64,000 nucleotides of DNA from Pseudofrankia sp. DC12 (lineage in GTDB: Bacteria > Actinomycetota > Actinomycetes > Frankiales > Frankiaceae). The position numbers and the translations under genes were made by a program. Positions 1-64,000 of this stretch are shown one piece after another. The notes under the pieces were generated by a model. The model saw nothing but the letters and a program-made list of their open reading frames with translations. It ran no database searches and was not told where the DNA came from. Numbering within the stretch: the first letter of the stretch is position 1; each line of letters starts with the position of its first letter. Where the stretch lies: NCBI RefSeq assembly GCF_000966285.1, contig NZ_KQ031391.1, forward strand, positions 3,507,208 through 3,571,207, written 5' to 3'.

Positions 1-756
1 CTCGCTGGTGGGGACCGCGGTGGGAGACGGAGGCGGGGTGGTCGCGGGTGGCGGCGGCGAGGTGGTCTGCCTGGCCGGGGTGGTCGGCGCCGCGGTCTGG
101 CGGGCGGCCGCACTGGACGTCGGCCGAGCCGAGGCGGAGGGCGTCCCCGTCGCGGGCGGTGCGGCGGGCGTGACGCCGGCCGAGGGGGCCGGCGCCGAGA
201 AGGTGGCCATGGGCTGCCCGACCCGGGTGGCGAGCGCGGACCACTGCGCGTCGCCCTTGGTCAGCCCGGCCTTCACACGCTGCTGGATGGTGGAGACGGG
301 CGCCGCCGTGCCGTCGAACAGGTTCCCGCAGGCCGCGACGCCGTCGCCGTAACCGTCGAGTCCACCGTCGAACAGGTCCTGGGCCGCGCTGTCCGGGCCC
401 GGGGGGAGCGCGCGGGCCTCCGTGACGGCGTCGGCGAGGGCGCTGCACACCGGCTGCAGGGCCGTTCCGTTCTGCCCGGCCAGGTCGGTGCGGATGGCCG
501 CGACGTCGAGCGCGACGAGTTGCCGGATGGCCTGCGTGCCGATGTACCACCGGGTCAGTGCGTCGCTGCTGACGGTTGATGCCGCGAATGCGCTGCCGCC
601 GCTGTTCGCCGTCGAGTCCGCGGGCTTAGGGCCGGCGCAGGTGGTCAGCACCCCAGCGACCGCGATGAGGATGGCTCCGGCGAGGGCGAACGGCTTCCAT
701 AGTTCGCTGGGCTCCCCGTCGGCCTTTGCACGCAGGCTCAGCCGAGGGACCGCCAT
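1..756 (-). CDS. Secreted or membrane-anchored hypothetical protein, C-terminus outside window
   Basis: The frame is open from an ATG at 756 to the window edge, so at least 252 residues are present and the stop is not seen. A strong ribosome site (GAAGGAG) lies eight bases before the ATG. Residues 1-20 are basic and polar, followed by one hydrophobic stretch (about 22-38) ending near 'VLTTCAG'. That could be a membrane anchor or a poor lipobox; the -1 Thr is atypical. The middle carries several Cys and acidic residues, and the last 60 visible residues are Pro/Thr/Ala/Ser-rich, as in cell-wall-spanning linkers. I do not recognise a family. Export is inferred from the hydrophobic segment and the low-complexity tail. 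Confidence 0.75.
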   Translation of the reverse strand, partial: MAVPRLSLRAKADGEPSELWKPFALAGAILIAVAGVLTTCAGPKPADSTANSGGSAFAASTVSSDALTRWYIGTQAIRQLVALDVAAIRTDLAGQNGTALQPVCSALADAVTEARALPPGPDSAAQDLFDGGLDGYGDGVAACGNLFDGTAAPVSTIQQRVKAGLTKGDAQWSALATRVGQPMATFSAPAPSAGVTPAAPPATGTPSASARPTSSAAARQTAAPTTPARQTTSPPPPATTPPPSPTAVPTSE

Positions 757-1066
757 CCGACCGTTCTCCTTCGAGTCACCGGCGTCAGCCAGTAGCGCGT
801 ACGAGTCGGCACGATATCGCCAGTTACGTCAGCTGCCGACGGGGAGGGTCGTTAGGTGCACCTCGCGCTCTTTCTACCCTCCTTGTCGGCCGGGTCGGAG
901 TCGGCCGCCCTGCAGGTGTTTTGACCTGGAAGGAATCCCTTGCCGAGGGCCGTCAGACCCGGTGCTGATCTGGCGGTGGATCAATCGGCTTCGCTTCCGC
1001 GAGGCCGATCGCCGGGTATACAGGGTGCCGGTCGTCCTGGGACCCCGTAGCGGCTGAGGTGAGAAA

Positions 1067-1561
1067 GTGGATGGTGTGTCGACCGTGAACCGCAGCCGAG
1101 CGAACGACGAAGCGTCCGGGCCTGGCCCGACGGCTCCCGTCGGCAGGGCCGCGGCGGGCCGAGGCACCGCGACGCGCTCGACCCGGCAGGGTGATGCCGT
1201 CTCCGCGGCGCTTGCCGCGACCAACGCGTTCACCAGCGCCCAGGAGCTGCACGCCCAGCTGCGCGCCGACGGCCAGCCGGTCGGGCTGACCACCGTCTAC
1301 CGGCATCTGCAGGTGCTCGCCGACCGCGGCGAGGTCGACGTGCTGCGCCTCGACGACGGCGAGACGGTCTACCGCCGGTGCACCACCGACACCCACCACC
1401 ACCATCTGGTCTGCCGGGTCTGCGGGCACACGGTCGAGGTCTCCGGCCGCGAGATCGAGCACTGGACCGAGCAGGTCGCCGCGGCCGAGGGCTTCACGGA
1501 CGTCGCCCACACCGTCGAGATCTACGGCCGCTGCGCCAGCTGCGCCGCCGCCGGCGCCTGA
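1067..1561 (+). CDS. zur: Fur-family zinc uptake regulator Zur
   Basis: This is a cytoplasmic metal-sensing repressor of the Fur family. The winged-helix part (about residues 40-95) includes '[15 protein letters not shown]', the usual DNA-recognition region. It is followed by the His-rich hinge '[12 protein letters not shown]' and a second Cys pair 'CASC' near the end, which form the structural zinc site. The wording around '[18 protein letters not shown]' resembles actinobacterial Zur more than Fur or Nur. The first 40 residues look disordered and the true start may be further in. The GTG used has GAGGTGAG just upstream. The gene converges on the remains of a zinc transporter operon, its expected target, and a Zur-box-like site lies beyond that. 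Zur assignment rests on sequence pattern and context. Confidence 0.9.
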
Positions 1562-2125
1562 GCCGGGCAAGCCTCGGCCCGCAGCCACGGAGCCACCAGC
1601 AGCGAGCCGGCGAACAGCGCCGTGACCGTCAGCACGATCGCGCCACCGGCCGCGATGTTCCACTGGGCGCTCATGGCCAGGCAGGCGACGCCGGCGACCA
1701 TCCCCAGCGCCATCGCGAGCGCCGTCATCGAGCCGGTGCGGACGCACCACCGCCGGGCGGTCGCCGCCGGGCCGACGACCAGCGTCGACGCCGTTGAACG
1801 GCTCGTCCAGCAGCAGCAGCCGGGGCGCGCCCGCGATCGCCCTGGCCAGCAGGACCCGCTGGCGCTGGCCGCCGGACAGCGTGCCGAAACGGTCCTTCGC
1901 CCGGTGCGCGAGCCCGACCGCGTCCAGCGCGGTGTCGGCGGCGCTCACCGGAGTGCCCGCACGATCACGTCGGTGTTGTGCTGCTCGGCCTTCAGGTAGG
2001 TGTCACCGGCGGATCCGGCCGGGCCGAGCGAGTCGGCGTACAGCGAGTCCTCACCCGCCCGACGCGGCCAGGCTCAGGACGCCGAGAGCTCCCGCCGCGG
2101 CCCTGGTCCGGTGCCGCCGCCTTCG
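1522..2125 (-). pseudogene. Relic of a zinc/manganese ABC transporter operon (znuA-znuC-znuB fragments)
   Basis: Read on the minus strand, three transporter fragments follow one another. First comes a signal-peptide-like stretch (about 2125-2050, '[12 protein letters not shown]') that runs into a stop. Next, ending at 1945, are the last 37 or so residues of a metal-binding lipoprotein ('[17 protein letters not shown] ... [10 protein letters not shown]'). Then from GTG 1948 comes the middle of an ATPase with the signature 'LSGGQRQR' and Walker B 'LLLLDEP', but no Walker A. At 'FNGVDA' (about 1790) the reading switches frame into the tail of an ABC-3 permease ('LVVGPAATA ... [13 protein letters not shown]'), ending at 1522 inside the 3' end of zur. 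The binding protein and ATPase have each lost their core and the permease its N-terminal part. None can work. The order A-C-B and the neighbouring zur identify the ancestral operon. Confidence 0.8.
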
Positions 2126-2190
2126 GGGGCCGGCCCGACGTTCGCCTCGATCGGGGGAGGAGCAGACCCCGCCACGGCTTCGCGCGTCCG

Positions 2191-2210
2191 TAATGAAAAC
2201 AATTTCGGAT
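2191..2210 (-). promoter_or_regulatory. Zur-box-like palindrome
   Basis: The plus-strand word TAATGAAAACAATTTCGG matches the actinobacterial Zur operator pattern (TGAAAATGATTTTCA type) at most positions. It lies about 70-90 bases upstream of the signal-peptide-like start of the transporter relic on the minus strand, where a znuA operator belongs. It stands out as an AT-rich island in very GC-rich DNA. Whether the site still binds Zur, or serves the plus-strand gene at 2363, is not known. Confidence 0.5.
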
Positions 2211-2362
2211 AGTGGTCCAAACTGGCCGCTTCCGGTCGGGCGTGTCGAGGCCGGGCGTCGTGCCCAACCGGGCGAGAGTGGGTCGGCCGTTGCACGACAC
2301 ATGCGTCGGATACAGGGGACATGTCCGGGAACCTGTGGAGATGGGCATAGGGTCACCGTGTT

Positions 2363-2722
2363 GTGAGCCCAGTCCTCGCCTCGTCCCGAGCCGGGAACTT
2401 CGTCCGCGCGCTCATCGTCATCGGCCTGATCACGATCGTCTTCCGCGAGCTCTACCTGCTGTGGTACTTCCACACCCCCGCGTGGACGTCGCGGCCGAAC
2501 GAGATCCGCTACTGCCGCACGTACTACGAGCGGCGCGACAGTCCGCCGGACGTGTCCACCGCCGACATGGAGTCGCTCGCGGGCGGCCGGGTCAAGCAGG
2601 TCATGCGCTCGCCGGTGCTGCGCCCCATCGCCGCCTACAAGCCGGCGAGGGCCTGCCCGCGCTACGTCTTCGCGAAGGTCGGCTCGGACCGCTTCGTCGT
2701 CTACACCTTCCCGACCGGCTGA
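2363..2722 (+). CDS. Small membrane-anchored hypothetical protein
   Basis: This 119-residue protein starts at GTG. One hydrophobic segment (about residues 13-33, 'FVRALIVIGLITIVFREL') is followed by an aromatic stretch 'LYLLWYFHTPAW' and a C-terminal domain of about 80 residues with two Cys ('RYCRTYY' and 'ARACPRYVF'), which could form a disulfide if the domain is outside the cell. Codon usage is typical of the window. It converges on the next gene with only seven bases between them, where a short GACCGGC/GGCCGGTC repeat may end both transcripts. No family is recognised. Confidence 0.7.
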   Translation: MSPVLASSRAGNFVRALIVIGLITIVFRELYLLWYFHTPAWTSRPNEIRYCRTYYERRDSPPDVSTADMESLAGGRVKQVMRSPVLRPIAAYKPARACPRYVFAKVGSDRFVVYTFPTG

Positions 2723-2729
2723 CGGCCGG

Positions 2730-3080
2730 TCACCGCGCCGGGCGCGGGATCGTGGCCTCGCCGGACGGCGGCGAGCCGGGGTGGCCGGCGGCGAGCACGT
2801 ACACCCGGGCGTGGATGGACGTCCGCTGCTGCAGCGCGGCGCGGACGGCGCGATGCAGCCCGTCCTCCAGGTAGAGCGTGCCGTCCCATTCGACGACGTG
2901 CGGGAACAGGTCGCCGTAGAAGGTCGAGTCCTCGTCGAGCAGCAGATCGAGAGCGAGGACCCGCTTCGTCGTGACCAGCTGGTCGAGCCGGACCTGGCGC
3001 GGCGGGATCTTCGCCCAGTCGCGCTGGCCGAGCCCGTGATCGGGATACGGGCGACCGTCCCCGACCAGCTTGAAGATCAC
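2730..3080 (-). CDS. Small conserved actinobacterial protein, ParB/sulfiredoxin-like fold suspected
   Basis: The start is the GTG at 3080 because a full GGAGG sits six bases upstream; longer in-frame starts have no such site. The 116-residue product begins 'VIFKLVGDGRPYPDHGL' and contains 'IPPRQVRLDQLVTTKR', 'EDSTFYGDLFPHVV' and 'YLEDGLHRAVRAALQQR'. Closely similar short proteins occur widely in actinobacteria and are sometimes labelled VapB-type antitoxins, but no toxin gene is adjacent. The 'DGLHRAVRA' motif resembles the 'DGHHR' region of ParB/sulfiredoxin-like domains, so a nucleotide-binding role is possible. That is inference only. Confidence 0.75.
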   Translation of the reverse strand: MIFKLVGDGRPYPDHGLGQRDWAKIPPRQVRLDQLVTTKRVLALDLLLDEDSTFYGDLFPHVVEWDGTLYLEDGLHRAVRAALQQRTSIHARVYVLAAGHPGSPPSGEATIPRPAR

Positions 3081-3431
3081 CTGTACCTCCTTCGCCGTCT
3101 CGTCAACCCACGCACACCGGGTGGCCGCGCGTCGACAACCGTCCCAACCGGCCGGAGCCGGAGCGGGTGGCCGCTCACCTTGCTCGGCGACGCCACCACT
3201 ACAGCCTAGAATCCTGCGCCCGCACCCTCGCGCACTACCACTCTCCGGCCCGCAGTTGCCCAGGTCTTGAGACACACGGACGGCATTGGCGTCGCGTAGC
3301 CGTCAGCCGGTGCGCGTGGCCTCGTTGCCAGGGCGTGTCGCGGGGTGCCCACCCCGCCGGCCGGTGCCGGCTCACGCTGCCTTCGAACCCGCCCGGGCGG
3401 CCCGTGCCGCGGGATCAGCTCGCGAAAGCGC

Positions 3432-3473
3432 TTGACCTACGCCACGACACCCACTTAAGTAAGCCTAACTTCA
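3432..3473 (+). promoter_or_regulatory. Promoter overlapped by an IdeR/DtxR-type iron box
   Basis: TTGACC at 3432-3437 and TTAAGT at 3455-3460 are 17 bases apart, a good -35/-10 pair. The 19-base word TTAAGTAAGCCTAACTTCA (3455-3473) matches the iron-box consensus TTAGGTTAGSCTAACCTAA at about 15 positions and covers the -10. IdeR/DtxR bound with Fe(II) would therefore block the promoter. The target would be the downstream DUF2470 gene, whose likely ATG is at 3500. Confidence 0.7.
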
Positions 3474-3499
3474 TGACTGCTTTGGGTGGGAGGGGCCTG

Positions 3500-4384
3500 A
3501 TGGCCGCGGAGGAACCGGACGACGACGCGATGCCCCGGCTCGCGATCCACGCGCGGACCGTACTGGCCGGCGCTCGGCACGCGCTGCTCACCCTGCCGGG
3601 AGCGCGGGTGTGTGGCTGGACCGGCCTGATCGACGACGGCGGTGAGCCCGTCCTCCTGGTCGGAGCCGGCAGCCCGCCGACGCTGACGGCAGGGGCTCGC
3701 CGCTGCCGGCTCGACGTGCCGGGGTTCCGGGGCGAGCGGCTCGTGCTCGGCGGCCAGCTGCGCACCATGCCGGGCAGCGCCGAGCAGATCGCCCGGCGGA
3801 TCGCCGGCCCCGGGCTGCGCCCGACCATGCAGGACTACGACGACGACGGGCTCGCCGCGCTGGCGCTGTCGGTCGACGAGGTGCTGCTCTGCCTGCCCAC
3901 CCCGACCGAGCCAGGCGCGCGCCGCCGTGGCCACCGCGCCGGGCGCCGGGTCAACGCGCTCGCGGGACGGCGGGGGCTGGGCCGCGGCGCCGAGCCAGCG
4001 TGGCCGTCGACGGCGTCCGGCCGCCGGATCGAGCTGGACGCGTACGCGCTCGCCGAGCCCGACCTCATCGCCGCCTACGCGCCCGACCTCATCGAGCACC
4101 TGAACACCGCGCACGTAGGCCAGTTGCGGCTCATCGCCGCCGCCCACGGCCGGACGGTCGCCGCCGAGGTGCCTGGGACCGGGTCGGCTGCGCCGATGCG
4201 CCCGGCGGACCTCAGCAGCGTCGCGGGCATCGCCGTCGGAGCGCTCGACCGCGGCGGCCTGACCCTGTGGCTGGTCGACGAGGCGGGTGCCCACGAGCTG
4301 ACGGTCGCCTTTCACAACCCGCTGACGGAGCCGCGCTCGTTGGGCCTCGAGCTGCGCCGCCTGCTCGCGGAGCCGTCCCGGTAG
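3500..4384 (+). CDS. DUF2470 domain protein, HugZ-like heme-utilisation candidate
   Basis: The likely start is ATG 3500, six bases after GGGAGGGG; an in-frame ATG at 3473 lies inside the iron box. The 294-residue protein has an N-terminal part (about 10-110) like the split-barrel of pyridoxamine-phosphate-oxidase-type proteins ('LLTLPGARVCGWTGLIDD'). Its C-terminal DUF2470 domain (about 195-294) has the family's 'LIEHLNTAHVGQL' and ends 'ELTVAFHNPLTEPRSLGLELRRLL'. The same arrangement occurs in HugZ-type heme oxygenases and their relatives. With an iron box over its promoter, release of iron from heme is a reasonable hypothesis, though no catalytic residue can be assigned here. A basic, low-complexity stretch in the middle (about 143-175) separates the domains. 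Confidence 0.8.
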   Translation: MAAEEPDDDAMPRLAIHARTVLAGARHALLTLPGARVCGWTGLIDDGGEPVLLVGAGSPPTLTAGARRCRLDVPGFRGERLVLGGQLRTMPGSAEQIARRIAGPGLRPTMQDYDDDGLAALALSVDEVLLCLPTPTEPGARRRGHRAGRRVNALAGRRGLGRGAEPAWPSTASGRRIELDAYALAEPDLIAAYAPDLIEHLNTAHVGQLRLIAAAHGRTVAAEVPGTGSAAPMRPADLSSVAGIAVGALDRGGLTLWLVDEAGAHELTVAFHNPLTEPRSLGLELRRLLAEPSR

Positions 4385-4398
4385 CGGCGGCGCGGCGG

Positions 4399-6456
4399 TC
4401 ACCGCACGGTGTAGGCGACGGTGGTGGAGTACTCGTCGAAGTCGTTGATCCGCAAGGTGATGCCCATCCGCCACGAGCCTGCGAGCGGGACCTGGGCGGC
4501 CTGGGCGATCAGCTCGCCGGTGCCGGCCGCGACCATCGGGACGTCGATCGGCCCGACCTGGGCCGCCGGCAGCGACATCGTGACCGACGCCTCCACCAGC
4601 CGCTGCGGCTGGCCCTGCGGGTCGCGCACCCGGACGTCGACCGTCTCCAGGCCGGTCCGGGTCGGCGAGACGCGGACCTCGACGGTGAGGGGCCCGGCGG
4701 TGGTCGTCGTGTGGAACGGCGGCGCGTACGTCGTGCGGCCGGGAGCACGGTTGACGAGCGCCGCGGTGACCGCGAGCACCGCCAGGCCGATCACGGCCTC
4801 GGCCATCACGCCGCGTCGCAGCACCCCCAGCGAGCCGCGGGTGACCCTGCGGCGCCCCTCCTCGTCGAACTCCGCCTCGTCGTCGTCGGCCTCGGCGCTG
4901 GCCGCGTCGGTCTGCGCGGTCATCGCCAGCGCGACCGGGCGGAAGTGCCGGATCACCCAGCGGTTCGACACGAAGCCGACCCCGAGCATCGCCAGCACGA
5001 ACCACAGCTTGTAGAGCAGCAGCCGGCCGTAGGCGGTGTCGAACAGCGCGCCCACCGCGCCGAGCTCACGCCAGCTCTGGTAAACGCCGGACAGGACGAT
5101 CAGCGCGACCGCTGTCATCGCGGCGCGCGACCAGCGCGGAAGTACCGCGGCCAGCTCGGCCGCGCGGTCGGCCTCGACCGGCACGACGTCGCCGTCATGC
5201 TCGTCGAGGTAGGCGCGGGCGGCGGCCAGCGCGGCCTCGTCGTCGAGCTCGCCGTCCTCGTCACCCTCGTCGGGGCTGGACCGGCGGACGACCGCCTCGG
5301 CCCAGTCGGCCTGGTCCTCGCTGTCGGTGGGTGCGGGGCGGCGGCGGTCGAGCAGGCCGGTGGCGAGGACCGCCAGGCCACCGAGCCAGACCGACATCGC
5401 CAGCAGGTGCGCCGTGATGCTTGTGGTCGCCAGCCACGCCCACGAGCCGACGCCGCCGTGACCGGTGAGTGCCGTCGTCGCGGCGACCGCGACTGCGAGG
5501 CCGCCGAGCTCGGCCTTCGTCCAGACCGACGGCCGCCACCCCGGCTCATCGTCCGGGGTGGTCGGCGCGTCGGGCCGCGCGGCGGTGGCCGCGAGCACCG
5601 CGCGCAGCAGTGGGACGGCCAGCAGCAGCGCCAGCAGCCGGATCAGGGTGAGCTTGCCGTACCGGTCGGCCAGCGTGGAGCCGAGCGGTGCCCAGCGGAA
5701 CAGCGCCGACAGCCCGAGATCGTCGCCATAGGGCCCCTGCAGGAAAAGACAGGCGACGGCCCCCACGAGCGCGGCCACCCACCCCGCGGCCAGCAGCCGG
5801 CGTGGCGCGGCCCGGCGCAGCCCGGCTGGCCAAAGCACCAGCAGGAAGAAGCCGGCGCCGAGCAGCACCGCCATCCCAACGAAGGCGACCAGCCTGGCCA
5901 CGCCGAACACGAACCCGGTCACCGACGAGCCGGTCTGCGCCGCGTTCGCCGCAGCGGCCTCGCTCGCCGTGGGCGCCCGGCCGATCCCGAACGCGTACCC
6001 GCCGGCGACGGGGTGGCTGTCCTCCGAGATCACATGCCAGCTGACGAGATAGGTGCCCGTCGGCAGGTTGCGCTTGAGCGCGATCGTGACCTGGGAGGCG
6101 GTCGGGCCGCCGTGCGCGCCCCCGATGTCCACCCGGGTGCCGTGTGCGTCGATCACCCGGATGGACGTCGAATCCGCCCGGACGGACTCACTGAAGCCGA
6201 GCGTCACGGTCGCCGGCGACGTCGCGGCGGCCGTGCCACCGGCCGGCATCGCCCGTTCCAGGATCGCGTGCGCCCACGCGGGCGACGCTCCCAGCCCGAT
6301 GAGGGCCACCACGGCGGTCACCGTGAGGGCCGCCAGCATGCCCGCCCGCCGGCGCCGTACGGTTCGCCTGCGGCGGCGGCGGCGGCCGGCCGGGTCGGCC
6401 GTCTGCGACGGGAGGAAGCGGGGCTCGTCAGCCGCCGTGCCGGAATTGCCGCTCAT
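4399..6456 (-). CDS. CopC-CopD fusion copper transport protein
   Basis: This 685-residue protein has three parts. After a basic leader and signal segment (about 25-62, ending 'SPAWA') the mature N-terminus 'HAILERAMPAGG' starts a CopC domain. It keeps the N-terminal copper-ligand His and the second ligand motif 'EDSHPVAGGYAF'. Residues about 185-545 are a multi-pass CopD domain with roughly eight membrane segments and an Asp/Glu-rich cytoplasmic insertion. The last 110 residues ('PFHTTTTAGPLTVEVRVSP') resemble a YtkA-like extracellular beta domain. Fusions of this type (YcnJ) import copper or supply it to cuproenzymes. The ycnI-type gene is immediately upstream on the same strand, separated by a perfect hairpin. 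Confidence 0.9.
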   Translation of the reverse strand: MSGNSGTAADEPRFLPSQTADPAGRRRRRRRTVRRRRAGMLAALTVTAVVALIGLGASPAWAHAILERAMPAGGTAAATSPATVTLGFSESVRADSTSIRVIDAHGTRVDIGGAHGGPTASQVTIALKRNLPTGTYLVSWHVISEDSHPVAGGYAFGIGRAPTASEAAAANAAQTGSSVTGFVFGVARLVAFVGMAVLLGAGFFLLVLWPAGLRRAAPRRLLAAGWVAALVGAVACLFLQGPYGDDLGLSALFRWAPLGSTLADRYGKLTLIRLLALLLAVPLLRAVLAATAARPDAPTTPDDEPGWRPSVWTKAELGGLAVAVAATTALTGHGGVGSWAWLATTSITAHLLAMSVWLGGLAVLATGLLDRRRPAPTDSEDQADWAEAVVRRSSPDEGDEDGELDDEAALAAARAYLDEHDGDVVPVEADRAAELAAVLPRWSRAAMTAVALIVLSGVYQSWRELGAVGALFDTAYGRLLLYKLWFVLAMLGVGFVSNRWVIRHFRPVALAMTAQTDAASAEADDDEAEFDEEGRRRVTRGSLGVLRRGVMAEAVIGLAVLAVTAALVNRAPGRTTYAPPFHTTTTAGPLTVEVRVSPTRTGLETVDVRVRDPQGQPQRLVEASVTMSLPAAQVGPIDVPMVAAGTGELIAQAAQVPLAGSWRMGITLRINDFDEYSTTVAYTVR

Positions 6457-6520
6457 GCGCCCAGTCTCTTTCTGCCGGGCGCCCCGTGAAAGTCCGCCCG
6501 GCGCCCTGGTCCAGAAGGTC

Positions 6521-6552
6521 CCGTCGGCGGCGGGCTGGCCCGCCGCCGACGG
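6521..6552 (-). terminator. Perfect 15-bp hairpin between ycnI-like gene and copCD
   Basis: CCGTCGGCGGCGGGC (6521-6535) pairs fully with GCCCGCCGCCGACGG (6538-6552) across a two-base gap. It lies nine bases beyond the stop of the ycnI-like gene and 65 bases before the copCD start on the same strand. There is no T-run, as is common in actinobacteria. It may end or attenuate transcription from ycnI into copCD. Confidence 0.6.
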
Positions 6553-6560
6553 TTCCCAGG

Positions 6561-7292
6561 TCAGCCGCCCGTGTTGGCGCGGCGGCGGGTCGACGCGAGC
6601 GCGAGGCCCGCGGTGACGAAGCCGAGCACGCCGACCACGAGGCCGGCGATCCCCAGCCCGCGGGCGGTGTCATCCGCCTTGGCCGCGGCGGGGGCCGCCG
6701 CCGGGGCAGGCGTGGCGCCGGCGGTGCTGGCCGTGTCGCCCGTCGCCGCGGTCAGGGTCACGGTGGGAGCCGGGTGTTCCGGCTCCGGCTGGCCGGCCTG
6801 GCTCTCGTCGATCCAACGAACCACCGAGCCGTCGGAGTACGTCTGCAGCGCCTTGAAGCTGACGGACTTCGCGTCGGTGGGCAGCGGACCGGCCGAGACG
6901 ACGAAGGTGTCGAACTCGCCGGGCTTGATGCCCGGCCCGTCGGCAGTCCAGATGATCTCGCTGACAACCTGAGTGATCTTGTCACCGTCGTCGTCGGTGA
7001 CCGGCCTGCTAGGGGCGCCGGTCTTGACCTCGTACGTCCAGCCGGCCTTCGGCTGCACCGCGACCGAGGCGATGGGATCGGCGGTCGGGAACTGCACGTC
7101 GAGCTTGGTCGTCGCCGCGGTGTCGCTCTCGGAGGGGACGTTGAAGGAGAGCTGGACGTATCCGCCCGCCGGGGCGCTCTGGGGCGACACCGTGACGTGC
7201 GCCGAGGCCGGCAAAGCCATCGCCACGACGGCGACGGCGCCGATCGTGGCCACGCCGGCGACTCTGGCGAACCGGGGCATTCTTCGGGACAT
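6561..7292 (-). CDS. YcnI-like (DUF1775) secreted copper-binding protein
   Basis: The start is ATG 7292, preceded by GGAAGG. The 243-residue product has a signal peptide (residues 1-31, cut after 'LPASA'). It matures to the N-terminus 'HVTVSPQSAPAGGYVQLSF', the diagnostic DUF1775 opening whose first His binds copper in studied members. The conserved 'WTYEVKT' and 'WTADGPGIKPGEFDTF' follow. A Pro/Ala/Thr linker leads to a C-terminal membrane segment (about 210-233) and a basic end, so the protein is anchored in the membrane and faces outward. YcnI proteins act as copper chaperones beside YcnJ/CopCD, which is the next gene. Confidence 0.9.
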   Translation of the reverse strand: MSRRMPRFARVAGVATIGAVAVVAMALPASAHVTVSPQSAPAGGYVQLSFNVPSESDTAATTKLDVQFPTADPIASVAVQPKAGWTYEVKTGAPSRPVTDDDGDKITQVVSEIIWTADGPGIKPGEFDTFVVSAGPLPTDAKSVSFKALQTYSDGSVVRWIDESQAGQPEPEHPAPTVTLTAATGDTASTAGATPAPAAAPAAAKADDTARGLGIAGLVVGVLGFVTAGLALASTRRRANTGG

Positions 7293-7534
7293 GGTGGTCC
7301 TTCCACACAGGTGGACAGGCGAACAGGAATGGGCCGGCCCCCGCTCGGCCGGAACTGGGCGACGCGGCGTCGCGGGCAGGGCCGGAACGGGAGCGGTGAT
7401 GGGCCGCCGAGGCACGCCACCGGCGTTCGCCCAGGCAGCGGCCTGCGGCGGACGGCTGCGAGCTAGGCGACCGGAACGCGAGGTCGGTCAGAGCAGTAGG
7501 CCGGGGCACCCGGGTTCCAGGTGCGCGGATCTGG

Positions 7535-8302
7535 TCAGACCACGAGGAGGGTGACGACCGGGCTCGCCGGCGGGCCGCGCCGCCGGGCGGCGCGGCCGAC
7601 CGGATGCGTGCGCGGACGTACCGGGGGTCTGCTGGCCAGCGAACCGACGTCGAGGCGTCCGTCCGCATCACCGTCGGTGGCTGCAAGCACCATTAGGCGG
7701 CGCAGCCGGGCGGCGGCCGCGACCAGCGGCCCGACGATCCGGGCCGCGGCCCTCGGCAGCGCGGTGCGCAGCGTGGCGGCGGCCCACAGCAGCCTGTCGG
7801 CCCGGTGCAGCAGCAGGCCGGTGCCCAGGAGGGCGGCGAGATGGGCGAGGACCATGAACGCGGCTCGCGTCCACGTCGACCCGTCCTGCTCCAGGAGCAG
7901 TTCGGTGGGCCGCAGCACGTGGTGGTGGCCGGCACCCACCGGATGGCTGGCGAGCACGAACGCGACGTGCGCCGCGAGCTGCGAGCAGGTGAGCAGACCG
8001 AGCACCGCGGCGAGGCCGCGGCGCCTGCGGGCGAGGCCCCACGCCAGCCGGACGAACAGCGCTCCAGCCGCGAGGACCAGCCAGGCCGGCGGTGGCTGAC
8101 CGCTGGCGGCGGTGTGTGCGCCGACCGCGAGGCTCACCGACGACCCGCCGGCCACGACGGCTCGGACCAGTCGGGTCGGCCCGGCCGCGGGCCCGTTGCC
8201 GGTGGCCGGCAGCGCGATCTCGACCGCCGGGATGCTGGGCCGGGCCGTGCTGGCGCCATGCGAACCTGGCGGCCGCGGCGCGTCTGCCCGACCGGACGTC
8301 AC
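7535..8302 (-). CDS. Polytopic membrane protein of the copper cluster
   Basis: The GTG at 8302 is chosen because the low-complexity leader from further starts (ATG 8320 or 8443) looks non-coding; this choice is uncertain. The 255-residue product has about four hydrophobic segments ('LVRAVVAGGSSVSLAVG', 'WLVLAAGALFVRLAW', 'GLAAVLGLLTCSQLAAHVAF', 'FMVLAHLAALLGTGLLL'). A His cluster 'SHPVGAGHHHVLRP' sits between the third and fourth and could bind metal. The C-terminal 60 residues are basic and probably cytoplasmic. It lies upstream of the ycnI-copCD block on the same strand, so a role in copper transport is inferred from position only. Confidence 0.65.
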   Translation of the reverse strand: MTSGRADAPRPPGSHGASTARPSIPAVEIALPATGNGPAAGPTRLVRAVVAGGSSVSLAVGAHTAASGQPPPAWLVLAAGALFVRLAWGLARRRRGLAAVLGLLTCSQLAAHVAFVLASHPVGAGHHHVLRPTELLLEQDGSTWTRAAFMVLAHLAALLGTGLLLHRADRLLWAAATLRTALPRAAARIVGPLVAAAARLRRLMVLAATDGDADGRLDVGSLASRPPVRPRTHPVGRAARRRGPPASPVVTLLVV

Positions 8303-8505
8303 GCCGCGACTCTGCCACATCTTGAATGTTCGGCACGAGCCCCGTCGCCAGCGCGACGAACTGCCCTCTCGGCCAGCCAGGCGCCCACGGGCACAGTCCC
8401 CCGTCGGGGGACGAGCCCGGGCCGCGCGCTGGTTCGCTGGCATCGCCCGGGCAGCGGGTAGCGTCGAAGCGCGGACAGGACCGTGCGGGCAAGGGAGCGG
8501 GGCTG

Positions 8506-9321
8506 ATGGGCGTGTCGACCGGTCCCCGCGTGTCCGAGCTCTACCGATACCCGGTCAAGGGCCTGACCGGTGAGCGGCTGGACGAGGTGGCCCTGGCCGC
8601 CGGCGACGGGGTCCCCGGGGATCGGATGTTCGCGCTCGCGCTGCCGAGCACCGAGTTCGACGAGGACCGTCCGGTCGCGCTGGGCAAGCGCCACTTCCTC
8701 ATGCTGATGCGCGACGAGACGCTCGCGCGGGTGCGCACCGGCTACGACCCGGGGACCCGCGTGCTCACCGTCGACGACGGCGCGAGCCGTTGGTCGGCCG
8801 ACCTGGGCACGGCCGCCGGCCGCCGGTCCGTCGAGGAGTACTTCGGCGCGCTGGCCGCGCCGACCGCCGGGACGTCCGGCGACGGTGGGCTGCCCCGGCT
8901 GGTCGCCGCCCAGCGCGGGCACCGGTTCACCGACGCGGGGCCGAGCGGGCCCGAGCTGATGCGGGCCGTCTCCCTGCTCAACCTCGCCAGCGTTCGCGAC
9001 TTCGCCGAACGGGTCGGCCAGGCCGTCGACCCGCTGCGGTTCCGGGCGAACCTGCATCTCGACGGCGTGGCGGCCTGGGCCGAGCGGGACTGGGTCGGCC
9101 AGGAGATCCTCGTCGGGCCGGCCCGGCTGCGGGTCCTGCGCGACATCCCTCGCTGCGCGGCGACGATGGTCAACCCGCGGACCGCCGAAAGGGACCTGAA
9201 GGTCCTCAAGGAACTCCAGACCCATTACGGTCACACCGACTGCGGCAGCTATGCCACGGTGCTGACAGCCGGCACGGTCCGGCCCGGCGATCCGGTCACC
9301 CTGCTCGGCGCGGCCGGCTGA
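8506..9321 (+). CDS. MOSC domain protein with N-terminal beta-barrel domain
   Basis: The ATG at 8506 follows GGGAGCGGGG. The 271-residue protein opens 'VSELYRYPVKGLTGERLDEVAL', the typical MOSC_N barrel, and continues with 'GVPGDRMFAL'. The MOSC core (about 140-268) has 'FRANLHLDG', 'ILVGPARLRVLRDIPRCAATMVNP' and 'HYGHTDCGSYATVL'. The conserved Cys expected to hold molybdenum cofactor sulfur or a sulfur substrate is in 'RCAAT'. Family members include mARC-type N-hydroxylated compound reductases and YiiM-like proteins; here no substrate is indicated. It stands alone before an orphan response regulator 44 bases downstream. Confidence 0.85.
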   Translation: MGVSTGPRVSELYRYPVKGLTGERLDEVALAAGDGVPGDRMFALALPSTEFDEDRPVALGKRHFLMLMRDETLARVRTGYDPGTRVLTVDDGASRWSADLGTAAGRRSVEEYFGALAAPTAGTSGDGGLPRLVAAQRGHRFTDAGPSGPELMRAVSLLNLASVRDFAERVGQAVDPLRFRANLHLDGVAAWAERDWVGQEILVGPARLRVLRDIPRCAATMVNPRTAERDLKVLKELQTHYGHTDCGSYATVLTAGTVRPGDPVTLLGAAG

Positions 9322-9364
9322 GCGCCAGGCCGGGGCCCGCCGCCGACGAGGAGTGGGAGGTGCC

Positions 9365-10012
9365 GTGCGGGTCGTGATCGCCGAGGACTCGGTGCTGCTG
9401 CGGGAGGGTTTGTCCAGGCTGCTGACCGACGCGGGCTGCGAGATCGTGGCGGCCGTCGGGGACGGCCCGGCGCTGGTGGGCGCGATCACGACGCACCGGC
9501 CGGACGTCTCCGTCGTGGACGTGCGGATGCCCCCGTCCCACCGGGACGAGGGGCTGCGGGCGGCGATCTCGGCGCGGGCCGAGGTGCCCGGCTCGCCGGT
9601 GCTGGTGCTGAGCCAGTACGTCGAGAAGCAGTACGCCGCCGAGCTGCTCGCCGACGGCGCCGGCTCGATCGGCTACCTGCTCAAGGACCGGGTGGCCGAT
9701 GTCCGCGAGTTCGTCGACGCGGTCCGGCGCGTGGCCGGCGGCGGCACCGTGATGGACCCCGAGGTGGTCGCGCAGCTGCTGGTCCGCAGCCGCCGGGACG
9801 ACCCGATGGCCACGCTGACGCCGCGTGAGCGGGAGGTGCTCCAGCTGATGGCCGAGGGGCGGTCCAACGCCGCGATCGCCTCGCATCTGGTGGTGAGCGC
9901 TGGCGCGGTCGAGAAGCACATCTCCAACGTCTTCGCCAAGCTCGGCCTGGAGGCGTCAGGCGGTGACCACCGCCGGGTGCTGGCGGTCCTCACCTACCTG
10001 CGCGAGTCCTGA
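9365..10012 (+). CDS. NarL/LuxR-type response regulator without a partner kinase nearby
   Basis: The start is GTG 9365, just after GGGAGG. The N-terminal receiver domain (1-125) has the acidic pocket 'IAEDS', the phosphoacceptor Asp in 'VVDVRMPP' (about 52), the Ser of 'LVLSQY' and the Lys of 'YLLKDR'. The C-terminal LuxR helix-turn-helix has 'LTPREREVLQLMAEGRSNAAIA' and 'EKHISNVFAKLGL'. All phosphorylation residues are present, so it should be controlled by a histidine kinase, but none is encoded within the window. It may share a transcript with the MOSC gene. Confidence 0.9.
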   Translation: MRVVIAEDSVLLREGLSRLLTDAGCEIVAAVGDGPALVGAITTHRPDVSVVDVRMPPSHRDEGLRAAISARAEVPGSPVLVLSQYVEKQYAAELLADGAGSIGYLLKDRVADVREFVDAVRRVAGGGTVMDPEVVAQLLVRSRRDDPMATLTPREREVLQLMAEGRSNAAIASHLVVSAGAVEKHISNVFAKLGLEASGGDHRRVLAVLTYLRES

Positions 10013-10104
10013 GTCCAGCCGCCCGGGGGCGGCGAGGCTCGCCTGAGCGGGTCCGAGGTCGGTGAAGCTGGACCTGGTAAGTCAGTCGGACGGCGGCTGC
10101 CCGG

Positions 10105-11880
10105 CTAGAGGTTGGCGGTGCTGCCCGAGTCGAGCGTGCCGAGGACGGTCGACGGGTGGGGCAGCTGCAGCGTCGGGGCCGCCGTCGTGACCGGCGGGGT
10201 CGTCTTGCCGGCCGGCGGCGGGGTCGTCGCGGGCTGGGTCGGTGCCGGGCTGGTCGGTGCGCCGCCGGTCGGCGGCGGGCTGTGCGACGACGACCAGGTT
10301 GGGGTCACCGTCGGGCTCGAGTGCGACGTCGGGCCGTCTGTCGTCGTGGCCGGCGAGGTAACCGTGGCCGTCGGCGAGTTGGTGACCGTCGGCTGGGTGG
10401 GGGCGCCGCCGTCCGATGGTGGGGGCGGCGTCGTCGCGACGATCAAGTGATGGTCGACGACCGGGCGCGGCTGGCCGTGCGTGATGACCACCGCGGGGGC
10501 TTGCGGCGCCACCGGCGGGGTGATCCCAGGCGGGGTGGTCGCGGCGCCCTGCGTCGCCGTCGAGGTCACCGCCAGTGAGGGCGCGACGATCGCCGCGCCC
10601 GGGTAGTTCTCGGCCGACAGGTTCGCCGACGGCGTCGGCCAGTTGAGCGCGGCGGTGATACCCGCGACCGCGACCACCAGCGACGCGGCGATCGCGATCG
10701 CCGGCCGGGTGCGCCAGTCGGGGCTGAGCCCTCGACCGTGGCGGGTCTCGACGTCGTCGATCGGGACGAGGGGCGCGCCCTGGCCGTCCGCGTAGAACTG
10801 GTCGTCGGCGTAGAACGGCTGGGCCGCGGCGAACGGCAGGACGTTCGCCGGTAGCTCGGTGTCGAGTGTCGGCGGGTCGACATCAAGGTCGACGGCGCTC
10901 TCGGCCGCGGCGTCGCGCGGCCGCTTGACCAGGGCCACGGGCTGCTCGGCTCCGACCGCGTGGCCGCCGAGGCCGCTACCGCGGGCGACCGCGCCCGGGT
11001 CCGCCGTGGCATGGGCGGCCAGGTCGCCGGTACCGGGCCTGGCGGCCTTCGTCCCGTGCCCGGCCGACTTCCTGCTGAAGCGGCCGGCGGTCTTGGCGGC
11101 CCGGGTGACGTTCGCCGCCGCCTCGACCGTGACCTCGGCCAGGCCGTCGGCGACGGTCTCCAGGTCGTGGTCCTGCGCCTCGTCCAAGTGGGTGGCCCTG
11201 GTGACGTCTTCGGCTGCCTCGGCGGCGGCTTCGTGCGTCGCGTCCTGGCTGTGCGCGGCGGCGGCCTCGTGCGACCCCGCGCCGACTGTGGCGTCCTCGC
11301 CGTCCGCGAGTTCGGACGAGCTCAGCTCGAGCACGGCCGCCGCGTCGCGGAGCCCGGCCCCGGCCGCCGGGACATCGCCGCTGTCCGCCGCCAGGGCGGC
11401 GCCGGTCAACGCGGCGGCTGCCTCGGTGCTCCTCGGGCGCGGGACGTTCCGGGCGGCGAGGTGCTCGTGCGCGGCCCGCTCGTGCGCGGCGGCGCTGGCG
11501 GCCCGGTCGAAGGTGCGGGCGAGGCCGGTGTGCAGGCTCGCGGGCGCGGGGACGACGGCGCCCTCGATCATCTCCTCGGCGCCGACGCCGTGCGGGACCG
11601 GCACGCTGCGGGCCTGCGGCGAGCCGGACCAGGCCAGTGCGCTGCCTCGGGCGAGCTCGAGCAGCCAGGACCGCAGCCGGGACGGATCGGAAAGCGGGTT
11701 CATCCGGGTGCGGGCGACCAGCGCGAATGCGGTGCCGGCGGCGGCCCGCGCCACGGTCGGGTCGCCGAGAACGACCAGGCACATGGAGAAGACGTCGTCT
11801 GCATACCGATCGTAAAGATCGTCGAACGCCTGACGGTCACCGCGGCGCACTCGCGCCACCAGGTCCGCGTCGCCGCCCAT
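10105..11880 (-). CDS. Membrane-anchored protein with sigma-70 region 2-like N-terminus
   Basis: The 591-residue protein opens 'DADLVARVRRGDRQAFDDLYDRYADDVFSMC', a clear match to region 2 of ECF-type sigma factors (about 1-90). No region 4 follows. Instead there are about 270 Ala/Glu/Asp-rich residues, one membrane segment ('IAIAASLVVAVAGITAAL', about 398-416) and about 170 Pro/Thr/Ser/Val-rich residues that should lie outside the cell. A protein with this plan cannot be a normal sigma factor. It may tether or titrate core polymerase, or signal across the membrane as anti-sigma fusions do. The nearest neighbour ends 90 bases away on the other strand. Confidence 0.8.
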   Translation of the reverse strand: MGGDADLVARVRRGDRQAFDDLYDRYADDVFSMCLVVLGDPTVARAAAGTAFALVARTRMNPLSDPSRLRSWLLELARGSALAWSGSPQARSVPVPHGVGAEEMIEGAVVPAPASLHTGLARTFDRAASAAAHERAAHEHLAARNVPRPRSTEAAAALTGAALAADSGDVPAAGAGLRDAAAVLELSSSELADGEDATVGAGSHEAAAAHSQDATHEAAAEAAEDVTRATHLDEAQDHDLETVADGLAEVTVEAAANVTRAAKTAGRFSRKSAGHGTKAARPGTGDLAAHATADPGAVARGSGLGGHAVGAEQPVALVKRPRDAAAESAVDLDVDPPTLDTELPANVLPFAAAQPFYADDQFYADGQGAPLVPIDDVETRHGRGLSPDWRTRPAIAIAASLVVAVAGITAALNWPTPSANLSAENYPGAAIVAPSLAVTSTATQGAATTPPGITPPVAPQAPAVVITHGQPRPVVDHHLIVATTPPPPSDGGAPTQPTVTNSPTATVTSPATTTDGPTSHSSPTVTPTWSSSHSPPPTGGAPTSPAPTQPATTPPPAGKTTPPVTTAAPTLQLPHPSTVLGTLDSGSTANL

Positions 11881-12510
11881 ATCGCCCGCCGCTCCCGTCG
11901 CTTACTCGGACGCACCAATACTAGGAGCCTGCCGTTCGGTGGGCGTGAACCTTGCGAAGATCGCCGTGTCGCGCGTTCGACAGCTCATCCGACTTGACGG
12001 CGATGACGGCACCTGATCCATCCGTAACCAACTGCGTAGCCCCCGCTGACCTCGATGATTTCACGTGATGGCAGGGCTCGTACAGCGGGTCTGGCCAGAA
12101 TCCGGACCCTTCGTCTCCTCGGTCCCGAGCCGGCGGCCACGGGCGCGGACGGGCCGTCGATGCCCGTGTTCCGATGGGCTGTCCGGATACCAGACATGCC
12201 TCGCGGATCTGTCCCCTTGGACCGGATTATGGCCCAGGTGACTTGACCGTGGTGGTGCCCGGCTGGCGGCGGACCACTTCCGTGTCGTGCCATACGCCGG
12301 TTGCGTAGAATCGTTACCGAAATGTTCTCCCAGCGTTCCGGGCCGGCATTACCTGGGTATACGGTGTGGTACCGGTGGGCAAATCTGAAATCTCGGTCCG
12401 GCGGTTTTCGGGTATTCACCGGCGGGGACGGCCGGGCCGATTTGTGAGGCGGGCCCGGCCGGTGTGTGGACAGCCGCGGCGGGACGCGCGGCCGGCCGCC
12501 ATAACGCGCC
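11881..12510. other. Intergenic, no gene seen
   Basis: About 630 bases separate the sigma-like gene from the htrA terminator. They include some AT-richer stretches (about 12,300-12,420) but no reading frame with convincing codon usage. The 5' part must hold the promoter of the minus-strand gene starting at 11880; I cannot assign its boxes. Confidence 0.5.
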
Positions 12511-12545
12511 GAGGCCCGGCCGGTGAAACTCACCGGCCGGGCCTC
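12511..12545 (-). terminator. Perfect 16-bp terminator hairpin of the htrA-like gene
   Basis: GAGGCCCGGCCGGTGA (12511-12526) pairs completely with TCACCGGCCGGGCCTC (12530-12545) around the loop AAC. It begins 17 bases after the stop of the minus-strand protease gene. No T-run follows. Confidence 0.8.
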
Positions 12546-12561
12546 GAAGGTCGCTGTGGGG

Positions 12562-14172
12562 CTACGAGGACGGCTGCTGCGCCAGTGTGACCTTGGCGGT
12601 CTGGCTCTGCCCGTTGCGGGTGTACGTCACCGTCACCGACTCGCCGATCTCGTGGGCGCGGACCGCCGCGATCAGCGCGTCGACGTCGGACACCGTCCGG
12701 TCGCCGATCTTGGTGATGATGTCGCCCGGCTGCAGACCGGCCTGCTGCGCCGGGCCGCCGCTGACGAGGTTCTGGATCTGCGCACCCTTGCCGCCGATGC
12801 CGGTGCCCGTCGGGTCGTTACCGGCGTCCTGCGCGTTGATCCCGAGGTACGGGTGGACCGCCTTGCCGGAGGTGATCAGCTGCTGGGCGATCTTCTGCGC
12901 GTAGTTGCTGGCGATGGCGAACCCGACGCCGATGTTGCCGGACTGCTGCTGCTGGCCGCCGAACGGGCTGCTGCTGCCGCTGTCGACCGTGGCGATCGCG
13001 CTGTTGACGCCGACGATCTGGCCCTTGCTGTTGACCAGCGGGCCGCCGGAGTTGCCCGGGTTGATCGGGGCGTCCGTCTGGATCGCGTCGAGGACCGCGT
13101 TGGCATCCTGGACCTGGCTGTCGCCGGTGCGCACCGGGCGGTGCACGGCGCTGACGATGCCGGAGGTGACCGTGCCGGCCAGGCCGAGCGGGCTGCCGAC
13201 GGCGACCACCAGCTCACCGATCTGCAGGGCGTCCGAGTCGCCGAACGTCGCCGCGGTCAGGCCCGACTTGTTGATCTTGATGACGGCCAGGTCGGAGCTC
13301 GGGTCGGTGCCGACGACGGTCGCGTCGACGGTGTCCCCCGACTGCAGGGTGACGGTCAGCGAGCCGCTGGCTCCCGAGGCACCGGAGACCACGTGGTTGT
13401 TGGTCAGGATGTAGCCGTCGGCGCGGATGATGATGCCCGATCCCGTACCGGCCTCGTTGTTGCCGACCTCGGAGATCGTCACGACGCTGGGCAGGATGAC
13501 CTGGGCGGCCTTGCTGACGGTGTTGTCGGCCGCCGGCGCCACCGGGTTCGAGTCGGTTGAGCGGGTCAGCCCGGAGCCGGTGACGACCTGTGTCGTCGAA
13601 TGGTCGCTGTCTGCGACCAGGGCGCCGATCCCGCCGCCGACCCCGCCGCTGACGAGCGCGAGCGCGACGGCCGCGGCGACCAGCCGGCGCCGGCCACCCA
13701 TCGGCCCGGAGCGCGCGGGGCCGGCGGTGATCCCGCCAGGGCCGCCGGGGCCACCAGGGCCGCCGGAGTACATCCCGCCTGGCGGCGGGTACTGCGGAGC
13801 GGACCACGCGTCGCCAGGCCGACCCGCCCAGGGCGAACCCGGCGGCGGGCCCCAGGGGCCGCCCTGGCCGGGGTTGGTCGGTGGGTTCGGCGCGTCCTCA
13901 GCCCGGAACGCCATAGGTACCCCGTTGGTAGGCGGGTCGATGGGAAAACCGCCGGTGACCGGCGGCCCGGCTGGCGCCGCGCCGAATCCCGGGTTCTCCG
14001 CCGGCGACAGCAGGGAGCCGTCGGGCCGGGCCCAGGGCGAGCGGTCCGCGGAGCCGTCCGAGGATCGAGCAGGGTCGAACGCGGTCTCCGACCCCTCCCG
14101 GGCGTCGAACGACCGACCGGCCGGGTCGCTGCCGTCGACCGCGGTGGTGTTGAAGGTGGGACGCGTTGTCAT
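12562..14172 (-). CDS. HtrA/DegP-type membrane-anchored serine protease with PDZ domain
   Basis: The ATG at 14172 is taken as the start, with GGGAAAG upstream. The 536-residue protein has a Pro/Gly-rich cytoplasmic head (about 1-170), one membrane segment after 'GGRRRLVAAAVALALVSGGVG', and a trypsin-like domain. The catalytic residues are clear: His in 'LTNNHVVSG', Asp in 'SSDLAVIKI' and Ser in 'GNSGGPLVN'. The C-terminal PDZ domain has 'GAQIQNLVSGGPAQQAGLQPGDIITKIGD'. This is the actinobacterial PepD/HtrA layout, used for envelope protein quality control and often sigma-E linked. A perfect terminator follows directly. Confidence 0.93.
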   Translation of the reverse strand: MTTRPTFNTTAVDGSDPAGRSFDAREGSETAFDPARSSDGSADRSPWARPDGSLLSPAENPGFGAAPAGPPVTGGFPIDPPTNGVPMAFRAEDAPNPPTNPGQGGPWGPPPGSPWAGRPGDAWSAPQYPPPGGMYSGGPGGPGGPGGITAGPARSGPMGGRRRLVAAAVALALVSGGVGGGIGALVADSDHSTTQVVTGSGLTRSTDSNPVAPAADNTVSKAAQVILPSVVTISEVGNNEAGTGSGIIIRADGYILTNNHVVSGASGASGSLTVTLQSGDTVDATVVGTDPSSDLAVIKINKSGLTAATFGDSDALQIGELVVAVGSPLGLAGTVTSGIVSAVHRPVRTGDSQVQDANAVLDAIQTDAPINPGNSGGPLVNSKGQIVGVNSAIATVDSGSSSPFGGQQQQSGNIGVGFAIASNYAQKIAQQLITSGKAVHPYLGINAQDAGNDPTGTGIGGKGAQIQNLVSGGPAQQAGLQPGDIITKIGDRTVSDVDALIAAVRAHEIGESVTVTYTRNGQSQTAKVTLAQQPSS

Positions 14173-14364
14173 GAGAGGCACTTTCCCGGCGGACCCTGAG
14201 CGCTTGCTGAAGCCCGACCAACGTTTCCGCTAAGCGGTCTCAGGCAGCCTATCGGCTGCCCGACAACCATCTGGGCAGCTTCGCTGGTCGGTCGTGGTCG
14301 CCATGCGGACACTGCCGGGCTGGTCCACCTTCCGGGGCCGGCGCGCGGGCCCCCGCGGGCCGGC

Positions 14365-14799
14365 TCAGAGTCCCTTCGGAGGCTCGGCGGACTGACCGGT
14401 GGTGCCGCGGGCGGCGAGCAGGTCGCGGATCTCGACCAGCAGCAGGGCCTCGTCGGAGAGCACCGGGTCCGCCTGCGTGGGCGTCTCGCCACTGCGGCGC
14501 CGCTCGCTGATCTTGGCCAGCGGCATCACCACGAGGAAGTAGATCACGGCAGCGACGATCAGAAACGAGATCGCCTCGTTGATGAACAGTCCGTAGGTGA
14601 AGGCGCTGTGGTGGATCCGGAAGGTCAGCCCCTGGAAGCTTGGCTTGCCGGCGATGGCCGCGATCAGCGGCGTCAGGATGTTGTCCACCAGCGACTTCAC
14701 CAGCGCGGTGAACGCGGTGCCGATGACGACGGCGACCGCCAGGTCGATGATGTTGCCGCGCATCAGGAAGTTCTTGAAGCCTTGCAGGGTGTCGCGCAT
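14365..14799 (-). CDS. mscL: Large-conductance mechanosensitive channel MscL
   Basis: The ATG at 14799 follows GGGGGGACCC. The 144-residue protein starts 'MRDTLQGFKNFLMRGNIIDLAVAVVIG', the conserved MscL N-terminal helix and gate-lining first membrane segment ('FTALVKSLVDNILTPLI'). The second segment is 'AISFLIVAAVIYFLVV', and a charged cytoplasmic helix bundle ends the protein ('LLVEIRDLLAAR'). Length and order match the family. It forms a homopentamer that opens under membrane tension and releases solutes after osmotic downshock. It lies 190 bases downstream of htrA's start on the same strand, with no terminator visible between. Confidence 0.95.
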   Translation of the reverse strand: MRDTLQGFKNFLMRGNIIDLAVAVVIGTAFTALVKSLVDNILTPLIAAIAGKPSFQGLTFRIHHSAFTYGLFINEAISFLIVAAVIYFLVVMPLAKISERRRSGETPTQADPVLSDEALLLVEIRDLLAARGTTGQSAEPPKGL

Positions 14800-15354
14800 G
14801 GGTCCCCCCTTTTGGGTCGGTTCTGGCCCGCGGCGGCGCCGACCGGGCGCGAACCTGGCTGTTTGTTTCGCTGGATCGGCCATTGCCCGCGCGCCCCGGT
14901 GAAGGCCATCCATCCGGTCGGCGGCCCACCGCGCCGACGCCGGTGCGCCGGGCGAGCGTGCGCTGTCCGTTCGGGTCACCGTAGACGAAAGTCCCGAACC
15001 ACCGCCTGAGTGGTCGGAACAGAATTAATGGGAATTGGTGCCGCTATCGGCCGTCGAAAGTCTCAAACCGGGCGTGTCGGGTCAACGGCTCGTCAACCGC
15101 CAGTCGGCCCGGGCTGTCCGACGCCGCGCTCTTTGGTGACCGAGCGCGTCGGGGCGCGGCGAAATGGTCACCTGGATGGGGGCATCTGGTTGCGCTGTGT
15201 GTGCCAAGCCGGGCGATCCGGTGGCATCAGCGCGGAAGGGCGCCTTCTGGCGCGTGGGTCTCCCGCAATGGGCGACCAACGGCGTGGTACACCGGTCTGA
15301 GGCAGTGTGCCGGTCGGGGGCCTTGCCGGATGAGGCCCGGAGGGAGGCTGCCCG
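14800..15354. other. Intergenic between mscL and the proline/arginine-rich protein
   Basis: About 555 bases hold the divergent promoters of mscL (minus) and the gene at 15355 (plus). No frame here shows third-position GC bias consistent with a gene, and no long hairpin is apparent. Confidence 0.5.
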
Positions 15355-17331
15355 GTGACGGACGGTACGCGCCGACCGGGCCCGGTCGACCCTCGCCGAG
15401 CTCCGGCGGGCGGTCGACGTGCCGATGAGCCAGGTGGCTACCGCCAGGACGACTACCGCCCCGCCGCCCCGCCGCCCCGCCGCGGCGGGCCGGCGGGCGA
15501 CCCCCGGAACGCCACCGGTCGCCGGGCTGACGAGGCGAACCCGCGGAACCGCCAGAGTGGGCGCCTGCCGGGCGCGGCCAGTGGCTATCCCGGCCGCGCG
15601 CCTGACCGTGCCCCGGACCGTGCCCCGGACCGCGGCGCCCCCCCGCCACGCCGCGCGGACGACCCCCACCGCCGTGATCCAGGCGCCGTCGGCGGGGGCT
15701 GGGACAGCGACGACGACCCGTACCGGCAGGACAGCCGCCCGCGGAACACCGGCTCATTCCCACCGGGCGGCCCCGACCGGACGGGGCAGGGCCGGGAGCG
15801 CCGCGGGCCGGAGGGCCGCGTCGCCGCGAACGGTCGCGACGGCGACGACTCACGGCCCGGCTTCACGGGCCGCAAGGTGCTGGTGCCGCCCGCTGGCAAC
15901 ACCGCCGGCGGTCGCGGCCCGGCAGCCGGACGTTCCCCGGCTGATGGTCCCGGCCCGGCCGGTGGTCCCGGCCCGGCGGGCGATCGTGCCCCGGCGCCCG
16001 GTCGTCGCCCGGCTGACCAGGTGACGGGAGGCCGTCGGCGAACCGGAGGCACCGGCCCCCGCGTGGCCGCGGCTGGCCCTGAGGCGGCCGCACGCGACCG
16101 ATTCGGCCCGCCGCCCCCCGAGTCCCGCGCCGAACAGACGATGCTCAGCCCGCGCGCTCCAGGCCCTGGAGCCGGCGGCGCCGACGGCAGGACCGGCCGC
16201 GATGCCAGGACCGGCCGTGACCTTGATGGCAGGACCGGCCGTGACCTTGATGGCAGGACCGGCCGTGACCTTGATGGCAGGACCGGCCGTGACACTGGTG
16301 GGACCGGCGCCCGCGGCCGATTTGAAGACCCTCAGCGGGAATCCGTCAGCGAGCAGACGATGATCAGGCGCCCCCGACGGGGCGGCCCGTGGGCCGATGG
16401 CCGCGACGACGCCCTCCTCGACGGCCCCGCCGACCCGGCCTCCGAGCTCGGCCGCGGCGCCGACTGGGACTGGGATGGCGAGCGCGGCCCTCGGGTCGGC
16501 CGGGACGGCCCGGCGGCGTCGCGCGGCGGTGCCGGGCCGCGCCGGGCCGGCGCCGGCCCGGCCGGCCGTTTGGGGACGGAGGGCGGCTCGGCCGGCTCGG
16601 GCCGGCTGGCCGCCTTCGCCGAGACGGACGAGGACGAGGACGACGACCCGCCGGAGACCGAACGACCTGATCTCGGCATGGCGCTGTTCTGGCGCCGCCT
16701 GGTGATCACGCTGGTCTGGCTCGGGTTCGCGCTGGGCCTCGGTGTCGGGGCTGGCGTCGTCTGGGAGAAGATCCGCCCGAGTGGCGACGCGACGACGGCC
16801 TCCTCGGCGAGCCTCACCCCGTCCGCCAGTGCGCCCGCCGCTGCCGCGCCGGCGCCGAGGACCAGCGCCACCCCGACCCCGGCCGTCCCGGCGGACTGGG
16901 CCGCCTACACGGCCACCACCAGCAACGCGAGGTCGACGTTCTCGCACCCGGGCACCTGGACGATCCACCCGGACAGCACGGCCGTCTTCTTCGTCGAGCC
17001 GAGCGGCCCCCGGATGGTCGGCGTCGCGCGGCGGGCCGGCCTGACCGACGGGGCGGCCGCCGTCTCGAAGGTGGACGCGCTGGAGTTCAACACCCTGGCC
17101 GGCCACACGGTCACCGGCTCCGGCAACGTCAAGGACCCGGTCAGCGGCGCCACGGCGTGGGAGCTGACCGGCACCTACACCCGCCAGGGCCAGAAGGTCG
17201 CGTACATGATGCACTCCGTGGACGGGCCGGGCGCCGAGTACGTCCTCATCGTCCGGGTGCCGGCGGACTCCTCGTCCGAGCTGGACGGCCTGATGCGGTC
17301 GCTGCGGGCCTCGTTCCAGCCCGCGGCCTGA
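15355..17331 (+). CDS. Proline/arginine/glycine-rich single-pass membrane protein
   Basis: The GTG at 15355 has GGAGGG upstream. Of 658 residues, the first 425 are disordered and rich in Arg, Gly, Pro and Asp. They include a 24-bp DNA repeat coding for 'DGRTGRDL' units and two similar motifs, 'SRAEQTML' and 'SVSEQTMI'. An acidic stretch ('ETDEDEDDDPPETE') precedes one membrane segment ('LVITLVWLGFALGLGVGAGVVW', about 442-463), a Pro/Thr/Ala linker and a C-terminal domain of about 150 residues ('FSHPGTWTIHPDSTAVFF'). The Thr-containing EQTM motifs could be kinase sites read by FHA domains; that is speculation. The outer domain resembles small actinobacterial beta domains that often accompany cell-wall proteins. 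No function is assigned. Confidence 0.8.
   Translation: MTDGTRRPGPVDPRRAPAGGRRADEPGGYRQDDYRPAAPPPRRGGPAGDPRNATGRRADEANPRNRQSGRLPGAASGYPGRAPDRAPDRAPDRGAPPPRRADDPHRRDPGAVGGGWDSDDDPYRQDSRPRNTGSFPPGGPDRTGQGRERRGPEGRVAANGRDGDDSRPGFTGRKVLVPPAGNTAGGRGPAAGRSPADGPGPAGGPGPAGDRAPAPGRRPADQVTGGRRRTGGTGPRVAAAGPEAAARDRFGPPPPESRAEQTMLSPRAPGPGAGGADGRTGRDARTGRDLDGRTGRDLDGRTGRDLDGRTGRDTGGTGARGRFEDPQRESVSEQTMIRRPRRGGPWADGRDDALLDGPADPASELGRGADWDWDGERGPRVGRDGPAASRGGAGPRRAGAGPAGRLGTEGGSAGSGRLAAFAETDEDEDDDPPETERPDLGMALFWRRLVITLVWLGFALGLGVGAGVVWEKIRPSGDATTASSASLTPSASAPAAAAPAPRTSATPTPAVPADWAAYTATTSNARSTFSHPGTWTIHPDSTAVFFVEPSGPRMVGVARRAGLTDGAAAVSKVDALEFNTLAGHTVTGSGNVKDPVSGATAWELTGTYTRQGQKVAYMMHSVDGPGAEYVLIVRVPADSSSELDGLMRSLRASFQPAA
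16186..16299 (+). repeat. Coding 24-bp tandem repeat
   Basis: The unit GGCAGGACCGGCCGTGACCTTGAT occurs three times without change and in two degraded copies at the ends. It encodes 'GRTGRDLD' in the disordered part of the membrane protein. As the unit is a multiple of three, copy number can vary without shifting the frame. Confidence 0.85.
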
Positions 17332-17359
17332 CCCACCTTGGCCTGACGCGGCCGTCGGG

Positions 17360-18508
17360 CTACCGGCTGGGGACGGGGTTGGCCCGGGCGCCGCTCAGGA
17401 TGCGCCACACGACGGTCGCAGTGTCGAACGCGGCCGGGCCGGTCGACGCGGGCCAGCCGTGGTCGACGTCGGGCAGGAAGTAGTCGACCACCCGGGCGCT
17501 CGCGGCACAGGTGGACTCGGTCCGCACAGCGTCGGTCGGGCTGGTCGCCGTGCTGACCGGCACCGGCGTGATCGGCGCGGCGCCGCCGGAGGCCGGGTCG
17601 CCGGACGTCCGTGCGCCGGCCAGCGTGGCGCGGATCTGCGCCGGTGTCACTGCCGGGCTGCCGGTGCTGAGCGCGTCGCTCAGGCGCGGCGCACCGTCCG
17701 GGCCAGTCGCCGTGACGTCGCCGGCGCTGGTGGCCGGCTCACAGCGGTCCAGGGCACGAAACGGGGCCAGGCTGTCCACGGTCGAGGTGATCGGCGCGCC
17801 GAGATCGGGCTGCCAGGGAGTTCCGGCGGCCGGCACGTGCTGGTCCTTGCCGCCGTGTACCGATACGACGGTCACCGGAGTCCTCGGCGCGCACCCGGGC
17901 ACTTCCAGGCTGCCGGCCACGACGGCGATCCCGGCGATGTCCTCGGGGTGCTCGCAGGCGTAGCGGTACGCCAGCATGCCGCCGTTGGACAGTCCGACGA
18001 TCAGCACCCTGGTCGGGTCGATCGGGTAGTTCGCCTCCAGGTGCTCGATCAGCGCGTGCAGGTAGGCGACGTCGTCGATCTTCTTGCTGGCCGCGGCGCC
18101 GCAGCAGTTGCCCGCGTCCCACGAGCCGTCGATGCCGTCCGGGCTGACCATCGCGAAGCCCGCGGTCTCGGCGAGCTGGCTCAGTCCCCAGCCGTCCGTC
18201 TCGGTTGCCGAGTGGAACAGGCTGTGCAGCGCGATGACCAGCGGGTAGGGCCCGGCGGTGTCCGGCCCGGGCAGCACGAGGCGCAGCTGGGCCGTGCGGC
18301 CGGAGCGTTCGTAGGCGTCCGGGCCGGTCGTGTGGGTGGGGGTGGCGGCGGCGGCCACGGCGGCCGGCGTCGCCCCGGCCGCGCCACCGGCAGCGGGCGG
18401 GTCACCGGCCGGGAAGCCGCATCCGGCGAAGGCCAGAGCGGCGAACAGGAGGCTGAGGGGCCAGACCGTGACGGCCCGGCGGCGACGGACGGCCGACACA
18501 TCGCCCAT
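17360..18508 (-). CDS. LpqC-type lipoprotein esterase / polyhydroxybutyrate depolymerase family
   Basis: The start is ATG 18508 (GGGAAACGG upstream), so that 'RRRRAVTVWPLSLLFAALAFAGC' forms a lipoprotein signal with lipobox 'AFAGC'. The 382-residue product is an alpha/beta hydrolase of the LpqC/PHB-depolymerase family. It has 'LVIALHSLFHSATETDGWGLSQLAE', 'VSPDGIDGSWDAGNCCG', the nucleophile elbow 'GLSNGGM' and the final His in 'DVDHGWP'. The paired Cys of the 'NCCG' motif are typical of the family. A Pro/Ala/Thr-rich insertion of about 80 residues precedes the last catalytic part. It should act on ester polymers or xylan-linked phenolic esters outside the membrane; the substrate is unknown. 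Confidence 0.85.
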   Translation of the reverse strand: MGDVSAVRRRRAVTVWPLSLLFAALAFAGCGFPAGDPPAAGGAAGATPAAVAAAATPTHTTGPDAYERSGRTAQLRLVLPGPDTAGPYPLVIALHSLFHSATETDGWGLSQLAETAGFAMVSPDGIDGSWDAGNCCGAAASKKIDDVAYLHALIEHLEANYPIDPTRVLIVGLSNGGMLAYRYACEHPEDIAGIAVVAGSLEVPGCAPRTPVTVVSVHGGKDQHVPAAGTPWQPDLGAPITSTVDSLAPFRALDRCEPATSAGDVTATGPDGAPRLSDALSTGSPAVTPAQIRATLAGARTSGDPASGGAAPITPVPVSTATSPTDAVRTESTCAASARVVDYFLPDVDHGWPASTGPAAFDTATVVWRILSGARANPVPSR

Positions 18509-18970
18509 TTTGCCGTTTCCCTGGGCGGACCCGACGCCCGGTTGTCCATCATGGCCGTCAGTGGTCCCTTTGCCACGTGTCGCCCGTCTTCGGGTGTGCT
18601 GGGCGGGTGACATCCCAGGTCGTCTCCGCCACATGAGGTCGTGGCGCCGGCTGGCGGCCACGCAGGGCCCAGGCGCTCCGGCTGCGGCGTCGGCGCCCTG
18701 GTGGCGGGCTTGGCGGCATCACTCGGCGACGGGCGGCGTCGGGCGTTTGGGCGGGCGCGAGAGGATGACACGGTGGGGAGGGGTTCGGCGAACTGTCGGG
18801 CGTGGCCGGCCCTTGTGCGGCACTCTGGGAGTGGAAGCCAGCGCGGGCGACGAGCCAGCTGACGGCGGGCCGGCCGGCTCGTCGCAATGTGAAGCGCGAC
18901 TGCCCCCAGGGTAGGTAGTCAGGAGACGCGACCGGAGCGAGCAATCGGCAATCCGGAGGGACAACTCTCG
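18509..18970. other. Divergent promoter region, no gene seen
   Basis: The 460 bases lie between the start of the lipoprotein esterase (minus) and the small gene at 18971 (plus). Frames here have no consistent coding bias. No promoter boxes could be assigned with confidence. Confidence 0.4.
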
Positions 18971-19234
18971 GTGGACGAGCTATCGGACATGGACCGTTCC
19001 CGCCTGCTCCTTGGGTGGCTGGCGGCGCGGCGCGCAGTGGACCACTGCCTGTCGGACCTGCTGGCTGCCGGACCGGCGGGTGAGCGGCGCGTCCGGGCCC
19101 AGCTGGCCCTGGTGGACGACCTGGAGAGCCGTGCCCAGGCGGCCTTCGACCGTTACCGCACGGCCGCGGAGAAGACGGCTGGCGCCCAGCACGAGCGCCC
19201 CCACCTCAACGTCGTCCGCGGCGAGCGACCCTAG
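18971..19234 (+). CDS. Small helical hypothetical protein
   Basis: This 87-residue protein starts at GTG, ten bases after GGAGGG. It is predicted to be almost wholly helical ('RLLLGWLAARRAVDHCLSDLL', 'RVRAQLALVDDLESRAQAAFDRYRTAAEK') with a polar tail 'HLNVVRGERP'. There is no signal or membrane segment. The family is not recognised. Oddly, the DNA for the tail and stop codon recurs in degraded form twice downstream as part of a tandem repeat, so the 3' end has been duplicated. Confidence 0.6.
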   Translation: MDELSDMDRSRLLLGWLAARRAVDHCLSDLLAAGPAGERRVRAQLALVDDLESRAQAAFDRYRTAAEKTAGAQHERPHLNVVRGERP

Positions 19235-19505
19235 CGGTACCCACCCACGAAGCCGGCCCATCTCGACGTCGTCCGCGGCGAACGACCTAGTCGGCGAGCG
19301 GCCTCAGCCGGTGCAGCAGCCTCAAGCGGTACGCGACCGCAATGGGCGAGCGCCAAGCGATGCCAGCCACGAAGCCAACCCGCCCATCTCCACCGTCGTC
19401 CGCGGCGAACGACCCTAGTCGGCGAGCGGCCTTGGCCGGTGCGGCAGCCTCAGGCGGTACGCGACCTCAGCCGGCGGGCGCCCAAGCGAGACCCGGCCAC
19501 GAAGC
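19210..19505 (+). repeat. Imperfect tandem repeat of about 127 bp
   Basis: Two near-complete units run from about 19244 to 19497, with partial units at each end. Landmarks recur in order: CCACGAAGCC (19247, 19369, 19498), CGTCGTCCGCGGCGA (19210, 19267, 19394), and TAGTCGGCGAGCGGCC followed by GCAGCCTCA.GCGGTACGCGACC (19288 and 19416). The first partial unit is the end of the gene at 18971. The units have no coding bias of their own. Confidence 0.75.
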
Positions 19506-19560
19506 CAACCCAGTACGGCCTCGGCTCCCGATTTCCACGTCCCGATCGATAGGCGTTCGC

Positions 19561-19628
19561 AGGGCGCCCTAGCGCCCGACGGGCGGTCGGCCAGCGGGCG
19601 CTCCGCGCCCGTTCTGGCCGACCGCCGC
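19561..19628 (+). repeat. Dispersed two-hairpin element, copy A
   Basis: The copy starts AGGGCGCCCTAGCGCCC, a short hairpin, then has a second inverted repeat (GCGGGCGCTCCGCGCCCG) and ends TTCTGGCCGACCGCCG. The same plan recurs at 36927-36995 and 42085-42166, always on the plus strand and between genes. Confidence 0.75.
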
Positions 19629-19990
19629 GGTCGCGCCTCCGTACGCCCCCCTCCGAGCGTCGGGCCGGCGCGACCGCGGCCGGGTGGGACCGTCGGCAAC
19701 GCGCGGAGCCCTCCAACTCACGCACGTGCGCGGTCCCCCGGTGGCGGAGGAGTCCCCACAGCCTCCGCCTGGCCTTCGTTGCGTGGCTCAGTGCCCGCGA
19801 CCAGCTCTGGGGCATCTACCCGGTTGGAGCGGGGCTAACGCCTCCTACCTGCGAACCTGGCTGATCGCCGCGTCCAAGCCCGGCTCGGCGACCACGTCGG
19901 CGACCGTCCTTCGCCAGGCGCGCCGATCGCTCCCTCGGGTGGCTCACGGAAGGACCGCGGTTGACGCCACCCGAGGGGTTGAAAGTGCGA
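19629..19990. other. Intergenic, one hairpin, no gene seen
   Basis: No convincing frame is present. GGCGGAGG (19743-19750) pairs with CCTCCGCC (19762-19769) to give an eight-base-pair stem that could end transcription from the L,D-transpeptidase operon on the minus strand, though it is more than 200 bases away. Confidence 0.4.
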
Positions 19991-20761
19991 TCAGGCGATG
20001 ATGTCGACCGGGGTGCCGGTCGGGACCGTTCCGGCGAGCCGGGTGATCGCGTCGTTGCTGAGCCGGATACAGCCGTGCGAGACGTCGTGGCCCAGCAGCT
20101 GGGGCTGGTTGGTCCCGTGCAGGCCGATGACCGGCTTCGTCCCGTCGAACGACGCCAGGGTCGTCGAGAAGCCGCTCAGCCCGAACGCGTACGGTCCGTA
20201 GGGGCCGTTCGGGTTCGGCGGCTTGAGCAGTTCGGCGAGGTAGAACCGGCCACCCGGAGTCGGGGTGTCCGAGGTGCCGATCGCGACCTTCTCGACGGCG
20301 ATCACGCCACCCGACTTGTAGAGGGTCATCGTGTGCTGGCCGCGCGAGACCACGATCCGGTAGGGCGTGGTACTCGCCGTGACCTGGTCGGTCTTGACCC
20401 AGCCGGTGCTGCCGTTGGGCTGGACCGGCAGGAGGACCTGCCACCAGCCAGGCAGCTTTGCCGTCACCAGGAAGACCAGCTTGGCGCCGTCCTGGTTCGG
20501 GTTGGCGAGCCGGACCTTCACCGTCCCGGCGCTTCCGGCCGTGCTGGGCGCCGCGTAGACGGCGACTGAGCCGGTGTTGGCGGTCAGGATCGTGCTGTCC
20601 ACGCCGACGCCGGCCACTGCGGAGAGCTCGCTCTTCACGGTGTCCGGGATCTGGGTCGAGGTGGCGGACGAGGAGCCCTTGCCACCGCCGCAACCGGCCA
20701 CGGCGACGACGGCGATGGCCGCTGTCGCCGTGACGCGGGCGAGTGAGGCTGAGAAACGCAC
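19991..20761 (-). CDS. L,D-transpeptidase (YkuD domain) lipoprotein
   Basis: The 256-residue product has a lipoprotein signal ending in lipobox 'VAVAGCGGG' (Cys about 24). An SH3-like stretch (about 60-125, 'VWVK'-type 'GSTGWVKTDQV') is followed by a YkuD catalytic domain. Its signature is complete: 'IGLHGTN' supplies the His and 'SHGCIRLSNDAI' the nucleophile Cys with its Ser and His. Such enzymes form 3-3 cross-links in peptidoglycan or attach proteins to the wall. The gene is two bases downstream of the secreted Thr/Pro-rich protein and is most likely co-transcribed with it. Confidence 0.9.
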   Translation of the reverse strand: MRFSASLARVTATAAIAVVAVAGCGGGKGSSSATSTQIPDTVKSELSAVAGVGVDSTILTANTGSVAVYAAPSTAGSAGTVKVRLANPNQDGAKLVFLVTAKLPGWWQVLLPVQPNGSTGWVKTDQVTASTTPYRIVVSRGQHTMTLYKSGGVIAVEKVAIGTSDTPTPGGRFYLAELLKPPNPNGPYGPYAFGLSGFSTTLASFDGTKPVIGLHGTNQPQLLGHDVSHGCIRLSNDAITRLAGTVPTGTPVDIIA

Positions 20762-20763
20762 GG

Positions 20764-21576
20764 TCAGCCCGTGAAGTGCGGGGTGCCCGGGACGGCCACG
20801 CCCGTGGCGGGCGGGGCGACCGGCAGCACGATCGGCGGGATCTTGACGGAGGTGCCGCCGGGGCAGGTCGAGTAGCCGACGGCCGGGATCGCGACCAGCA
20901 GGGTGCTGGTCTTGGCGTCCCAGGGCGAGGCGATCACGGCGATCGAGTGGCTGTTCAGGGTCTGGCTCTCACCTGGGGCGATCATCGAGACGCCGCCACC
21001 GAGGTTGATGTCGAACCAGCCGTAGCCCAGCGCGGCGGTGCCGGTGTTCGTGACCGTCCAGATCGGGCCGTCCGGGCCGCACTTGGCCGTGATGACCAGC
21101 GGGTTCGGCACGAAGTCCTGGATGCCCGTGATCTGCTTGTCACAGGGCAGCTTGACCGGCGAGAACGAGTTGAAGGCGTCGCAGTCCTTCTTGATGTCCA
21201 GGTTGATCGTCCCGAGGCCCGGGATGACGATGACACCGGGCGACGAGCTCGGGCTCGTGTTGGGGGTGCCGGGGGTGGTCACCTCCGGCGTCGCGGTGCC
21301 GCCCGCCACGATCACGCCGCAGGGCGCGGCGGTGGTCTCGGTCGCCGTCGGAGTCGGCGCGCTCGCGGTGCTGGTCGCCGTGGCGGTGGGCGTGCCGGTC
21401 GGCGTCGTTGTCGTGGTCGCCGTGACCGACGCTGCGGCCGTCGGTGACGGCGTGGTGCAGGAGGTCGACGTCGGCGTCGGGGTCGGGGTGTCGGCGGCCC
21501 AGGCGGGGCTGGCGATGGCGACCATTGCCGCGCCAAGCAGGCCGGCCGTGGCGGCCCGCATTCTGGAGTTACGCAT
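20764..21576 (-). CDS. Secreted Thr/Pro-rich protein preceding the L,D-transpeptidase
   Basis: The 270-residue protein has a classic signal peptide (1-28, 'MVAIASPAWA'). A low-complexity Thr/Pro/Ala/Ser region (about 29-125) follows, then a compact domain of about 130 residues with four Cys ('KKDCDAFNSF', 'KLPCDKQ', 'TAKCGPDGP', 'YSTCPGG'). The domain reads like an immunoglobulin-type beta fold ('WTVTNTGTAALGYGWFDI'). It is immediately upstream of the transpeptidase, so it may be a wall-associated partner or substrate. No known family is recognised. Confidence 0.75.
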   Translation of the reverse strand: MRNSRMRAATAGLLGAAMVAIASPAWAADTPTPTPTSTSCTTPSPTAAASVTATTTTTPTGTPTATATSTASAPTPTATETTAAPCGVIVAGGTATPEVTTPGTPNTSPSSSPGVIVIPGLGTINLDIKKDCDAFNSFSPVKLPCDKQITGIQDFVPNPLVITAKCGPDGPIWTVTNTGTAALGYGWFDINLGGGVSMIAPGESQTLNSHSIAVIASPWDAKTSTLLVAIPAVGYSTCPGGTSVKIPPIVLPVAPPATGVAVPGTPHFTG

Positions 21577-21801
21577 GGATCCGTTCTCCCTTGCAGGACG
21601 ACGGGCCCACGGCGGTCATGTTCCCGCGCGGCCCCGGCTAGCCGGACTCGACGGGCATCCTGCTCGGGTGCGCCGTCGCCGGCAGGAACGGTACCAATAT
21701 CGCAAAGCGCATACTCGACGCGGGTACCGGGCTAGCGCGCACGTTGGGTACGGGTTTCTTTTGGGCGCCGGTGCCGAGCCGGTGGCCGGAGCACGCGAGA
21801 A

Positions 21802-21838
21802 CGGCCGGCCGGATCCCCTGACGGGATCCGGCCGGCCG
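21802..21838 (-). terminator. Perfect 16-bp terminator hairpin downstream of serC
   Basis: CGGCCGGCCGGATCCC pairs with GGGATCCGGCCGGCCG around the loop CTGAC. It lies 29 bases beyond the serC stop on the minus strand. No T-run follows. Confidence 0.8.
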
Positions 21839-21866
21839 ATCACGCGGTAGTGGGCCCGCCGGCTCG

Positions 21867-24111
<2,245 letters not shown>

Positions 24112-24650
24112 CGAGTCCGGATCTCCGCTCTGAGTTCGCGACTTGAATCCTGTTGTGGTTCGTTGCCTGCTTCGGATCGGGTTCGGCGAGCCGCGGGTGG
24201 CGCGCGTCCTGCCGCCCTGGCTGTGCCCGGCCGGCCAGTCTCGCCGAAAACGGCGTCCGCCGGCCATCCCTCCATCCAACTCTTCTCGACGGACCTTCGC
24301 CCTCAAGGCGGCGTGGAGAAAGCCCTCACCGCGCCGAGGTGTCGTAGCTCACATCGGGGCGAAGCCGGTAGGAGCCGGAAAACGGTCCGGTCACGTCCCA
24401 GCGGAGGTCGCCGCCGCTCACTGCCGCGTCGTGGGCTCGCGGTCCGTGCCGCGGTGCCCGGATCGGGCGGTGGCGTGGTGCCAGGATCGGGCTCATGGCC
24501 GCCCGCGAACCCGCCCCCGCCGGGGCACCGGACACGTACGTCGAGGCCCCGGCCGCCGGCGTCGCGCCGCCCCGTTCCGCGGAACGCGGAGATCACCGCG
24601 GCCGGGGCCTGGACAGGCATGACGACGTTCCTGACCACGATGGCGCCGAT
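24112..24650. other. Divergent region between citA and pdxH
   Basis: Some 540 bases hold the promoters of citA (minus) and pdxH (plus). Open frames reach in from pdxH (to 24495) but the residues before 24651 are Pro/Ala/Arg-rich and unlike PdxH. No other gene is supported. Confidence 0.4.
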
Positions 24651-25322
24651 GTGACGGCCAACCTTGGCGAGCTTCGACGGGTCTACGACGTCGGCTGGCT
24701 CGATGAGGGTGACCTTGCGCCAGTCTGGGTGGAGCAGTTCGCCAACTGGTTCGCCGACGCGGAGGCTCCCGGTTCCGGGGTGCTCGAGCCCAACGCGATG
24801 GTCTTCGGCACAGCCGACGCCGCCGGCCGGCCGAGCGCCAGGACCGTGCTGCTGAAGGGCTTCAGCGCCGAGGGGTTCCTGCTCTTCACCAACTACAACT
24901 CCCGCAAGGGCCAGGAGAGCGCGGCCAACCCACACGGCAGCCTCGTGTTCCCCTGGTACGCGCTGGAACGTCAGGTGATCGTCGTCGGCGCGGTCGAACG
25001 GATCTCACCGGCCCATTCGGCCGAGTACTTCCGGTCCCGGCCGAGAGGCAGCCAGCTCGGTGCCTGGGCCAGCCGGCAGTCCGCCGTCCTGACCTCGCGC
25101 GCGGAGCTGGAACGGCGCGACCTGCAGTTCGCCGAGCGCTGGCCCGACGGCACCGAGATCCCTGTCCCGACCTTCTGGGGAGGCCTCCTGGTCGTGCCCG
25201 AGACGGTCGAGTTCTGGCAGGGCCGACCGGACCGCCTCCACGACCGCCTCCGGTATCGCCGCGTCACTGCACCTGGCCCCGATGGCCCGGACAACTGGGT
25301 CATCGAACGCCTTTCCCCCTGA
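24651..25322 (+). CDS. pdxH: Pyridoxamine 5'-phosphate oxidase
   Basis: An FMN enzyme that oxidises pyridoxamine or pyridoxine 5'-phosphate to pyridoxal 5'-phosphate. The GTG at 24651 gives 223 residues, the usual length. Visible motifs are 'PNAMVFGTADAAGRPSARTVLLKGF' (FMN contact), 'FTNYNSRKGQE', 'FPWYALERQVIVVGAVERI', 'SRPRGSQLGAWASRQS' and the C-terminal 'FWQGRPDRLHDRLRYRR'. It is oriented away from the serC-citA operon. Grouping with serC is sensible because SerC also serves B6 synthesis in some bacteria. Confidence 0.95.
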   Translation: MTANLGELRRVYDVGWLDEGDLAPVWVEQFANWFADAEAPGSGVLEPNAMVFGTADAAGRPSARTVLLKGFSAEGFLLFTNYNSRKGQESAANPHGSLVFPWYALERQVIVVGAVERISPAHSAEYFRSRPRGSQLGAWASRQSAVLTSRAELERRDLQFAERWPDGTEIPVPTFWGGLLVVPETVEFWQGRPDRLHDRLRYRRVTAPGPDGPDNWVIERLSP

Positions 25323-25461
25323 CTCGTGCGGCTGCCACTCCGGTCGTTCCGGCCGTCGCTGGCAGAAGCCGATCAAGGCGCTGGTGCGGACGACGAAGGG
25401 TCGGCCCAACCCCATGGATCAGGGGCCGGGCCGGCCTTCTGACCGAGCCTTGCCGGGGGCG

Positions 25462-26829
<1,368 letters not shown>

Positions 26830-27279
26830 GCCGGGCTCCTCTCGCTGTGGCAGCGCAGTCGGTCGACGGGCTGGCACGACGCCGGCGCCGTGAGTCCGGG
26901 GTTGCGGAGCCCTCGCGCCGGTTTGCTGGCAGTTCGTTGCTCCCAAGTCTCGCCGCTGGAGGCGCCACATGCGCGTGATCGGAGTGGAACATCCGACGTG
27001 GGCTGCGCCACCCGGTCTGTCCCCCGTCGCCGGGTTGGTCAGCGCTGTTGTGCGCCCACCGCGTAGCGCTGTGACCTGGCTACATGACGTGTTCGTCAGA
27101 CCGGTGAACGTTGCTTCCTGACGGGTGATACCCAGTCTTGATGTGAATGCGTTGAGCGTCGTCGCGGCGGCCGGTGGGTGCGCCGGGCCGGCGGTCCGTC
27201 CGGGTGCGAGTTGTCACACTCGGTGGTATCCGCGCCGGGCGCGGGCCTCGCGGCCACACCGCGGGCCCGCACGTCCGGC
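26830..27279. other. Leader region of gltA, no gene seen
   Basis: The 450 bases between marR and gltA have no coding bias. A short inverted repeat TGACG-TGTT-CGTCA lies at about 27083-27096 and might be an operator for gltA; no known regulator site matches it. Confidence 0.4.
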
Positions 27280-27705
27280 TCAGGAGCCGGCGAGCCGCTC
27301 CAGGATCGGTGCCGCGTGGCGCAGCGCGGCGATCTCGAGATCGGAGAGCTCCGCCAGGCGTTCGGCCAGCCATTCGTCCCGGCGGCGGCGGTCCGCCTCC
27401 AGCAGCGCCCGGCCGGCCTCGGTGACCTCCGCGATGACCTGCCGGCCGTCAGTGGGGTGCGCCGACCTCGCCACCAGGCCGGAATCCGCGAGATTGCTGA
27501 TGACCCGGGTCATCGAGGGCGGCTGAACCCGCTCGTGCGCCGCGATCTCGCCCAACGTCATCGGGCCGTGCCGCTCCAGCGTGGCGAGCACCGCGAGCTG
27601 CGTCGGCGTGAGGCTGCTCGACCGCTCCTGGCGCATCCGCCGCGACAGCCGCATCACCGAGAGACGCAATGCCGACGCAAGCTCGGTCTTCGCGGCGCTG
27701 TCCAT
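27280..27705 (-). CDS. MarR-family transcriptional regulator
   Basis: The ATG at 27705 is preferred (one at 27729 is also possible). The 141-residue protein has the MarR winged helix: 'LTPTQLAVLATLERHGPMTLGEIAAHERVQPPSMTRVISNLADSGLV', then the wing 'RSAHPTDGRQVIAEVTEAGRALLE' and a C-terminal dimerisation helix. No efflux or catabolic operon flanks it, so its target cannot be guessed. The oxidoreductase gene 120 bases upstream is on the same strand. Confidence 0.9.
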   Translation of the reverse strand: MDSAAKTELASALRLSVMRLSRRMRQERSSSLTPTQLAVLATLERHGPMTLGEIAAHERVQPPSMTRVISNLADSGLVARSAHPTDGRQVIAEVTEAGRALLEADRRRRDEWLAERLAELSDLEIAALRHAAPILERLAGS

Positions 27706-27825
27706 CATCTGACGGTACTCATGACCCAACTTCAGGATCTAGCCGCCGCTCGGCAAGTGCCGGTGCGAACGGTTCCGACCGGACGACAGCCGACAGCCGC
27801 CCGCGCGCCGGGGGCGCGGCCGGGA

Positions 27826-28839
27826 CTAGAGCTCCACCCAGCCGCCGGCCTCGCGGGAGCGGCGCGCCGCGTCCTGCAGTCGCGTGACCGTCAGCAGATC
27901 GTGGACGGTCGCGCCGCGGACCATCGCCGGGTCGTCCAGCTCGACCGCCCGCACCAGGTCGTAGGTCGCCTCGACCAGGCCCGGGCGCTCGGAGACCGGC
28001 GGCGGCATCCACACGGTGCGCACCCCCTCGTGGTCGGACCGCCGGACCCGCCGGCCCTCGACCACGATCCGGCCCTCCTCACCGCACAGCGTGAACGTCG
28101 CGTCGGTGAGCCTCGCGCCCATCTGCTCGTGGACGAGCACCGTGGCGCCGCTCGCGGTCAGCAGCGCGAGGGTAACCGGCGCGGTGCTGGTCAGCAGCGG
28201 GGCCGGCATGCCCGCCGGGTCGGCGCAGACCGCCAGCACCTCGCCGCACCAGCGCACGGTCAGGTCGAGGATCTCCGCCCGCCCGAGCGGCCCGGACGGC
28301 GCGCCGACGACGGTCATCTGGGTGAGCCGGCCGAGCGCCGGCACCGACGCCTGGACGTGCCAGGCCGCCGGCCAGGCCCGGTCGTCGAACGCCACGACGT
28401 GCGCGAGGTCCGCGTCCTCGGCGACGTCGGCGACCGCGCGCAGCGCCTCCGGGTCCGAGGTGACCGCCCTGACCAGCAGCACGTGCAGCCCGGCCTCGGC
28501 GGCCCGCTGAGCGATCAGGTCGGACGCCGGCGGCGCGAGCTCGATGCACACAGCCTCGATGTCGTCCGACAGCAGCGCGGCCAGGTCGCCGTACGCCCGT
28601 GGTGCCCCCACGTCGGCGGCCCAGGCGAGCGACTCCAGCGGCTCCGGCGCGAGGAGCCCGACCACGTCCATCCCGGCCTCCCGCAGCAGGCTCGCGGTCA
28701 GGCGCTCGGAGCCGTCGGTGACCAGCGCCGCGGCGACCGGAAGCTGCGGGTCGCGGCGCCGGTCTGCCCGCCGCTGCTCCCGCCAGGTCTGCGCGGCGAC
28801 CGGGTCGCGCGGCCCGACGAGCTCGGGAACGGTGGTCAT
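27826..28839 (-). CDS. Gfo/Idh/MocA-family oxidoreductase-like protein
   Basis: The 337-residue protein has a Rossmann-like N-terminal half ('VAAALVTDGSERLTASLLREAGMDVVGLL', 'ALLSDDIEAVCIELAP', 'AEAGLHVLLVRAV') and a C-terminal half with 'GAPSGPLGRAEILDLTVRWCGEVL', as in the Gfo/Idh/MocA group. The usual GxGxxG dinucleotide motif and the EKP catalytic motif ('EKPLA') are absent or changed: the position reads 'LVRAV'. It may therefore be non-catalytic or use another mode. Substrate is unknown. It diverges from thpR. Confidence 0.7.
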   Translation of the reverse strand: MTTVPELVGPRDPVAAQTWREQRRADRRRDPQLPVAAALVTDGSERLTASLLREAGMDVVGLLAPEPLESLAWAADVGAPRAYGDLAALLSDDIEAVCIELAPPASDLIAQRAAEAGLHVLLVRAVTSDPEALRAVADVAEDADLAHVVAFDDRAWPAAWHVQASVPALGRLTQMTVVGAPSGPLGRAEILDLTVRWCGEVLAVCADPAGMPAPLLTSTAPVTLALLTASGATVLVHEQMGARLTDATFTLCGEEGRIVVEGRRVRRSDHEGVRTVWMPPPVSERPGLVEATYDLVRAVELDDPAMVRGATVHDLLTVTRLQDAARRSREAGGWVEL

Positions 28840-28961
28840 GGCACCAGATAGTGCCTCCGCCTGCGCCCCGGCGACGAACGGTTGGGCCGAGCCACCGGCG
28901 GCAATCTTGTCGATCTTTGGTGAGCGGGCGCAGTCCGGGCGTGATGGGCGATGATCGGGGC

Positions 28962-29588
28962 ATGGCGAGGCTGTTCGTCGCCGCTACGCCGCCGGCCGAG
29001 GTCATCGCGGCGCTCGGCGCGGCGGTGGCCCGGGCGAGACCGACGGCGCCGGCGCTGCGCTGGGTGGATCTGGCCCGCAGCCACCTGACGCTCGTGTTCC
29101 TCGGCTCGGTCGACGACGCCCTGCGCGCCGCGCTGGCCGAGCGGCTCGGCCGGGTCGCGCGGCGCCACCCACCGGTGGAGGTCGCCCTGGCCGGAGCCGG
29201 GCGGTTCGGCGACCGGGTCCTGTGGGCCGGGGTCGACGGCGAGCTGGCCCCGCTGGCCGCGGGGATATGTCGCGCGGCGCGGCGAGCGGGCGTGGCCGAC
29301 CTGGACCCGCGCCCGTTGCGGGCGCACCTCACTCTTGCCTACGCCCGCGCTGGCCGCCGGGTGGACCAGGCCGGCTCGGCGCGCGCGGCGGCTGGTTCCC
29401 GGGCCGCTGGCACTTCCGGTGGGCCGGGCGCCTCGGCGGAGCCTATGGACCTGCGTCCGGTCGTGGCCGCCCTCGGCGGGCTGCCGGCCCTGGCCTGGAC
29501 GGTCGACCGCTTCGAGCTGATGAGCAGCGTGCTGGGCCCCCAGCCCGCCTACACGGTCGAGTCGACCTGGCCGTTGGCCGGCGCCTGA
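28962..29588 (+). CDS. thpR: RNA 2',3'-cyclic phosphodiesterase
   Basis: The ATG at 28962 begins 'MARLFVAATPPAEV', the normal start of this 2H phosphoesterase. The two HxT motifs are both present: 'RSHLTLVFLGSV' and 'RAHLTLAYARAG'. The enzyme opens 2',3'-cyclic phosphates on RNA ends to 2'-phosphates. At 208 residues it is slightly longer than average because of a Gly/Ala-rich insertion (about 135-160) before the C-terminal strand 'WTVDRFELMSSVLG'. Confidence 0.9.
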   Translation: MARLFVAATPPAEVIAALGAAVARARPTAPALRWVDLARSHLTLVFLGSVDDALRAALAERLGRVARRHPPVEVALAGAGRFGDRVLWAGVDGELAPLAAGICRAARRAGVADLDPRPLRAHLTLAYARAGRRVDQAGSARAAAGSRAAGTSGGPGASAEPMDLRPVVAALGGLPALAWTVDRFELMSSVLGPQPAYTVESTWPLAGA

Positions 29589-30095
29589 CGCTCAAAAGTT
29601 CAGTTTGTTAAGTCAAGAAGTAGAAAAGTGAATCACGACACACCGGTAAGGCGTTGGCGGGCCGGCTGCGGGTGTGTTTCTGTTGGCTTGTGCTGAAGCC
29701 GGCTTACCTGGTCACCCGGGGCCACATCGACCTGCTCCGGGTCTCTTCCGCGGCCTGTCCGGTCCGCTGAAGACCCCGCCGACCCTGCCGCCAGCCACTC
29801 CAGGCCGCCTCACTCGCTGACCTCACTCGGTCAGCACGGCGGCCCGCATCGCCTCCGGGACCACCTCCCGATCGCGCCGCGCCGGGCCCAGCCCGCCGCT
29901 CCCTCCCGCCAGTTCCTGGCCGTCGGCCTCGCGTCGCCGGGAACCTGCCGACACGGCCACCGGTGGTCCCTCGACCCGCGAAGCCCAGCGCGCGAGCCCT
30001 GGACTCGACCGGCTGGCAGGCGGCGGACCCGGGCGGGACCGGCCCCGCGCTACCGAAGCCTCACTCGCTCAGCCGCCACGCCCAAGGAGAACGCC
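29589..30095. other. Intergenic with an AT-rich start, no gene seen
   Basis: About 500 bases precede the winged-helix gene. Bases 29590-29645 are unusually AT-rich (runs such as AAAAGTTCAGTTTGTTAAGTC), which would suit a promoter. A short minus-strand frame ending near 29825 ('DREVVPEAMRAAVLTE') has coding-like composition but no supported start. Confidence 0.4.
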
Positions 30096-30677
30096 ATGTC
30101 GCCCCAGCCCGCCACGGTCCGCGCCGCCTCGGAGCACCTGGTCGCGCCACGCCCGCTCGCGCCCGTCGCCCCCGTCCGCCGCCTGCCGGGCCCGGCCGTC
30201 CCGACGGCACAGACGGCGCGGGCTCAGCTGGGCCGCCCGGCCGGGGTGGCCCGCCCGGGCGAGCGGTTCGACCTGCGGCAGTTCCACCGTGCGCCGGCCG
30301 CCGCCGGAGCGGCGGCCGGGGCCGCGGCGACCAGCGCCTATGCCACGCCGCTGCCGAGCCGGCGCGTGGGCCTGGCGGTCGACCGGTCGGCCTGGGCCGC
30401 CTGGCTGGACGGCGAGCTGCTGAACCTGACCTATCTGGAGTTCGAGGTCCTGGACTTCCTGGCCCGACACCCCGGCCGGGTGTACTCCCGGGCCGCCCTG
30501 CTGCGCCACGTCTGGGGCCACCGGGTCGACGACGACCCCGGTCAGGCCGGCCGGACCGTCGACGTGCTGGTGACCCGGCTGCGCCGCAAGCTCGGCCCGG
30601 ACAACCGGGCCAGGATCGAGACCGTCCGCCGCGTCGGGTACCGCTACCGGCCGGCCCCCGTCGACACGGTCGCCTGA
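30096..30677 (+). CDS. OmpR/PhoB-type winged-helix DNA-binding protein lacking a receiver domain
   Basis: The ATG at 30096 has AAGGAG upstream. The first 85 residues of 193 are Ala/Pro-rich and look unstructured. The C-terminal 100 form an OmpR-type effector domain: 'LTYLEFEVLDFLARHPGRVYSRAALLRHVWGH', 'RTVDVLVTRLRRKLG' and 'RIETVRRVGYRYRP'. No receiver domain precedes it, so its activity is not controlled by phosphotransfer in the usual way. It may bind DNA constitutively or through a partner. No target is evident. Confidence 0.85.
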   Translation: MSPQPATVRAASEHLVAPRPLAPVAPVRRLPGPAVPTAQTARAQLGRPAGVARPGERFDLRQFHRAPAAAGAAAGAAATSAYATPLPSRRVGLAVDRSAWAAWLDGELLNLTYLEFEVLDFLARHPGRVYSRAALLRHVWGHRVDDDPGQAGRTVDVLVTRLRRKLGPDNRARIETVRRVGYRYRPAPVDTVA

Positions 30678-30911
30678 GCCGGGCTGTCCCAGTAGCGCCG
30701 CCTTCGTCACTTCGGGCCCGGTTGTGGGATCTCGATTCGTATGGTCAGGTGAGGCATCGCCGGTGGCGTCCAGGCCAGTCGGCCACCTCGCGGCGACGAC
30801 GTGCTCGGCGGAGCCTGGGAGCGGCTGCCGTCCCCGGGGACCAGCCGAGCAAGCCGTGTGAGACTTCGACTCGGGCGGCTGGCTAGTCGTTTTCTGACTC
30901 GAAGGGTGGTC

Positions 30912-31484
30912 ATGACCAGCGTGCCGGGGGTTGCCAGGGACGCGCGGCGGCCGGCCGTCGTAGGTCCGGCAATCGAGCCGGACGCGCTGCGGCAGGCGTT
31001 CCGCAGGCACGCTGCCGGGGTAGCGGTGGTCACGTGTGCCGGGCCGGCTGGTCCGGTCGGTTTCACCGCGACCTCGGTCGCGTCGCTGTCGGCGGCCCCA
31101 CCGCTGCTGTCGCTGTCGCTGTCGGCGACGTCGTCCAGCGCGCCCGCGGTGCTCGAGGCCGACACGCTGATCGTCCACCTGCTGTCGTGGGAGCACGAGG
31201 AGATCGCCCGGCGGTTCTCGACCCGTGGCGTCGACCGGTTCGCCGCCCCGATCCGGTGGGAGACGCTCCCGACCGGGGAGCCGTTGCTGTCGGACGTCGC
31301 CGTCTGGCTGCGTATCCGGATCGGGCACCGGATCCCGGCCGGGGAGAGCTACCTCGTCGTCGCCGAGGTGATCGACTGTCGGGTCGACCGGGCGGACGAG
31401 CCGCTCGTCTACCACGACGGCCGCTACGCCACGCTGACCGACATGACCCCGCCCGGTGAGCGGGTGCAGGAGCCGGAGAGCTGA
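30912..31484 (+). CDS. Flavin reductase-like FMN-binding protein
   Basis: The ATG at 30912 has GAAGGG upstream. The 190-residue protein has the flavin reductase domain: 'LRQAFRRHAAGVAVVTCAGPAGPVGFTATSVASLSAAPPLLSLSL', then 'FSTRGVDRFAAP' and a C-terminal 'PLVYHDGRYATL'. Such proteins bind FMN and reduce flavin for a partner monooxygenase. No monooxygenase gene is adjacent. The gene converges on DUF2530, 15 bases away. Confidence 0.85.
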   Translation: MTSVPGVARDARRPAVVGPAIEPDALRQAFRRHAAGVAVVTCAGPAGPVGFTATSVASLSAAPPLLSLSLSATSSSAPAVLEADTLIVHLLSWEHEEIARRFSTRGVDRFAAPIRWETLPTGEPLLSDVAVWLRIRIGHRIPAGESYLVVAEVIDCRVDRADEPLVYHDGRYATLTDMTPPGERVQEPES

Positions 31485-31499
31485 GCTCGGCCGGCTCGG

Positions 31500-31847
31500 T
31501 CAGTTCGCGTTGGACCGCTCGCCGCGCCGGATCCGGTTGCGCCTACGGATGACGATGAACAGGCCGACCAGCCCGAGGCCGGAGCCGCACGCGGCTGTCG
31601 CCAGCCACCACAGGTGGCCGTCGTGGCGCAGCCGACCGGCGAGCGGGATCATCACGGCCAGCGCGATCAGCCACAGGACGGTGCCACCCGCGACCGAGCC
31701 GACCCCGTCGTAGGGCAGCGGCGCCAGGCCGGCGCCGGCCGGCCCGGCCCCGTCGCCCACCCCGCCCGTGTCGGCCTCGGTGGCCTTCACCGCGGTCGAC
31801 GTCGGGCCTGCCGGCCGCTGGCCGGCCGCGTCCTGCTCCAGCGGCAC
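31500..31847 (-). CDS. DUF2530 two-helix membrane protein
   Basis: The start is the GTG at 31847, five bases after a full GGAGG. The 115-residue protein has a low-complexity head, two membrane segments ('VLWLIALAVMIPLAGRL' and 'WWLATAACGSGLGLVGLFIVI') joined by 'RHDGHLWW', and a very basic tail ('RRRNRIRRGERSN'). This matches DUF2530, a small actinobacterial membrane family of unknown role. It is transcribed in the same direction as, and just downstream of, the large Hsp90-like ATPase gene. Confidence 0.8.
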   Translation of the reverse strand: MPLEQDAAGQRPAGPTSTAVKATEADTGGVGDGAGPAGAGLAPLPYDGVGSVAGGTVLWLIALAVMIPLAGRLRHDGHLWWLATAACGSGLGLVGLFIVIRRRNRIRRGERSNAN

Positions 31848-31938
31848 TTTCGCCTCCACGCCGGCGACGTTACCCGCCACCGGGGCCGAGCGCTCGGGCG
31901 GCCAGGACCGCACCCCCCGAGCCGCCGCCGGTGGCTGC

Positions 31939-34900
31939 TCAGCCTCCCCACAGCGGGACGCCGGAGTCGTCGAGGTCGTCCTCGGCGTCCCGGAACTCGG
32001 TGCCGTCCGGGTCGCGCAGCGCGGCCGCCAGGGCGTGCCGTCGGTGCCAGGTGCCGGCCTGCCAGGCGAGCGCGCGAGCCAGCGCGTCGGAGCCGGCGGA
32101 GGCGTCGACGTGGATCTCGCCGCCGATGCCGCCGACGACCCGCCAGCCCGTCCGGGTCGGGCGGCCGGCCAGGTCCGCGACCGTGAGCCGGGTGTGCTGG
32201 ACGTACGGCGTGCCGTCCGGGGCCTGCTGCTCGATCGCGGCGTCGGCGGGGTCGGCGAGGATCGGGCAGTCGGCCAGCGCCGAGGCCAGCGGGACACCTA
32301 GTACGTGCCCGACCTCGGCCGCGCGGTCCAGCGGGAGCCGCAGCGGCGCCACGTCACCGAGGAGCGTGAGCAGGTCGGGCGCGTCGAGGATCACCGCGTC
32401 GCCGGTCGGGACGACGCCGAGTGGGGTGCGAACCGTGAGCGGCGGGTCCAACCGGCCGTCGGCGAGGCCGCCGCCGGGTCGGCCGTCCGGGCCGGTCGCG
32501 AGCAGCGTCGCGGCGGTCACCGCTGCCACGTAGAGCGCGCGGGCGCTGGGCCAGGGGACTTCCCGGTCGACGTCGCCGAGCCGGTCCAGCAGGTCGAGCA
32601 CCCCGGCCAGGTCGCCGAGGACGTCGTCCAGGGTGAACCGGCAGCCGAGCGCGCGCAGCAGCTCCGGGTCGACGCCCGGCAGCGGGGCCGCGGGGGCGAA
32701 CAGGCCGTCGAGCAGCGGGTCCGCCTTGGGCAGCCGCAGCTCCGGCGGTGGCAGCCGGACCACCCGGCCGGCCAGTGGCCCGGCACCGTCGAGGCCGTCG
32801 TCGAGGCCGTCACCAAAACCGGCGTCGCCGAAGGCGCCGGCCGAGCCGTCCGAGTGGGTCATGGCCCGGCTCGCGACCGGCAGCAGGGCATGGCGGGACA
32901 GCCACCAGCGAGTGTAGGACGGCTCGTCGCCGAGAACGACGTGACGCAGCGGTGGCTGAGCCAGCTCGGCGAGAGCCCGCGGCCAGGCGGCCGAGTCGAC
33001 CAGCTCCAGGTCACGCACGGCCGCGAAGCTCGCGAGCACGACCGGGGCGCGACCCGCGAACTCGCCGTCGCCGGCCCCGTAGGAACCCCGGCCCGCGCCG
33101 GCCCGCGCCGCCGCCGCCCGGACCGCGGCCAGGGCCGGGGAATCGGCCGCCTCCTCGACCCACGTGTCGCTGTCGTCGAGGTCGAACAGCACGGGCTCGT
33201 CCGGGTCGAGGGTCACGTCGTTCGCGTAGAGCACGCCGAACGTGCGCAGCACTCCGACGGCTTCCAGGACGGCCGGCGGCCAGGCGTCGGTCAGCTCGGG
33301 CCCGAGGACGGCGAACGGGGCGTCGTCGGCGACCAGCCGGTCGAGCGGGCCGCCGGCGATGAGCAGCTCGGAGGCCGGGACGAACTCGCCGTCGACGTCC
33401 GGCAGCAGCAGCTCGCCCAGCCAGTCCAGCCCTCCCGTGAGCTCCTCGGCGGTGAGCCCCGCGTCACGGACCAGCGCGAGCACCGCAGCGGCCAGCGCCC
33501 GCAGCTCCTCCGGATCGTCGTCGGGGTCGGCGTCGACGACCGCCTCGTGCACCGCGGGGTCGCGCAGCACACCCGCGGGGGTGCCCTCGACGGCGCCGAG
33601 CGTGCGCAGCGCGTCCCGGGCGCCGCCGAGGCAGGCGTCCGGGTGCACGACCCGCAGCGGCAGCCCGGAGGCGGCCAGCGCGACGACGTCCAGCCCGTCG
33701 GTGGGCAGCAGCACCCCGCGCGGCCCGGTGACCATCCGGACCCGCAGGGGCGCCGCGCTCGAGGTGTCGCCGACCAGCGAGTCCTGGCCCGTCACCGGAC
33801 CGGCGGGACCGCCTGGGGAGAACGTCCGCGTGTCGTCGTCGGCCACGGTCGCGATGGGAACGGGCAGCGCGCCGAGCGCGTCCCGGTCCGGCGCGGTGAT
33901 CAGAGCCGAGTACAGCGCCGACCACCAGGCCGGCGGCCGGCGTAGCCCGGCCAGCACCTCCACCAGCCCGGCGCTGTCCAGCCGGCGCACGCCGAGGGCA
34001 TCCAGAGCCCGTCGCCAGTGCCGGGCGGCGTACCGCGCGGGCAGCAGGCCGGCTACGACGCCCGCCGTCTGGTCCTCGCCGACCGGGGAACCCAGCTCGA
34101 CGGCGACCCCGAAGCCGCTGTCGAACCCGGCGTCGAGGAGATCGGGGCTGGAGGCGACGCCGTGGTCGACCCGATGGCCCGCGTCGGCGCGGCCGAGCGG
34201 GTGGGGACCGGCGAGCAGGGCGGTCACGGCGTCGGTGGCCGGGCCGAGGTCGCAGACGACGCATTCGCGGCCGAGCCGGCCGCCCGGCATCATCGCGGCC
34301 TCGGGCAGCATCGCGGCGACGGCATCCCGCAGCCGGCCGTCGACGGCTCCGGCGGGCAGCCCGGCCGGGACCAGCTCCAGCGCCACCAGCGGGTCCGGCG
34401 GCACCAGCGGATCCGCACCCGGCGCCGTGGCGGCCTGCGGCCGGCCCGGCCGCGGGGCGAAGACGGCGAACAGGTCGTCGTCCGCCCCGTCGGCGTCACT
34501 GCCGGCGGCACCGGCGAGGTCGGCGGGATCGTCGGTGGAGCCGGCGGTGCCGAGGTGGATGGCGAGCGCGGCGAGCGCCTCGGCGAGCCGGTCGGTCAGC
34601 CAGTCGCGCAGCGGGCCGGCGACGGTGTGCCGCCGGGACGGCTCCAACGGGAGCTCGACGCTGGCCAGCACCGGCAGCGACAACGCCTCGTCGGTCGGCT
34701 GTGGTGCCCGGACCACCTTCGGCACGCCGGTCGGCCAGCCACCGTCGCGCACCATCACCCGAGCCACGTAGCCGGTCCTGGTCCGCTCCTCGACCGGACG
34801 GCCGGCGAGCAGCGCGGCCGGGATCGTGCCGCGCCGCACGCAGCCGCGCCAGCGCTCCCCGTTCAGCAGCGCGATCTCCAACGTCGTGTCCAGCGGGGTC

Positions 34901-35814
34901 TCCACGGGCTCTTGGCCCTCGTCGGCGCCGGACGGGCGCGTGAACAGACTCGCCGCCGGCTCGGCGCCCGGAGCCTCGACGGCGGGCAGCTCGGATCCGG
35001 CCGCACTGGCGCCGAGGTGCTCCCAGACGCAGCTGTGGGTGCGGAGCTGGCCGTCGACCTCCAGTACGACCTCGCTCAGGCCTGGCAGCACCAGCAGCAG
35101 GGTCGGGTCGAACGCGGCGAGCAGCTCGTGGGCCATGGCGGCCGCGTCGGCGTCCCGCAGAGGCAGGCGCACGACCGTGTCGTAACCGGCCGGCACCGGC
35201 TGCGGCGCCGGTTCGGCGAACGGCAGCCGCAGCACGGGCGCCGCTCCCTCTCGACGGCCCAGCTCGGTGCGCAGCCCGGCGGCACCGATCTCGTGCACGG
35301 CCATGGCCGTCCATTCCTTCGACCACCGCACCCCGCGCCAGGCCGCGGGATCCCCTGGCGAGGCCGCGCGCGAGACGACGGACGGGTCGTCGCTCACGGC
35401 CAGCACGGCGGCGAACCCCGCGCCGAAACGGCCGACGGCGGCCACATCCCGCTTCGCCGAGGCGCGCAGCGTGCTGAGCGCCTCGACGCCCTCGGCCGTC
35501 AGCGGCGCTCCGGTGTTCGCGACCTCCAGCAGGTCCCCGGCGAGCCGGATCAGGACCCGGCCGGGAACGCCGGCCGACGCGGCGGCGTCGACCCCGTTCT
35601 GCAACAGCTCGGCGACGAGCCGGTCGCGGTAGGCGCCGAGCGCCGCGTCCTCCTCGGCATTCGCGTCCTCCCGGAACCGGGCCGGCGATGCCGCCCACGC
35701 GTCTAGCACCCGGGATCGGATCGCCGCCGTCCCGAACGGGTCTGCCTGGCCGGCGGAGAGGTCGGGGCCTGCCGGCCCCGCGCCGTCGATCGCGTCGAGA
35801 TGCGTCGCTTCCAC
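31939..35814 (-). CDS. Large Hsp90/sacsin-type GHKL ATPase protein
   Basis: The GTG at 35814 gives 1291 residues; earlier starts add only a Pro/Arg-rich leader. The N-terminal 250 residues are a GHKL ATP-binding domain like that of Hsp90 and sacsin. The N-box is 'RDRLVAELLQNGVDAA' with catalytic Glu near 69 and Asn 73, and 'ALSTLRASAKRDVAAVGRFGAGFAAVLAVSD' is the lid and G2 region. The remaining 1000 residues are Leu/Asp/Ala-rich without a recognised domain, and no C-terminal Hsp90 dimerisation domain is seen. Such proteins are common in actinobacteria and are usually called molecular-chaperone-like ATPases. Their clients are unknown. Confidence 0.85.
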   Translation of the reverse strand: MEATHLDAIDGAGPAGPDLSAGQADPFGTAAIRSRVLDAWAASPARFREDANAEEDAALGAYRDRLVAELLQNGVDAAASAGVPGRVLIRLAGDLLEVANTGAPLTAEGVEALSTLRASAKRDVAAVGRFGAGFAAVLAVSDDPSVVSRAASPGDPAAWRGVRWSKEWTAMAVHEIGAAGLRTELGRREGAAPVLRLPFAEPAPQPVPAGYDTVVRLPLRDADAAAMAHELLAAFDPTLLLVLPGLSEVVLEVDGQLRTHSCVWEHLGASAAGSELPAVEAPGAEPAASLFTRPSGADEGQEPVETPLDTTLEIALLNGERWRGCVRRGTIPAALLAGRPVEERTRTGYVARVMVRDGGWPTGVPKVVRAPQPTDEALSLPVLASVELPLEPSRRHTVAGPLRDWLTDRLAEALAALAIHLGTAGSTDDPADLAGAAGSDADGADDDLFAVFAPRPGRPQAATAPGADPLVPPDPLVALELVPAGLPAGAVDGRLRDAVAAMLPEAAMMPGGRLGRECVVCDLGPATDAVTALLAGPHPLGRADAGHRVDHGVASSPDLLDAGFDSGFGVAVELGSPVGEDQTAGVVAGLLPARYAARHWRRALDALGVRRLDSAGLVEVLAGLRRPPAWWSALYSALITAPDRDALGALPVPIATVADDDTRTFSPGGPAGPVTGQDSLVGDTSSAAPLRVRMVTGPRGVLLPTDGLDVVALAASGLPLRVVHPDACLGGARDALRTLGAVEGTPAGVLRDPAVHEAVVDADPDDDPEELRALAAAVLALVRDAGLTAEELTGGLDWLGELLLPDVDGEFVPASELLIAGGPLDRLVADDAPFAVLGPELTDAWPPAVLEAVGVLRTFGVLYANDVTLDPDEPVLFDLDDSDTWVEEAADSPALAAVRAAAARAGAGRGSYGAGDGEFAGRAPVVLASFAAVRDLELVDSAAWPRALAELAQPPLRHVVLGDEPSYTRWWLSRHALLPVASRAMTHSDGSAGAFGDAGFGDGLDDGLDGAGPLAGRVVRLPPPELRLPKADPLLDGLFAPAAPLPGVDPELLRALGCRFTLDDVLGDLAGVLDLLDRLGDVDREVPWPSARALYVAAVTAATLLATGPDGRPGGGLADGRLDPPLTVRTPLGVVPTGDAVILDAPDLLTLLGDVAPLRLPLDRAAEVGHVLGVPLASALADCPILADPADAAIEQQAPDGTPYVQHTRLTVADLAGRPTRTGWRVVGGIGGEIHVDASAGSDALARALAWQAGTWHRRHALAAALRDPDGTEFRDAEDDLDDSGVPLWGG

Positions 35815-35981
35815 TGCTCTATCTTCGCGACCCGCGCGCCCGGTTGGCGGGTGGCCGTCCACCTGGGCCCGAGTCGTCCGGCGATGCGGCCACTGGTGCG
35901 GTGCCAGGGCGGCAATGACGGGCGGCCGTGACGCGTGCGGGGCGGGTGCGGCGATCGTCGGGATCACGGCAGGATGGGCCG

Positions 35982-36782
35982 GTGGCACGAGGAGCTAGAG
36001 CCAGACGGCCGGACGACGCGCGGCTGGCCGAGGCGTTCGGCGAGCAGTGGCGGGTCGTCGCCGCGGGGGTCGACGCCCTGCCGGACGCCGCCTTCGACGC
36101 GGCCAGCCCGCTGCCAGGCTGGACCGTCGGTGCCCTGGTCGCGCACTGCGCCCGCTCCGGCGGCGCGCTGGCGGTGGCGTTGGCGGCCGGCCCAGCCGCC
36201 GGCGTGAGCGCTGCGGACGCCGTCGACTATCTGGGCGGCGTCGGTGCGCGAGCGGAGGCGGTCGCGGACACCGCCCGGTCCGACGCGGCAGGGCCGGGCG
36301 CCGTCGAGCTGCGTGGCCGGCTCCGGGACGCGGTGGCCGCGTCGGCCGGGGGGCTGCAGGCCGCGCTCGGTGCCGGTTCGTCGCCTGGCTGGGATCAGGT
36401 GGTCAGCTCGCCGGGCGGGCCGATCCGGCTCGGGGACTTCGTCGTGACCCGGTGTGTCGAGGGGGTCGTGCACGGGCTGGACCTCGGGTTCGCGCCGGCT
36501 CGGGACGCGCTGCGGATCGTCACCCGGGCGCTCGTCGACCTGCTGGCGGCGCGGGCGCCCGGCCGGTCGGTGGAGGTCCGGGTGCCGCCGTTCGCCGCGG
36601 TGCAGGTGGTCGACGGCCCCCGGCACACCCGCGGCACCCCGCCGAACGTGGTCGAGGCGGATCCGGTGGCGTTCGTCGAGGTGGCGGCCGGCCGGCTCGA
36701 ATGGGCCAGGGCGCTCGCCACCGGCCGGATCACAGCCAGTGGTGATCGTGCCGACCTACGCCCCTGGCTCCCGCTGCTGTAG
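35982..36782 (+). CDS. Maleylpyruvate isomerase-family (mycothiol-dependent) protein
   Basis: The GTG at 35982 follows AGGATGGG. The 266-residue product has a DinB-like four-helix N-terminal domain typical of mycothiol-dependent enzymes. 'LPGWTVGALVAHCARSGGALAVAL' contains the first metal-ligand His, and a second is in 'VEGVVHGLDLGFAP'. The C-terminal domain ('VEVRVPPFAAVQVV ... VEADPVAFVEVAAGR') resembles the SCP2-type domain found in this family. The substrate is unknown; the family includes isomerases and thiol transferases. It diverges from the Hsp90-like gene. Confidence 0.85.
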   Translation: MARGARARRPDDARLAEAFGEQWRVVAAGVDALPDAAFDAASPLPGWTVGALVAHCARSGGALAVALAAGPAAGVSAADAVDYLGGVGARAEAVADTARSDAAGPGAVELRGRLRDAVAASAGGLQAALGAGSSPGWDQVVSSPGGPIRLGDFVVTRCVEGVVHGLDLGFAPARDALRIVTRALVDLLAARAPGRSVEVRVPPFAAVQVVDGPRHTRGTPPNVVEADPVAFVEVAAGRLEWARALATGRITASGDRADLRPWLPLL

Positions 36783-36926
36783 CCACCTTCAGGCCAGGCC
36801 GAGTTTCCAAGGTCATTGCCAGATCGGTTGCATAGTTCCGACCGGACCGGCAAAACCAGCCGACATGCCGGCCCTTGACCAGCGCTGATCGCCGGACTTC
36901 TTCGCCGGCCCCGTACCACATCGGGG

Positions 36927-36995
36927 AGGGCGCTCAGCGCCCGGACCAGGCGGAGCGGGCGGCGGGCGCTCCGCGCCCGTTCCGGCCGATCGCCG
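36927..36995 (+). repeat. Dispersed two-hairpin element, copy B
   Basis: The first hairpin GGGCGCT-C-AGCGCCC is perfect; the second is CGGGCGCTCCGCGCCCG. The copy ends TTCCGGCCGATCGCCG, the same as copy C. It lies between the isomerase-family gene and purF, upstream of purF. Confidence 0.75.
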
Positions 36996-37177
36996 TGGCA
37001 CTGGTCACGGGTATGTCCGAAGGGAAATGCTCGCTCACCCAGCCCCTGTTAGCGTGAAAGCCGGTGGCTGTCGACGGTGCGTCCACCTTCGCGTACAAGA
37101 CCGTCCATGTCCCGTGTTGCCTGCCCGGGGGGACAGATCCCCGGCACCCCTCAAACGGCCTGACGGCGAGGAGACTG

Positions 37178-38986
37178 GTGCCAGTGACCAAGGGGACGGC
37201 TGCTGCCCCGGACGCGGGAGGCTCGGGTAACCCGAGGCCCGTGCCCACCGAACCTGGCTGCGACACTCGCGGCACGGGCGGCCGGGCTACCGGTGGCGTC
37301 GACGACCGGGCCTGGGAGCGGGAGCTGCACGACGCGGCGGGGCCCCAGGACGCCTGCGGGGTCTTCGGCATCTGGGCGCCCGGCGAGGACATCGCGAACC
37401 TCACCTACTACGGCCTTTACGCGCTTCAGCACCGTGGCCAGGAGGCCGCCGGCATGGCGGTCGCGGACGGTCGCACGATCGTGGTCTTCAAGGAGCTGGG
37501 CCTGGTCGCCCAGGTCTTCGACGAGCGGACCCTCTCCAGCCTGTCAGGCCATCTGGCCGTCGGGCACACCCGCTACTCGACGACCGGCTCCTCCACCTGG
37601 GAGAACGCCCAGCCGTCGTACCGGACCGCCAAGCTGGGCGGTGGCGTCGCGCTCGCGCACAACGGCAACCTGACCAACATCCTGGAGCTGGCCGAGGGCC
37701 TCGGTGACAACCGGGACGCCGGCATGCACGCCACCACCGACTCCGACCTGATCACCGCGCTCCTCGCCGAGCACCCCGGCCCGACCCTCGTCGAGGCCGC
37801 GCTGGACGTGCTGCCCCGGCTGCGCGGCGCGTTCTCACTGGCCTTCTCCGACGCCGCGACCGTCTACGCGGCCCGCGACACACACGGCATCCACCCGCTG
37901 GTGCTAGGGCGCCTCGACGGCCGGACCGAGGGTGGCGCCGAGCATCCGTCCGGCTCCTGGGTGGTCGCCAGCGAGACGTGCGCGCTGGACATCGTAGGCG
38001 CGACGTTCGTCCGCGAGGTCGAGCCCGGTGAGCTGCTGGTCATCGACGAGGCCGGGCCGCGCTCGCTGCGGTTCGCCCCGGCTGACCGGCATGGCTGCCT
38101 GTTCGAGTTCGTCTACCTGGCCCGTCCGGACACGACGATCGCCGGCCGCTCGGTGCACGCCACCAGGGTCGAGGTCGGCCGGACGCTGGCCCGCGAGGCA
38201 CCGGTAGACGCGGACCTGGTGATCCCGGTGCCGCAGTCCGGAGTGCCGGCGGCGGTCGGCTACGCCGAGGCGTCCGGCATCCCGTTCGGCGAGGGCCTGG
38301 TGAAGAACTCCTACGTCGGCCGGACGTTCATCCAGCCGTCGCAGAAGATCCGCCAGCGGGGCATCCGGCTGAAGCTCAACCCGCTGCGCGAGGTGATCGA
38401 GGGCCGCCGGCTGGTCGTCGTCGACGACTCGATCGTGCGGGGCAACACCCAGCGAGCGCTGGTGCGGATGCTGCGCGAGGCCGGCGCCGCCGAGGTACAC
38501 GTGCGGATCTCGTCGCCGCCGGTGCGCTGGCCCTGCTTCTACGGCATCGACTTCGCCACCAGGGCCGAGCTGATCGCCAGCGGCCTCGGGGTTGAGGAGA
38601 TCCGCGCCTCGCTCGGGGCGGACTCGCTGGCCTACGTCTCGCTCGACGGCCTGGTCGACGCGTCCCGGCAGCCGGCGAACGAGCTGTGCCGGGCCTGCTT
38701 CGACGGCGTCTACCCGGTACCGCTGATGGATTCCGACCGACTGGGCGGCAGGCACCAGCTGGAGGGGATGGGCAGCGGCGCGGCAACCGGTGCCGCGCTC
38801 GCGGAAGCGTTCAGCCGGCGAGTCGTGGTCGGGATGAACGGCGCCGATCCGTCGCCTGACGCGCTGGACGAACTCGCCGGCCTCGCCGGTCTGGACACGC
38901 TCGGGGAGATGGACACGCTCGGGGAGATGGCCGCGATCGACGGTCCGGCCGCGGACGTCGCTCCGGCGGGAAGCAGGAGCTCGTGA
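37178..38986 (+). CDS. purF: Amidophosphoribosyltransferase
   Basis: PurF makes 5-phosphoribosylamine from PRPP and glutamine, the first step of purine synthesis. The GTG at 37178 is preferred because GAGGAG lies just before it. A propeptide of about 60 residues ends at the catalytic Cys of 'DACGVFGIWAPG', the class II glutaminase nucleophile exposed by cleavage. 'HRGQEAAGMAV', 'GHTRYSTTG' and 'HNGNLTN' follow. The PRPP domain has 'RLVVVDDSIVRGNT'. Near the C-terminus an 18-bp duplication gives 'DTLGEMDTLGEM'. The stop overlaps the start of purM by four bases, so the two are translationally coupled. Confidence 0.95.
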   Translation: MPVTKGTAAAPDAGGSGNPRPVPTEPGCDTRGTGGRATGGVDDRAWERELHDAAGPQDACGVFGIWAPGEDIANLTYYGLYALQHRGQEAAGMAVADGRTIVVFKELGLVAQVFDERTLSSLSGHLAVGHTRYSTTGSSTWENAQPSYRTAKLGGGVALAHNGNLTNILELAEGLGDNRDAGMHATTDSDLITALLAEHPGPTLVEAALDVLPRLRGAFSLAFSDAATVYAARDTHGIHPLVLGRLDGRTEGGAEHPSGSWVVASETCALDIVGATFVREVEPGELLVIDEAGPRSLRFAPADRHGCLFEFVYLARPDTTIAGRSVHATRVEVGRTLAREAPVDADLVIPVPQSGVPAAVGYAEASGIPFGEGLVKNSYVGRTFIQPSQKIRQRGIRLKLNPLREVIEGRRLVVVDDSIVRGNTQRALVRMLREAGAAEVHVRISSPPVRWPCFYGIDFATRAELIASGLGVEEIRASLGADSLAYVSLDGLVDASRQPANELCRACFDGVYPVPLMDSDRLGGRHQLEGMGSGAATGAALAEAFSRRVVVGMNGADPSPDALDELAGLAGLDTLGEMDTLGEMAAIDGPAADVAPAGSRSS

Positions 38987-40101
38987 CCGGCACCGACGGC
39001 GCTCGCGCGTCGGCCGGGGCCTCCTACCGGGCCGCCGGCGTGGACGTGGCGGCCGGGGAGCGCGCCGTCGAGGCGATGCGGGGGCATGTGGCCCGGGCGA
39101 CCCGGCCGGAGGTGGTGGGGTCGCTGGGCGGTTTCGCCGGCCTGTTCGCCCTGGACACCGGCCGTTACCGCAAGCCGCTGCTGGCCTCGTCCACCGACGG
39201 TGTCGGCACCAAGATCGCTCTCGCGCGGGCGCTGGACGTCCACGACACGGTCGGCATCGACCTGGTCGCGATGGTCGTCGACGACCTGGTCGTCTGCGGC
39301 GCGGAACCGCTGTTCCTGCTGGACTACATCGCCTGCGGATCGCTCGACCCGAGCCGGGTCGCGTCGATCGTCGCCGGGATCGCGACCGGCTGCGAGCAGG
39401 CCGGCTGCGCCCTCGTCGGCGGCGAGACGGCCGAGCACCCGGGCCTGATGGGCGCGGACGACTACGACCTGGCCGCGACCGGGATCGGCGTCGTCGAGGC
39501 GGACGAGGTGCTGGGCCCGGAGCGGGTCCGGGCCGGCGACGCGCTGATCGCGATCGCGTCGTCCGGGGTGCACTCGAACGGCTTCTCGCTGGTGCGCCAC
39601 GTGCTGTTCGGCGCCGTCGACCCGACCGCGCCCGGCGGCATCGGCGCCGAGGGCCAGGCCGCGCTGCGGGCGGTCGAGCCGGCGCTCGGCACGACGCTGG
39701 GGGAGGCGTTGCTGACCCCGACCCGGATCTACGCGAAGGACTGCCTGGCGGCCGCGGCCGCCGCCGAGGTGCGTGCGTTCGCGCACATCACCGGAGGCGG
39801 GCTGGCGGCGAACCTGGCCCGGGTGATCCCGGCCGGGCTGCTGGCGACGCTTGACCGGTCCACCTGGACGCCGCCGGCGGTTTTCGCGCTGCTGGCCGAA
39901 CGCGGTGACATCCCGCTCGCGGAGATGGAGCAGACGTTCAACCAGGGCGTCGGAATGATCGCCGTCGTCGCTCCGGGTGCCGTTGACACGACGCTTGCCG
40001 TACTGGCCGACCGTGGCGTCCCGGCCTGGCTCGCCGGCCACGTCGACGCGGCGGACGCCGAGGACGGCCTGACCGCCCGCGTGACCGGTGCCCATCCCTG
40101 A
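38983..40101 (+). CDS. purM: Phosphoribosylformylglycinamidine cyclo-ligase
   Basis: PurM closes the imidazole ring to give AIR in purine synthesis. The GTG start overlaps the purF stop (GTGA). Of 372 residues, 'SYRAAGVDVAAGERAVEAM' opens the chain; 'LASSTDGVGTKIALA', 'GIDLVAMVVDDLVVCGAEPLFLLDYIACG' and 'GCALVGGETAEHPGLM' are the ATP-binding and dimer regions; 'FAHITGGGLAANLARVIP' is near the end. Length and order fit the family. Confidence 0.97.
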   Translation: MTGTDGARASAGASYRAAGVDVAAGERAVEAMRGHVARATRPEVVGSLGGFAGLFALDTGRYRKPLLASSTDGVGTKIALARALDVHDTVGIDLVAMVVDDLVVCGAEPLFLLDYIACGSLDPSRVASIVAGIATGCEQAGCALVGGETAEHPGLMGADDYDLAATGIGVVEADEVLGPERVRAGDALIAIASSGVHSNGFSLVRHVLFGAVDPTAPGGIGAEGQAALRAVEPALGTTLGEALLTPTRIYAKDCLAAAAAAEVRAFAHITGGGLAANLARVIPAGLLATLDRSTWTPPAVFALLAERGDIPLAEMEQTFNQGVGMIAVVAPGAVDTTLAVLADRGVPAWLAGHVDAADAEDGLTARVTGAHP

Positions 40102-40245
40102 TCCGTGAGCGTGCGGCCGGCCCGGTGTGCCGGGCGGGGCCGGGCGGTCGTCCGGGGTGGCGATGACGGCGAAAGCCGTGCGCGGGAGTCGATCCCGTGC
40201 TGACCTGGCCAGCGGCTGCCGAGGCCGCGGTTCGGGCCCTGGCAC

Positions 40246-40280
40246 GCCAAGCTCCCGGGCTTTGCCTCGGGAGCGTTGGC
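40246..40280 (+). terminator. Bidirectional terminator between purM and the DUF3073 gene
   Basis: GCCAAGCTCCCGGGC pairs, with one mismatch, with the region ending CGGGAGCGTTGGC across CTTTGCCT. It sits between convergent genes, 145 bases beyond purM and 46 bases beyond the DUF3073 stop. Confidence 0.7.
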
Positions 40281-40325
40281 GCGGGCCTGGGCGTGCTGAC
40301 CGGAGGTCAGCGCCGGATGGCCGGG

Positions 40326-40535
40326 CTAATCATCGTCGTCGACGAGATACGCGCTGTACTCGTCGTCGTCGTATTCGTCGTCCGCGTTGGGATCATCACC
40401 CTCGGTGGTGCTTCGAGTGGTCGACCCATTTACGCCCAGATCCGCCTTCAACCGGTCGAGATCCATATTTGGCGAGTTGTACTTGAGCTCGCGGGCGACT
40501 TTCGTCTGCTTGGCCTTCGCTCGGCCGCGCCCCAT
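40326..40535 (-). CDS. DUF3073 small acidic protein
   Basis: The 69-residue protein begins 'MGRGRAKAKQTKVARELKYNSPNMDLDRL' and ends in an acidic run ('DEYDDDEYSAYLVDDDD'), exactly the DUF3073 pattern. The family is confined to actinobacteria and commonly sits between purM and the bldC region. The basic head and acidic tail suggest nucleic acid or ribosome contact, but no function is known. Confidence 0.95.
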   Translation of the reverse strand: MGRGRAKAKQTKVARELKYNSPNMDLDRLKADLGVNGSTTRSTTEGDDPNADDEYDDDEYSAYLVDDDD

Positions 40536-40739
40536 GGCTCGACCCCCTCGAACATGACGACGGGGACCCGCCCCGGTGCTCTAACTGTCTCGTGCTTACC
40601 GAGACTACAGGGATCGCGGGCCGGTCGGCACGCCAACCCCGCAGTTGCCGCCGGCGGGCCATGGAGCGTCCGCCTTCTGCTACTTCGTGCCCTGCCTTCG
40701 CCCCGTTCGGACGATGGCGGTGGGTGCGAGCGCGGGGTC

Positions 40740-41849
40740 TCAGGGCAACAGGATGCGGCGAAGCCGGCCGATTCCGGTCATCCGGCGTTCCGCGAGTGTC
40801 ACCGCGGCGGCACCGGGCGTCTGCCCCTCGGCCTCGGCGAGCTCGAAAACGTTCCGAGTCGTCCGGAAGATCCGCGCGGCAGACGCCTTGGCCCGGTCGG
40901 CCCGGTAGCCCTCGATCTCGTCGGCGACCTGGATCAGCCCGCCGGCATTGACGACGAAGTCCGGCGCGTACAAGATCCCGGCGTCGGCGAGCAGCTTGTC
41001 GACGCCGGAGTGGGCCAGCTGGTTGTTGGCTCCGCCGCAGACCACCTTCGCGCGCAGCCGGCCGACCGTCTCCTCCGTGAGCGCGCCGCCGAGCGCGCAC
41101 GGCGAGTAGACGTCCGCTGCCGCGCCGATCAGCTCGTCGGGGTCGTCGACGATCTCGACCGTCGGATGCAGCGTGCGCAGCCGGGCCAGTGCGGCGGGGT
41201 TGACGTCGGTGGCCAGCACCGACGCGCCGTCCTCGATCAGGTGGCCGACCAGCCGTGCGCCCACCTTTCCCACCCCACTGACGGCCACCGTCCGCCCCGC
41301 CAGGGTAGGGCTGCCCCAGACCCTGGCGGCGCTGGCCCGCATCCCCTCGAACACGCCGTAGGCGGTCAGCACACCCGAGTCGCCCGACCCGCCGTGCGCC
41401 GGCGACCGCCCGGCCACCCAGCGTGCCTCCCGGGCCACGACGTCCATGTCCTCGACATAGGTTCCGACGTCGCAGGCCGTGATGTAACGCCCGCCGAGCG
41501 AGGCCACGAACCGGCCGTACGCGCGCAGCAGCGCCTCGGAGGAGTCCTTCGCCGGGTCGCCGATGATGACGGCCTTGCCGCCGCCGAGGTCCAGACCGGC
41601 GCAGGCCGCCTTGTAGGCCATCGCCCGCGAGAGGGCCAGCGCATCGGCCAAGGCCGAGGACTCGTCCGGGTAGGGGTGGAACCGGGTGCCACCCAGGGCC
41701 GGGCCGAGCGCGGTCGAGAAGATGGCGATGATCGCGCGCAGACCGGAGGCCGGGTCGGAGCAGAAGACGACCTGCTCGTGCTCGGCGCCGGCGTCGAACA
41801 CCGACGACGCGACCCGCGGCTCGCCGGGATAGGCGGACACCGTTGTCAT
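40740..41849 (-). CDS. vdh: Valine dehydrogenase (Glu/Leu/Phe/Val dehydrogenase family)
   Basis: The ATG at 41849 gives 369 residues. The enzyme oxidatively deaminates branched-chain amino acids with NAD+. The substrate domain has '[45 protein letters not shown]', including the catalytic Lys region. The NAD domain has '[33 protein letters not shown]', then 'SPCALGGAL', '[10 protein letters not shown]' and '[15 protein letters not shown]'. The position beside purM, DUF3073 and bldC matches the Streptomyces valine dehydrogenase locus as I recall it. Specificity for valine over leucine is inferred from that context. Confidence 0.9.
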
Positions 41850-42084
41850 GCCTGGAACCCTACGGCGGGCACCGGGCCCGCCGCGCTCGGGCGCGAGGCG
41901 CCCCTGCCGCACTTGGCCTCGTGTTGAACCGACGTTCTGGCCCAGGCCCAGCGACGTCCATCGAACCAGCCGCCCCGTGCTGACCGGCGACTCAAAAGTG
42001 TGAACCAGCCACGAAACCGGCCGGGATGATGACCGGCTGCAATTTCCATGTCATGAGACGACGAAGATGACAACGAAGATTGGG
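41850..42084. other. Upstream region of vdh with homology to copy A surroundings
   Basis: No gene is seen. Bases 42005-42055 (AGCCACGAAACCGG ... CAATTTCCATGTC) resemble the sequence before copy A (GGCCACGAAGCC ... CGATTTCCACGTC, 19494-19542), so the dispersed element may be longer than its hairpins. Confidence 0.45.
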
Positions 42085-42166
42085 AGGGCGCTAAGCGCCC
42101 GACAGGCGGAGCCAGGTTCCTGCCGGATCGAGCGATGCGCGCAAGCGCCGGTTCCGGCCGATCGCC
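42085..42166 (+). repeat. Dispersed two-hairpin element, copy C
   Basis: AGGGCGCTAAGCGCCCGACAGGCGGAGC opens this copy, with a perfect seven-base-pair first stem. The middle is longer and diverged from copies A and B, but the end, GTTCCGGCCGATCGCCG, is identical to copy B. It lies between vdh and the gene at 42219. Confidence 0.7.
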
Positions 42167-42218
42167 GTTTGCGCGATAGCCTCGCCTCGGCGGGATCAGG
42201 CTGGGGAGGGGGTCCAAG

Positions 42219-43049
42219 GTGCCTGTTGTCTCTCCGGCGGCGTATCTGCGGGTCTACGAGCCACTGGCCGCCTTCTCGCCGGCCGAGCGGCTGCGCTGGC
42301 AGCGCTTCGCGGCGACGGCTCCGCCGTCACGCCGGGCCGGCACCCGCCGGGAGCGGGTGGTCGCGCTGGTCGCGACGGTCCGCCCGTCGCTCGACGTCGC
42401 GGGCGAGTCGGCGTTCGTGCAGATGGTCGACGGTCTGATGTTCGTCTGCCCCTGGTCCACCCAGTTGCGGGTGTGGCAGGCCGCGGTGGAGTTCCGCGGC
42501 GGGATGCCGGAGCGGATCGCGGACGTGTTCCTGCCGCGGCGGGTCATCGACTCGGCCGAGACGGAGCTGGACCGCTGGCGGGCCCGGCGGCCCGAACCGA
42601 AGGTGCACATCGAGACATCGACCTGGACGGTCCCGGCGCCGTGGTTCCTGCTGTTCGACCCGGCCGAGCGGATGCTCGTGACGGGCGACACAGCCGAGCG
42701 GTCGATGGTCTACCGGACCGAGATCGGCCTGGCTCGCCGGCGGATCTCCGAGGCGACCGACACGTTGGCCGCGATGCGCGCCTCGATGCCGGACACCGCC
42801 GCCGCGGAGGGCGTCACCGACCTCGCCCGCTGGCTGGACGCCTTCCACCCGCGCAGCCGGGTCGAGCTGGACTACGACGGGCTGGTCGACCTGCTCGAGG
42901 ACGACGTGCTGCGCCAGGACAGCTCCGTGGAGGACCTCGCCGAGGCCGTCCGGGCGTTACGCCAAGGGCGAACAGACCGGGCGACGGAGGCCTACGAGCG
43001 GGTGCTCGTCCGCTGGCGACCCATGCAGGCACGGGAATCCGCGAGCTGA
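42219..43049 (+). CDS. Conserved hypothetical protein upstream of bldC
   Basis: The GTG at 42219 follows GGGAGGGGG. The 276-residue protein has no signal or membrane segment. It opens 'YLRVYEPLAAFSPAERLRWQRFA', has a central part with 'FVQMVDGLMFVCPWSTQLRVWQAAVEF' and 'WTVPAPWFLLFDPAERML', and a helical end. Similar proteins sit beside bldC in other actinobacteria by my recollection. The sequence shows no catalytic motif. It could be co-transcribed with bldC, which starts 150 bases later on the same strand. Confidence 0.8.
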   Translation: MPVVSPAAYLRVYEPLAAFSPAERLRWQRFAATAPPSRRAGTRRERVVALVATVRPSLDVAGESAFVQMVDGLMFVCPWSTQLRVWQAAVEFRGGMPERIADVFLPRRVIDSAETELDRWRARRPEPKVHIETSTWTVPAPWFLLFDPAERMLVTGDTAERSMVYRTEIGLARRRISEATDTLAAMRASMPDTAAAEGVTDLARWLDAFHPRSRVELDYDGLVDLLEDDVLRQDSSVEDLAEAVRALRQGRTDRATEAYERVLVRWRPMQARESAS

Positions 43050-43201
43050 GCTCGGGCGTTAGCTAACAGAGAGTCGCCACCCGCTTCGGACGAGCTGTGA
43101 CTAGTCAGCAGATGGTCCCGACGTGCCATGTCCGAAATGCCCCCGAAGGATGCACGATCTGTATGGGACGGAGCGACGCTCTGTGACGGGAGGCCAACGC
43201 A

Positions 43202-43408
43202 ATGACGACGAGAACGCCGGACGCCGAGCCCCTGCTGACGCCGGCCGAGGTGGCGACGATGTTTCGGGTTGATCCGAAGACCGTCACCCGGTGGGCCAAG
43301 GCCGGGAAGCTGACGTCGATCCGCACGCTCGGTGGCCATCGGCGCTACCGGGAGGCAGAGGTCCGTGCCCTGTTGAAGGGTGTCCCCAGCATGGGGGGCG
43401 ACCTCTAG
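43202..43408 (+). CDS. bldC: Developmental regulator BldC (MerR-like DNA-binding protein)
   Basis: The 68-residue protein reads 'LLTPAEVATMFRVDPKTVTRWAKAGKLTSIRTLGGHRRYREAEV', the complete winged helix-turn-helix of BldC, a MerR-type domain with no effector domain. In Streptomyces BldC binds DNA co-operatively as head-to-tail oligomers and delays entry into sporulation. The start is ATG 43202, with GGGAGG about nine bases upstream. Neighbouring purF-purM-DUF3073-vdh support orthology. Confidence 0.95.
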   Translation: MTTRTPDAEPLLTPAEVATMFRVDPKTVTRWAKAGKLTSIRTLGGHRRYREAEVRALLKGVPSMGGDL

Positions 43409-43756
43409 GTGGATTGATCCAGGTCGGTCGCACGCCAAGCCAGCAATCTGGCCGCCCACGGGGACGGCGGCCGGTGGCCGGTGCGGCGCGTACCGACTGG
43501 GGTGGGTTTCTGGGCAGGCACGCCAACCTGCCAGTGCCGATGAGCTGGTGGCCTATGGGCCCTGGTCATCGGTCCTTCTGGCGTGCCGGCTCAGTTCTTT
43601 CACGTGCCCGTCCCACCGATCTGCCGGATCGGGAGAAGGGGCTTGCCCGCCGAGGCTGCGCAGTCGCGTAGGTCGGCAGGATCCCTGCGGCGCCGAACCG
43701 GACGGCCTGCACTGGGCTGCCCGGTTCACACGCACCAACCGCTTCACCTGCACCAA
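43409..43756. other. Long 3' region after bldC, no gene seen
   Basis: Some 350 bases lie between the bldC stop and the first strong terminator. No frame has convincing codon bias. It could be an extended 3' untranslated region or hold a small RNA; the sequence alone does not say which. Confidence 0.4.
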
Positions 43757-43793
43757 CACGAGGACGGACGGCATCACGCCGTCCGTCCTCGTG
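43757..43793 (+). terminator. Perfect 16-bp hairpin terminator
   Basis: CACGAGGACGGACGGC pairs fully with GCCGTCCGTCCTCGTG around ATCAC, followed by CTGTGTA. It would end transcripts from bldC or from something in the preceding 350 bases, and insulates the GAF-EAL gene. Confidence 0.8.
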
Positions 43794-43903
43794 CTGTGTA
43801 CGCCCGGCGCAGGTGAGCGAACCGGACCGGGCGGGGAATGCTGCCGGTAGGCACCAGGCCGGGGGCGCTTCGCCTGTGCCGGCAGACCGGTGGGGGGACG
43901 CCC

Positions 43904-45319
43904 GTGGCGAGGAACCGGAAGGCGACGTTCGGGCCCGTGCTGGCCGTTCCGGAGCAGGACCGCGCCATCTCCGACCTGTTGGAGGCCGTTCGGCACCGGC
44001 TGGGGATGGACGTCGTCTGGCTGGCCAGGGCCGAGGGCGACCTGGTGGTCATCGAGGCCCTCGACGGCGACGCCGGCTCGTTCGGCATCAGCGTCGGCAC
44101 GACCATGCGCCACACGGCCACCGCCTATCCCCGCGTCATCACCGGCGAGCTTCCGGCGTTTGTCCGGGACGTCCGCGGTGACGACGCGGTCCGGCAGCTG
44201 CCCGCGGTGGAGGCATTGCGTTCCGGCGCGTACATCTCGGCAACGGTGTTCGAACGCGACGGCACGCTCTACGGCGTGCTCACGGCATTGGCCCACGAGC
44301 CGCGCCCCGACCTGCAGGAACGCGATGTCCGGTTCCTGCGGCTGGCCGCCGAGATGATCGCCGACTCGGTCTCCGACCTGCCCCGGATGTGGGAGCGGCG
44401 CCGGGCGTACTGGGACCGGATCAGTGCTGTGATCGACGCCGGCGGCCCGGCCATGGTCTACCAGCCGATCGCGGACCTGGGAGCGGGGGGCCGTCTCGTC
44501 GGCGTCGAGGCGCTGGCCCGTTTTCCTCCGTACCCGGACCTCGCGGGGCTCGATCCGGGGGAAGGCCAGACGCGGTCAGACCCGGGAGCCCGGTTCGCCG
44601 CCGCGTGGGCGGGCGGGGACCGGTCCGTAACCGGAGGTTCCGGCGGCCCGGGGAACGGCGTCCAGACCGAGACCGAACGCTGGTTCGCCTGCGCTGCGGC
44701 GGTGGGCCTGGGCGTCGAGCTGGAGTATGCCGCCATGCGGTCCGCGCTCGCCGAGCTCGGACGCCTGCCGTCGGGGCTCTTTCTCTCGGTCAACGTGTCG
44801 CCCGACAGCGTGCGCCCGGATCTGCTGGAACTGATCCAGGAGGTCGAGCCGAGTCGGCTGCTCCTGGAGATCACCGAACACAACCGGCTCGAGGCGGAGT
44901 CCGAGGCGCTGCGGGTGATCGACGAGGTGCGGGCCCGCGGCGTGCGGATTGGCGCGGATGACGTCGGATCGGGTTACGCCGGTCTCGCGCAGTTCCTGGT
45001 GCTGCGTCCAGATCTCGTAAAGATGGACCGGTTTCTCACGCATGGGATCGACACCGACCCAGCCCGGCAGGTGATCGCCGGTGCGCTCATCCAGGTCGCG
45101 GACGAGATCGGGGCGACCATGCTGGCTGAGGGCATCGAGACCTGGGAGGAACTGGCCACCCTCCGGGCCGCGCAGGTACGGCTCGGCCAGGGGAACTACA
45201 TAGCGCCACCTGACCGTCTGTCCTCGGTATACGAGCCCGGCCCGTGGGAGGCCCGGCCCGGCGGCCCGGCGGCCCGAAAGTGGTCCGAGTCGCCTATGTG
45301 CAGTGATAGCGGTCTGTAA
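43904..45319 (+). CDS. GAF-EAL protein, putative c-di-GMP phosphodiesterase
   Basis: The GTG at 43904 (GGTGGGGGGA upstream) gives 471 residues. Residues about 15-165 form a GAF sensory domain ('DLLEAVRHRLGMDVVWLAR', 'YISATVFERDGTLYGVLTAL'). The EAL domain (about 180-455) keeps the metal and catalytic residues: 'GVEALARFPP', 'SVNVSPDS', 'LLEITEH', 'IGADDVGSGYAGL' (the usual DDFGTG with Val for Phe), 'LVKMDR' and 'EGIET'. It should therefore hydrolyse c-di-GMP to pGpG. No GGDEF domain is attached. Some 55 Gly/Pro-rich residues interrupt the EAL domain after 'FPPYP'. Being near bldC is suggestive, since c-di-GMP controls development in Streptomyces through BldD. Confidence 0.9.
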   Translation: MARNRKATFGPVLAVPEQDRAISDLLEAVRHRLGMDVVWLARAEGDLVVIEALDGDAGSFGISVGTTMRHTATAYPRVITGELPAFVRDVRGDDAVRQLPAVEALRSGAYISATVFERDGTLYGVLTALAHEPRPDLQERDVRFLRLAAEMIADSVSDLPRMWERRRAYWDRISAVIDAGGPAMVYQPIADLGAGGRLVGVEALARFPPYPDLAGLDPGEGQTRSDPGARFAAAWAGGDRSVTGGSGGPGNGVQTETERWFACAAAVGLGVELEYAAMRSALAELGRLPSGLFLSVNVSPDSVRPDLLELIQEVEPSRLLLEITEHNRLEAESEALRVIDEVRARGVRIGADDVGSGYAGLAQFLVLRPDLVKMDRFLTHGIDTDPARQVIAGALIQVADEIGATMLAEGIETWEELATLRAAQVRLGQGNYIAPPDRLSSVYEPGPWEARPGGPAARKWSESPMCSDSGL

Positions 45320-45400
45320 CCGGAAAGTCGGTAGGTAGCTCGACGTACCGCCACCCCTGAGTCGTCGCGGGTTACTCGATCGGCCCGGTAGACCGGGCGG

Positions 45401-45976
45401 TCAGACGGCCATCGGTAGGTAGGCCGCCGTCGGGACTGTCTCCAGCGCTAGACCGACGGCGCCCCGGTGAATGCCGTCCAATGCGATCCACCCGGTCTCG
45501 GTCTCCGCGAACGCCGCCCAGGCCGGGCCATGCTGGCGCAGCAGGAACGGCAGCGACTGACCATCGACTGGGAGGTACATCGTCGTCCAGTCCTCGGCGT
45601 CGAGGTTCGTGGACAGCCAGCCAGCGAGCTCCAGCTGGTAGCGCCACCATTCCTGCCGGTCTACGGAGCTCGGGAACGCGGGAGCGACGGCGTGCAGCAT
45701 GCTCTGCTGCGCCCAGCCGATGGCGTCATCGGCCACGGTCGGGCCGTAGCCCACCTCACCGACCTGCATCGCCGGCAGCCTCGGCACCGTCGTCACGATG
45801 ACCCGCGGTCCCGCGTGGGCCGCGTCGCCGTGCCCGAGGCATACGCGCCAGACCTGTTCCGACCGCGGGCGCCAGGTATCCCACAGCTCGAGCCATCGCG
45901 GCTCCAGCAGTCCCCGGCGCAGACCGTAGATGGGGAAACCGGCGGAGGGGGGTGGCAGCAGTCCCGGCACCGCCAC
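45401..45976 (-). CDS. Hypothetical protein
   Basis: The GTG at 45976 opens a 191-residue protein without signal or membrane segment. It is rich in Trp ('WLELWDTWRPRSEQVWRVCLGH', 'QEWWRYQLELAGWLS') and ends 'IALDGIHRGAVGLALETVPTAAYLPM'. I do not recognise a family. A short inverted repeat GCCCGG-TAGA-CCGGGC (45383-45398) just downstream may end this gene and the converging EAL gene. Confidence 0.65.
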   Translation of the reverse strand: MAVPGLLPPPSAGFPIYGLRRGLLEPRWLELWDTWRPRSEQVWRVCLGHGDAAHAGPRVIVTTVPRLPAMQVGEVGYGPTVADDAIGWAQQSMLHAVAPAFPSSVDRQEWWRYQLELAGWLSTNLDAEDWTTMYLPVDGQSLPFLLRQHGPAWAAFAETETGWIALDGIHRGAVGLALETVPTAAYLPMAV

Positions 45977-46501
45977 AGTGTGCAGCCTGGTCGCCCAACG
46001 CTGTGGGCCGACCCCGCACAGATTCAGGACAATCCGTCCCGTGATACCCGTCGCGCCCCGATGTAGGCGACGGTAGGGGAGGTGGACCAGGACGCTCCAT
46101 TGGCCCTATTGCTACCCTTGCGGCTGTCCACTCGCGGGCTCTATCTCATCCATCACCCACGATTCGGACGCCATTGCCGAATCTGGCCAACACCAGCGGC
46201 GCAACAGTCCTGGTGATGGGCGGACCTGCCGGCACGATGGCCGGGCGGGCCGACCTGGTCTGCGCCGGTCTGTGCAAAATCTGGTCATTCGAGGCGTTCG
46301 GTGAACGCTGCGGCCCACGCAGCACGTTGCCCCGATGACCAGCTGTGAGTCGGAGCGCGCCGCCGGTTCACGCTCCGGGTGGGGAGGAACCTTGCGACGT
46401 CGGGATCGCGATCTCGCTGACCGTGCCGCCCGCTGGATGCCGCTGACCGGTCGTCGGGTGGCTCCGCGTCGTCGGGTGGCTCTGCGTGGTCGGGTGGTTC
46501 C
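45977..46501. other. Divergent region with an 18-bp repeat before the kinase
   Basis: The region holds the promoters of the hypothetical gene (minus) and the kinase (plus). Just before the kinase GTG, three units of about 18 bases (CGTCGTCGGGTGGCTCCG type) run from about 46451 to 46503. No other gene is supported. Confidence 0.5.
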
Positions 46502-47935
46502 GTGGGGCTGCTGACGCGCCGCGCCCCCCGCGCCCAGGAGATCGACGAGGGCGCGCCGGTCGTGCTCCCCGAGCCCGAGCCGGGTCTTCCTCGCCGTCCG
46601 AAGGACCCGGCGTTCGTCGGTGACTACCGCGTCCTGCGCCTGCTCGGCGAGGGTGGAATGGGCACCGTCTACCTCGGCGAGTCGGTCGATGGCCGGCGGG
46701 TGGCCGTCAAGGTCATCCAGTCCGAGTACGCCCGGGACCCCGAGTTCCGGGAGCGGTTCCGGGCCGAGACGGCACATGCCCGTCAGGTCGAGGAGGCCTA
46801 CACCGCCGCGGTGCTCGACGCCGACCCGGACGCGGCACTGCCCTACCTGGTCACCGAGTTCGTGCCAGGGCCCACGCTGCGTGCCGCCGTGAACGCCGGA
46901 GGCCCGCTTGGCACCGGCGACCTGGCCCGGCTCGCGGTCGGCATGGGCGCGGCGCTGACCGCGATCCACGGCGCCGGTATCGCCCACCATGACCTCAAGC
47001 CCGGCAACGTGCTGCTCGGCCCGTCGGGGCCACGGGTGATCGACTTCGGCATCGCCAACGGCTTTGGTGGCCAGGCCCTCGGCCAGCAGCACGGGCGGGG
47101 CGGCAGGGGCCGCGGCCGTGGCCGCCGCGGGCACGCGGCGCCGGAGGCCAGCCAGATCGGCACCCCCGGCTACATGGCGCCCGAGCAGGCTCGCGGCGAC
47201 GAGGTCGGCCCGGCCGCCGACGTCTTCGCCTGGGCGGCCGTCATGACGTTCGCCGCGAGCGGGGCACCGCCGTTCGGTGACGGCACCCCGGAGCAGTTGC
47301 TGCACCGGGTCACGCACGATACCCCCGACCTCGGCGCGCTGCCGGCGGACCTGGCCCCGCTGGTCCGCGCCGCCTTCAGCAAGGACCCGCAGGACCGGCC
47401 GTCCGCTGGTGACCTGCTGCTCACGCTGATGGGCGAGAAGTCCGCGGGCCGGCTCAGCGCGCGTGAGCCCGAGCGTCGCCTCGCGCTGCCCGCCGGGCCG
47501 GCCCGGCCCGTCGCCGAGCCGGCACCTGCCGCCGCGCCGAGTGCGCGGCTCGCGCCGTTCGCGTGGGCGCCACCGGCCGCCATCGCGCCCCCGGTGCCTC
47601 GACCAGCCACGCCGGTTCCCGCTCCGCCGGTGGAGGCTGTGCCGTCCGTTGAGGCTGTGCCGGGGGCCGACGGTGTGCCGGCGTTCGACGGCCCGCAGGC
47701 CGTCGCGGCTGCGCTGGCTGTCGACGAGGTGTCGCCGATGCTGGCTGCGCCGGCGCTCGACGACGTGCCACCGGTCGGGGCCGGGCCGGCGTTCGGCGTC
47801 GTGCCGGCGTTCGGCGTCGGCCCGGCTGCCGCAGCCGTGCCAGCCCCGGAGGCCGTGCCAGCCCCGGAGGCCGTGCCAGCCCCGGAGGCCGTGCCAGCCC
47901 CGGAGGCCGTGCCAGCCCGACCGGCCAGCGCCTGA
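46502..47935 (+). CDS. Ser/Thr protein kinase, truncated by frameshift
   Basis: The 477-residue product begins at GTG 46502; its ribosome site is weak. The kinase domain has the P-loop 'LGEGGMGTVYLG' (49-60), Lys 70 in 'VAVKVI', 'HHDLKPGNVLL' with catalytic Asp near 164, 'DFGIAN' at 181 and 'GTPGYMAPEQA'. All catalytic residues are present. His replaces the Arg before the catalytic Asp, so it is a non-RD kinase. The activation segment has an unusual Gly/Arg-rich insertion ('GRGGRGRGRGRRG'). After residue about 300 an Ala/Pro/Val-rich linker ends in four 'VPAPEA' units and a stop. The continuation, with membrane anchor and outer domain, follows in the next frame. Confidence 0.85.
   Translation: MGLLTRRAPRAQEIDEGAPVVLPEPEPGLPRRPKDPAFVGDYRVLRLLGEGGMGTVYLGESVDGRRVAVKVIQSEYARDPEFRERFRAETAHARQVEEAYTAAVLDADPDAALPYLVTEFVPGPTLRAAVNAGGPLGTGDLARLAVGMGAALTAIHGAGIAHHDLKPGNVLLGPSGPRVIDFGIANGFGGQALGQQHGRGGRGRGRGRRGHAAPEASQIGTPGYMAPEQARGDEVGPAADVFAWAAVMTFAASGAPPFGDGTPEQLLHRVTHDTPDLGALPADLAPLVRAAFSKDPQDRPSAGDLLLTLMGEKSAGRLSAREPERRLALPAGPARPVAEPAPAAAPSARLAPFAWAPPAAIAPPVPRPATPVPAPPVEAVPSVEAVPGADGVPAFDGPQAVAAALAVDEVSPMLAAPALDDVPPVGAGPAFGVVPAFGVGPAAAAVPAPEAVPAPEAVPAPEAVPAPEAVPARPASA
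47837..47926 (+). repeat. Coding 18-bp tandem repeat at the kinase frame change
   Basis: GTGCCAGCCCCGGAGGCC occurs four times without change (47837-47908). A fifth unit, GTGCCAGCCCGACCGGCC, has diverged. The kinase frame stops nine bases later, while the next frame becomes coding-like from this point on. Confidence 0.9.
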
Positions 47936-47957
47936 ATCCGGGCCAGGTCCTGAGTTC

Positions 47958-50780
47958 GTGTCGGCTTCCGAGGTCGTGCCGCCGGTTGACGCTGCGCCGG
48001 TGTCCGAGCCTTCGCCGGTGTTCGAGACGGTGCCGCCTTTCGAGACGGTGCCGCCTTTCGAGGCCACCGTGCCCTCCGACGCCCCGCCGTTCGACCGTGC
48101 CGCGCCCGCGGCGGCCGCGTCGACGGATGCCGCTTCCGTGGACGCGGCGCCTGTGCCCGCGCCGGCCGAGGTGGCCGCACCCGTCGCGCGGTCGTCGGGC
48201 GATTCCGTTCTCGAGGTGCCGGACCAGGTCGTTCCAGGCCCGATCCGCCCGGCGGACTCGTCGCCAGACGAGGCCGTCGCCACGCCCGACGTCCGGTTCC
48301 CGCTCATGCCTCCGGTCGCCTCGCACGGGAGCACGGATCCGGCGCAGGCTGGGACGGAGCCGTCCGGCCAGGACCCTGCGGCGCTCACCGCCGCCGAGGC
48401 GCCGGTGGCTGGCGAGCCGGTCGCCGAGCCGCGGGTGGAGCCCCCGACCGGCCTTGGGACACACGCGGTGGGCGTCGACTCGTGGGACGACTGGGCGCCC
48501 GTTCTCGGTTCGATCGGCGAGGCGCACGGCGCGCTCGCGCCGACGGGCCCGGGCGGCTCGGAGATCGTGCCGTTCGGGACCGAGCCGGCAAGCCCGGCGC
48601 CGGCCGATGAGGCGCCGGTTGTCCCGGGGCCGGAGGCCGAGGTCGTCGATCCGCTGTTCGCCCCGCTGACCGACCTGCAGCCGGCTGACGACGGAGCCGG
48701 ATCGGTCTTCGCCGACGTCGTCGGCGCCTTCCCGGCTGTCGCCGCGGGCGTCGGTGCCGTTGACGGCGCGGACACCGGCCATCGCGTGCCCTCGTCCGGC
48801 GAGATCGCTGTCGCGGATGCCGTTGGCGTCACGGACGAGACCGCCGGTGCTCCCCCGGCGGCCGCGCCGGGCGCGCCCGCCGGGCCGGGCAGCGAGTCCG
48901 CGCCCGGAGTGGACGTCGGTCAGGGCATCGACGCCCCGGCGGCGCTCCCGCTGCGTGACGTCGACATCGCCTTCGAAGACCTTCTCGAGGAAGACCGGGC
49001 CGACGCGGACATCGCGGAGATCACCGTCGTCGAGGTCGCGGCGGCGGAGATCACGGTCGCGAACCTCGCGGACGCCGTCGCCGCGCCCGCGGTCGAGGCA
49101 GCGCCGACCCCGGTGGTGGGATCCGAGCTCGTCCTGTCGACCGGTCCACGCTCGGTCGTGCTGCCCGAGAGCGACGTGCCAGCGGACCAGACCGCCGCGG
49201 CCATCCTGACCGGCCCGATCTCGATCCGCGCTGTCGCCGGCCCGGCCAGGCCTGACCTGGGCGACCACCCGAGTGACCTTCGCCTGAGCGCCATCCAGCT
49301 GAGCAACGGCCACCTCACTGGCGATGAGCCGGATGACGGCAGCCAGGACGATCCGCGGGACACAACTCCCGGCGAGGCACCCGTCGCCAGCAAGGCCGCC
49401 GAGGCTACCTCGACGCCGGACGAGGTGGCCGCTTCCGGCCCGGGCGCCGAGCTGGTCCTCGCGCCGTGGCCAGACTCGGCCGCCGCGCTCGCCGAGCTGC
49501 TGCCGCCCGGGGTACTCGTCGCCCGCGCGGCCGACGCCGAGATCGATGTCGACGGCGTCATCGACGTCGGCCCGGACTGGATTCAGGAGACGGGTGGCCG
49601 GTCCGAGCCGGCCCTGCCGCCCATCCGGTTCGCCGACCTGCACGCGTTGTGGGACGGCGAGGTTGATCTCGACCCGGCGGCGAGCGTGCCCGCGGCGCGC
49701 GCGATCGGCGCTGACGTAGCGCTGATCGGCCCGACGCAGTCGCCGCCGGCGTCGGCTCGCCCGTCCACCGAGCTGGAACCGTTCCAGCCCGCGGGCCCGC
49801 GGCTGCCCGAGCTGGCCGCGCCCGTGATTCCCCGGGCTACGTCCGCGGAAGGGCCGGCGACGGAACCGGTCGCGCTGACCCCGACAGGCGGTCAACCGAG
49901 CCTGTCGGTCGACAGCGCCCCGACCATGCAGCTGGTGCTGCCCGGCCAGCCCGGCGCGCGGGCCAGGGCGGCCGCGGTCCGCCGCGGCGCCCGGCGGCGG
50001 CGCAACGTGACGATCCTGGTCGCCCTCGTCGTCGCGCTGGTGGCGACCCTGGTACCGATCCTGCTGAGCTCGTCGGGCGGCGCGGCGACGGCGACGGCCG
50101 CCGGGCTTACGCCCTCGGCGGGCGGGCCCGCCCCGACGCCGGCCGCCAGCCTTCCGGCGGCCGCGACGACCGGCAGCCCTGCCGCGTCGGCCAGCCCGAC
50201 CGACGCGGCCACCACGCCACCGGCTCCCCCCGGGAACCAGCCGGGTGTGCCCGGACTGTTCCTGCAGTCGGTGCCGGGCGGCGTCACGGTCACGATCATC
50301 GCCCCGTTCAACGGCGGTCCCGTCACGTCGTACACGGTGACCTCGACTCCGGGCGGCGCCCGCACGCTCTCGAAGCCCGGGATCTTCCAGGTCCCGGTCG
50401 ACGGCTGCGGCCAGCTGACCGCCACCGTCCGAGCCAGCGGTCCCGGGGGCCTGTCGGAGCCGTCCGCGACAGTGCAGGCTCTGGGCTGCGTTCCGCCTGG
50501 GCCGCCGACCGGGATCCTGGCGATCCCGGATGGTCACGGCCATCTGATCGTCAACTGGGATGTCCCCGCCAACGTCGGTGGCAACGCGGTCAATCTGGTG
50601 TATGTCGTGACCGTTTTCCGGACGGGTCCGGCCGGCGTGACCTCGGACAGCTACACGATCTCGGGGCATAGCTACACGCGTACCGCTCCGACCGCCGCCG
50701 ACCCGTATTTCCGGGTCACGGTGGCCGCGAAGAATGCCGCTGGTGTCGGTGAGCCCGTCGTCGCCTGGGCTAGCCACTAA
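47958..50780 (+). pseudogene. Out-of-frame continuation of the kinase: linker, membrane segment, FN3-like domain
   Basis: From about 47930 the +1 frame becomes protein-like and stays open to 50780; the GTG at 47958 is a possible independent start. The first 680 residues are Pro/Ala/Val/Glu/Asp-rich linker. A basic stretch 'RRGARRRRN' then leads into one membrane segment ('VTILVALVVALVATLVPILL', about 50006-50068). A Pro/Ala/Thr spacer follows, then two fibronectin type III-like repeats ('VTVTIIAPFNGGPVTSYTV', 'PPGPPTGILAIPDGHGHLIVNWDVP'). This is the expected outer part of a receptor kinase. The frame is joined to the kinase by removing one C near 47918, so the two are most likely one broken gene, or one sequencing error. 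Separate translation is possible but unproven. Confidence 0.75.
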
Positions 50781-50787
50781 GCAGTAG

Positions 50788-50982
50788 CCGCGACTGGCCG
50801 CCGCGGCCGCCTCGCTCGCCACCATCGGCCTTTTCGCCTACGCCCGCCACGAGGGATTCATCCCCAACGCCCGGTTGTGGCTCGCGCCCGTGGCCGCGGT
50901 CGCTGTCGCCGCGCTGACGCTGATCGCGGCCCGTGCCACCCTTCGGCTGGGAAGCCTGGAGCCCGCGGACGGGCTCAGATGA
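50788..50982 (+). pseudogene. C-terminal fragment of a membrane permease (FtsX-like)
   Basis: Just after the kinase continuation, the frame from 50794 reads 'LAAAAASLATIGLFAYARH', then 'LWLAPVAAVAVAALTLIAARATLRL' and ends 'LEPADGLR' before TGA. The final 'R..RL.. L.PADGLR' pattern is typical of FtsX/MacB-type ABC permeases. An in-frame TAG at 50785 precedes it and no start is available, so this is an orphaned tail. Its last bases overlap the end of the GNAT gene on the other strand. Confidence 0.6.
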
Positions 50983-51433
50983 CGCGCCACATGACGATGT
51001 GTGAACCGATCAGCGGCTCCTCCCAGGGCTCACCGCGAGTCCGGAGGCCGGCGCGTTGGTAGAACGGGACCGCGCGAACACGGGCGTTGCACCACAGCAG
51101 ACCACCGCCCTGGCCGCGGACGTGCTCGATTGCGCCGGAAAGGAGCCTGGAGCCGATTCCCCGGCCTCGAACTTCCGCTTCCGTCGCCATGCCGCGCAGG
51201 CGCCAGCCCGGGTCTCCCCAGGGCGACTCCTCACGCAGCACCGACGCGGTCCCGATGACGGTCCCGTCGGCCAGCCGGGCGACGAGATGCGCGGTGTGAG
51301 GCTCGTCGTCGTGCGGGAAGCGGACCAGCTCGCTGGCCGCCAGATGCGGCCGCAGCACCCGGCGCCGCAGTGCCAGCGTGGCCTCGACGCTGGCCCGTTC
51401 GACGCGGACGCCGGCCGGCTGGCCGCTGCTCAC
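50975..51433 (-). CDS. GNAT-family N-acetyltransferase
   Basis: The 152-residue protein has the acetyl-CoA-binding motif 'RGRGIGSRLLSGAIEHVR', preceded by the strand 'WRLRGMATEAEV' and followed by 'WCNARVRAVPFYQRAGLRTRG'. This is a compact ElaA/YitI-like GNAT. Its GTG start overlaps the stop of the adenine methylase gene by four bases, so the two are translated together. The substrate is unknown. Confidence 0.88.
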   Translation of the reverse strand: MSSGQPAGVRVERASVEATLALRRRVLRPHLAASELVRFPHDDEPHTAHLVARLADGTVIGTASVLREESPWGDPGWRLRGMATEAEVRGRGIGSRLLSGAIEHVRGQGGGLLWCNARVRAVPFYQRAGLRTRGEPWEEPLIGSHIVMWRVI

Positions 51434-52332
51434 GGCCCGATCCTCGCCATGCCCGGGCTCTGCCGCGAGTCCGGCGTCTGCCGCGCGGCGCGATCCAGCT
51501 TGTAGTTCGTGAACACCAGATCCCAGCTGCCGCGATTACGCCCGACCAGGTTGATGTCGCGGCGCGTCGGGAGCCGAAGCGTCTGGAACTGCGGCCCGAA
51601 GAGCTCGCGAACGAACTCGGTGTCGCTGTTCGTCAGCATCAGGTACACGCCACGCCGGTCCGCGCGCCGCATCGCCGCGCACAGCCGGACATGGTCCTGC
51701 GCGCCGAACTGGCCAGCCGTATACCGCTTGAAGTCAGACCAGCCGCCGAGCGGGACATACGGCGGGTCGAGGAAAATCCAGTCGCCCGCCTCGGCGGCGT
51801 CGACGGCCGTCTCGAAGTCCGACTCCACCACGGCGGCGGCCCGCAGCGCCTCGGCGGCACGGGACAGCGTCTCCCGGTTGTAGTACGGGCGGTCGTAGGC
51901 GCCATACGGGGTGTTGAACTCACCCTTCCGGTTGACCCGCCAGAGCCCGCGGAAACTGGTCTTGTTCAGGTAGATCACGCGCGCGGCCCGCTCCAGCTCG
52001 GAGAGTTCGGCGGGGTCGCGGCGCCGCGTCCGCTCAAAGTGCTCGGCGGTGTTCGGCATCGTGTCGAGCAGCGCCATCACCTCGGCAGGCTGGCGGCGAA
52101 CCTGCTGGAAACAGACGACCAGCTCGCCGTTGGCGTCGCTCAGTACCGCTCTCGCCGGCCGGAGCTCGAAGAACACTGCCCCGCTGCCGAGAAACGGCTC
52201 CCGGTACGTCCCCGCGAACTCCGGTGCCAGCGCCACCAGGGTGCTGGCATAGCGCGTCTTCCCGCCGGCCCACTTCAGAAACGACCGCTCACCAGGCGCG
52301 GGACGCGCAACCTCTACCCGAGCCGGCTGCAC
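51430..52332 (-). CDS. DNA adenine methylase (Dam/DpnM type)
   Basis: This 300-residue class D12 N6-adenine methyltransferase starts at ATG 52332. Its motifs are in order: 'FLKWAGGKTRYASTLVALAP' (AdoMet-binding entry), 'YREPFLGSGAVFFEL' (motif I), 'IYLNKTSFRGLWRVNRKGEFN' (target recognition, as in Dam) and the catalytic 'IFLDPPYVPLG' (DPPY). No restriction endonuclease is encoded nearby, so it is an orphan methylase. Dam-type enzymes are uncommon in actinobacterial chromosomes, and the adjacent relics suggest acquisition. GATC specificity is likely from family resemblance only. Confidence 0.9.
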   Translation of the reverse strand: MQPARVEVARPAPGERSFLKWAGGKTRYASTLVALAPEFAGTYREPFLGSGAVFFELRPARAVLSDANGELVVCFQQVRRQPAEVMALLDTMPNTAEHFERTRRRDPAELSELERAARVIYLNKTSFRGLWRVNRKGEFNTPYGAYDRPYYNRETLSRAAEALRAAAVVESDFETAVDAAEAGDWIFLDPPYVPLGGWSDFKRYTAGQFGAQDHVRLCAAMRRADRRGVYLMLTNSDTEFVRELFGPQFQTLRLPTRRDINLVGRNRGSWDLVFTNYKLDRAARQTPDSRQSPGMARIGP

Positions 52333-52501
52333 ATGCGGAGCCTACCGGGCCGGGCCGGCGCACCCGGCTCCGGCGGTGCATCGGGGTGCTCGGTGAGTCG
52401 GGCGGGTGTTTGTGCAGGTGGTGCGGTGTGGCGGTCCGCGATGTGGGTGTGATCATGTTGGGCCCACGGCCCCCGCGTTAGAGGTCGTCGGGTGATGTCG
52501 G

Positions 52502-53385
52502 AGATCGCAACTTTCCCGGCGCCAGCCGGCTGCGCCGCCTGGCAGCTGACGGGTGGAAGCTGCTGGCCCGGCTGCCCGGCGGGCTGACGGTACGCAGGGC
52601 CGGCGACTGGCTGGACGACGGATCGTTCCTCGCTGACATGGACCGACGACGTGCTGACCGGCTGGCGGGTCGTGGAGTACGACGTCTTCGCGGACGGCGT
52701 CCACACCGGACAGACGTACGCGGTCGCCAGCAACGTCACCGATCCCGCCGTGCTGCCCGCCGTCCAGGCCTCCGGCGCGTACCAGGCCCGGTGGGGCGCG
52801 ACCGAGACCCCGCTACGCGAACACAAGTCGATGATCACCGGGGCTGGGCCCGGTACCGGCCCGATGCTGCGCGCCAGGGACCCGTTCGAGGTCGACCAGG
52901 AACTACCCGCCTGGATCATCACGGCCAGCCTGCTGCTGCGTGCGCTGCAACGGGCCACGGCGGCCCAGGCCACCCCTGCGGCCCGCGGCCGCCGGGCGGG
53001 GCAGCCCGTACTTGTGCGCGAGTTGTCGTTCACCGCGACCCGCCACGCCCCCGTCCGCGGTCTCGACGCCGCGACCACCGGCCTGCCCACCGAGATCGTC
53101 CAGATCCGGCACGCCCAGGACCTGCCCGGCCGCCGCCGCGACACCCTTGACCGCCACGGCGCCCGGCCCCGCGCGGCGAAGAGCGCCTCCGACTTCCCGA
53201 CCGCCGGACCCGACATCAAGACCACGACCAACATCAGCTATGAGGTCAGGATCTGCGGGGCGACCCCGCACCACACCACCACGGCCGCCACCGACCGTGC
53301 TGCCACCCCGCCCGGCGTCGCCACCCCGCCGGCGCTCACCGCCATGCCGGCCGTCATCACCCTGCCAGCACGTCACCAACTGTGA
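52502..53385 (+). pseudogene. IS4-family transposase relic
   Basis: Two frames together read as the C-terminal half of an IS4-type transposase. The first (about 52502-52640) has 'DRNFPGASRLRRLAADGWKLLARLPGGLTV'. The second (from about 52643) has 'TDDVLTGWRVVEYDVF', 'YQARWGATETPLREHKSMI', where the conserved Glu of the YREK region lies, and 'ELPAWIITASLLLRAL'. The N-terminal half with the first two catalytic Asp residues is missing, and a one-base shift near 52640 breaks the frame. No terminal inverted repeats are visible. The element cannot move by itself. Confidence 0.75.
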
Positions 53386-53603
53386 CCACACCCCGGACCT
53401 GGCCACAGCCGCGTAACCGACGCGATCATGCGCTGGTTGTCGGCATTGCCTCAACACCCCGGGCCAGGCCAGGCACGCTGGTTCGGTCGTGCGGTGGCGC
53501 GAGGGCCGTCGGCGGCGGACTTGGCAGGCCACATGAAAACTGGATCTGGCGCTGTCCGGCCGACGGGAAGTAGCAATAAGTAGCGCGCCGGATACCTTGA
53601 GTG

Positions 53604-53676
53604 TGCCCCCAACGGGATTCGAACCCGTGCTACCGCCTTGAAAGGGCGACGTCCTGGGCCACTAGACGATGGGGGC
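53604..53676 (-). tRNA. tRNA-Glu (anticodon UUC)
   Basis: On the minus strand GCCCCCA pairs with TGGGGGC to form the acceptor stem. The D-arm is GTCTAGTGGCCCAGGAC, the anticodon arm TCGCC-CTTTCAA-GGCGG has anticodon TTC, and the T-arm is CGGGTTCGAATCCCG. One T-G pair lies at the top of the anticodon stem. No CCA is encoded. The 3' end faces the IS4 relic and the methylase gene. Confidence 0.95.
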
Positions 53677-53872
53677 CGAGAGTTCCGAACCGTCACGGCG
53701 CGTTGCCAAACCCCGCCGAGAGGTCCGGGCAAGCATAGGGGACAGCCAGGTCCACCGCCAAACGCGTCTCTGCCGCCGGGATCGTCCCGGATCGTGCGCC
53801 GGCCGCCGGGACGCGTCGAGACCCTGGCGCCGGGACTGCTGGCGCCGGGGTCTCGGACGGTGAAGCGGTGGG

Positions 53873-55165
53873 TTAGATGCGCCCGGTAGAGGCAGCCCGC
53901 TTGCGGCTCAGGGCGTCGACGCTGGCGGCGACAGCAAGGACGCAACCGGTGACGACGAACTTGACGCCTGCGCTGTACCCCATCAGGCCCATGCCGTTGT
54001 CGATTACGGCGACCACCGCGCCACCGAGGACGGCGTCGATGATCCGGCCCTTGCCACCGAAGAGGCTGGTGCCACCGATGACGGCCGCGCCGACCGCGTA
54101 CAGCAGGGTGTTGCTGCCGCCGGCGTTCGGGTCGACGGAGGTTGCCCGGGACGCGGCGATGATGCCGCCTACCGCCGCCATCGACGAGCAGATGACGAAG
54201 CAGGAGATCCGGATCGCGACCACGTTGATGCCGGCGCGGCGCGCGGCCTCGGCGTTGCCGCCGACCGCGTAGATGTGACGTCCGTACGCGGTGCGATTGA
54301 GCACGTACGTCCCCGCGACGACCAGCACCAGGATCACGGGGATCACGATCGGGACGCCCTTGAGCGAGACGATCGCCGTGCGCGAGCGCTCCCGGTTGAG
54401 CACGTAGACCGCGACCCCGAAGAGCACGGCCAGCGCGCCCGTGCGCAGGGCGATGACCGAGACCGGGTCGGCCGACAGGCCGCCGCGACGGCGCCCGAGG
54501 GTGCGGAGCAGCTGGGTGGCGCCGAAGCCGAGCACGACCACCGCGAACAGGATCCAGCCGCCATAGACGGGAAGGTTCTTGTTCGCGATCGCGACCAGGG
54601 TCCTGTCCCTGATCGAGATGTTCCCGCCATTCCCGATGATCAGCAGGACTGTGCCCTGGAACGCGAGGAACGCGGCCAGGGTCACCACGAAGGAGGGGAT
54701 ACCGACCCTTGAGACCAGGAACCCGAGTACGAAACCGATCACGACGCCGGTGCCGATCCCAGCGAGGATCGACACGATCCAAGACTGGCCGTGCTGGGCG
54801 GTCAGGGTCGCCATCACGGCGGCGCACACGCCCGACGCGAAGCCAGCCGACAGGTCGATCTCACCCAGCAGCAGGACGAAGATCAGGCCTATCGCGATGA
54901 CGGTGACCGCCGCGCCCTGGGTGAAGAGGTTGGCGAAGTTGATGGCCGACACGAAACGCGAGCGCAGGATCGCGAACGCGACGCACAGCACCAGGAGACC
55001 GAGGACGGCCGGCAGCGCGCCCATGTCGCCGCCGCGAACGCGGCTGACGTAGTTACGCCCGTAGTCGAGCGGGCTCGGGTCCGTGGCTGGTATGGGGGCG
55101 GTCCCCTTGGCCAACGGGGCGGCGGGCTCCGGGTTGACGGGGGTAGCGACCTCGGTGGTGCTCAT
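53873..55165 (-). CDS. xylH: Xylose-type ABC transporter permease
   Basis: The 430-residue protein has ten or so membrane segments. After a polar head come 'LLVLCVAFAILRSRFVSAINFANLFTQGAAVTVIAIGLIFVLLLGEIDLSAG' and the family signature 'YAVGGNAEAARRAGI' with 'GGIIAASRATSVDPNAG' and 'AVIGGTSLFGGKG', as in RbsC/XylH-type permeases. Its start overlaps the xylG stop by four bases. It should form the membrane channel of the sugar importer with xylG and xylF. Confidence 0.9.
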   Translation of the reverse strand: MSTTEVATPVNPEPAAPLAKGTAPIPATDPSPLDYGRNYVSRVRGGDMGALPAVLGLLVLCVAFAILRSRFVSAINFANLFTQGAAVTVIAIGLIFVLLLGEIDLSAGFASGVCAAVMATLTAQHGQSWIVSILAGIGTGVVIGFVLGFLVSRVGIPSFVVTLAAFLAFQGTVLLIIGNGGNISIRDRTLVAIANKNLPVYGGWILFAVVVLGFGATQLLRTLGRRRGGLSADPVSVIALRTGALAVLFGVAVYVLNRERSRTAIVSLKGVPIVIPVILVLVVAGTYVLNRTAYGRHIYAVGGNAEAARRAGINVVAIRISCFVICSSMAAVGGIIAASRATSVDPNAGGSNTLLYAVGAAVIGGTSLFGGKGRIIDAVLGGAVVAVIDNGMGLMGYSAGVKFVVTGCVLAVAASVDALSRKRAASTGRI

Positions 55166-56004
55166 GCCGCTCCTCCCGCGGTGGCGCCGGCGGAGGCGTC
55201 CGCCAGGGCACCGTTCGTGGAAAGGGTCTTCGCCGCCGGGGCGCCCGGCGCGTTACCCGTCGTGATCGTCTGTACGACGTCCGCCACGGTGACGTCCTTC
55301 GACCGGACGTCGGCCGCGACCCGGCCCAGGTAGAGCGCGCAGATCCGGTCCGACACATCCATCACGTCCCGCATGTTGTGCGAGATCAGGACGACGGCCA
55401 GGCCCTTGTCGGCGAGCCGGCGGACCAGCTGCAGCACCTGCTCGGTCTGCGCGACGCCGAGGGCGGCGGTCGGCTCGTCGAGGATGACCACGGAGCTGTT
55501 CCACAGCACGGCCTTGGCGATCGCGACCGTCTGGCGCTGGCCACCGGACAGGCTGGAGACCCGCTGGCGCAGCGAGGTCACCGTCCGGACCGAGAGGCCG
55601 GCGAGTGTCTCGCCGGCCTGCTTCTCCATCGCGGCCTCGTCGAGACCGAGAAAGCGGCCGCGCCGCTCCCGGCCGAGGAACATGTTCTGGACGATGTCGA
55701 GGTTGTCGCACAGGGCCAGGTCCTGATAGACGATCTCGACGCCGAGCGCCCCGGCGTCCTTCGGCTGGTTGACCGAGACCTGCTTCCCAAGGAAGGAATA
55801 GATGCCGGAGTCGATCGGGTGGATACCGCCGATGCATTTGACCAGCGTCGACTTGCCGGCACCGTTGTCGCCGACGAGCGCGGTGACCTCGCCCGCGTTG
55901 GCCGCGAAGTCGACGTCGTTCAGCACGTGTACCGGGCCGAAACTCTTGTTCACGCCGCGTAGCTCGAGGACGGGCGTCCCCGCCGGCGGTGGATTGTCAG
56001 TCAT
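55162..56004 (-). CDS. xylG: Xylose-type ABC transporter ATPase (single-domain)
   Basis: The 280-residue protein has one ATPase domain: Walker A 'GDNGAGKST', Q-loop 'VYQDLALCDNLDIVQN', signature 'LSGGQRQ', Walker B 'SSVVILDEPTAALG' and H-loop 'VVLISHNM'. XylG/RbsA proteins usually have two fused domains. Here only one is present, followed by an Ala/Thr-rich tail, so it must act as a dimer. It is translationally coupled to xylH and follows a hairpin after xylF. Confidence 0.9.
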   Translation of the reverse strand: MTDNPPPAGTPVLELRGVNKSFGPVHVLNDVDFAANAGEVTALVGDNGAGKSTLVKCIGGIHPIDSGIYSFLGKQVSVNQPKDAGALGVEIVYQDLALCDNLDIVQNMFLGRERRGRFLGLDEAAMEKQAGETLAGLSVRTVTSLRQRVSSLSGGQRQTVAIAKAVLWNSSVVILDEPTAALGVAQTEQVLQLVRRLADKGLAVVLISHNMRDVMDVSDRICALYLGRVAADVRSKDVTVADVVQTITTGNAPGAPAAKTLSTNGALADASAGATAGGAA

Positions 56005-56171
56005 GTCACTCCTCGCCCGGACGAAGGCACGGCCGGTCGTCGGCGCGCGTCAGCGATGGATGAGCGCCTCAGGCGAATAGGTAGGTGTGATCCGGACTAC
56101 AGGTAGCCAGCAGTATGGGCGTACCAGCGCCGGCTGAACAGAGATCCGAGAACCCACCCGGACGTAGGAAT

Positions 56172-56210
56172 CCGTCCGTGGGTGGCGTTGAAGCTACCAC
56201 CCACGGACGG
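56172..56210 (-). terminator. Perfect 14-bp hairpin between xylF and xylG
   Basis: CCGTCCGTGGGTGG pairs fully with CCACCCACGGACGG around an 11-base loop. It lies 41 bases after the xylF stop and about 170 bases before xylG, all on the minus strand. It is likely a partial terminator or mRNA-stabilising stem that gives more binding protein than ATPase and permease. Confidence 0.7.
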
Positions 56211-56250
56211 TTCCCATGTGATCACGACTGGTGGCCGTGATCGGCCGGGG

Positions 56251-57351
56251 CTAGATTCCGGCGGTGGTGCAGAGCGCCGCGAACTTGCCGGTGCAGAGCT
56301 CGGCCTTGGTCACGTAACCGTCGTCGACGACGAACTTCACGTTGTCCTTGGTGATGGCGACCGGCTGCAGCAGCACCGACGGCACGTCCCGGTTACCGGT
56401 CGGGTCGTGGATGGTCTGCGGGGCGTCGCCCTTTTCACCCTTGGCGAGGCTGATCGCCAGCGCCGACGCCGCGTCCGCCTCCTTCTTGACGGCCTTGTAC
56501 ACGGTCATGCACTGGTCGCCGTCGAGGATGTTCTGCAGAGCCGGGGTCGTGGCGTCCTGGCCGGTGACCGGGACCTTCCCGTTGAGCCCGTTCTTCGCCA
56601 GGATCGCGAGCGCGGCCCCACCGAGACCGTCGTTGGCGGTCAGCACGCCGCCGATCTCCGGCTGCTGGGTGAGCATCTGCTCGAAGATCGTGCCGCCCTG
56701 CTGGTTGTCCCAGTCAGGCACGGACTGATCCGGGCCCTTGACCAGGGTGCCGTCCTTGTACAGCGGGTCGAGCACCGAGTCGTAGCCCTGCTTGAACAGC
56801 GTGGCGTTGTTGTCGGTCGGCGAGCCGTTCAGCTCGGCGACGATCGGCTTCTGCGCGCCCGAGGCCTTGAGGCAGTCAACCAGGCCCTGGCCCTGCAGCT
56901 TGCCGACCGCGACGTTGTCGAAGCTGACGTAGTACTGAGCGGAACCGCCCAGCGTCAGCCGGTCGTAGTCGATCGTCGCGACGCCCTGCGCCTTGGCCTT
57001 GTCCTCGATCGCCTTACCGGAACCGGAGTCCAGGTTTGTGATCATCAGAACGGTCACGCCGTTGGTGATCATCTGGTCGGCGATCGTCTGCATCTGGGTG
57101 GCGTCGCCCTGGGCGTTCTGGATGTCGTACTGAACGCCCGCGGCCTTGAAGGCTGCCGCCAGCAACGGCTGGTCAGCCGTCGCCCAGCGAGCCGAGGACT
57201 TGGTGTCAGGCAGGATGACACCGATCTTGCCCTTGACCTTCGCACCACCGGACGAGGTGCTGCTACCCCCGCCGCCGCTGCTGCCACAGGCCGCAACGGT
57301 CAGCGCAACACATGCTCCCGCCGTCGCGAACCGTAAAACCTTCCCGCGCAT
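56251..57351 (-). CDS. xylF: Xylose-type sugar-binding lipoprotein
   Basis: The 366-residue protein has a lipoprotein signal with lipobox 'LTVAACGSS' (Cys about 22) and a Ser/Gly linker. The periplasmic-binding type 1 fold is seen in 'GKIGVILPDTKSSARWATADQPLLAAAF', 'VLMITNLDSGSGKAIEDKAKAQGVATIDYDRL', 'NGSPTDNNATLFKQGYDSVL' and 'VPVTGQDATTPALQNILDGDQCMTVYK', which match XylF/ChvE-type proteins. It delivers the sugar to xylGH. It is divergent from the ROK regulator. Confidence 0.92.
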   Translation of the reverse strand: MRGKVLRFATAGACVALTVAACGSSGGGGSSTSSGGAKVKGKIGVILPDTKSSARWATADQPLLAAAFKAAGVQYDIQNAQGDATQMQTIADQMITNGVTVLMITNLDSGSGKAIEDKAKAQGVATIDYDRLTLGGSAQYYVSFDNVAVGKLQGQGLVDCLKASGAQKPIVAELNGSPTDNNATLFKQGYDSVLDPLYKDGTLVKGPDQSVPDWDNQQGGTIFEQMLTQQPEIGGVLTANDGLGGAALAILAKNGLNGKVPVTGQDATTPALQNILDGDQCMTVYKAVKKEADAASALAISLAKGEKGDAPQTIHDPTGNRDVPSVLLQPVAITKDNVKFVVDDGYVTKAELCTGKFAALCTTAGI

Positions 57352-57528
57352 CTGCGTGGCCCCTTCCTTGGGCGTTGTCGCCCAGGATGCGGATGCTAAG
57401 TTGTTTGCCAGAATATATTCATGTGATCAGTCTCACGCAAGGAGATTGCCGAAGGCAAGAGGAATTGGTAACTATATGTACGCAGTCAGCTACTTACCGA
57501 CGGCGGGCTGCTCCGGGAGACTGGACAC
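57352..57528. promoter_or_regulatory. Divergent control region of xylF and the ROK regulator
   Basis: These 177 bases are AT-rich for the window. They contain the perfect palindrome GAATATATTC (57411-57420), preceded by CTAAGTTGTTTGCCA, and an inverted repeat TGGGCG-TTGT-CGCCCA (57368-57383) in the xylF leader. The word GTTGTTTGCCA resembles GTTGTATCCA before xylA (about 60627-60636), a possible shared operator. -10/-35 boxes could not be fixed. Confidence 0.5.
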
Positions 57529-58803
57529 GTGATGCGTCTTCCCCGACCGCACCCATCGCCGGCCGGGATCAAGCAGGATGAGCTACGTCGGCACAACCTG
57601 AGCCTGCTGCTGCGTTACGTGCACCTGGCCGGACCGACACAGCGAGCTACCTTGACCGCGCGGACGGGCCTGAACCGCAGCACCATCGGTGCCTTGGCCG
57701 CCGACCTCGCGAGCACGGCCGGGCTGGTCCGCGAGGAGTCGCCGGATACCCATTCCGGTGCCGGCCGCCCGTCGCTGGTGGTGGTGCCGGAGACCGAGCG
57801 CTACCAGGTGCTGGCCTTCGACCTGGGGGTTGACCGGATCGTCGCGGCGCGGGTCGGTCTGGGCGGCGCGTTGCTCTCGCGCGAGGTCGTTCCGCTACCT
57901 CCGGGTGAGCGGGACCTCAGAACCGTGGTGGAACTCACGGCCGCGACGGCGCGCCGTCTCGCGGAGGCGCTCCCTCCGCTCACTCACTGTGTCGGTATCG
58001 GGGTCGCCGTCCCCGCGGTCGTCCGCAGCGCCGACGGCTTCGTTCGCTTCGCGCCGAACCTCGGCTGGGAGCAGCAGCCGCTGGGTGCCGCGCTGCGAGC
58101 CGCGCTCGTCGACGCGCTGCCCGGCCGGGCGATCGGCGGGCCCGTCGGCAGCCCGGTGGTCGAGGTCGCCAACGAGGCCGATCTCGGTGCGCTCGCCGAG
58201 CACGCGCGCGGCGTGGCCCGCGGCCACGACGACATCGTCTACCTCTCCGGCCAGGTCGGCCTCGGCGCGGGGATCATCTGCGGTGGGCGGCCGCTGCGCG
58301 GCCACGGCGGCTACGCGGGCGAGGCTGGCCACATGATCGTCAACCCGAGCGGCCAGCGCTGCCGCTGCGGCGCGCGCGGCTGCTGGGAGACGGAGATCGG
58401 CACCGACGCCATCCTGCGGGCCGCCGGGCACGAGCCGGGCGACGGCGGCTCCGTACGGTCGGTCGTCGCCGAGGCGACGGCGGGCGACGCCCGGGCCCGC
58501 CTGGCGCTCTACGAGGTCAGTCGCTGGCTCGCCGTCGGGGTCGGCAACCTCGTCAACCTGTTCAACCCCGAGCTTGTGATCTTCGGCGGGGAGCTGCGCG
58601 ACCTGCTCGAGGTGGTCGAGCACGACGTCGTCGGCCGGATGGGCGCGGGTGGCCTGACCGTCTCACGTGAGCACGTCGCGCTGGTCCCGAGCGCGCTCGG
58701 CGGCGACTCGAGCCTGTTCGGTGCCGCCGAGCTGGCCTTCGCCCGCCTGTTGGACGACCCGCTCGGGGTCGCCGCCACGCTCGCGACCGCGGCCGAGGTC
58801 TGA
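57529..58803 (+). CDS. xylR: ROK-family transcriptional regulator, probable xylose repressor
   Basis: The 424-residue protein has an N-terminal winged helix (about 15-75, 'RYVHLAGPTQRATLTARTGLNRSTIGALAADL') and a ROK sugar-kinase-like domain. It has 'VLAFDLGVDRIVAARV', 'VGIGVAVPAVV' and the zinc/ROK signature 'GGYAGEAGHMIVNPSGQRCRCGARGCWETE', with three Cys and a His. Such repressors release DNA when they bind xylose. It lies between the transporter operon and xylB-xylA, all of which it may control. The gene name follows from context. Confidence 0.85.
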   Translation: MMRLPRPHPSPAGIKQDELRRHNLSLLLRYVHLAGPTQRATLTARTGLNRSTIGALAADLASTAGLVREESPDTHSGAGRPSLVVVPETERYQVLAFDLGVDRIVAARVGLGGALLSREVVPLPPGERDLRTVVELTAATARRLAEALPPLTHCVGIGVAVPAVVRSADGFVRFAPNLGWEQQPLGAALRAALVDALPGRAIGGPVGSPVVEVANEADLGALAEHARGVARGHDDIVYLSGQVGLGAGIICGGRPLRGHGGYAGEAGHMIVNPSGQRCRCGARGCWETEIGTDAILRAAGHEPGDGGSVRSVVAEATAGDARARLALYEVSRWLAVGVGNLVNLFNPELVIFGGELRDLLEVVEHDVVGRMGAGGLTVSREHVALVPSALGGDSSLFGAAELAFARLLDDPLGVAATLATAAEV

Positions 58804-58806
58804 GCC

Positions 58807-58840
58807 GCCGGCCGCTACGGGCCGGCCCGTAGCGGCCGGC
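58807..58840. terminator. Perfect 17-bp bidirectional hairpin between xylR-like gene and xylB
   Basis: GCCGGCCGCTACGGGCC is followed directly by its exact reverse complement, GGCCCGTAGCGGCCGGC. It separates two converging genes and would stop transcripts from both sides. Confidence 0.8.
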
Positions 58841-58878
58841 GACCCCAAGGCGACCGGCCCGAAGAACGACGGACGGGT

Positions 58879-60321
58879 CTACTCCGACTCGCGCTCGCGC
58901 CGCAGCAGCGGCAGGACGCCGGCCAGGACGTCGGCGAAGGCGGCGCGCGTCGCCGGGTCAGGCTCGGCGGCGACGAGGTCGGCGGCGACCGGCCAGTCAG
59001 GCGGCGCGGCGGCGCCGGACAGCGCCCAGGCGGCCTGACGGGCCGCGCCGATCGCGACCCACTCGCGGCCCGGGTCCGGCAGTGCGACCGGCAGCCCGAG
59101 AACCGCCGGGGCGATCGCGCGCACCGCCAGCGAGCGCGCGCCCCCACCCACCAGCAACGCGCGGCGGGCCTCGACGCCGTGCTGGCGCAGCGCGTCGACC
59201 CCGGCCGCCAGCCCGCACAGCACTCCCTCCACGGCGGCCCTGGCCAGGTTCTCCCGGGAGAAGTTGCCGCGCGAGAGCCCGGCGAGCAGCCCGCGTGACC
59301 GGGGCAGGTTCGGGGTGCGCTCCCCGTCCAGGAACGGCAGCAGGGTGAGCCCGCCCGCGCCGGGCCGCGCGCCCAGCGCCAGCGCGTCGAAGCCGTCCGG
59401 GCTGACGCCGAGCAGGTCGGCGACGGTCGCGAGCACCCGGGCCGCGTTCAGCGTGCAGACCAACGGAAGGAACCGCCCGGTCGCGTCGGCGAAGCCGGCG
59501 ACCAGCCCGGCCTCGTCGTGCGTCGCCGCCTCGGACGCCGTGAAGATCGTCCCACTGGTGCCCAAGGAGACGATCACATCGCCGGGCAGTGGCGCGAGGC
59601 CGAGCGCCGCGGCCATGTTGTCGCCGGTACCCGGGGCCAGCAACGCGCCTGGCGGGGCCAGCCGCGCCGCCTCCCCGACGACCTCGCACGGGGCGGCGAC
59701 GCGGGGGAGCTCCAGCGGATGACCGAGGGCGCGCTCAACGAGGTCAGGCCGGTACTCGCCGGCCGCCGGCGACCAGTAGCCGGTGCCGGAGGCGTCGCCG
59801 CGGTCCGTCGTCGCCGGAAGGTCAGGACGCTCGTCAGGCGCGGGCCCGCCGCCGGCCAGCCGCCAGGTCAGCCAGTCGTGCGGGAGCAGCGCGGACCTCG
59901 TCCGCGCGGCGTTCGCCGGCTCGTGGCGGGCGAGCCAGCGCAGCTTGGTGACCGTGAAGCTCGCCGTCGGCACGCTGCCGGTGGCCGTCGCCCACGTCGC
60001 GGCCCCCAGCTCGGCGACGAGATCGGCGGCGTCGTCGGCCGAGCGGACGTCGTTCCAGAGAAGCGCCGGGCGGACTGTCTGGCCGGCGGCGTCGAGCGCG
60101 ACCAGGCCGTGCTGCTGGCCGGCTACCGAGATCGCCGCGACGCCGTCGAGCAGCCCGCCGCCGGCGGCCGTGCGCAGCGCGCCCCACCAGGCCTCCGGGT
60201 CGACGGCGGTGCCGTCCGGGTGCGGCGCGGCGGCGGTTCGGACGATGGTGCCGTCCGCCACCTCACAGACCACGATCTTCGTTGACTGCGTCGATGAGTC
60301 GACACCCGCGACCAGCGTCAT
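58879..60321 (-). CDS. xylB: Xylulokinase
   Basis: The 480-residue FGGY-family kinase phosphorylates D-xylulose. It shows '[15 protein letters not shown]' (phosphate 1 motif), '[15 protein letters not shown]' with the substrate-binding 'GQQHG', 'LLWNDVRS', '[11 protein letters not shown]', '[14 protein letters not shown]' and '[14 protein letters not shown]'. The FGGY end region reads '[26 protein letters not shown]'. It diverges from xylA over a 340-base control region. Confidence 0.95.
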
Positions 60322-60661
60322 GGCCTGCTCCCGATGCGTGACCGCCGCGGCGGCGGAGTACGAGACGCCGCGGGCCGACGGCCCGTTCGTGCGGGGTGCC
60401 CTCGTATCGCTGCCGCCAGTGTGACTGTCGGTAACGATTGGCCGCCTCGACGGCGCTCCGGCCGTTGGTTGCGCGGTGAGATGCGCCCGTGGCGCGACTT
60501 GGGCGATCGAGGCCCGGCTCCGCGAGGCTTCGGCATTTTACCTGGTGAACGGCGAACAGCCCTCTCGTCGAGGGCTACGCGACTCTGGGTCGGGGCTTGC
60601 GTGGCGGCTCCGTCCGGCTTATTTGTTGTATCCAACACCAAACTAGCCGCGAGGTGACCCC
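60322..60661. promoter_or_regulatory. Divergent control region of xylB and xylA
   Basis: Near the xylA start is TTATTTGTTGTATCCAACACC (about 60618-60638), where TGTTG-TATC-CAACA forms a five-base-pair inverted repeat in an AT-rich patch. It may be the operator of the neighbouring ROK regulator. GCGAGGTGACCCC just before the ATG gives a ribosome site. The remaining 250 bases show nothing. Confidence 0.5.
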
Positions 60662-61882
60662 ATGGCCAGTGATCTGACCGCCAGTGACCTGACCGTCAGT
60701 GATCTGACCGCCAGTGATCTGACGCCCACCAAGGCAGACCGGTTCACCTTCGGCCTGTGGACCGTCGGCTGGCAGGGGCGCGACCCCTTCGGTGAGGCCA
60801 CCCGCCCGCCGCTCGACCCGGTCGAGAGCGTGCACCGGCTCGCCGACCTCGGCGCCTATGGCGTGACCTTCCACGACGACGACCTGATCCCGTTCGCGGC
60901 GGACAACGCCGAGCGGGAGCGCTGCATCAAGCGGTTCCGATCAGCTCTCGACGAGACCGGCCTGATCGTCCCGATGATGACCACCAACCTTTTCTTCCAC
61001 CCGGTCTTCAAGGAAGGCGCGTTCACCGCGAACGACCGCGGTGTCCGTCGGTTCGCCCTGCGCAAGACGATGCGCAACATCGACCTCGCCGCTGAGTTCG
61101 GCGCGAAACTCTACGTCGCATGGGGCGGCCGGGAGGGTGCGGAGAGTGACGCTGCCAAGGATCCACGCGCGGCGCTCGACCGCATGAAGGAAGCCATCGA
61201 CACGCTGTGCCAGTACGTCCTCGACCGGGGCTACGACATCCGGTTCGCGCTCGAACCGAAGCCCAATGAGCCTCGTGGCGACATCCTGCTCCCCACGATC
61301 GGCCACGCCCTGGCCTTCATCAACCAGCTCGAATATCCGGACATGGTCGGCCTGAACCCGGAGGTCGGCCACGAGACGATGGCCGGCCTGAACGTCGTCC
61401 ACGGCTACGCCCAGGCGCTGTGGGCCGGCAAGCTGTTCCACATCGACCTCAACGGCCAGCACGGGCTCAAGTACGACCAGGACCTACGCTTCGGCGCGGC
61501 CGACGTCAAGAGCGCGTTCTTCCTCGTCGACCTGCTGGAGAGCGCCGGCTACGACGGCCCCCGCCACTTCGACTTCAAGCCACCGCGGGCCGAGAACATC
61601 CACGGCGTCTGGGTCTCTGCGGCCGCCTGCATGCGGACCTACCTGATCCTCAAGGAGAAGGCCGCGGCGTTCCGGGCCGACCCTCGCGTCGTCGCGGCGC
61701 TGAGCGCGGCCGGCGTCGACGAGCTGTCGACCCCGACCCTTGCCCCTGGCGAGACTGCAGCCGACCTGTTGGCCGACCCCTCGTCGTACGAGAACTTCGA
61801 CGCCGACGCAGCGGGTGCTCGTGCGGTCAACATCGAGGCGCTCGACCAGCTGGCCCTTGAGCACCTCCTCGGTATCGCCTGA
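60662..61882 (+). CDS. xylA: Xylose isomerase with repetitive N-terminus
   Basis: This enzyme interconverts D-xylose and D-xylulose. The core matches the short actinobacterial type: '[28 protein letters not shown]', '[12 protein letters not shown]' with catalytic His, '[13 protein letters not shown]', '[19 protein letters not shown]' with the metal-binding Glu, '[16 protein letters not shown]', '[20 protein letters not shown]' and 'HFDFKPPR'. The 406-residue product has about 20 extra N-terminal residues made of four 'ASDLT' units from a 15-bp tandem repeat (60664-60723). The enzyme core starts at 'TPTKADRF'. Confidence 0.96.
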
Positions 61883-62250
61883 CAGTTGGGGTCGCACTAG
61901 GCGAGGGCGGCCCGGCATGAAGTAGCTACTTAGGACGCCTCCGTCGCCCGGCCTGGCCAAGGGCCCGGCCGGACTGGCCCGGCGCAGCAGTTCGGCCCGT
62001 GGTCTCGCCTGACGCCGTCCGTGGCCGGGGACACGTCAGGCCGTGATCGCCGTCTTGTTGCGCCACGAACTCGAAGGGAGACGCCGATCTGAGGTAGACG
62101 GTGATCTTTTGGAGGGGTGCTGCACGGGAGATGGAGGTTGGCCCTCCGTGATCGCCATGCGGGTGGTGGTCACAAACCGCCGTCAGCGGCGTCAGCCGAA
62201 CAGCTGGGGTCGTGAGCGTGACGGAAAAGGCGCGGCGGTGATCGTGTCAG
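61883..62250. other. Spacer between xylA and the intron, with unlike composition
   Basis: No gene is supported. The word CGTGATCGCC occurs twice (about 62043 and 62148), and the region near 62055-62120 (CTCGAAGGGAGACGCCGATCTGAGGTAGACGG in part) is lower in GC than the flanks. It may be the trace of another mobile element or the intron's 5' part if my start at 62251 is wrong. Confidence 0.4.
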
Positions 62251-62613
62251 GTGTGGGCCGGGAAGGCGAGCGCGAGCGAACCACCGTTGAAGTGTCGAAA
62301 AGATGTGGATGGCGTCAGAACCGGGGCAGTGAAACGGCTTCGGGATGAGTCTGGGGGTTACCCGTCTACTGCCCAGACGGCGTCCGGCATGCAGGTGGCG
62401 CGAGCCCGGTCCGGGCTTCCGTGTGGAACGTGGGAACTTTCCGTATGCCACGTCTCGCGTCGAGTATGGCGTGGGTGAGGGAGAACTCCAAGCGGCGGAA
62501 TCCGTGAGGACAGAGTACCGAAGGTGGAAACGGAAGGGGCGGACCGCCTCGTAGTAGCGCGGAGACTCCTGTAATGGGGGTGGAGCGAAGGGGGCGGGCT
62601 GTCCGGTGACAAT

Positions 62614-63921
62614 GTGTCGGTCAACCGTTGGATGCGGGAGGAGCCGGTCGGCGTGTCACAGCCGAAACCGTTTGACATTGACAAGCGGCTGTTCGTGGAG
62701 GCTTTTGGGAGAGTCCGGGCCAACAAGGGTGCGGCGGGAGTCGACGGGACGTCGATCGCCACGTTCGAGAGCAGGCTTAAAGACAACCTGTACAAGACGT
62801 GGAATCGGATGTCGTCGGGTACCTACTTCCCGTCGCCGTTGCGTGAGGTGGTGATACCGAAGCCGGAGGGTGGCTCGCGCGTGTTGGCGGTGCCGACCGT
62901 GGCGGATCGGGTCGCGCAGACGGTGGCCGTGCTGGTCCTGGACCCGCGAGTGGAGCCGATGTTCCATCGGGACTCCTACGGGTACCGGCCAGGGCGCTCG
63001 CCGCTGGACGCGGTCGCGGCCGCACGTACGCGGTGCTGGAAGAACGACTGGGTCATCGACCTGGATATTCGGGCGTTCTTCGACAGCGTGCCGTGGGATA
63101 AGCTGATGGCGGCGGTGCACCGGCACCTCGACTGGGATACCCGATGGGTCGGGCTGTATGTGGAGCGCTGGCTGAGGGCTCCCCTGGTCCGAGCGGACGG
63201 GACCCGGGAAGAACGGACACGGGGATGCCCGCAGGGGTCGCCTGTGTCACCATTGCTGGCTAACATCTATCTTCACTATGCGTTCGACACCTGGATGATC
63301 CGGGAATTTCCGGGTGTCCTGTTCGAGCGGTTCAGTGACGATGTGGTCGTGCACTGCACCAGCGAGCAGCAGGCTCGCAGGGTGCTGGCGGATATACGCG
63401 GCCGGCTGGCGGAATGTGGCTTGGAACTGAACGAGTCCAAGACCCAGGTCGTTTACTGCGCGGACGACGGACGGAGGAAACCCTGGGACGGGCCGACGGG
63501 CTTCGACTTCCTTGGGTACACGTTCCATGCCCGGACGGTTCGCCGCCGGGACGGGGCACTGTTCGTCGGTTTCACTCCCGCGATCAGCGACAGGAATGCC
63601 AAACGGCTACGCCGCCAGATACGCCGGTGGAGGTTGCATCGGCGCACGGCCGGGACTCTCCAGGACCTGGCAGCGAGAATCAATCCGCTGATCAGGGGTT
63701 GGATCAACTACTACGGTGCGTTTACACCGTCTCGGTTGGCTCCGACCCTCCGCCTGATCGACGCCTACCTGGCGCGATGGCTGCAACGCAAATACAGGCG
63801 GTTCCGACGGCGGTGGCGCCGGTCGCTACGGTTCCTCGCGGAGGTACGTCGCCGCGACCCGGGACTGTTCGCGCACTGGCAGCAACCGCTGGCGGTCGGT
63901 AGGACAGCACGAGCCGGATGA
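62614..63921 (+). CDS. ltrA: Group II intron reverse transcriptase/maturase
   Basis: The 435-residue protein starts at GTG 62614. It has RT motifs 'RANKGAAGVDG' (RT-0/1), 'LREVVIPKPEGGSRVLAVPTVADRVAQ' (RT-2), 'GYRPGRSPLDAV', 'VIDLDIRAFFDSVPWDKLM' with the first catalytic Asp, 'GCPQGSPVSPLLANIYLHY', the active site 'ERFSDDVVVHC' (FSDD in place of the common YADD) and 'FDFLGYTF'. The maturase domain X follows ('INPLIRGWINYYGAF'). The C-terminus is very basic with no HNH endonuclease domain. The stop codon lies inside domain V, so the end of the gene also serves the intron RNA. Confidence 0.95.
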   Translation: MSVNRWMREEPVGVSQPKPFDIDKRLFVEAFGRVRANKGAAGVDGTSIATFESRLKDNLYKTWNRMSSGTYFPSPLREVVIPKPEGGSRVLAVPTVADRVAQTVAVLVLDPRVEPMFHRDSYGYRPGRSPLDAVAAARTRCWKNDWVIDLDIRAFFDSVPWDKLMAAVHRHLDWDTRWVGLYVERWLRAPLVRADGTREERTRGCPQGSPVSPLLANIYLHYAFDTWMIREFPGVLFERFSDDVVVHCTSEQQARRVLADIRGRLAECGLELNESKTQVVYCADDGRRKPWDGPTGFDFLGYTFHARTVRRRDGALFVGFTPAISDRNAKRLRRQIRRWRLHRRTAGTLQDLAARINPLIRGWINYYGAFTPSRLAPTLRLIDAYLARWLQRKYRRFRRRWRRSLRFLAEVRRRDPGLFAHWQQPLAVGRTARAG

Positions 63922-63944
63922 GTCGAGAGGCTCACGTCCGGATC
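63911..63944 (+). ncRNA. Group II intron domain V
   Basis: GAGCCGGA and TCCGGATC form the lower stem, with the AGC catalytic triad at positions 2-4. TGAGTC-GAGA-GGCTCA forms the upper stem with a GNRA tetraloop, and CG is the two-base bulge. This 34-base element is the catalytic core of the ribozyme. The usual G-U pair at the triad is replaced by an apparent G-A opposition. Confidence 0.85.
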
Positions 63945-64000
63945 TGTGGGGGCCGGCGGGTGAGACTCCCGCCGGCTACCCGGCACTCTCGACCGGTCAC

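Follow-up and report, generated by a model that had tools for sequence, protein, structure and literature searches.

The window (the whole 64-kb stretch of DNA that was analysed) contains a dispersed two-hairpin element, which raises the question of what kind of repeat this is and what it might do beside the genes that it adjoins. A preliminary description had reported at least three copies (A, B and C), all in the same orientation and between genes. All three were confirmed with R1, a covariance model of both hairpins whose training set of 29 copies includes A and B and excludes C: copy B scored 87.3 bits (36915-36994), copy A 66.4 bits (19549-19626) and copy C 38.9 bits (42073-42166), each on the minus strand, and the next-best match in the window, at 22.6 bits, is a palindromic echo of copy A. 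The sense strand of the element is the minus strand of the window in all three. The preliminary description had recognised the two hairpins but missed this opposite reading direction and the full length of 150-230 nt with the tail; the roughly 50 bases of weaker similarity that it had noted upstream of A and C are that tail. The parts of the three copies are listed below in the sense direction of the element (H1, first hairpin; H2, second hairpin; R2, a covariance model of H2 and tail).

19582-19626, minus strand: copy A, H1, a long stem with a nested GGGCGC..GCGCCC apex (sequence; R1 66.4 bits)
19562-19577, minus strand: copy A, H2 (sequence; R1 match)
19490-19561, minus strand: copy A, tail, approximate limits (alignment with other copies; R2 match G000:C1:3526687-3526788)
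36949-36994, minus strand: copy B, H1, upstream of a purF-like gene (sequence; R1 87.3 bits; orthologous copy in Frankia sp. AgB1.9)
36928-36942, minus strand: copy B, H2 (sequence; zero-mismatch pattern match)
36850-36927, minus strand: copy B, tail, approximate limits (R2 match G000:C1:3544051-3544153)
42105-42166, minus strand: copy C, H1, interrupted (sequence; R1 38.9 bits)
42114-42129, minus strand: copy C, about 16 extra nt within H1, resembling a second palindromic repeat family (16-nt gap against AgB1.9 stretch L267; similar words in nested repeats elsewhere)
42086-42100, minus strand: copy C, H2 (sequence; zero-mismatch pattern match)
42010-42085, minus strand: copy C, tail, approximate limits (common to copy A)

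The anatomy was derived from an alignment of 28-32 copies. The long hairpin H1 has about 12-16 stem pairs, an internal loop with GAA on one side and a nested apex such as GGGCGC-GGA-GCGCCC; it is followed by H2 (GGGCGCTNAGCGCCC), by TCCCCAACGTGGTTCGGGG and by a tail of 70-130 nt, which in many copies carries a GTCCAGGGTCGGGA-like box. H1 and H2 together measure about 80 nt and the whole element about 150-230 nt, and the inserts at clean empty sites are 175-230 nt long. On its 5′ side the element has a sharp edge; its 3′ limit and the tail coordinates are approximate. As had been described, a second inverted repeat is present in A and B and is not clean in C, because copy C contains the extra nucleotides at 42114-42129, which are absent from its orthologue in Frankia sp. 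AgB1.9.

A genome-wide search with a covariance model, proposed in the preliminary description together with the warning that the family might have no further copies, gave 109 R1 matches at E<=0.01 (97 at E<=0.001) in the host genome, a single contig of 6,884,336 bases (G000); the 109 include an antisense echo (1855275+ over 1855243-) and count one interrupted element twice (1994963 and 1994876). At E<=0.001 R2 gave 123 matches, of which R1 misses about 29. The pattern GGGCGCTNAGCGCCC with at most one mismatch occurs at 182 genome sites, compared to 5 for a reversed control, both strands giving the same sites since the pattern is its own complement. Among 31 genomes, R1 at E<=0.001 had matches in seven of the eight of the genus and in none of the 23 others. 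The six further genomes of the genus with matches hold 43 (G001, 8,815,781 bases), 49 (G002, Frankia sp. AgB1.9), 14, 1 (G004), 14 and 3 (G006), and the eighth, G007, lacks the element at this threshold. Likewise, at E<=1e-4 in 35 Frankiaceae, the element was found in 6/8 of the genus and in 0/27 from six other genera. The family is so far specific to one genus of Frankia-like soil bacteria, probably Pseudofrankia. Copy B had no match in plasmid and phage collections. Two copies stand in tandem, 93 nt apart (4528367 and 4528460, within G000:C1 4528367-4528538), and G000:C1 4697934-4699184 contains a gene end that is duplicated and carries degenerate elements.

The most distinctive property of the family is its position. 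Based on gene calls from a purpose-written codon-usage script rather than a published gene finder, 81 of the 109 copies follow a gene of their own strand, whereas the lengths of element-free gaps predict 36%; orientation bias was one of the checks that the preliminary description had proposed. In 45 of these 81 copies H1, measured from model position 1, starts -1 to +4 nt from the stop codon (0 to 3 nt in 43), whereas uniform placement predicts 2.4 and the maximum in 20,000 simulation runs was 11. On the opposite side, measured from the end of H2 with the tail between, 0/109 copies lie 0-3 nt from the next gene. Among the relatives' copies with listed places (36/43 in G001, 32/49 in G002), 17/20 same-strand copies are stop-adjacent in G001 (-6 to +1) and 14/17 in G002 (-4 to +2). 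Gaps between convergent genes contain 39 of the copies, and those between divergent genes only 8, though the latter comprise far more sequence; tandem gaps hold 42 sense copies compared to 20 antisense. TGA, TAG and TAA stops all occur before the element. The start of H1 at stop codons, found in about half of the same-strand copies, had been missed by the preliminary description, as had the covariation of the stems and the restriction to one genus.

A general habit of the genome to place stems at stops was considered and rejected: 238 element-free gene ends have 7 stems at 0-4 nt, compared to 3.7 after shuffling. The remaining 36/81 same-strand copies are not stop-adjacent, and 28/109 copies lie behind an opposite-strand gene. 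None of the window copies is stop-adjacent: A, from the first group, lies 364 nt away from the stop that precedes it, and B and C, from the second, stand in front of opposite-strand genes. The PurF-like protein encoded in the window shares 94% identity with its counterpart in Frankia sp. AgB1.9.

We give about an even chance to the reading that this is a genus-specific non-coding REP/MITE-like family, retained mainly at gene 3′ ends as an mRNA 3′-end structure. The element would have spread through the chromosome by some copy mechanism and been kept mainly at gene 3′ ends, with H1 beginning, in the predicted sense transcript, at the stop codon or a few nucleotides beyond. Because of this start, a very stable stem would fold directly behind the terminating ribosome, and since H1 begins inside the ribosome footprint its folding would compete with the last ribosome. 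Its likeliest job would be that of a barrier to 3′ exonucleases and/or of an I-shaped (U-less) terminator. Several findings speak against a 3′-end role. Besides the copies behind opposite-strand genes and those away from stops, a U-run is lacking: among the 80 copies with a recognisable H2 (29/109 being left out), only 5 have at least three T in the 8 nt after H2, and 14 have at least three T between H1 and H2. Moreover, stems are no weaker in opposite-strand than in same-strand copies (mean energy -44.4 and -46.4 kcal/mol, p=0.24).

The second line of evidence concerns the stem of H1. Compensatory changes, whose counting had been suggested at the outset, are abundant both in A3, a model-built, structure-fitted alignment of 114 matches (112 distinct), and in A2, a sequence-only alignment of 29 copies that is not structure-fitted. 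In A3, 96.5% of cells are paired, both partners have changed in 17/21 pairs, and compensatory cells number 194, compared to 36.8 in shuffles and 30-48 with partners slid; in A2 the counts are 34 and 7.0. Orthologous copies point in the same direction. In 49 comparisons, several of which compare the wrong apex (for example copies 30, 50, 92, 93 and 103), the flanks are 90.5% identical and the H1 arms 73.7%, the arms being less conserved than the flanks in 42/49; about 12 pairs form within each copy and 9.8 when arms are crossed. Fifty further comparisons were dropped: 26 had one flank, 13 lacked an apex, 5 were duplicates, 3 lacked a stem, 2 were short and 1 was not collinear. The preliminary description had made its case depend on stems better conserved than their flanks: this holds for pairing but not for the stem sequence. 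Copy 70 has three different stems, of 16, 16 and 14 pairs, in three species, and G003, G004 and G006 also carry some sequence-unrelated stems at stop codons, one of them AT-rich. Since pairing persists and the place at the stop codon is retained while the sequence changes, H1 is a shape kept at an address. Together, these observations suggest a mobile repeat that now marks gene ends and whose H1 keeps its shape while its sequence changes.

The paired changes could also be mutational. Template switching in the quasi-palindrome would copy one arm onto the other, leaving stems perfect yet fast-changing, an account of the covariation alone that may be compatible with every other reading; we consider it distinctly possible, if somewhat short of probable. 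It fits the faster divergence of arms that are still paired, and the measured stems, 71/141 of which are perfect and which comprise 114 distinct arm sequences. Selection on a sense transcript predicts more G-U than A-C mismatches, and the counts disagree, which keeps templating a live rival: 38 v 9 in the structure-fitted alignment, a favourable count that leans on the fitting, 8 v 1 in A2 with one pair left out, 19 v 11 (p=0.20) with a neutral stem finder, where an excess of G-U is not clear, and 3 v 6 with a strict filter. Templating does not account for the GAA/C internal loop, whose conserved unpaired positions persist in most copies, and leaves stop adjacency and orientation unexplained. 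Moreover, some orthologues have switched apex type: in copies 6, 29 and 36 H2 is kept and the H1 type differs, which looks like replacement.

Comparison with close relatives indicates that the element moves or is lost, because some of them have no element at the same place. Collinear empty sites were found for copy 39 (against AgB1.9) and for copies 62, 77 and C (against G001). Copy 59 is present in AgB1.9 and absent from G001, which retains a few nucleotides resembling the element start, so that its absence there looks like loss. Orthologous sites were scored present/absent as 27/18 in G001 and 19/8 in G002, counts biased to 'present' by the use of stretches centred on the relatives' own copies and with many 'absent' rows that are partial gaps in hairpins actually there. 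Of the two signs of transposition that the preliminary description had proposed to look for, neither was seen. The empty-site junctions read by eye showed no target-site duplication, the 3′ end of the element being undefined, and a Y1/RAYT transposase (PF01797, the only transposase class searched) was found in 0/7 element-bearing genomes of the genus. The same search was positive in Escherichia coli and four other control genomes, and the sole genome of the genus with PF01797 is G007, which lacks the element at E<=0.001.

We also considered H1 as an independent mobile unit and rejected this: among 22 R2-only matches (of about 29; 20 stretches), many have an H1 into which a second palindromic repeat has come, and others a degenerate or wholly different stem. 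This second repeat (approximately ACCTCCCAGATCGGCTTCGCCGATCCGGCAGGGACCCC, in some cases multiplied) recurs at one and the same point of H1, directly following the apex (own-genome stretches L335, L336, L338-L341, L349, L353, L354, L356, L358-L362, L364, L367, L369, L375 and L377), and the nucleotides 42114-42129 of copy C look like a remnant of it. It also occurs in other GC-rich contexts, for example L355 and L371-L373, and its core pattern with up to two mismatches matches 38 places over the two strands, compared to 0 for a reversed control.

The main alternative to a 3′-end role is a selfish element with a site preference and no host function, whose transposase would recognise the folded hairpin and insert at short T-A/T-R sites, most of which are stop codons and -10 boxes when a genome is GC-rich. 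We regard it as possible but rather unlikely. TAA and TAG are commoner at element-bearing stops (39/69) than at other stops (75/238; Fisher p=0.0002), and 9/28 opposite-strand copies have TA no more than 5 nt from the foot, compared to 2.5 expected. Several of the latter stand 11-21 nt from a start codon beside a TAnnnT box, distances measured from a foot derived by folding, which is unreliable where helices extend into the flank or have two registers. The empty sites in relatives and the nesting of the second palindromic repeat in H1 also fit this alternative. Target sequence as the sole cause of stop adjacency was nevertheless rejected, with the TA preference remaining, because stop trinucleotides are not enriched before non-stop copies (2/36 compared to 1.7 expected, and 3/28 compared to 2.3). 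Furthermore, the empty sites read show no target duplication, no transposase of the class searched is linked, and old orthologous copies are still paired, although pairing would be of no use to a selfish copy that is dead. The TAnnnT (-10-like) box adjoins the foot in own copies 58, 10, 19 and C and in opposite-strand copies of the relatives; behind opposite-strand genes the element lies as if replacing the -35 region in promoters of leaderless or short-leader transcripts.

A bolder reading seems unlikely to us. In it H1 would be a sequence-free, shape-only module beside the stop, whose arms rewrite each other faster than the neighbouring DNA changes, by templating and/or selection; it would act as a translation-coupled gene-end switch that folds only after the last ribosome leaves, and a mobile element using a novel type of mobiliser would carry it between genes. 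Finally, a host terminator family arising in place at each gene without mobility would explain the 3′-end position and orientation and the many orthologous positions common to relatives, but is very improbable given that apex, H2 and tail sequence are common to unrelated genes, that relatives show clean absences, that tandem copies exist and that a U-tract is lacking.

How does the family compare with known systems? Integron attC sites are palindromes kept as structure and placed after stop codons, with GTTRRRY and RYYYAAC core sites. The present element resembles them in structure and position, whereas its copies are scattered over the chromosome rather than in arrays and the core words are nearly absent (RYYYAAC 0/109, GTTRRRY 1/109). 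MIRU and other MITE-like repeats are non-coding, dispersed and located at gene junctions. These traits are shared by the element, which also has MITE-like empty sites with collinear flanks in relatives, the likeness being one of description; it differs in its covarying structure and in that target duplication was not seen. Terminal inverted repeats were not seen by eye in the empty-site junctions either, the 3′ end being undefined. MIRU is named in the accessible text of PMC2267715.

The nearest known kind is the REP families. According to the accessible text of PMC3733652, REPs comprise GTAG and CGTC superfamilies of dispersed intergenic palindromes located mostly downstream of genes; the termini of GTAG REPs often provide a TAG stop, CGTC REPs have no dedicated transposase, and the phyla given do not include Actinobacteria. 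Contact with the stop and absence of a transposase therefore each have a precedent there. The preliminary description had likened the element to REP or MITE-like repeats, and as a high-copy dispersed intergenic two-hairpin element, mostly downstream of genes and plausibly transcribed, it bears this out. However, REPs measure 20-40 bp compared to about 80 nt for H1 and H2 plus a tail, the foot reads GTAG in 6/109 copies and CGTC in 0/109, the element is preceded by all three stops, and no Y1/RAYT gene was found in the genomes that carry it. With these tags rare or absent and no such transposase found, the family is REP-like and not a classical REP. Ribosomes are reported to stall at E. coli REPs that lie no more than 15 nt from a stop codon (Liang et al. 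2015, as cited in PMC12306157). Both have a stable hairpin just past the stop, which could plausibly influence how translation terminates and what becomes of the mRNA; sequence and architecture are unrelated, and the spacing of the present element is much tighter. U-less (I-shaped) stems at 3′ ends have been described in Streptomyces clavuligerus (PMC8269248), and here too a strong GC stem without a U-tract stands at the gene end of a GC-rich actinobacterium; in the accessible text of that paper these stems are not presented as members of a dispersed family that share sequence and a tail.

In agreement with the preliminary description, the element could be assigned to no named family. Rfam 15 gave no gathering-score match at copies A, B and C and no plausible match for eight copies with flanks up to E=1. 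The lone match for those eight, Guanidine-II, was discarded because it lies below the cut-off (E=0.67) and outside the hairpins. Searches of the open-access literature on Frankia, PMC2770080 among it, returned no account of the element.

How mRNAs are ended or protected without U-tract terminators in GC-rich actinobacteria is poorly known, and the family offers many natural hairpins that stand at a fixed address, the stop codon, and vary freely in sequence. Because close relatives differ in whether a given gene has the element, its effect on gene ends is directly testable. Moreover, the family is a candidate for studying REP-like dispersal without RAYT and for measuring how fast palindrome arms rewrite each other.

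Two further loci of the window were noted. On its plus strand, Rfam group-II-D1D4-2 (95.4 bits, 62133-62252) and Intron_gpII (50.7 bits, 63909-63984) enclose a 435-aa open frame (62614-63921); judged by these matches, this is a group II intron, and the frame is probably its maturase gene. On the minus strand, 23014-24306 is a citrate synthase gene (PF00285, E=5e-89), adjoined by an Aminotran_5 gene at 21867-23030.

Follow-up and report, generated by a model that had tools for sequence, protein, structure and literature searches.

Strain-specific frame disruption at an 18-bp repeat in a conserved receptor-like Ser/Thr kinase gene of Pseudofrankia sp. DC12

Two overlapping reading frames and an 18-bp array

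The window (the whole 64,000-nt stretch of the Pseudofrankia sp. DC12 genome that was analysed, whose positions are used throughout) carries on its forward strand a gene for a Hanks-type Ser/Thr kinase whose reading frame stops just after a perfect tandem repeat; the sequence for the rest of the protein follows in the +1 frame. The features of the locus are the following.

46502..47935, + strand: kinase reading frame as deposited, 477 aa, with the N-terminus, the kinase domain and the start of a repetitive linker; stop codon TGA at 47933-47935
46625..47419, + strand: Hanks-type Ser/Thr kinase domain (Pfam PF00069, Pkinase, 3.9e-31, residues 42-306)
46985..47008, + strand: non-RD catalytic loop HHDLKPGN, kept in all orthologs read
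47093..47131, + strand: activation-segment insert GRGGRGRGRGRRG, rich in Gly and Arg, found in every ortholog read and absent from the sampled HRD kinases
47837..47908, + strand: four perfect 18-bp units GTGCCAGCCCCGGAGGCC, encoding (VPAPEA)x4, inside a longer degenerate linker with 18-nt periodicity
47909..47935, + strand: frame break, as placed by unit register and codon model; a fifth unit of 13 nt instead of 18, then the kinase-frame stop
47919..50780, + strand: rest of the protein in the +1 frame, with an acidic, Pro/Ala-rich linker, membrane segment and ectodomain
49443..49682, + strand: conserved cytoplasmic 80-residue block in the linker (..LLPPGVL.ARAA..EIDVDGVIDVGPDWIQETGGR..)
50007..50066, + strand: single membrane segment VTILVALVVALVATLVPILL, predicted from sequence and conserved in sisters, with an Arg-rich stretch before it
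50244..50780, + strand: extracellular pair of tandem FN3-like domains, evolving under purifying selection

The +1-frame ORF ending at 50780 overlaps the kinase ORF, and the sister genes begin in the same GTG start region as the latter. The tandem array itself occupies 47834-47918 (85 bp; 4.7 copies of an 18-bp unit with 100% match). Four exact GTGCCAGCCCCGGAGGCC units are observed where 0.58 would be expected by chance, with 0 of 100 shuffles reaching four, and a 30-base pattern across two of these units has a single occurrence in the DC12 genome. A sequence-only reading of this DNA had described a kinase frame ending after four exact units and a +1 frame continuing beyond them; both ORFs and the array are confirmed here.

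The linker consists of degenerate 6-residue (18-nt) units, and the autocorrelation of the protein sequence peaks at 6, 12 and 18. Between 47639 and 47909 the recognisable unit starts keep one phase (0), and those between 47940 and 48048 have phase 13, which makes the fifth unit 13 nt long; this is a net change of −5 nt, equivalent to a shift into the +1 frame. By a codon model that was trained on the sister genes, frame 0 is preferred up to ~47890 and the +1 frame from ~47950, with the switch lying between. We placed the break by the register of the 18-nt units, the linker being too diverged for a base-by-base sister alignment at the junction. The earlier proposal that the frame could be repaired by removing one C is correct in that such a removal restores the frame, but with a register jump of −5 nt it is neither the sole nor the most parsimonious repair. 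One extra C would be possible only along with a 6-nt change of register, i.e. an in-frame loss of six bases plus one added base; the 8.8-Mb sister (8,815,781 bp), which we take to be EuI1c, shows one such 6-nt register change in its linker.

A second 18-bp array (GTCGTCGGGTGGCTCCGC) is situated at the start codon (46450-46502). The 8.8-Mb sister has additional GGTTCCGTG-type units at this place, which provide several alternative in-frame GTG starts. Two long antisense ORFs run opposite the kinase gene (46112-48832 and 47454-50825, both on the − strand; 906 and 1123 aa); their translations look like spurious frames of high-GC DNA.

Domains of the protein and similar known systems

The kinase domain has the catalytic Lys, Asp and Asn and the DFG motif (VAVK, HHDLKPGN and DFG are all present), and its closest solved structures are those of PknB and PknA. 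Two features had been singled out earlier as oddities, the non-RD catalytic loop and the Gly/Arg-rich insertion in the activation segment. Both are real, but neither is peculiar to DC12: they are common to all orthologs read (the loop reads HHDLKPSN in one congener, G007) and, judged on these orthologs, are hallmarks of the group rather than damage. In the other Frankiaceae kinases that we parsed, the loop is HRD and the activation segment 22-27 residues long. Ser and Thr are almost lacking from the insert, as would fit a kinase that does not need phosphorylation of its activation loop.

Within the otherwise fast-evolving linker the 80-residue block stands out, with more than 50 invariant positions across four species. 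It has no match in Pfam; an AlphaFold model, of low confidence with four sequences in the alignment, is mostly helical. Short repeats of the AEITVAEV type occur in the linker at 48970-49090; in Pseudofrankia sp. BMG5.36 and P. asymbiotica they have expanded into several 30-bp copies.

The ectodomain probably resembles a tandem FN3 pair. It has weak sequence matches to FN3 domains of titin and contactin, and Foldseek retrieves tandem FN3 structures (E ~6e-5) for a low-confidence AlphaFold model (pLDDT 53; four sequences in the alignment); it does not reach the threshold of the Pfam fn3 model. As deposited, the membrane segment and the ectodomain of DC12 are in a different frame from the kinase and so are not part of the same polypeptide; in every sister gene aligned the three belong to one polypeptide. 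The C-terminal residues of the ectodomain are ASH in DC12 and GQ in the two nearest sisters, the change being due to a short insertion (region 50765-50800). Directly 3′ of the kinase gene DC12 is without ~2.8 kb that is present in both nearest sisters, where it encodes an apparent ABC ATPase and an FtsX-like permease.

The intact gene is organised like the PASTA kinases of the PknB/StkP type, with an intracellular Hanks-type kinase, a linker, a single membrane segment and an extracellular sensor. It differs from them in having a tandem FN3-like pair in place of the PASTA repeats, a linker of ~800 residues, HHD rather than HRD in the catalytic loop, and the Gly/Arg-rich activation insert. No PASTA match was found, and the NCBIfam model for the PknB/StkP equivalog gave 167 bits against a cut-off of 450. 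The best NCBIfam similarity of the kinase domain is to the AfsK-type Ser/Thr kinases of actinobacteria (207.8 bits); this is far under the equivalog cut-off of 1300, and the C-terminal part is different. Our literature searches found no work on this kinase. The intact family is of mild interest for its non-RD loop, Ser/Thr-poor activation segment, fast-evolving repetitive linker and tandem FN3-like sensor.

Orthologs in relatives and selection on the two halves

A kinase-domain search of 58 genomes revealed a single clear ortholog per genome in six congeners (kinase identity 82-95%, open frames of 1352-1656 aa). An ectodomain search gave matches on the same six open frames; outside the genus the matches were weaker and came from a few Frankiaceae. 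An end-to-end alignment of five sister genes shows each of them to be one uninterrupted ORF (1343-1458 codons) with a shared VGLLTR start; the two DC12 halves match them over their full length. The sixth congener (G003) has a 1656-aa open frame holding both kinase and ectodomain. Relatives with a continuous gene include Frankia sp. AgB1.9, Pseudofrankia sp. BMG5.36 and P. asymbiotica NRRL B-16386. The seventh congener, G007, has kinase and ectodomain on separate contigs, and the continuity counts rest on the other six. Comparison of frames with the sisters, put forward earlier as a check, has now been made: all relatives read have the gene in one continuous frame, without an equivalent break in any. 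Since the sister genes are uninterrupted and the DC12 halves match them full-length, the frame break is, within the genomes compared, specific to DC12. Intact orthologs together with a DC12-specific disruption form the pattern of a recent truncation.

Paralogous loci in three other genomes (G005:C220, G004:C136 and G006:C1 at ~7.67 Mb) carry ectodomain-bearing open frames that adjoin kinase open frames, which suggests duplication, and that sensor and kinase may have come apart in other species.

With the two nearest sisters as reference, the kinase has a dN/dS of 0.09-0.10, the ectodomain of 0.11, the 80-residue block of 0.13-0.27 and the low-complexity linkers of ~0.5-0.7. Neither dN/dS nor a branch comparison with the sisters revealed relaxed selection in the DC12 ectodomain after the break, the nonsynonymous/synonymous ratio on the DC12 branch being without excess over the sisters (p = 1.0). 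Because the ectodomain value is close to that of the kinase (0.11 and 0.10) and there is no decay, the break is either of very recent date or missing from the actual chromosome.

Origin of the frame break

The deposited genome shows, whether by mutation or by artefact, a conserved Pseudofrankia-group receptor kinase whose frame is disrupted in this one strain. We put at a little better than even the chance that the DC12 gene has recently been broken by a small indel in the 18-bp minisatellite, with no regulated switch involved. Sequence shows the protein of the relatives to consist of a PknB/AfsK-like kinase inside the cell and two FN3-like domains outside it, joined by a long linker of low complexity and a single membrane helix, and for this intact form we infer a signalling role. 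A small indel in the fast-evolving minisatellite, which encodes part of the cytoplasmic linker, would break this frame in DC12, so that after the shortened fifth unit translation would end 17 nt later. The product would be an untethered kinase of ~477 residues, with the receptor half not translated in phase. The claim that the cell makes a soluble kinase is accordingly valid only if the assembly is correct. The situation is similar to that of recent pseudogenes and frameshifted ORFs, with a single small indel, intact homologous flanks and an intact gene in sister genomes; it differs in that the kinase half of DC12 is a complete catalytic domain, and the truncated product could be active.

The main competitor, to which we assign a substantial chance though one short of even, is an error of the assembly or of its consensus at the repeat, in which case the DC12 gene would in reality be continuous like those of the sisters, maybe with a different number of 18-bp units. 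The DC12 genome (a single contig of 6,884,336 bp) was assembled with Velvet and AllPaths from Illumina reads at 657x, gaps being closed by PCR, Sanger and/or PacBio sequencing (PMC4541282). The break is at the edge of an 85-bp perfect array, a classic spot for a fault of short-read assembly; runs of 100 Ns persist in the assembly (four elsewhere in the sampled DC12 regions, none in the window); the gene is continuous in all relatives read; and an error would also give undiminished selection downstream. On the other hand, the likely change of −5 nt is neither a multiple of 18, as expected from collapse of the array, nor a homopolymer miscall, and at such coverage a 5-nt consensus miscall would be an unusual type of error. 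Nor was any other intragenic array found with a broken frame in a 1.4-Mb sample of DC12: 29 other arrays keep the coding frame on both sides, and of nine with a frame change the five read out are all situated between separate ORFs. DC12 (9/43) and the sister (6/26) have similar proportions of arrays with a frame change. This screen, which is weak in that the kinase array itself is missing from its listing, does not point to any widespread fault of the assembly at short repeats. On balance we lean slightly towards a true recent mutation and away from an assembly error. From the three options offered by the sequence-only reading, mutation and assembly error are both upheld by the continuity of the sister genes and the intact downstream half, and the comparison with sisters speaks against a switch between soluble and anchored forms.

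Such a switch, programmed or phase-variable, is improbable because there is no frameshift signal, no relative read is split and the repeat unit is divisible by three. With two overlapping frames offset by +1 and a stop near the junction, the DC12 locus does look like programmed frameshift genes of the prfB type, and the downstream frame is intact and conserved, with only 17 nt from break to stop; a minor full-length anchored form could in this way be made beside the soluble kinase. We nevertheless regard programmed +1 frameshifting as highly improbable. A +1 slip at CCC-GA, suggested earlier, needs re-pairing of tRNA-Ala(GCC) on CCC, which is poor and mismatched; the frame-0 junction codons, GCC CGA, therefore do not make a slippery codon. 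The downstream RNA is no more stable than shuffled sequences (z +0.86), neither a prfB-like CTT-TGA site nor a good internal Shine–Dalgarno match is present near the junction, and the out-of-frame arrangement is not conserved, having an equivalent in no relative read. The slippage proposal is thus left with no slippery codon, stimulatory fold or conserved signal. A phase-variable contingency locus, in which changes of repeat number would toggle soluble and anchored forms, has a next to negligible chance. The gene does contain a tandem array, and linker arrays vary between species, but a change in the copy number of an 18-bp unit never moves the frame; in the linkers of the sisters, too, the unit length of most arrays is divisible by three, and every sister gene read is in frame.

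Likewise highly improbable is a functional split, in which DC12 would stably use a soluble kinase together with a membrane receptor stub that has its own translation start. In-frame GTG codons do follow soon after the stop (47958, 47976 and 48000), and the paralogous loci of G004-G006 place ectodomain and kinase in neighbouring open frames; still, all the +1-frame GTGs up to 48069 are without a convincing Shine–Dalgarno match, and there is no orthologous precedent. Very unlikely, too, is that the break is both real and adaptive, turning an anchored sensor kinase into a constitutively free cytoplasmic one with the FN3 half made separately. The case advises caution: relatives should be checked before a frame break at a tandem repeat in a single assembly is called a regulatory switch.

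A second intragenic frameshift in DC12 was found in an MFS transporter gene, among ~133-146 genes comparable with the 8.8-Mb sister; the background rate of frameshifts rests on these ~140 genes, and a frame difference at a gene start (L174/L175) was excluded from the count. In the MFS transporter (L108, just before 15359; G000 ~6,167,360) DC12 lacks one base that the sister has in GGCGGG-CTGC, and the gene is uninterrupted in G001, G002 and G003. Recent losses of frame may therefore happen in the smaller DC12 genome, and the transporter counts in favour of a true mutation in the kinase gene.
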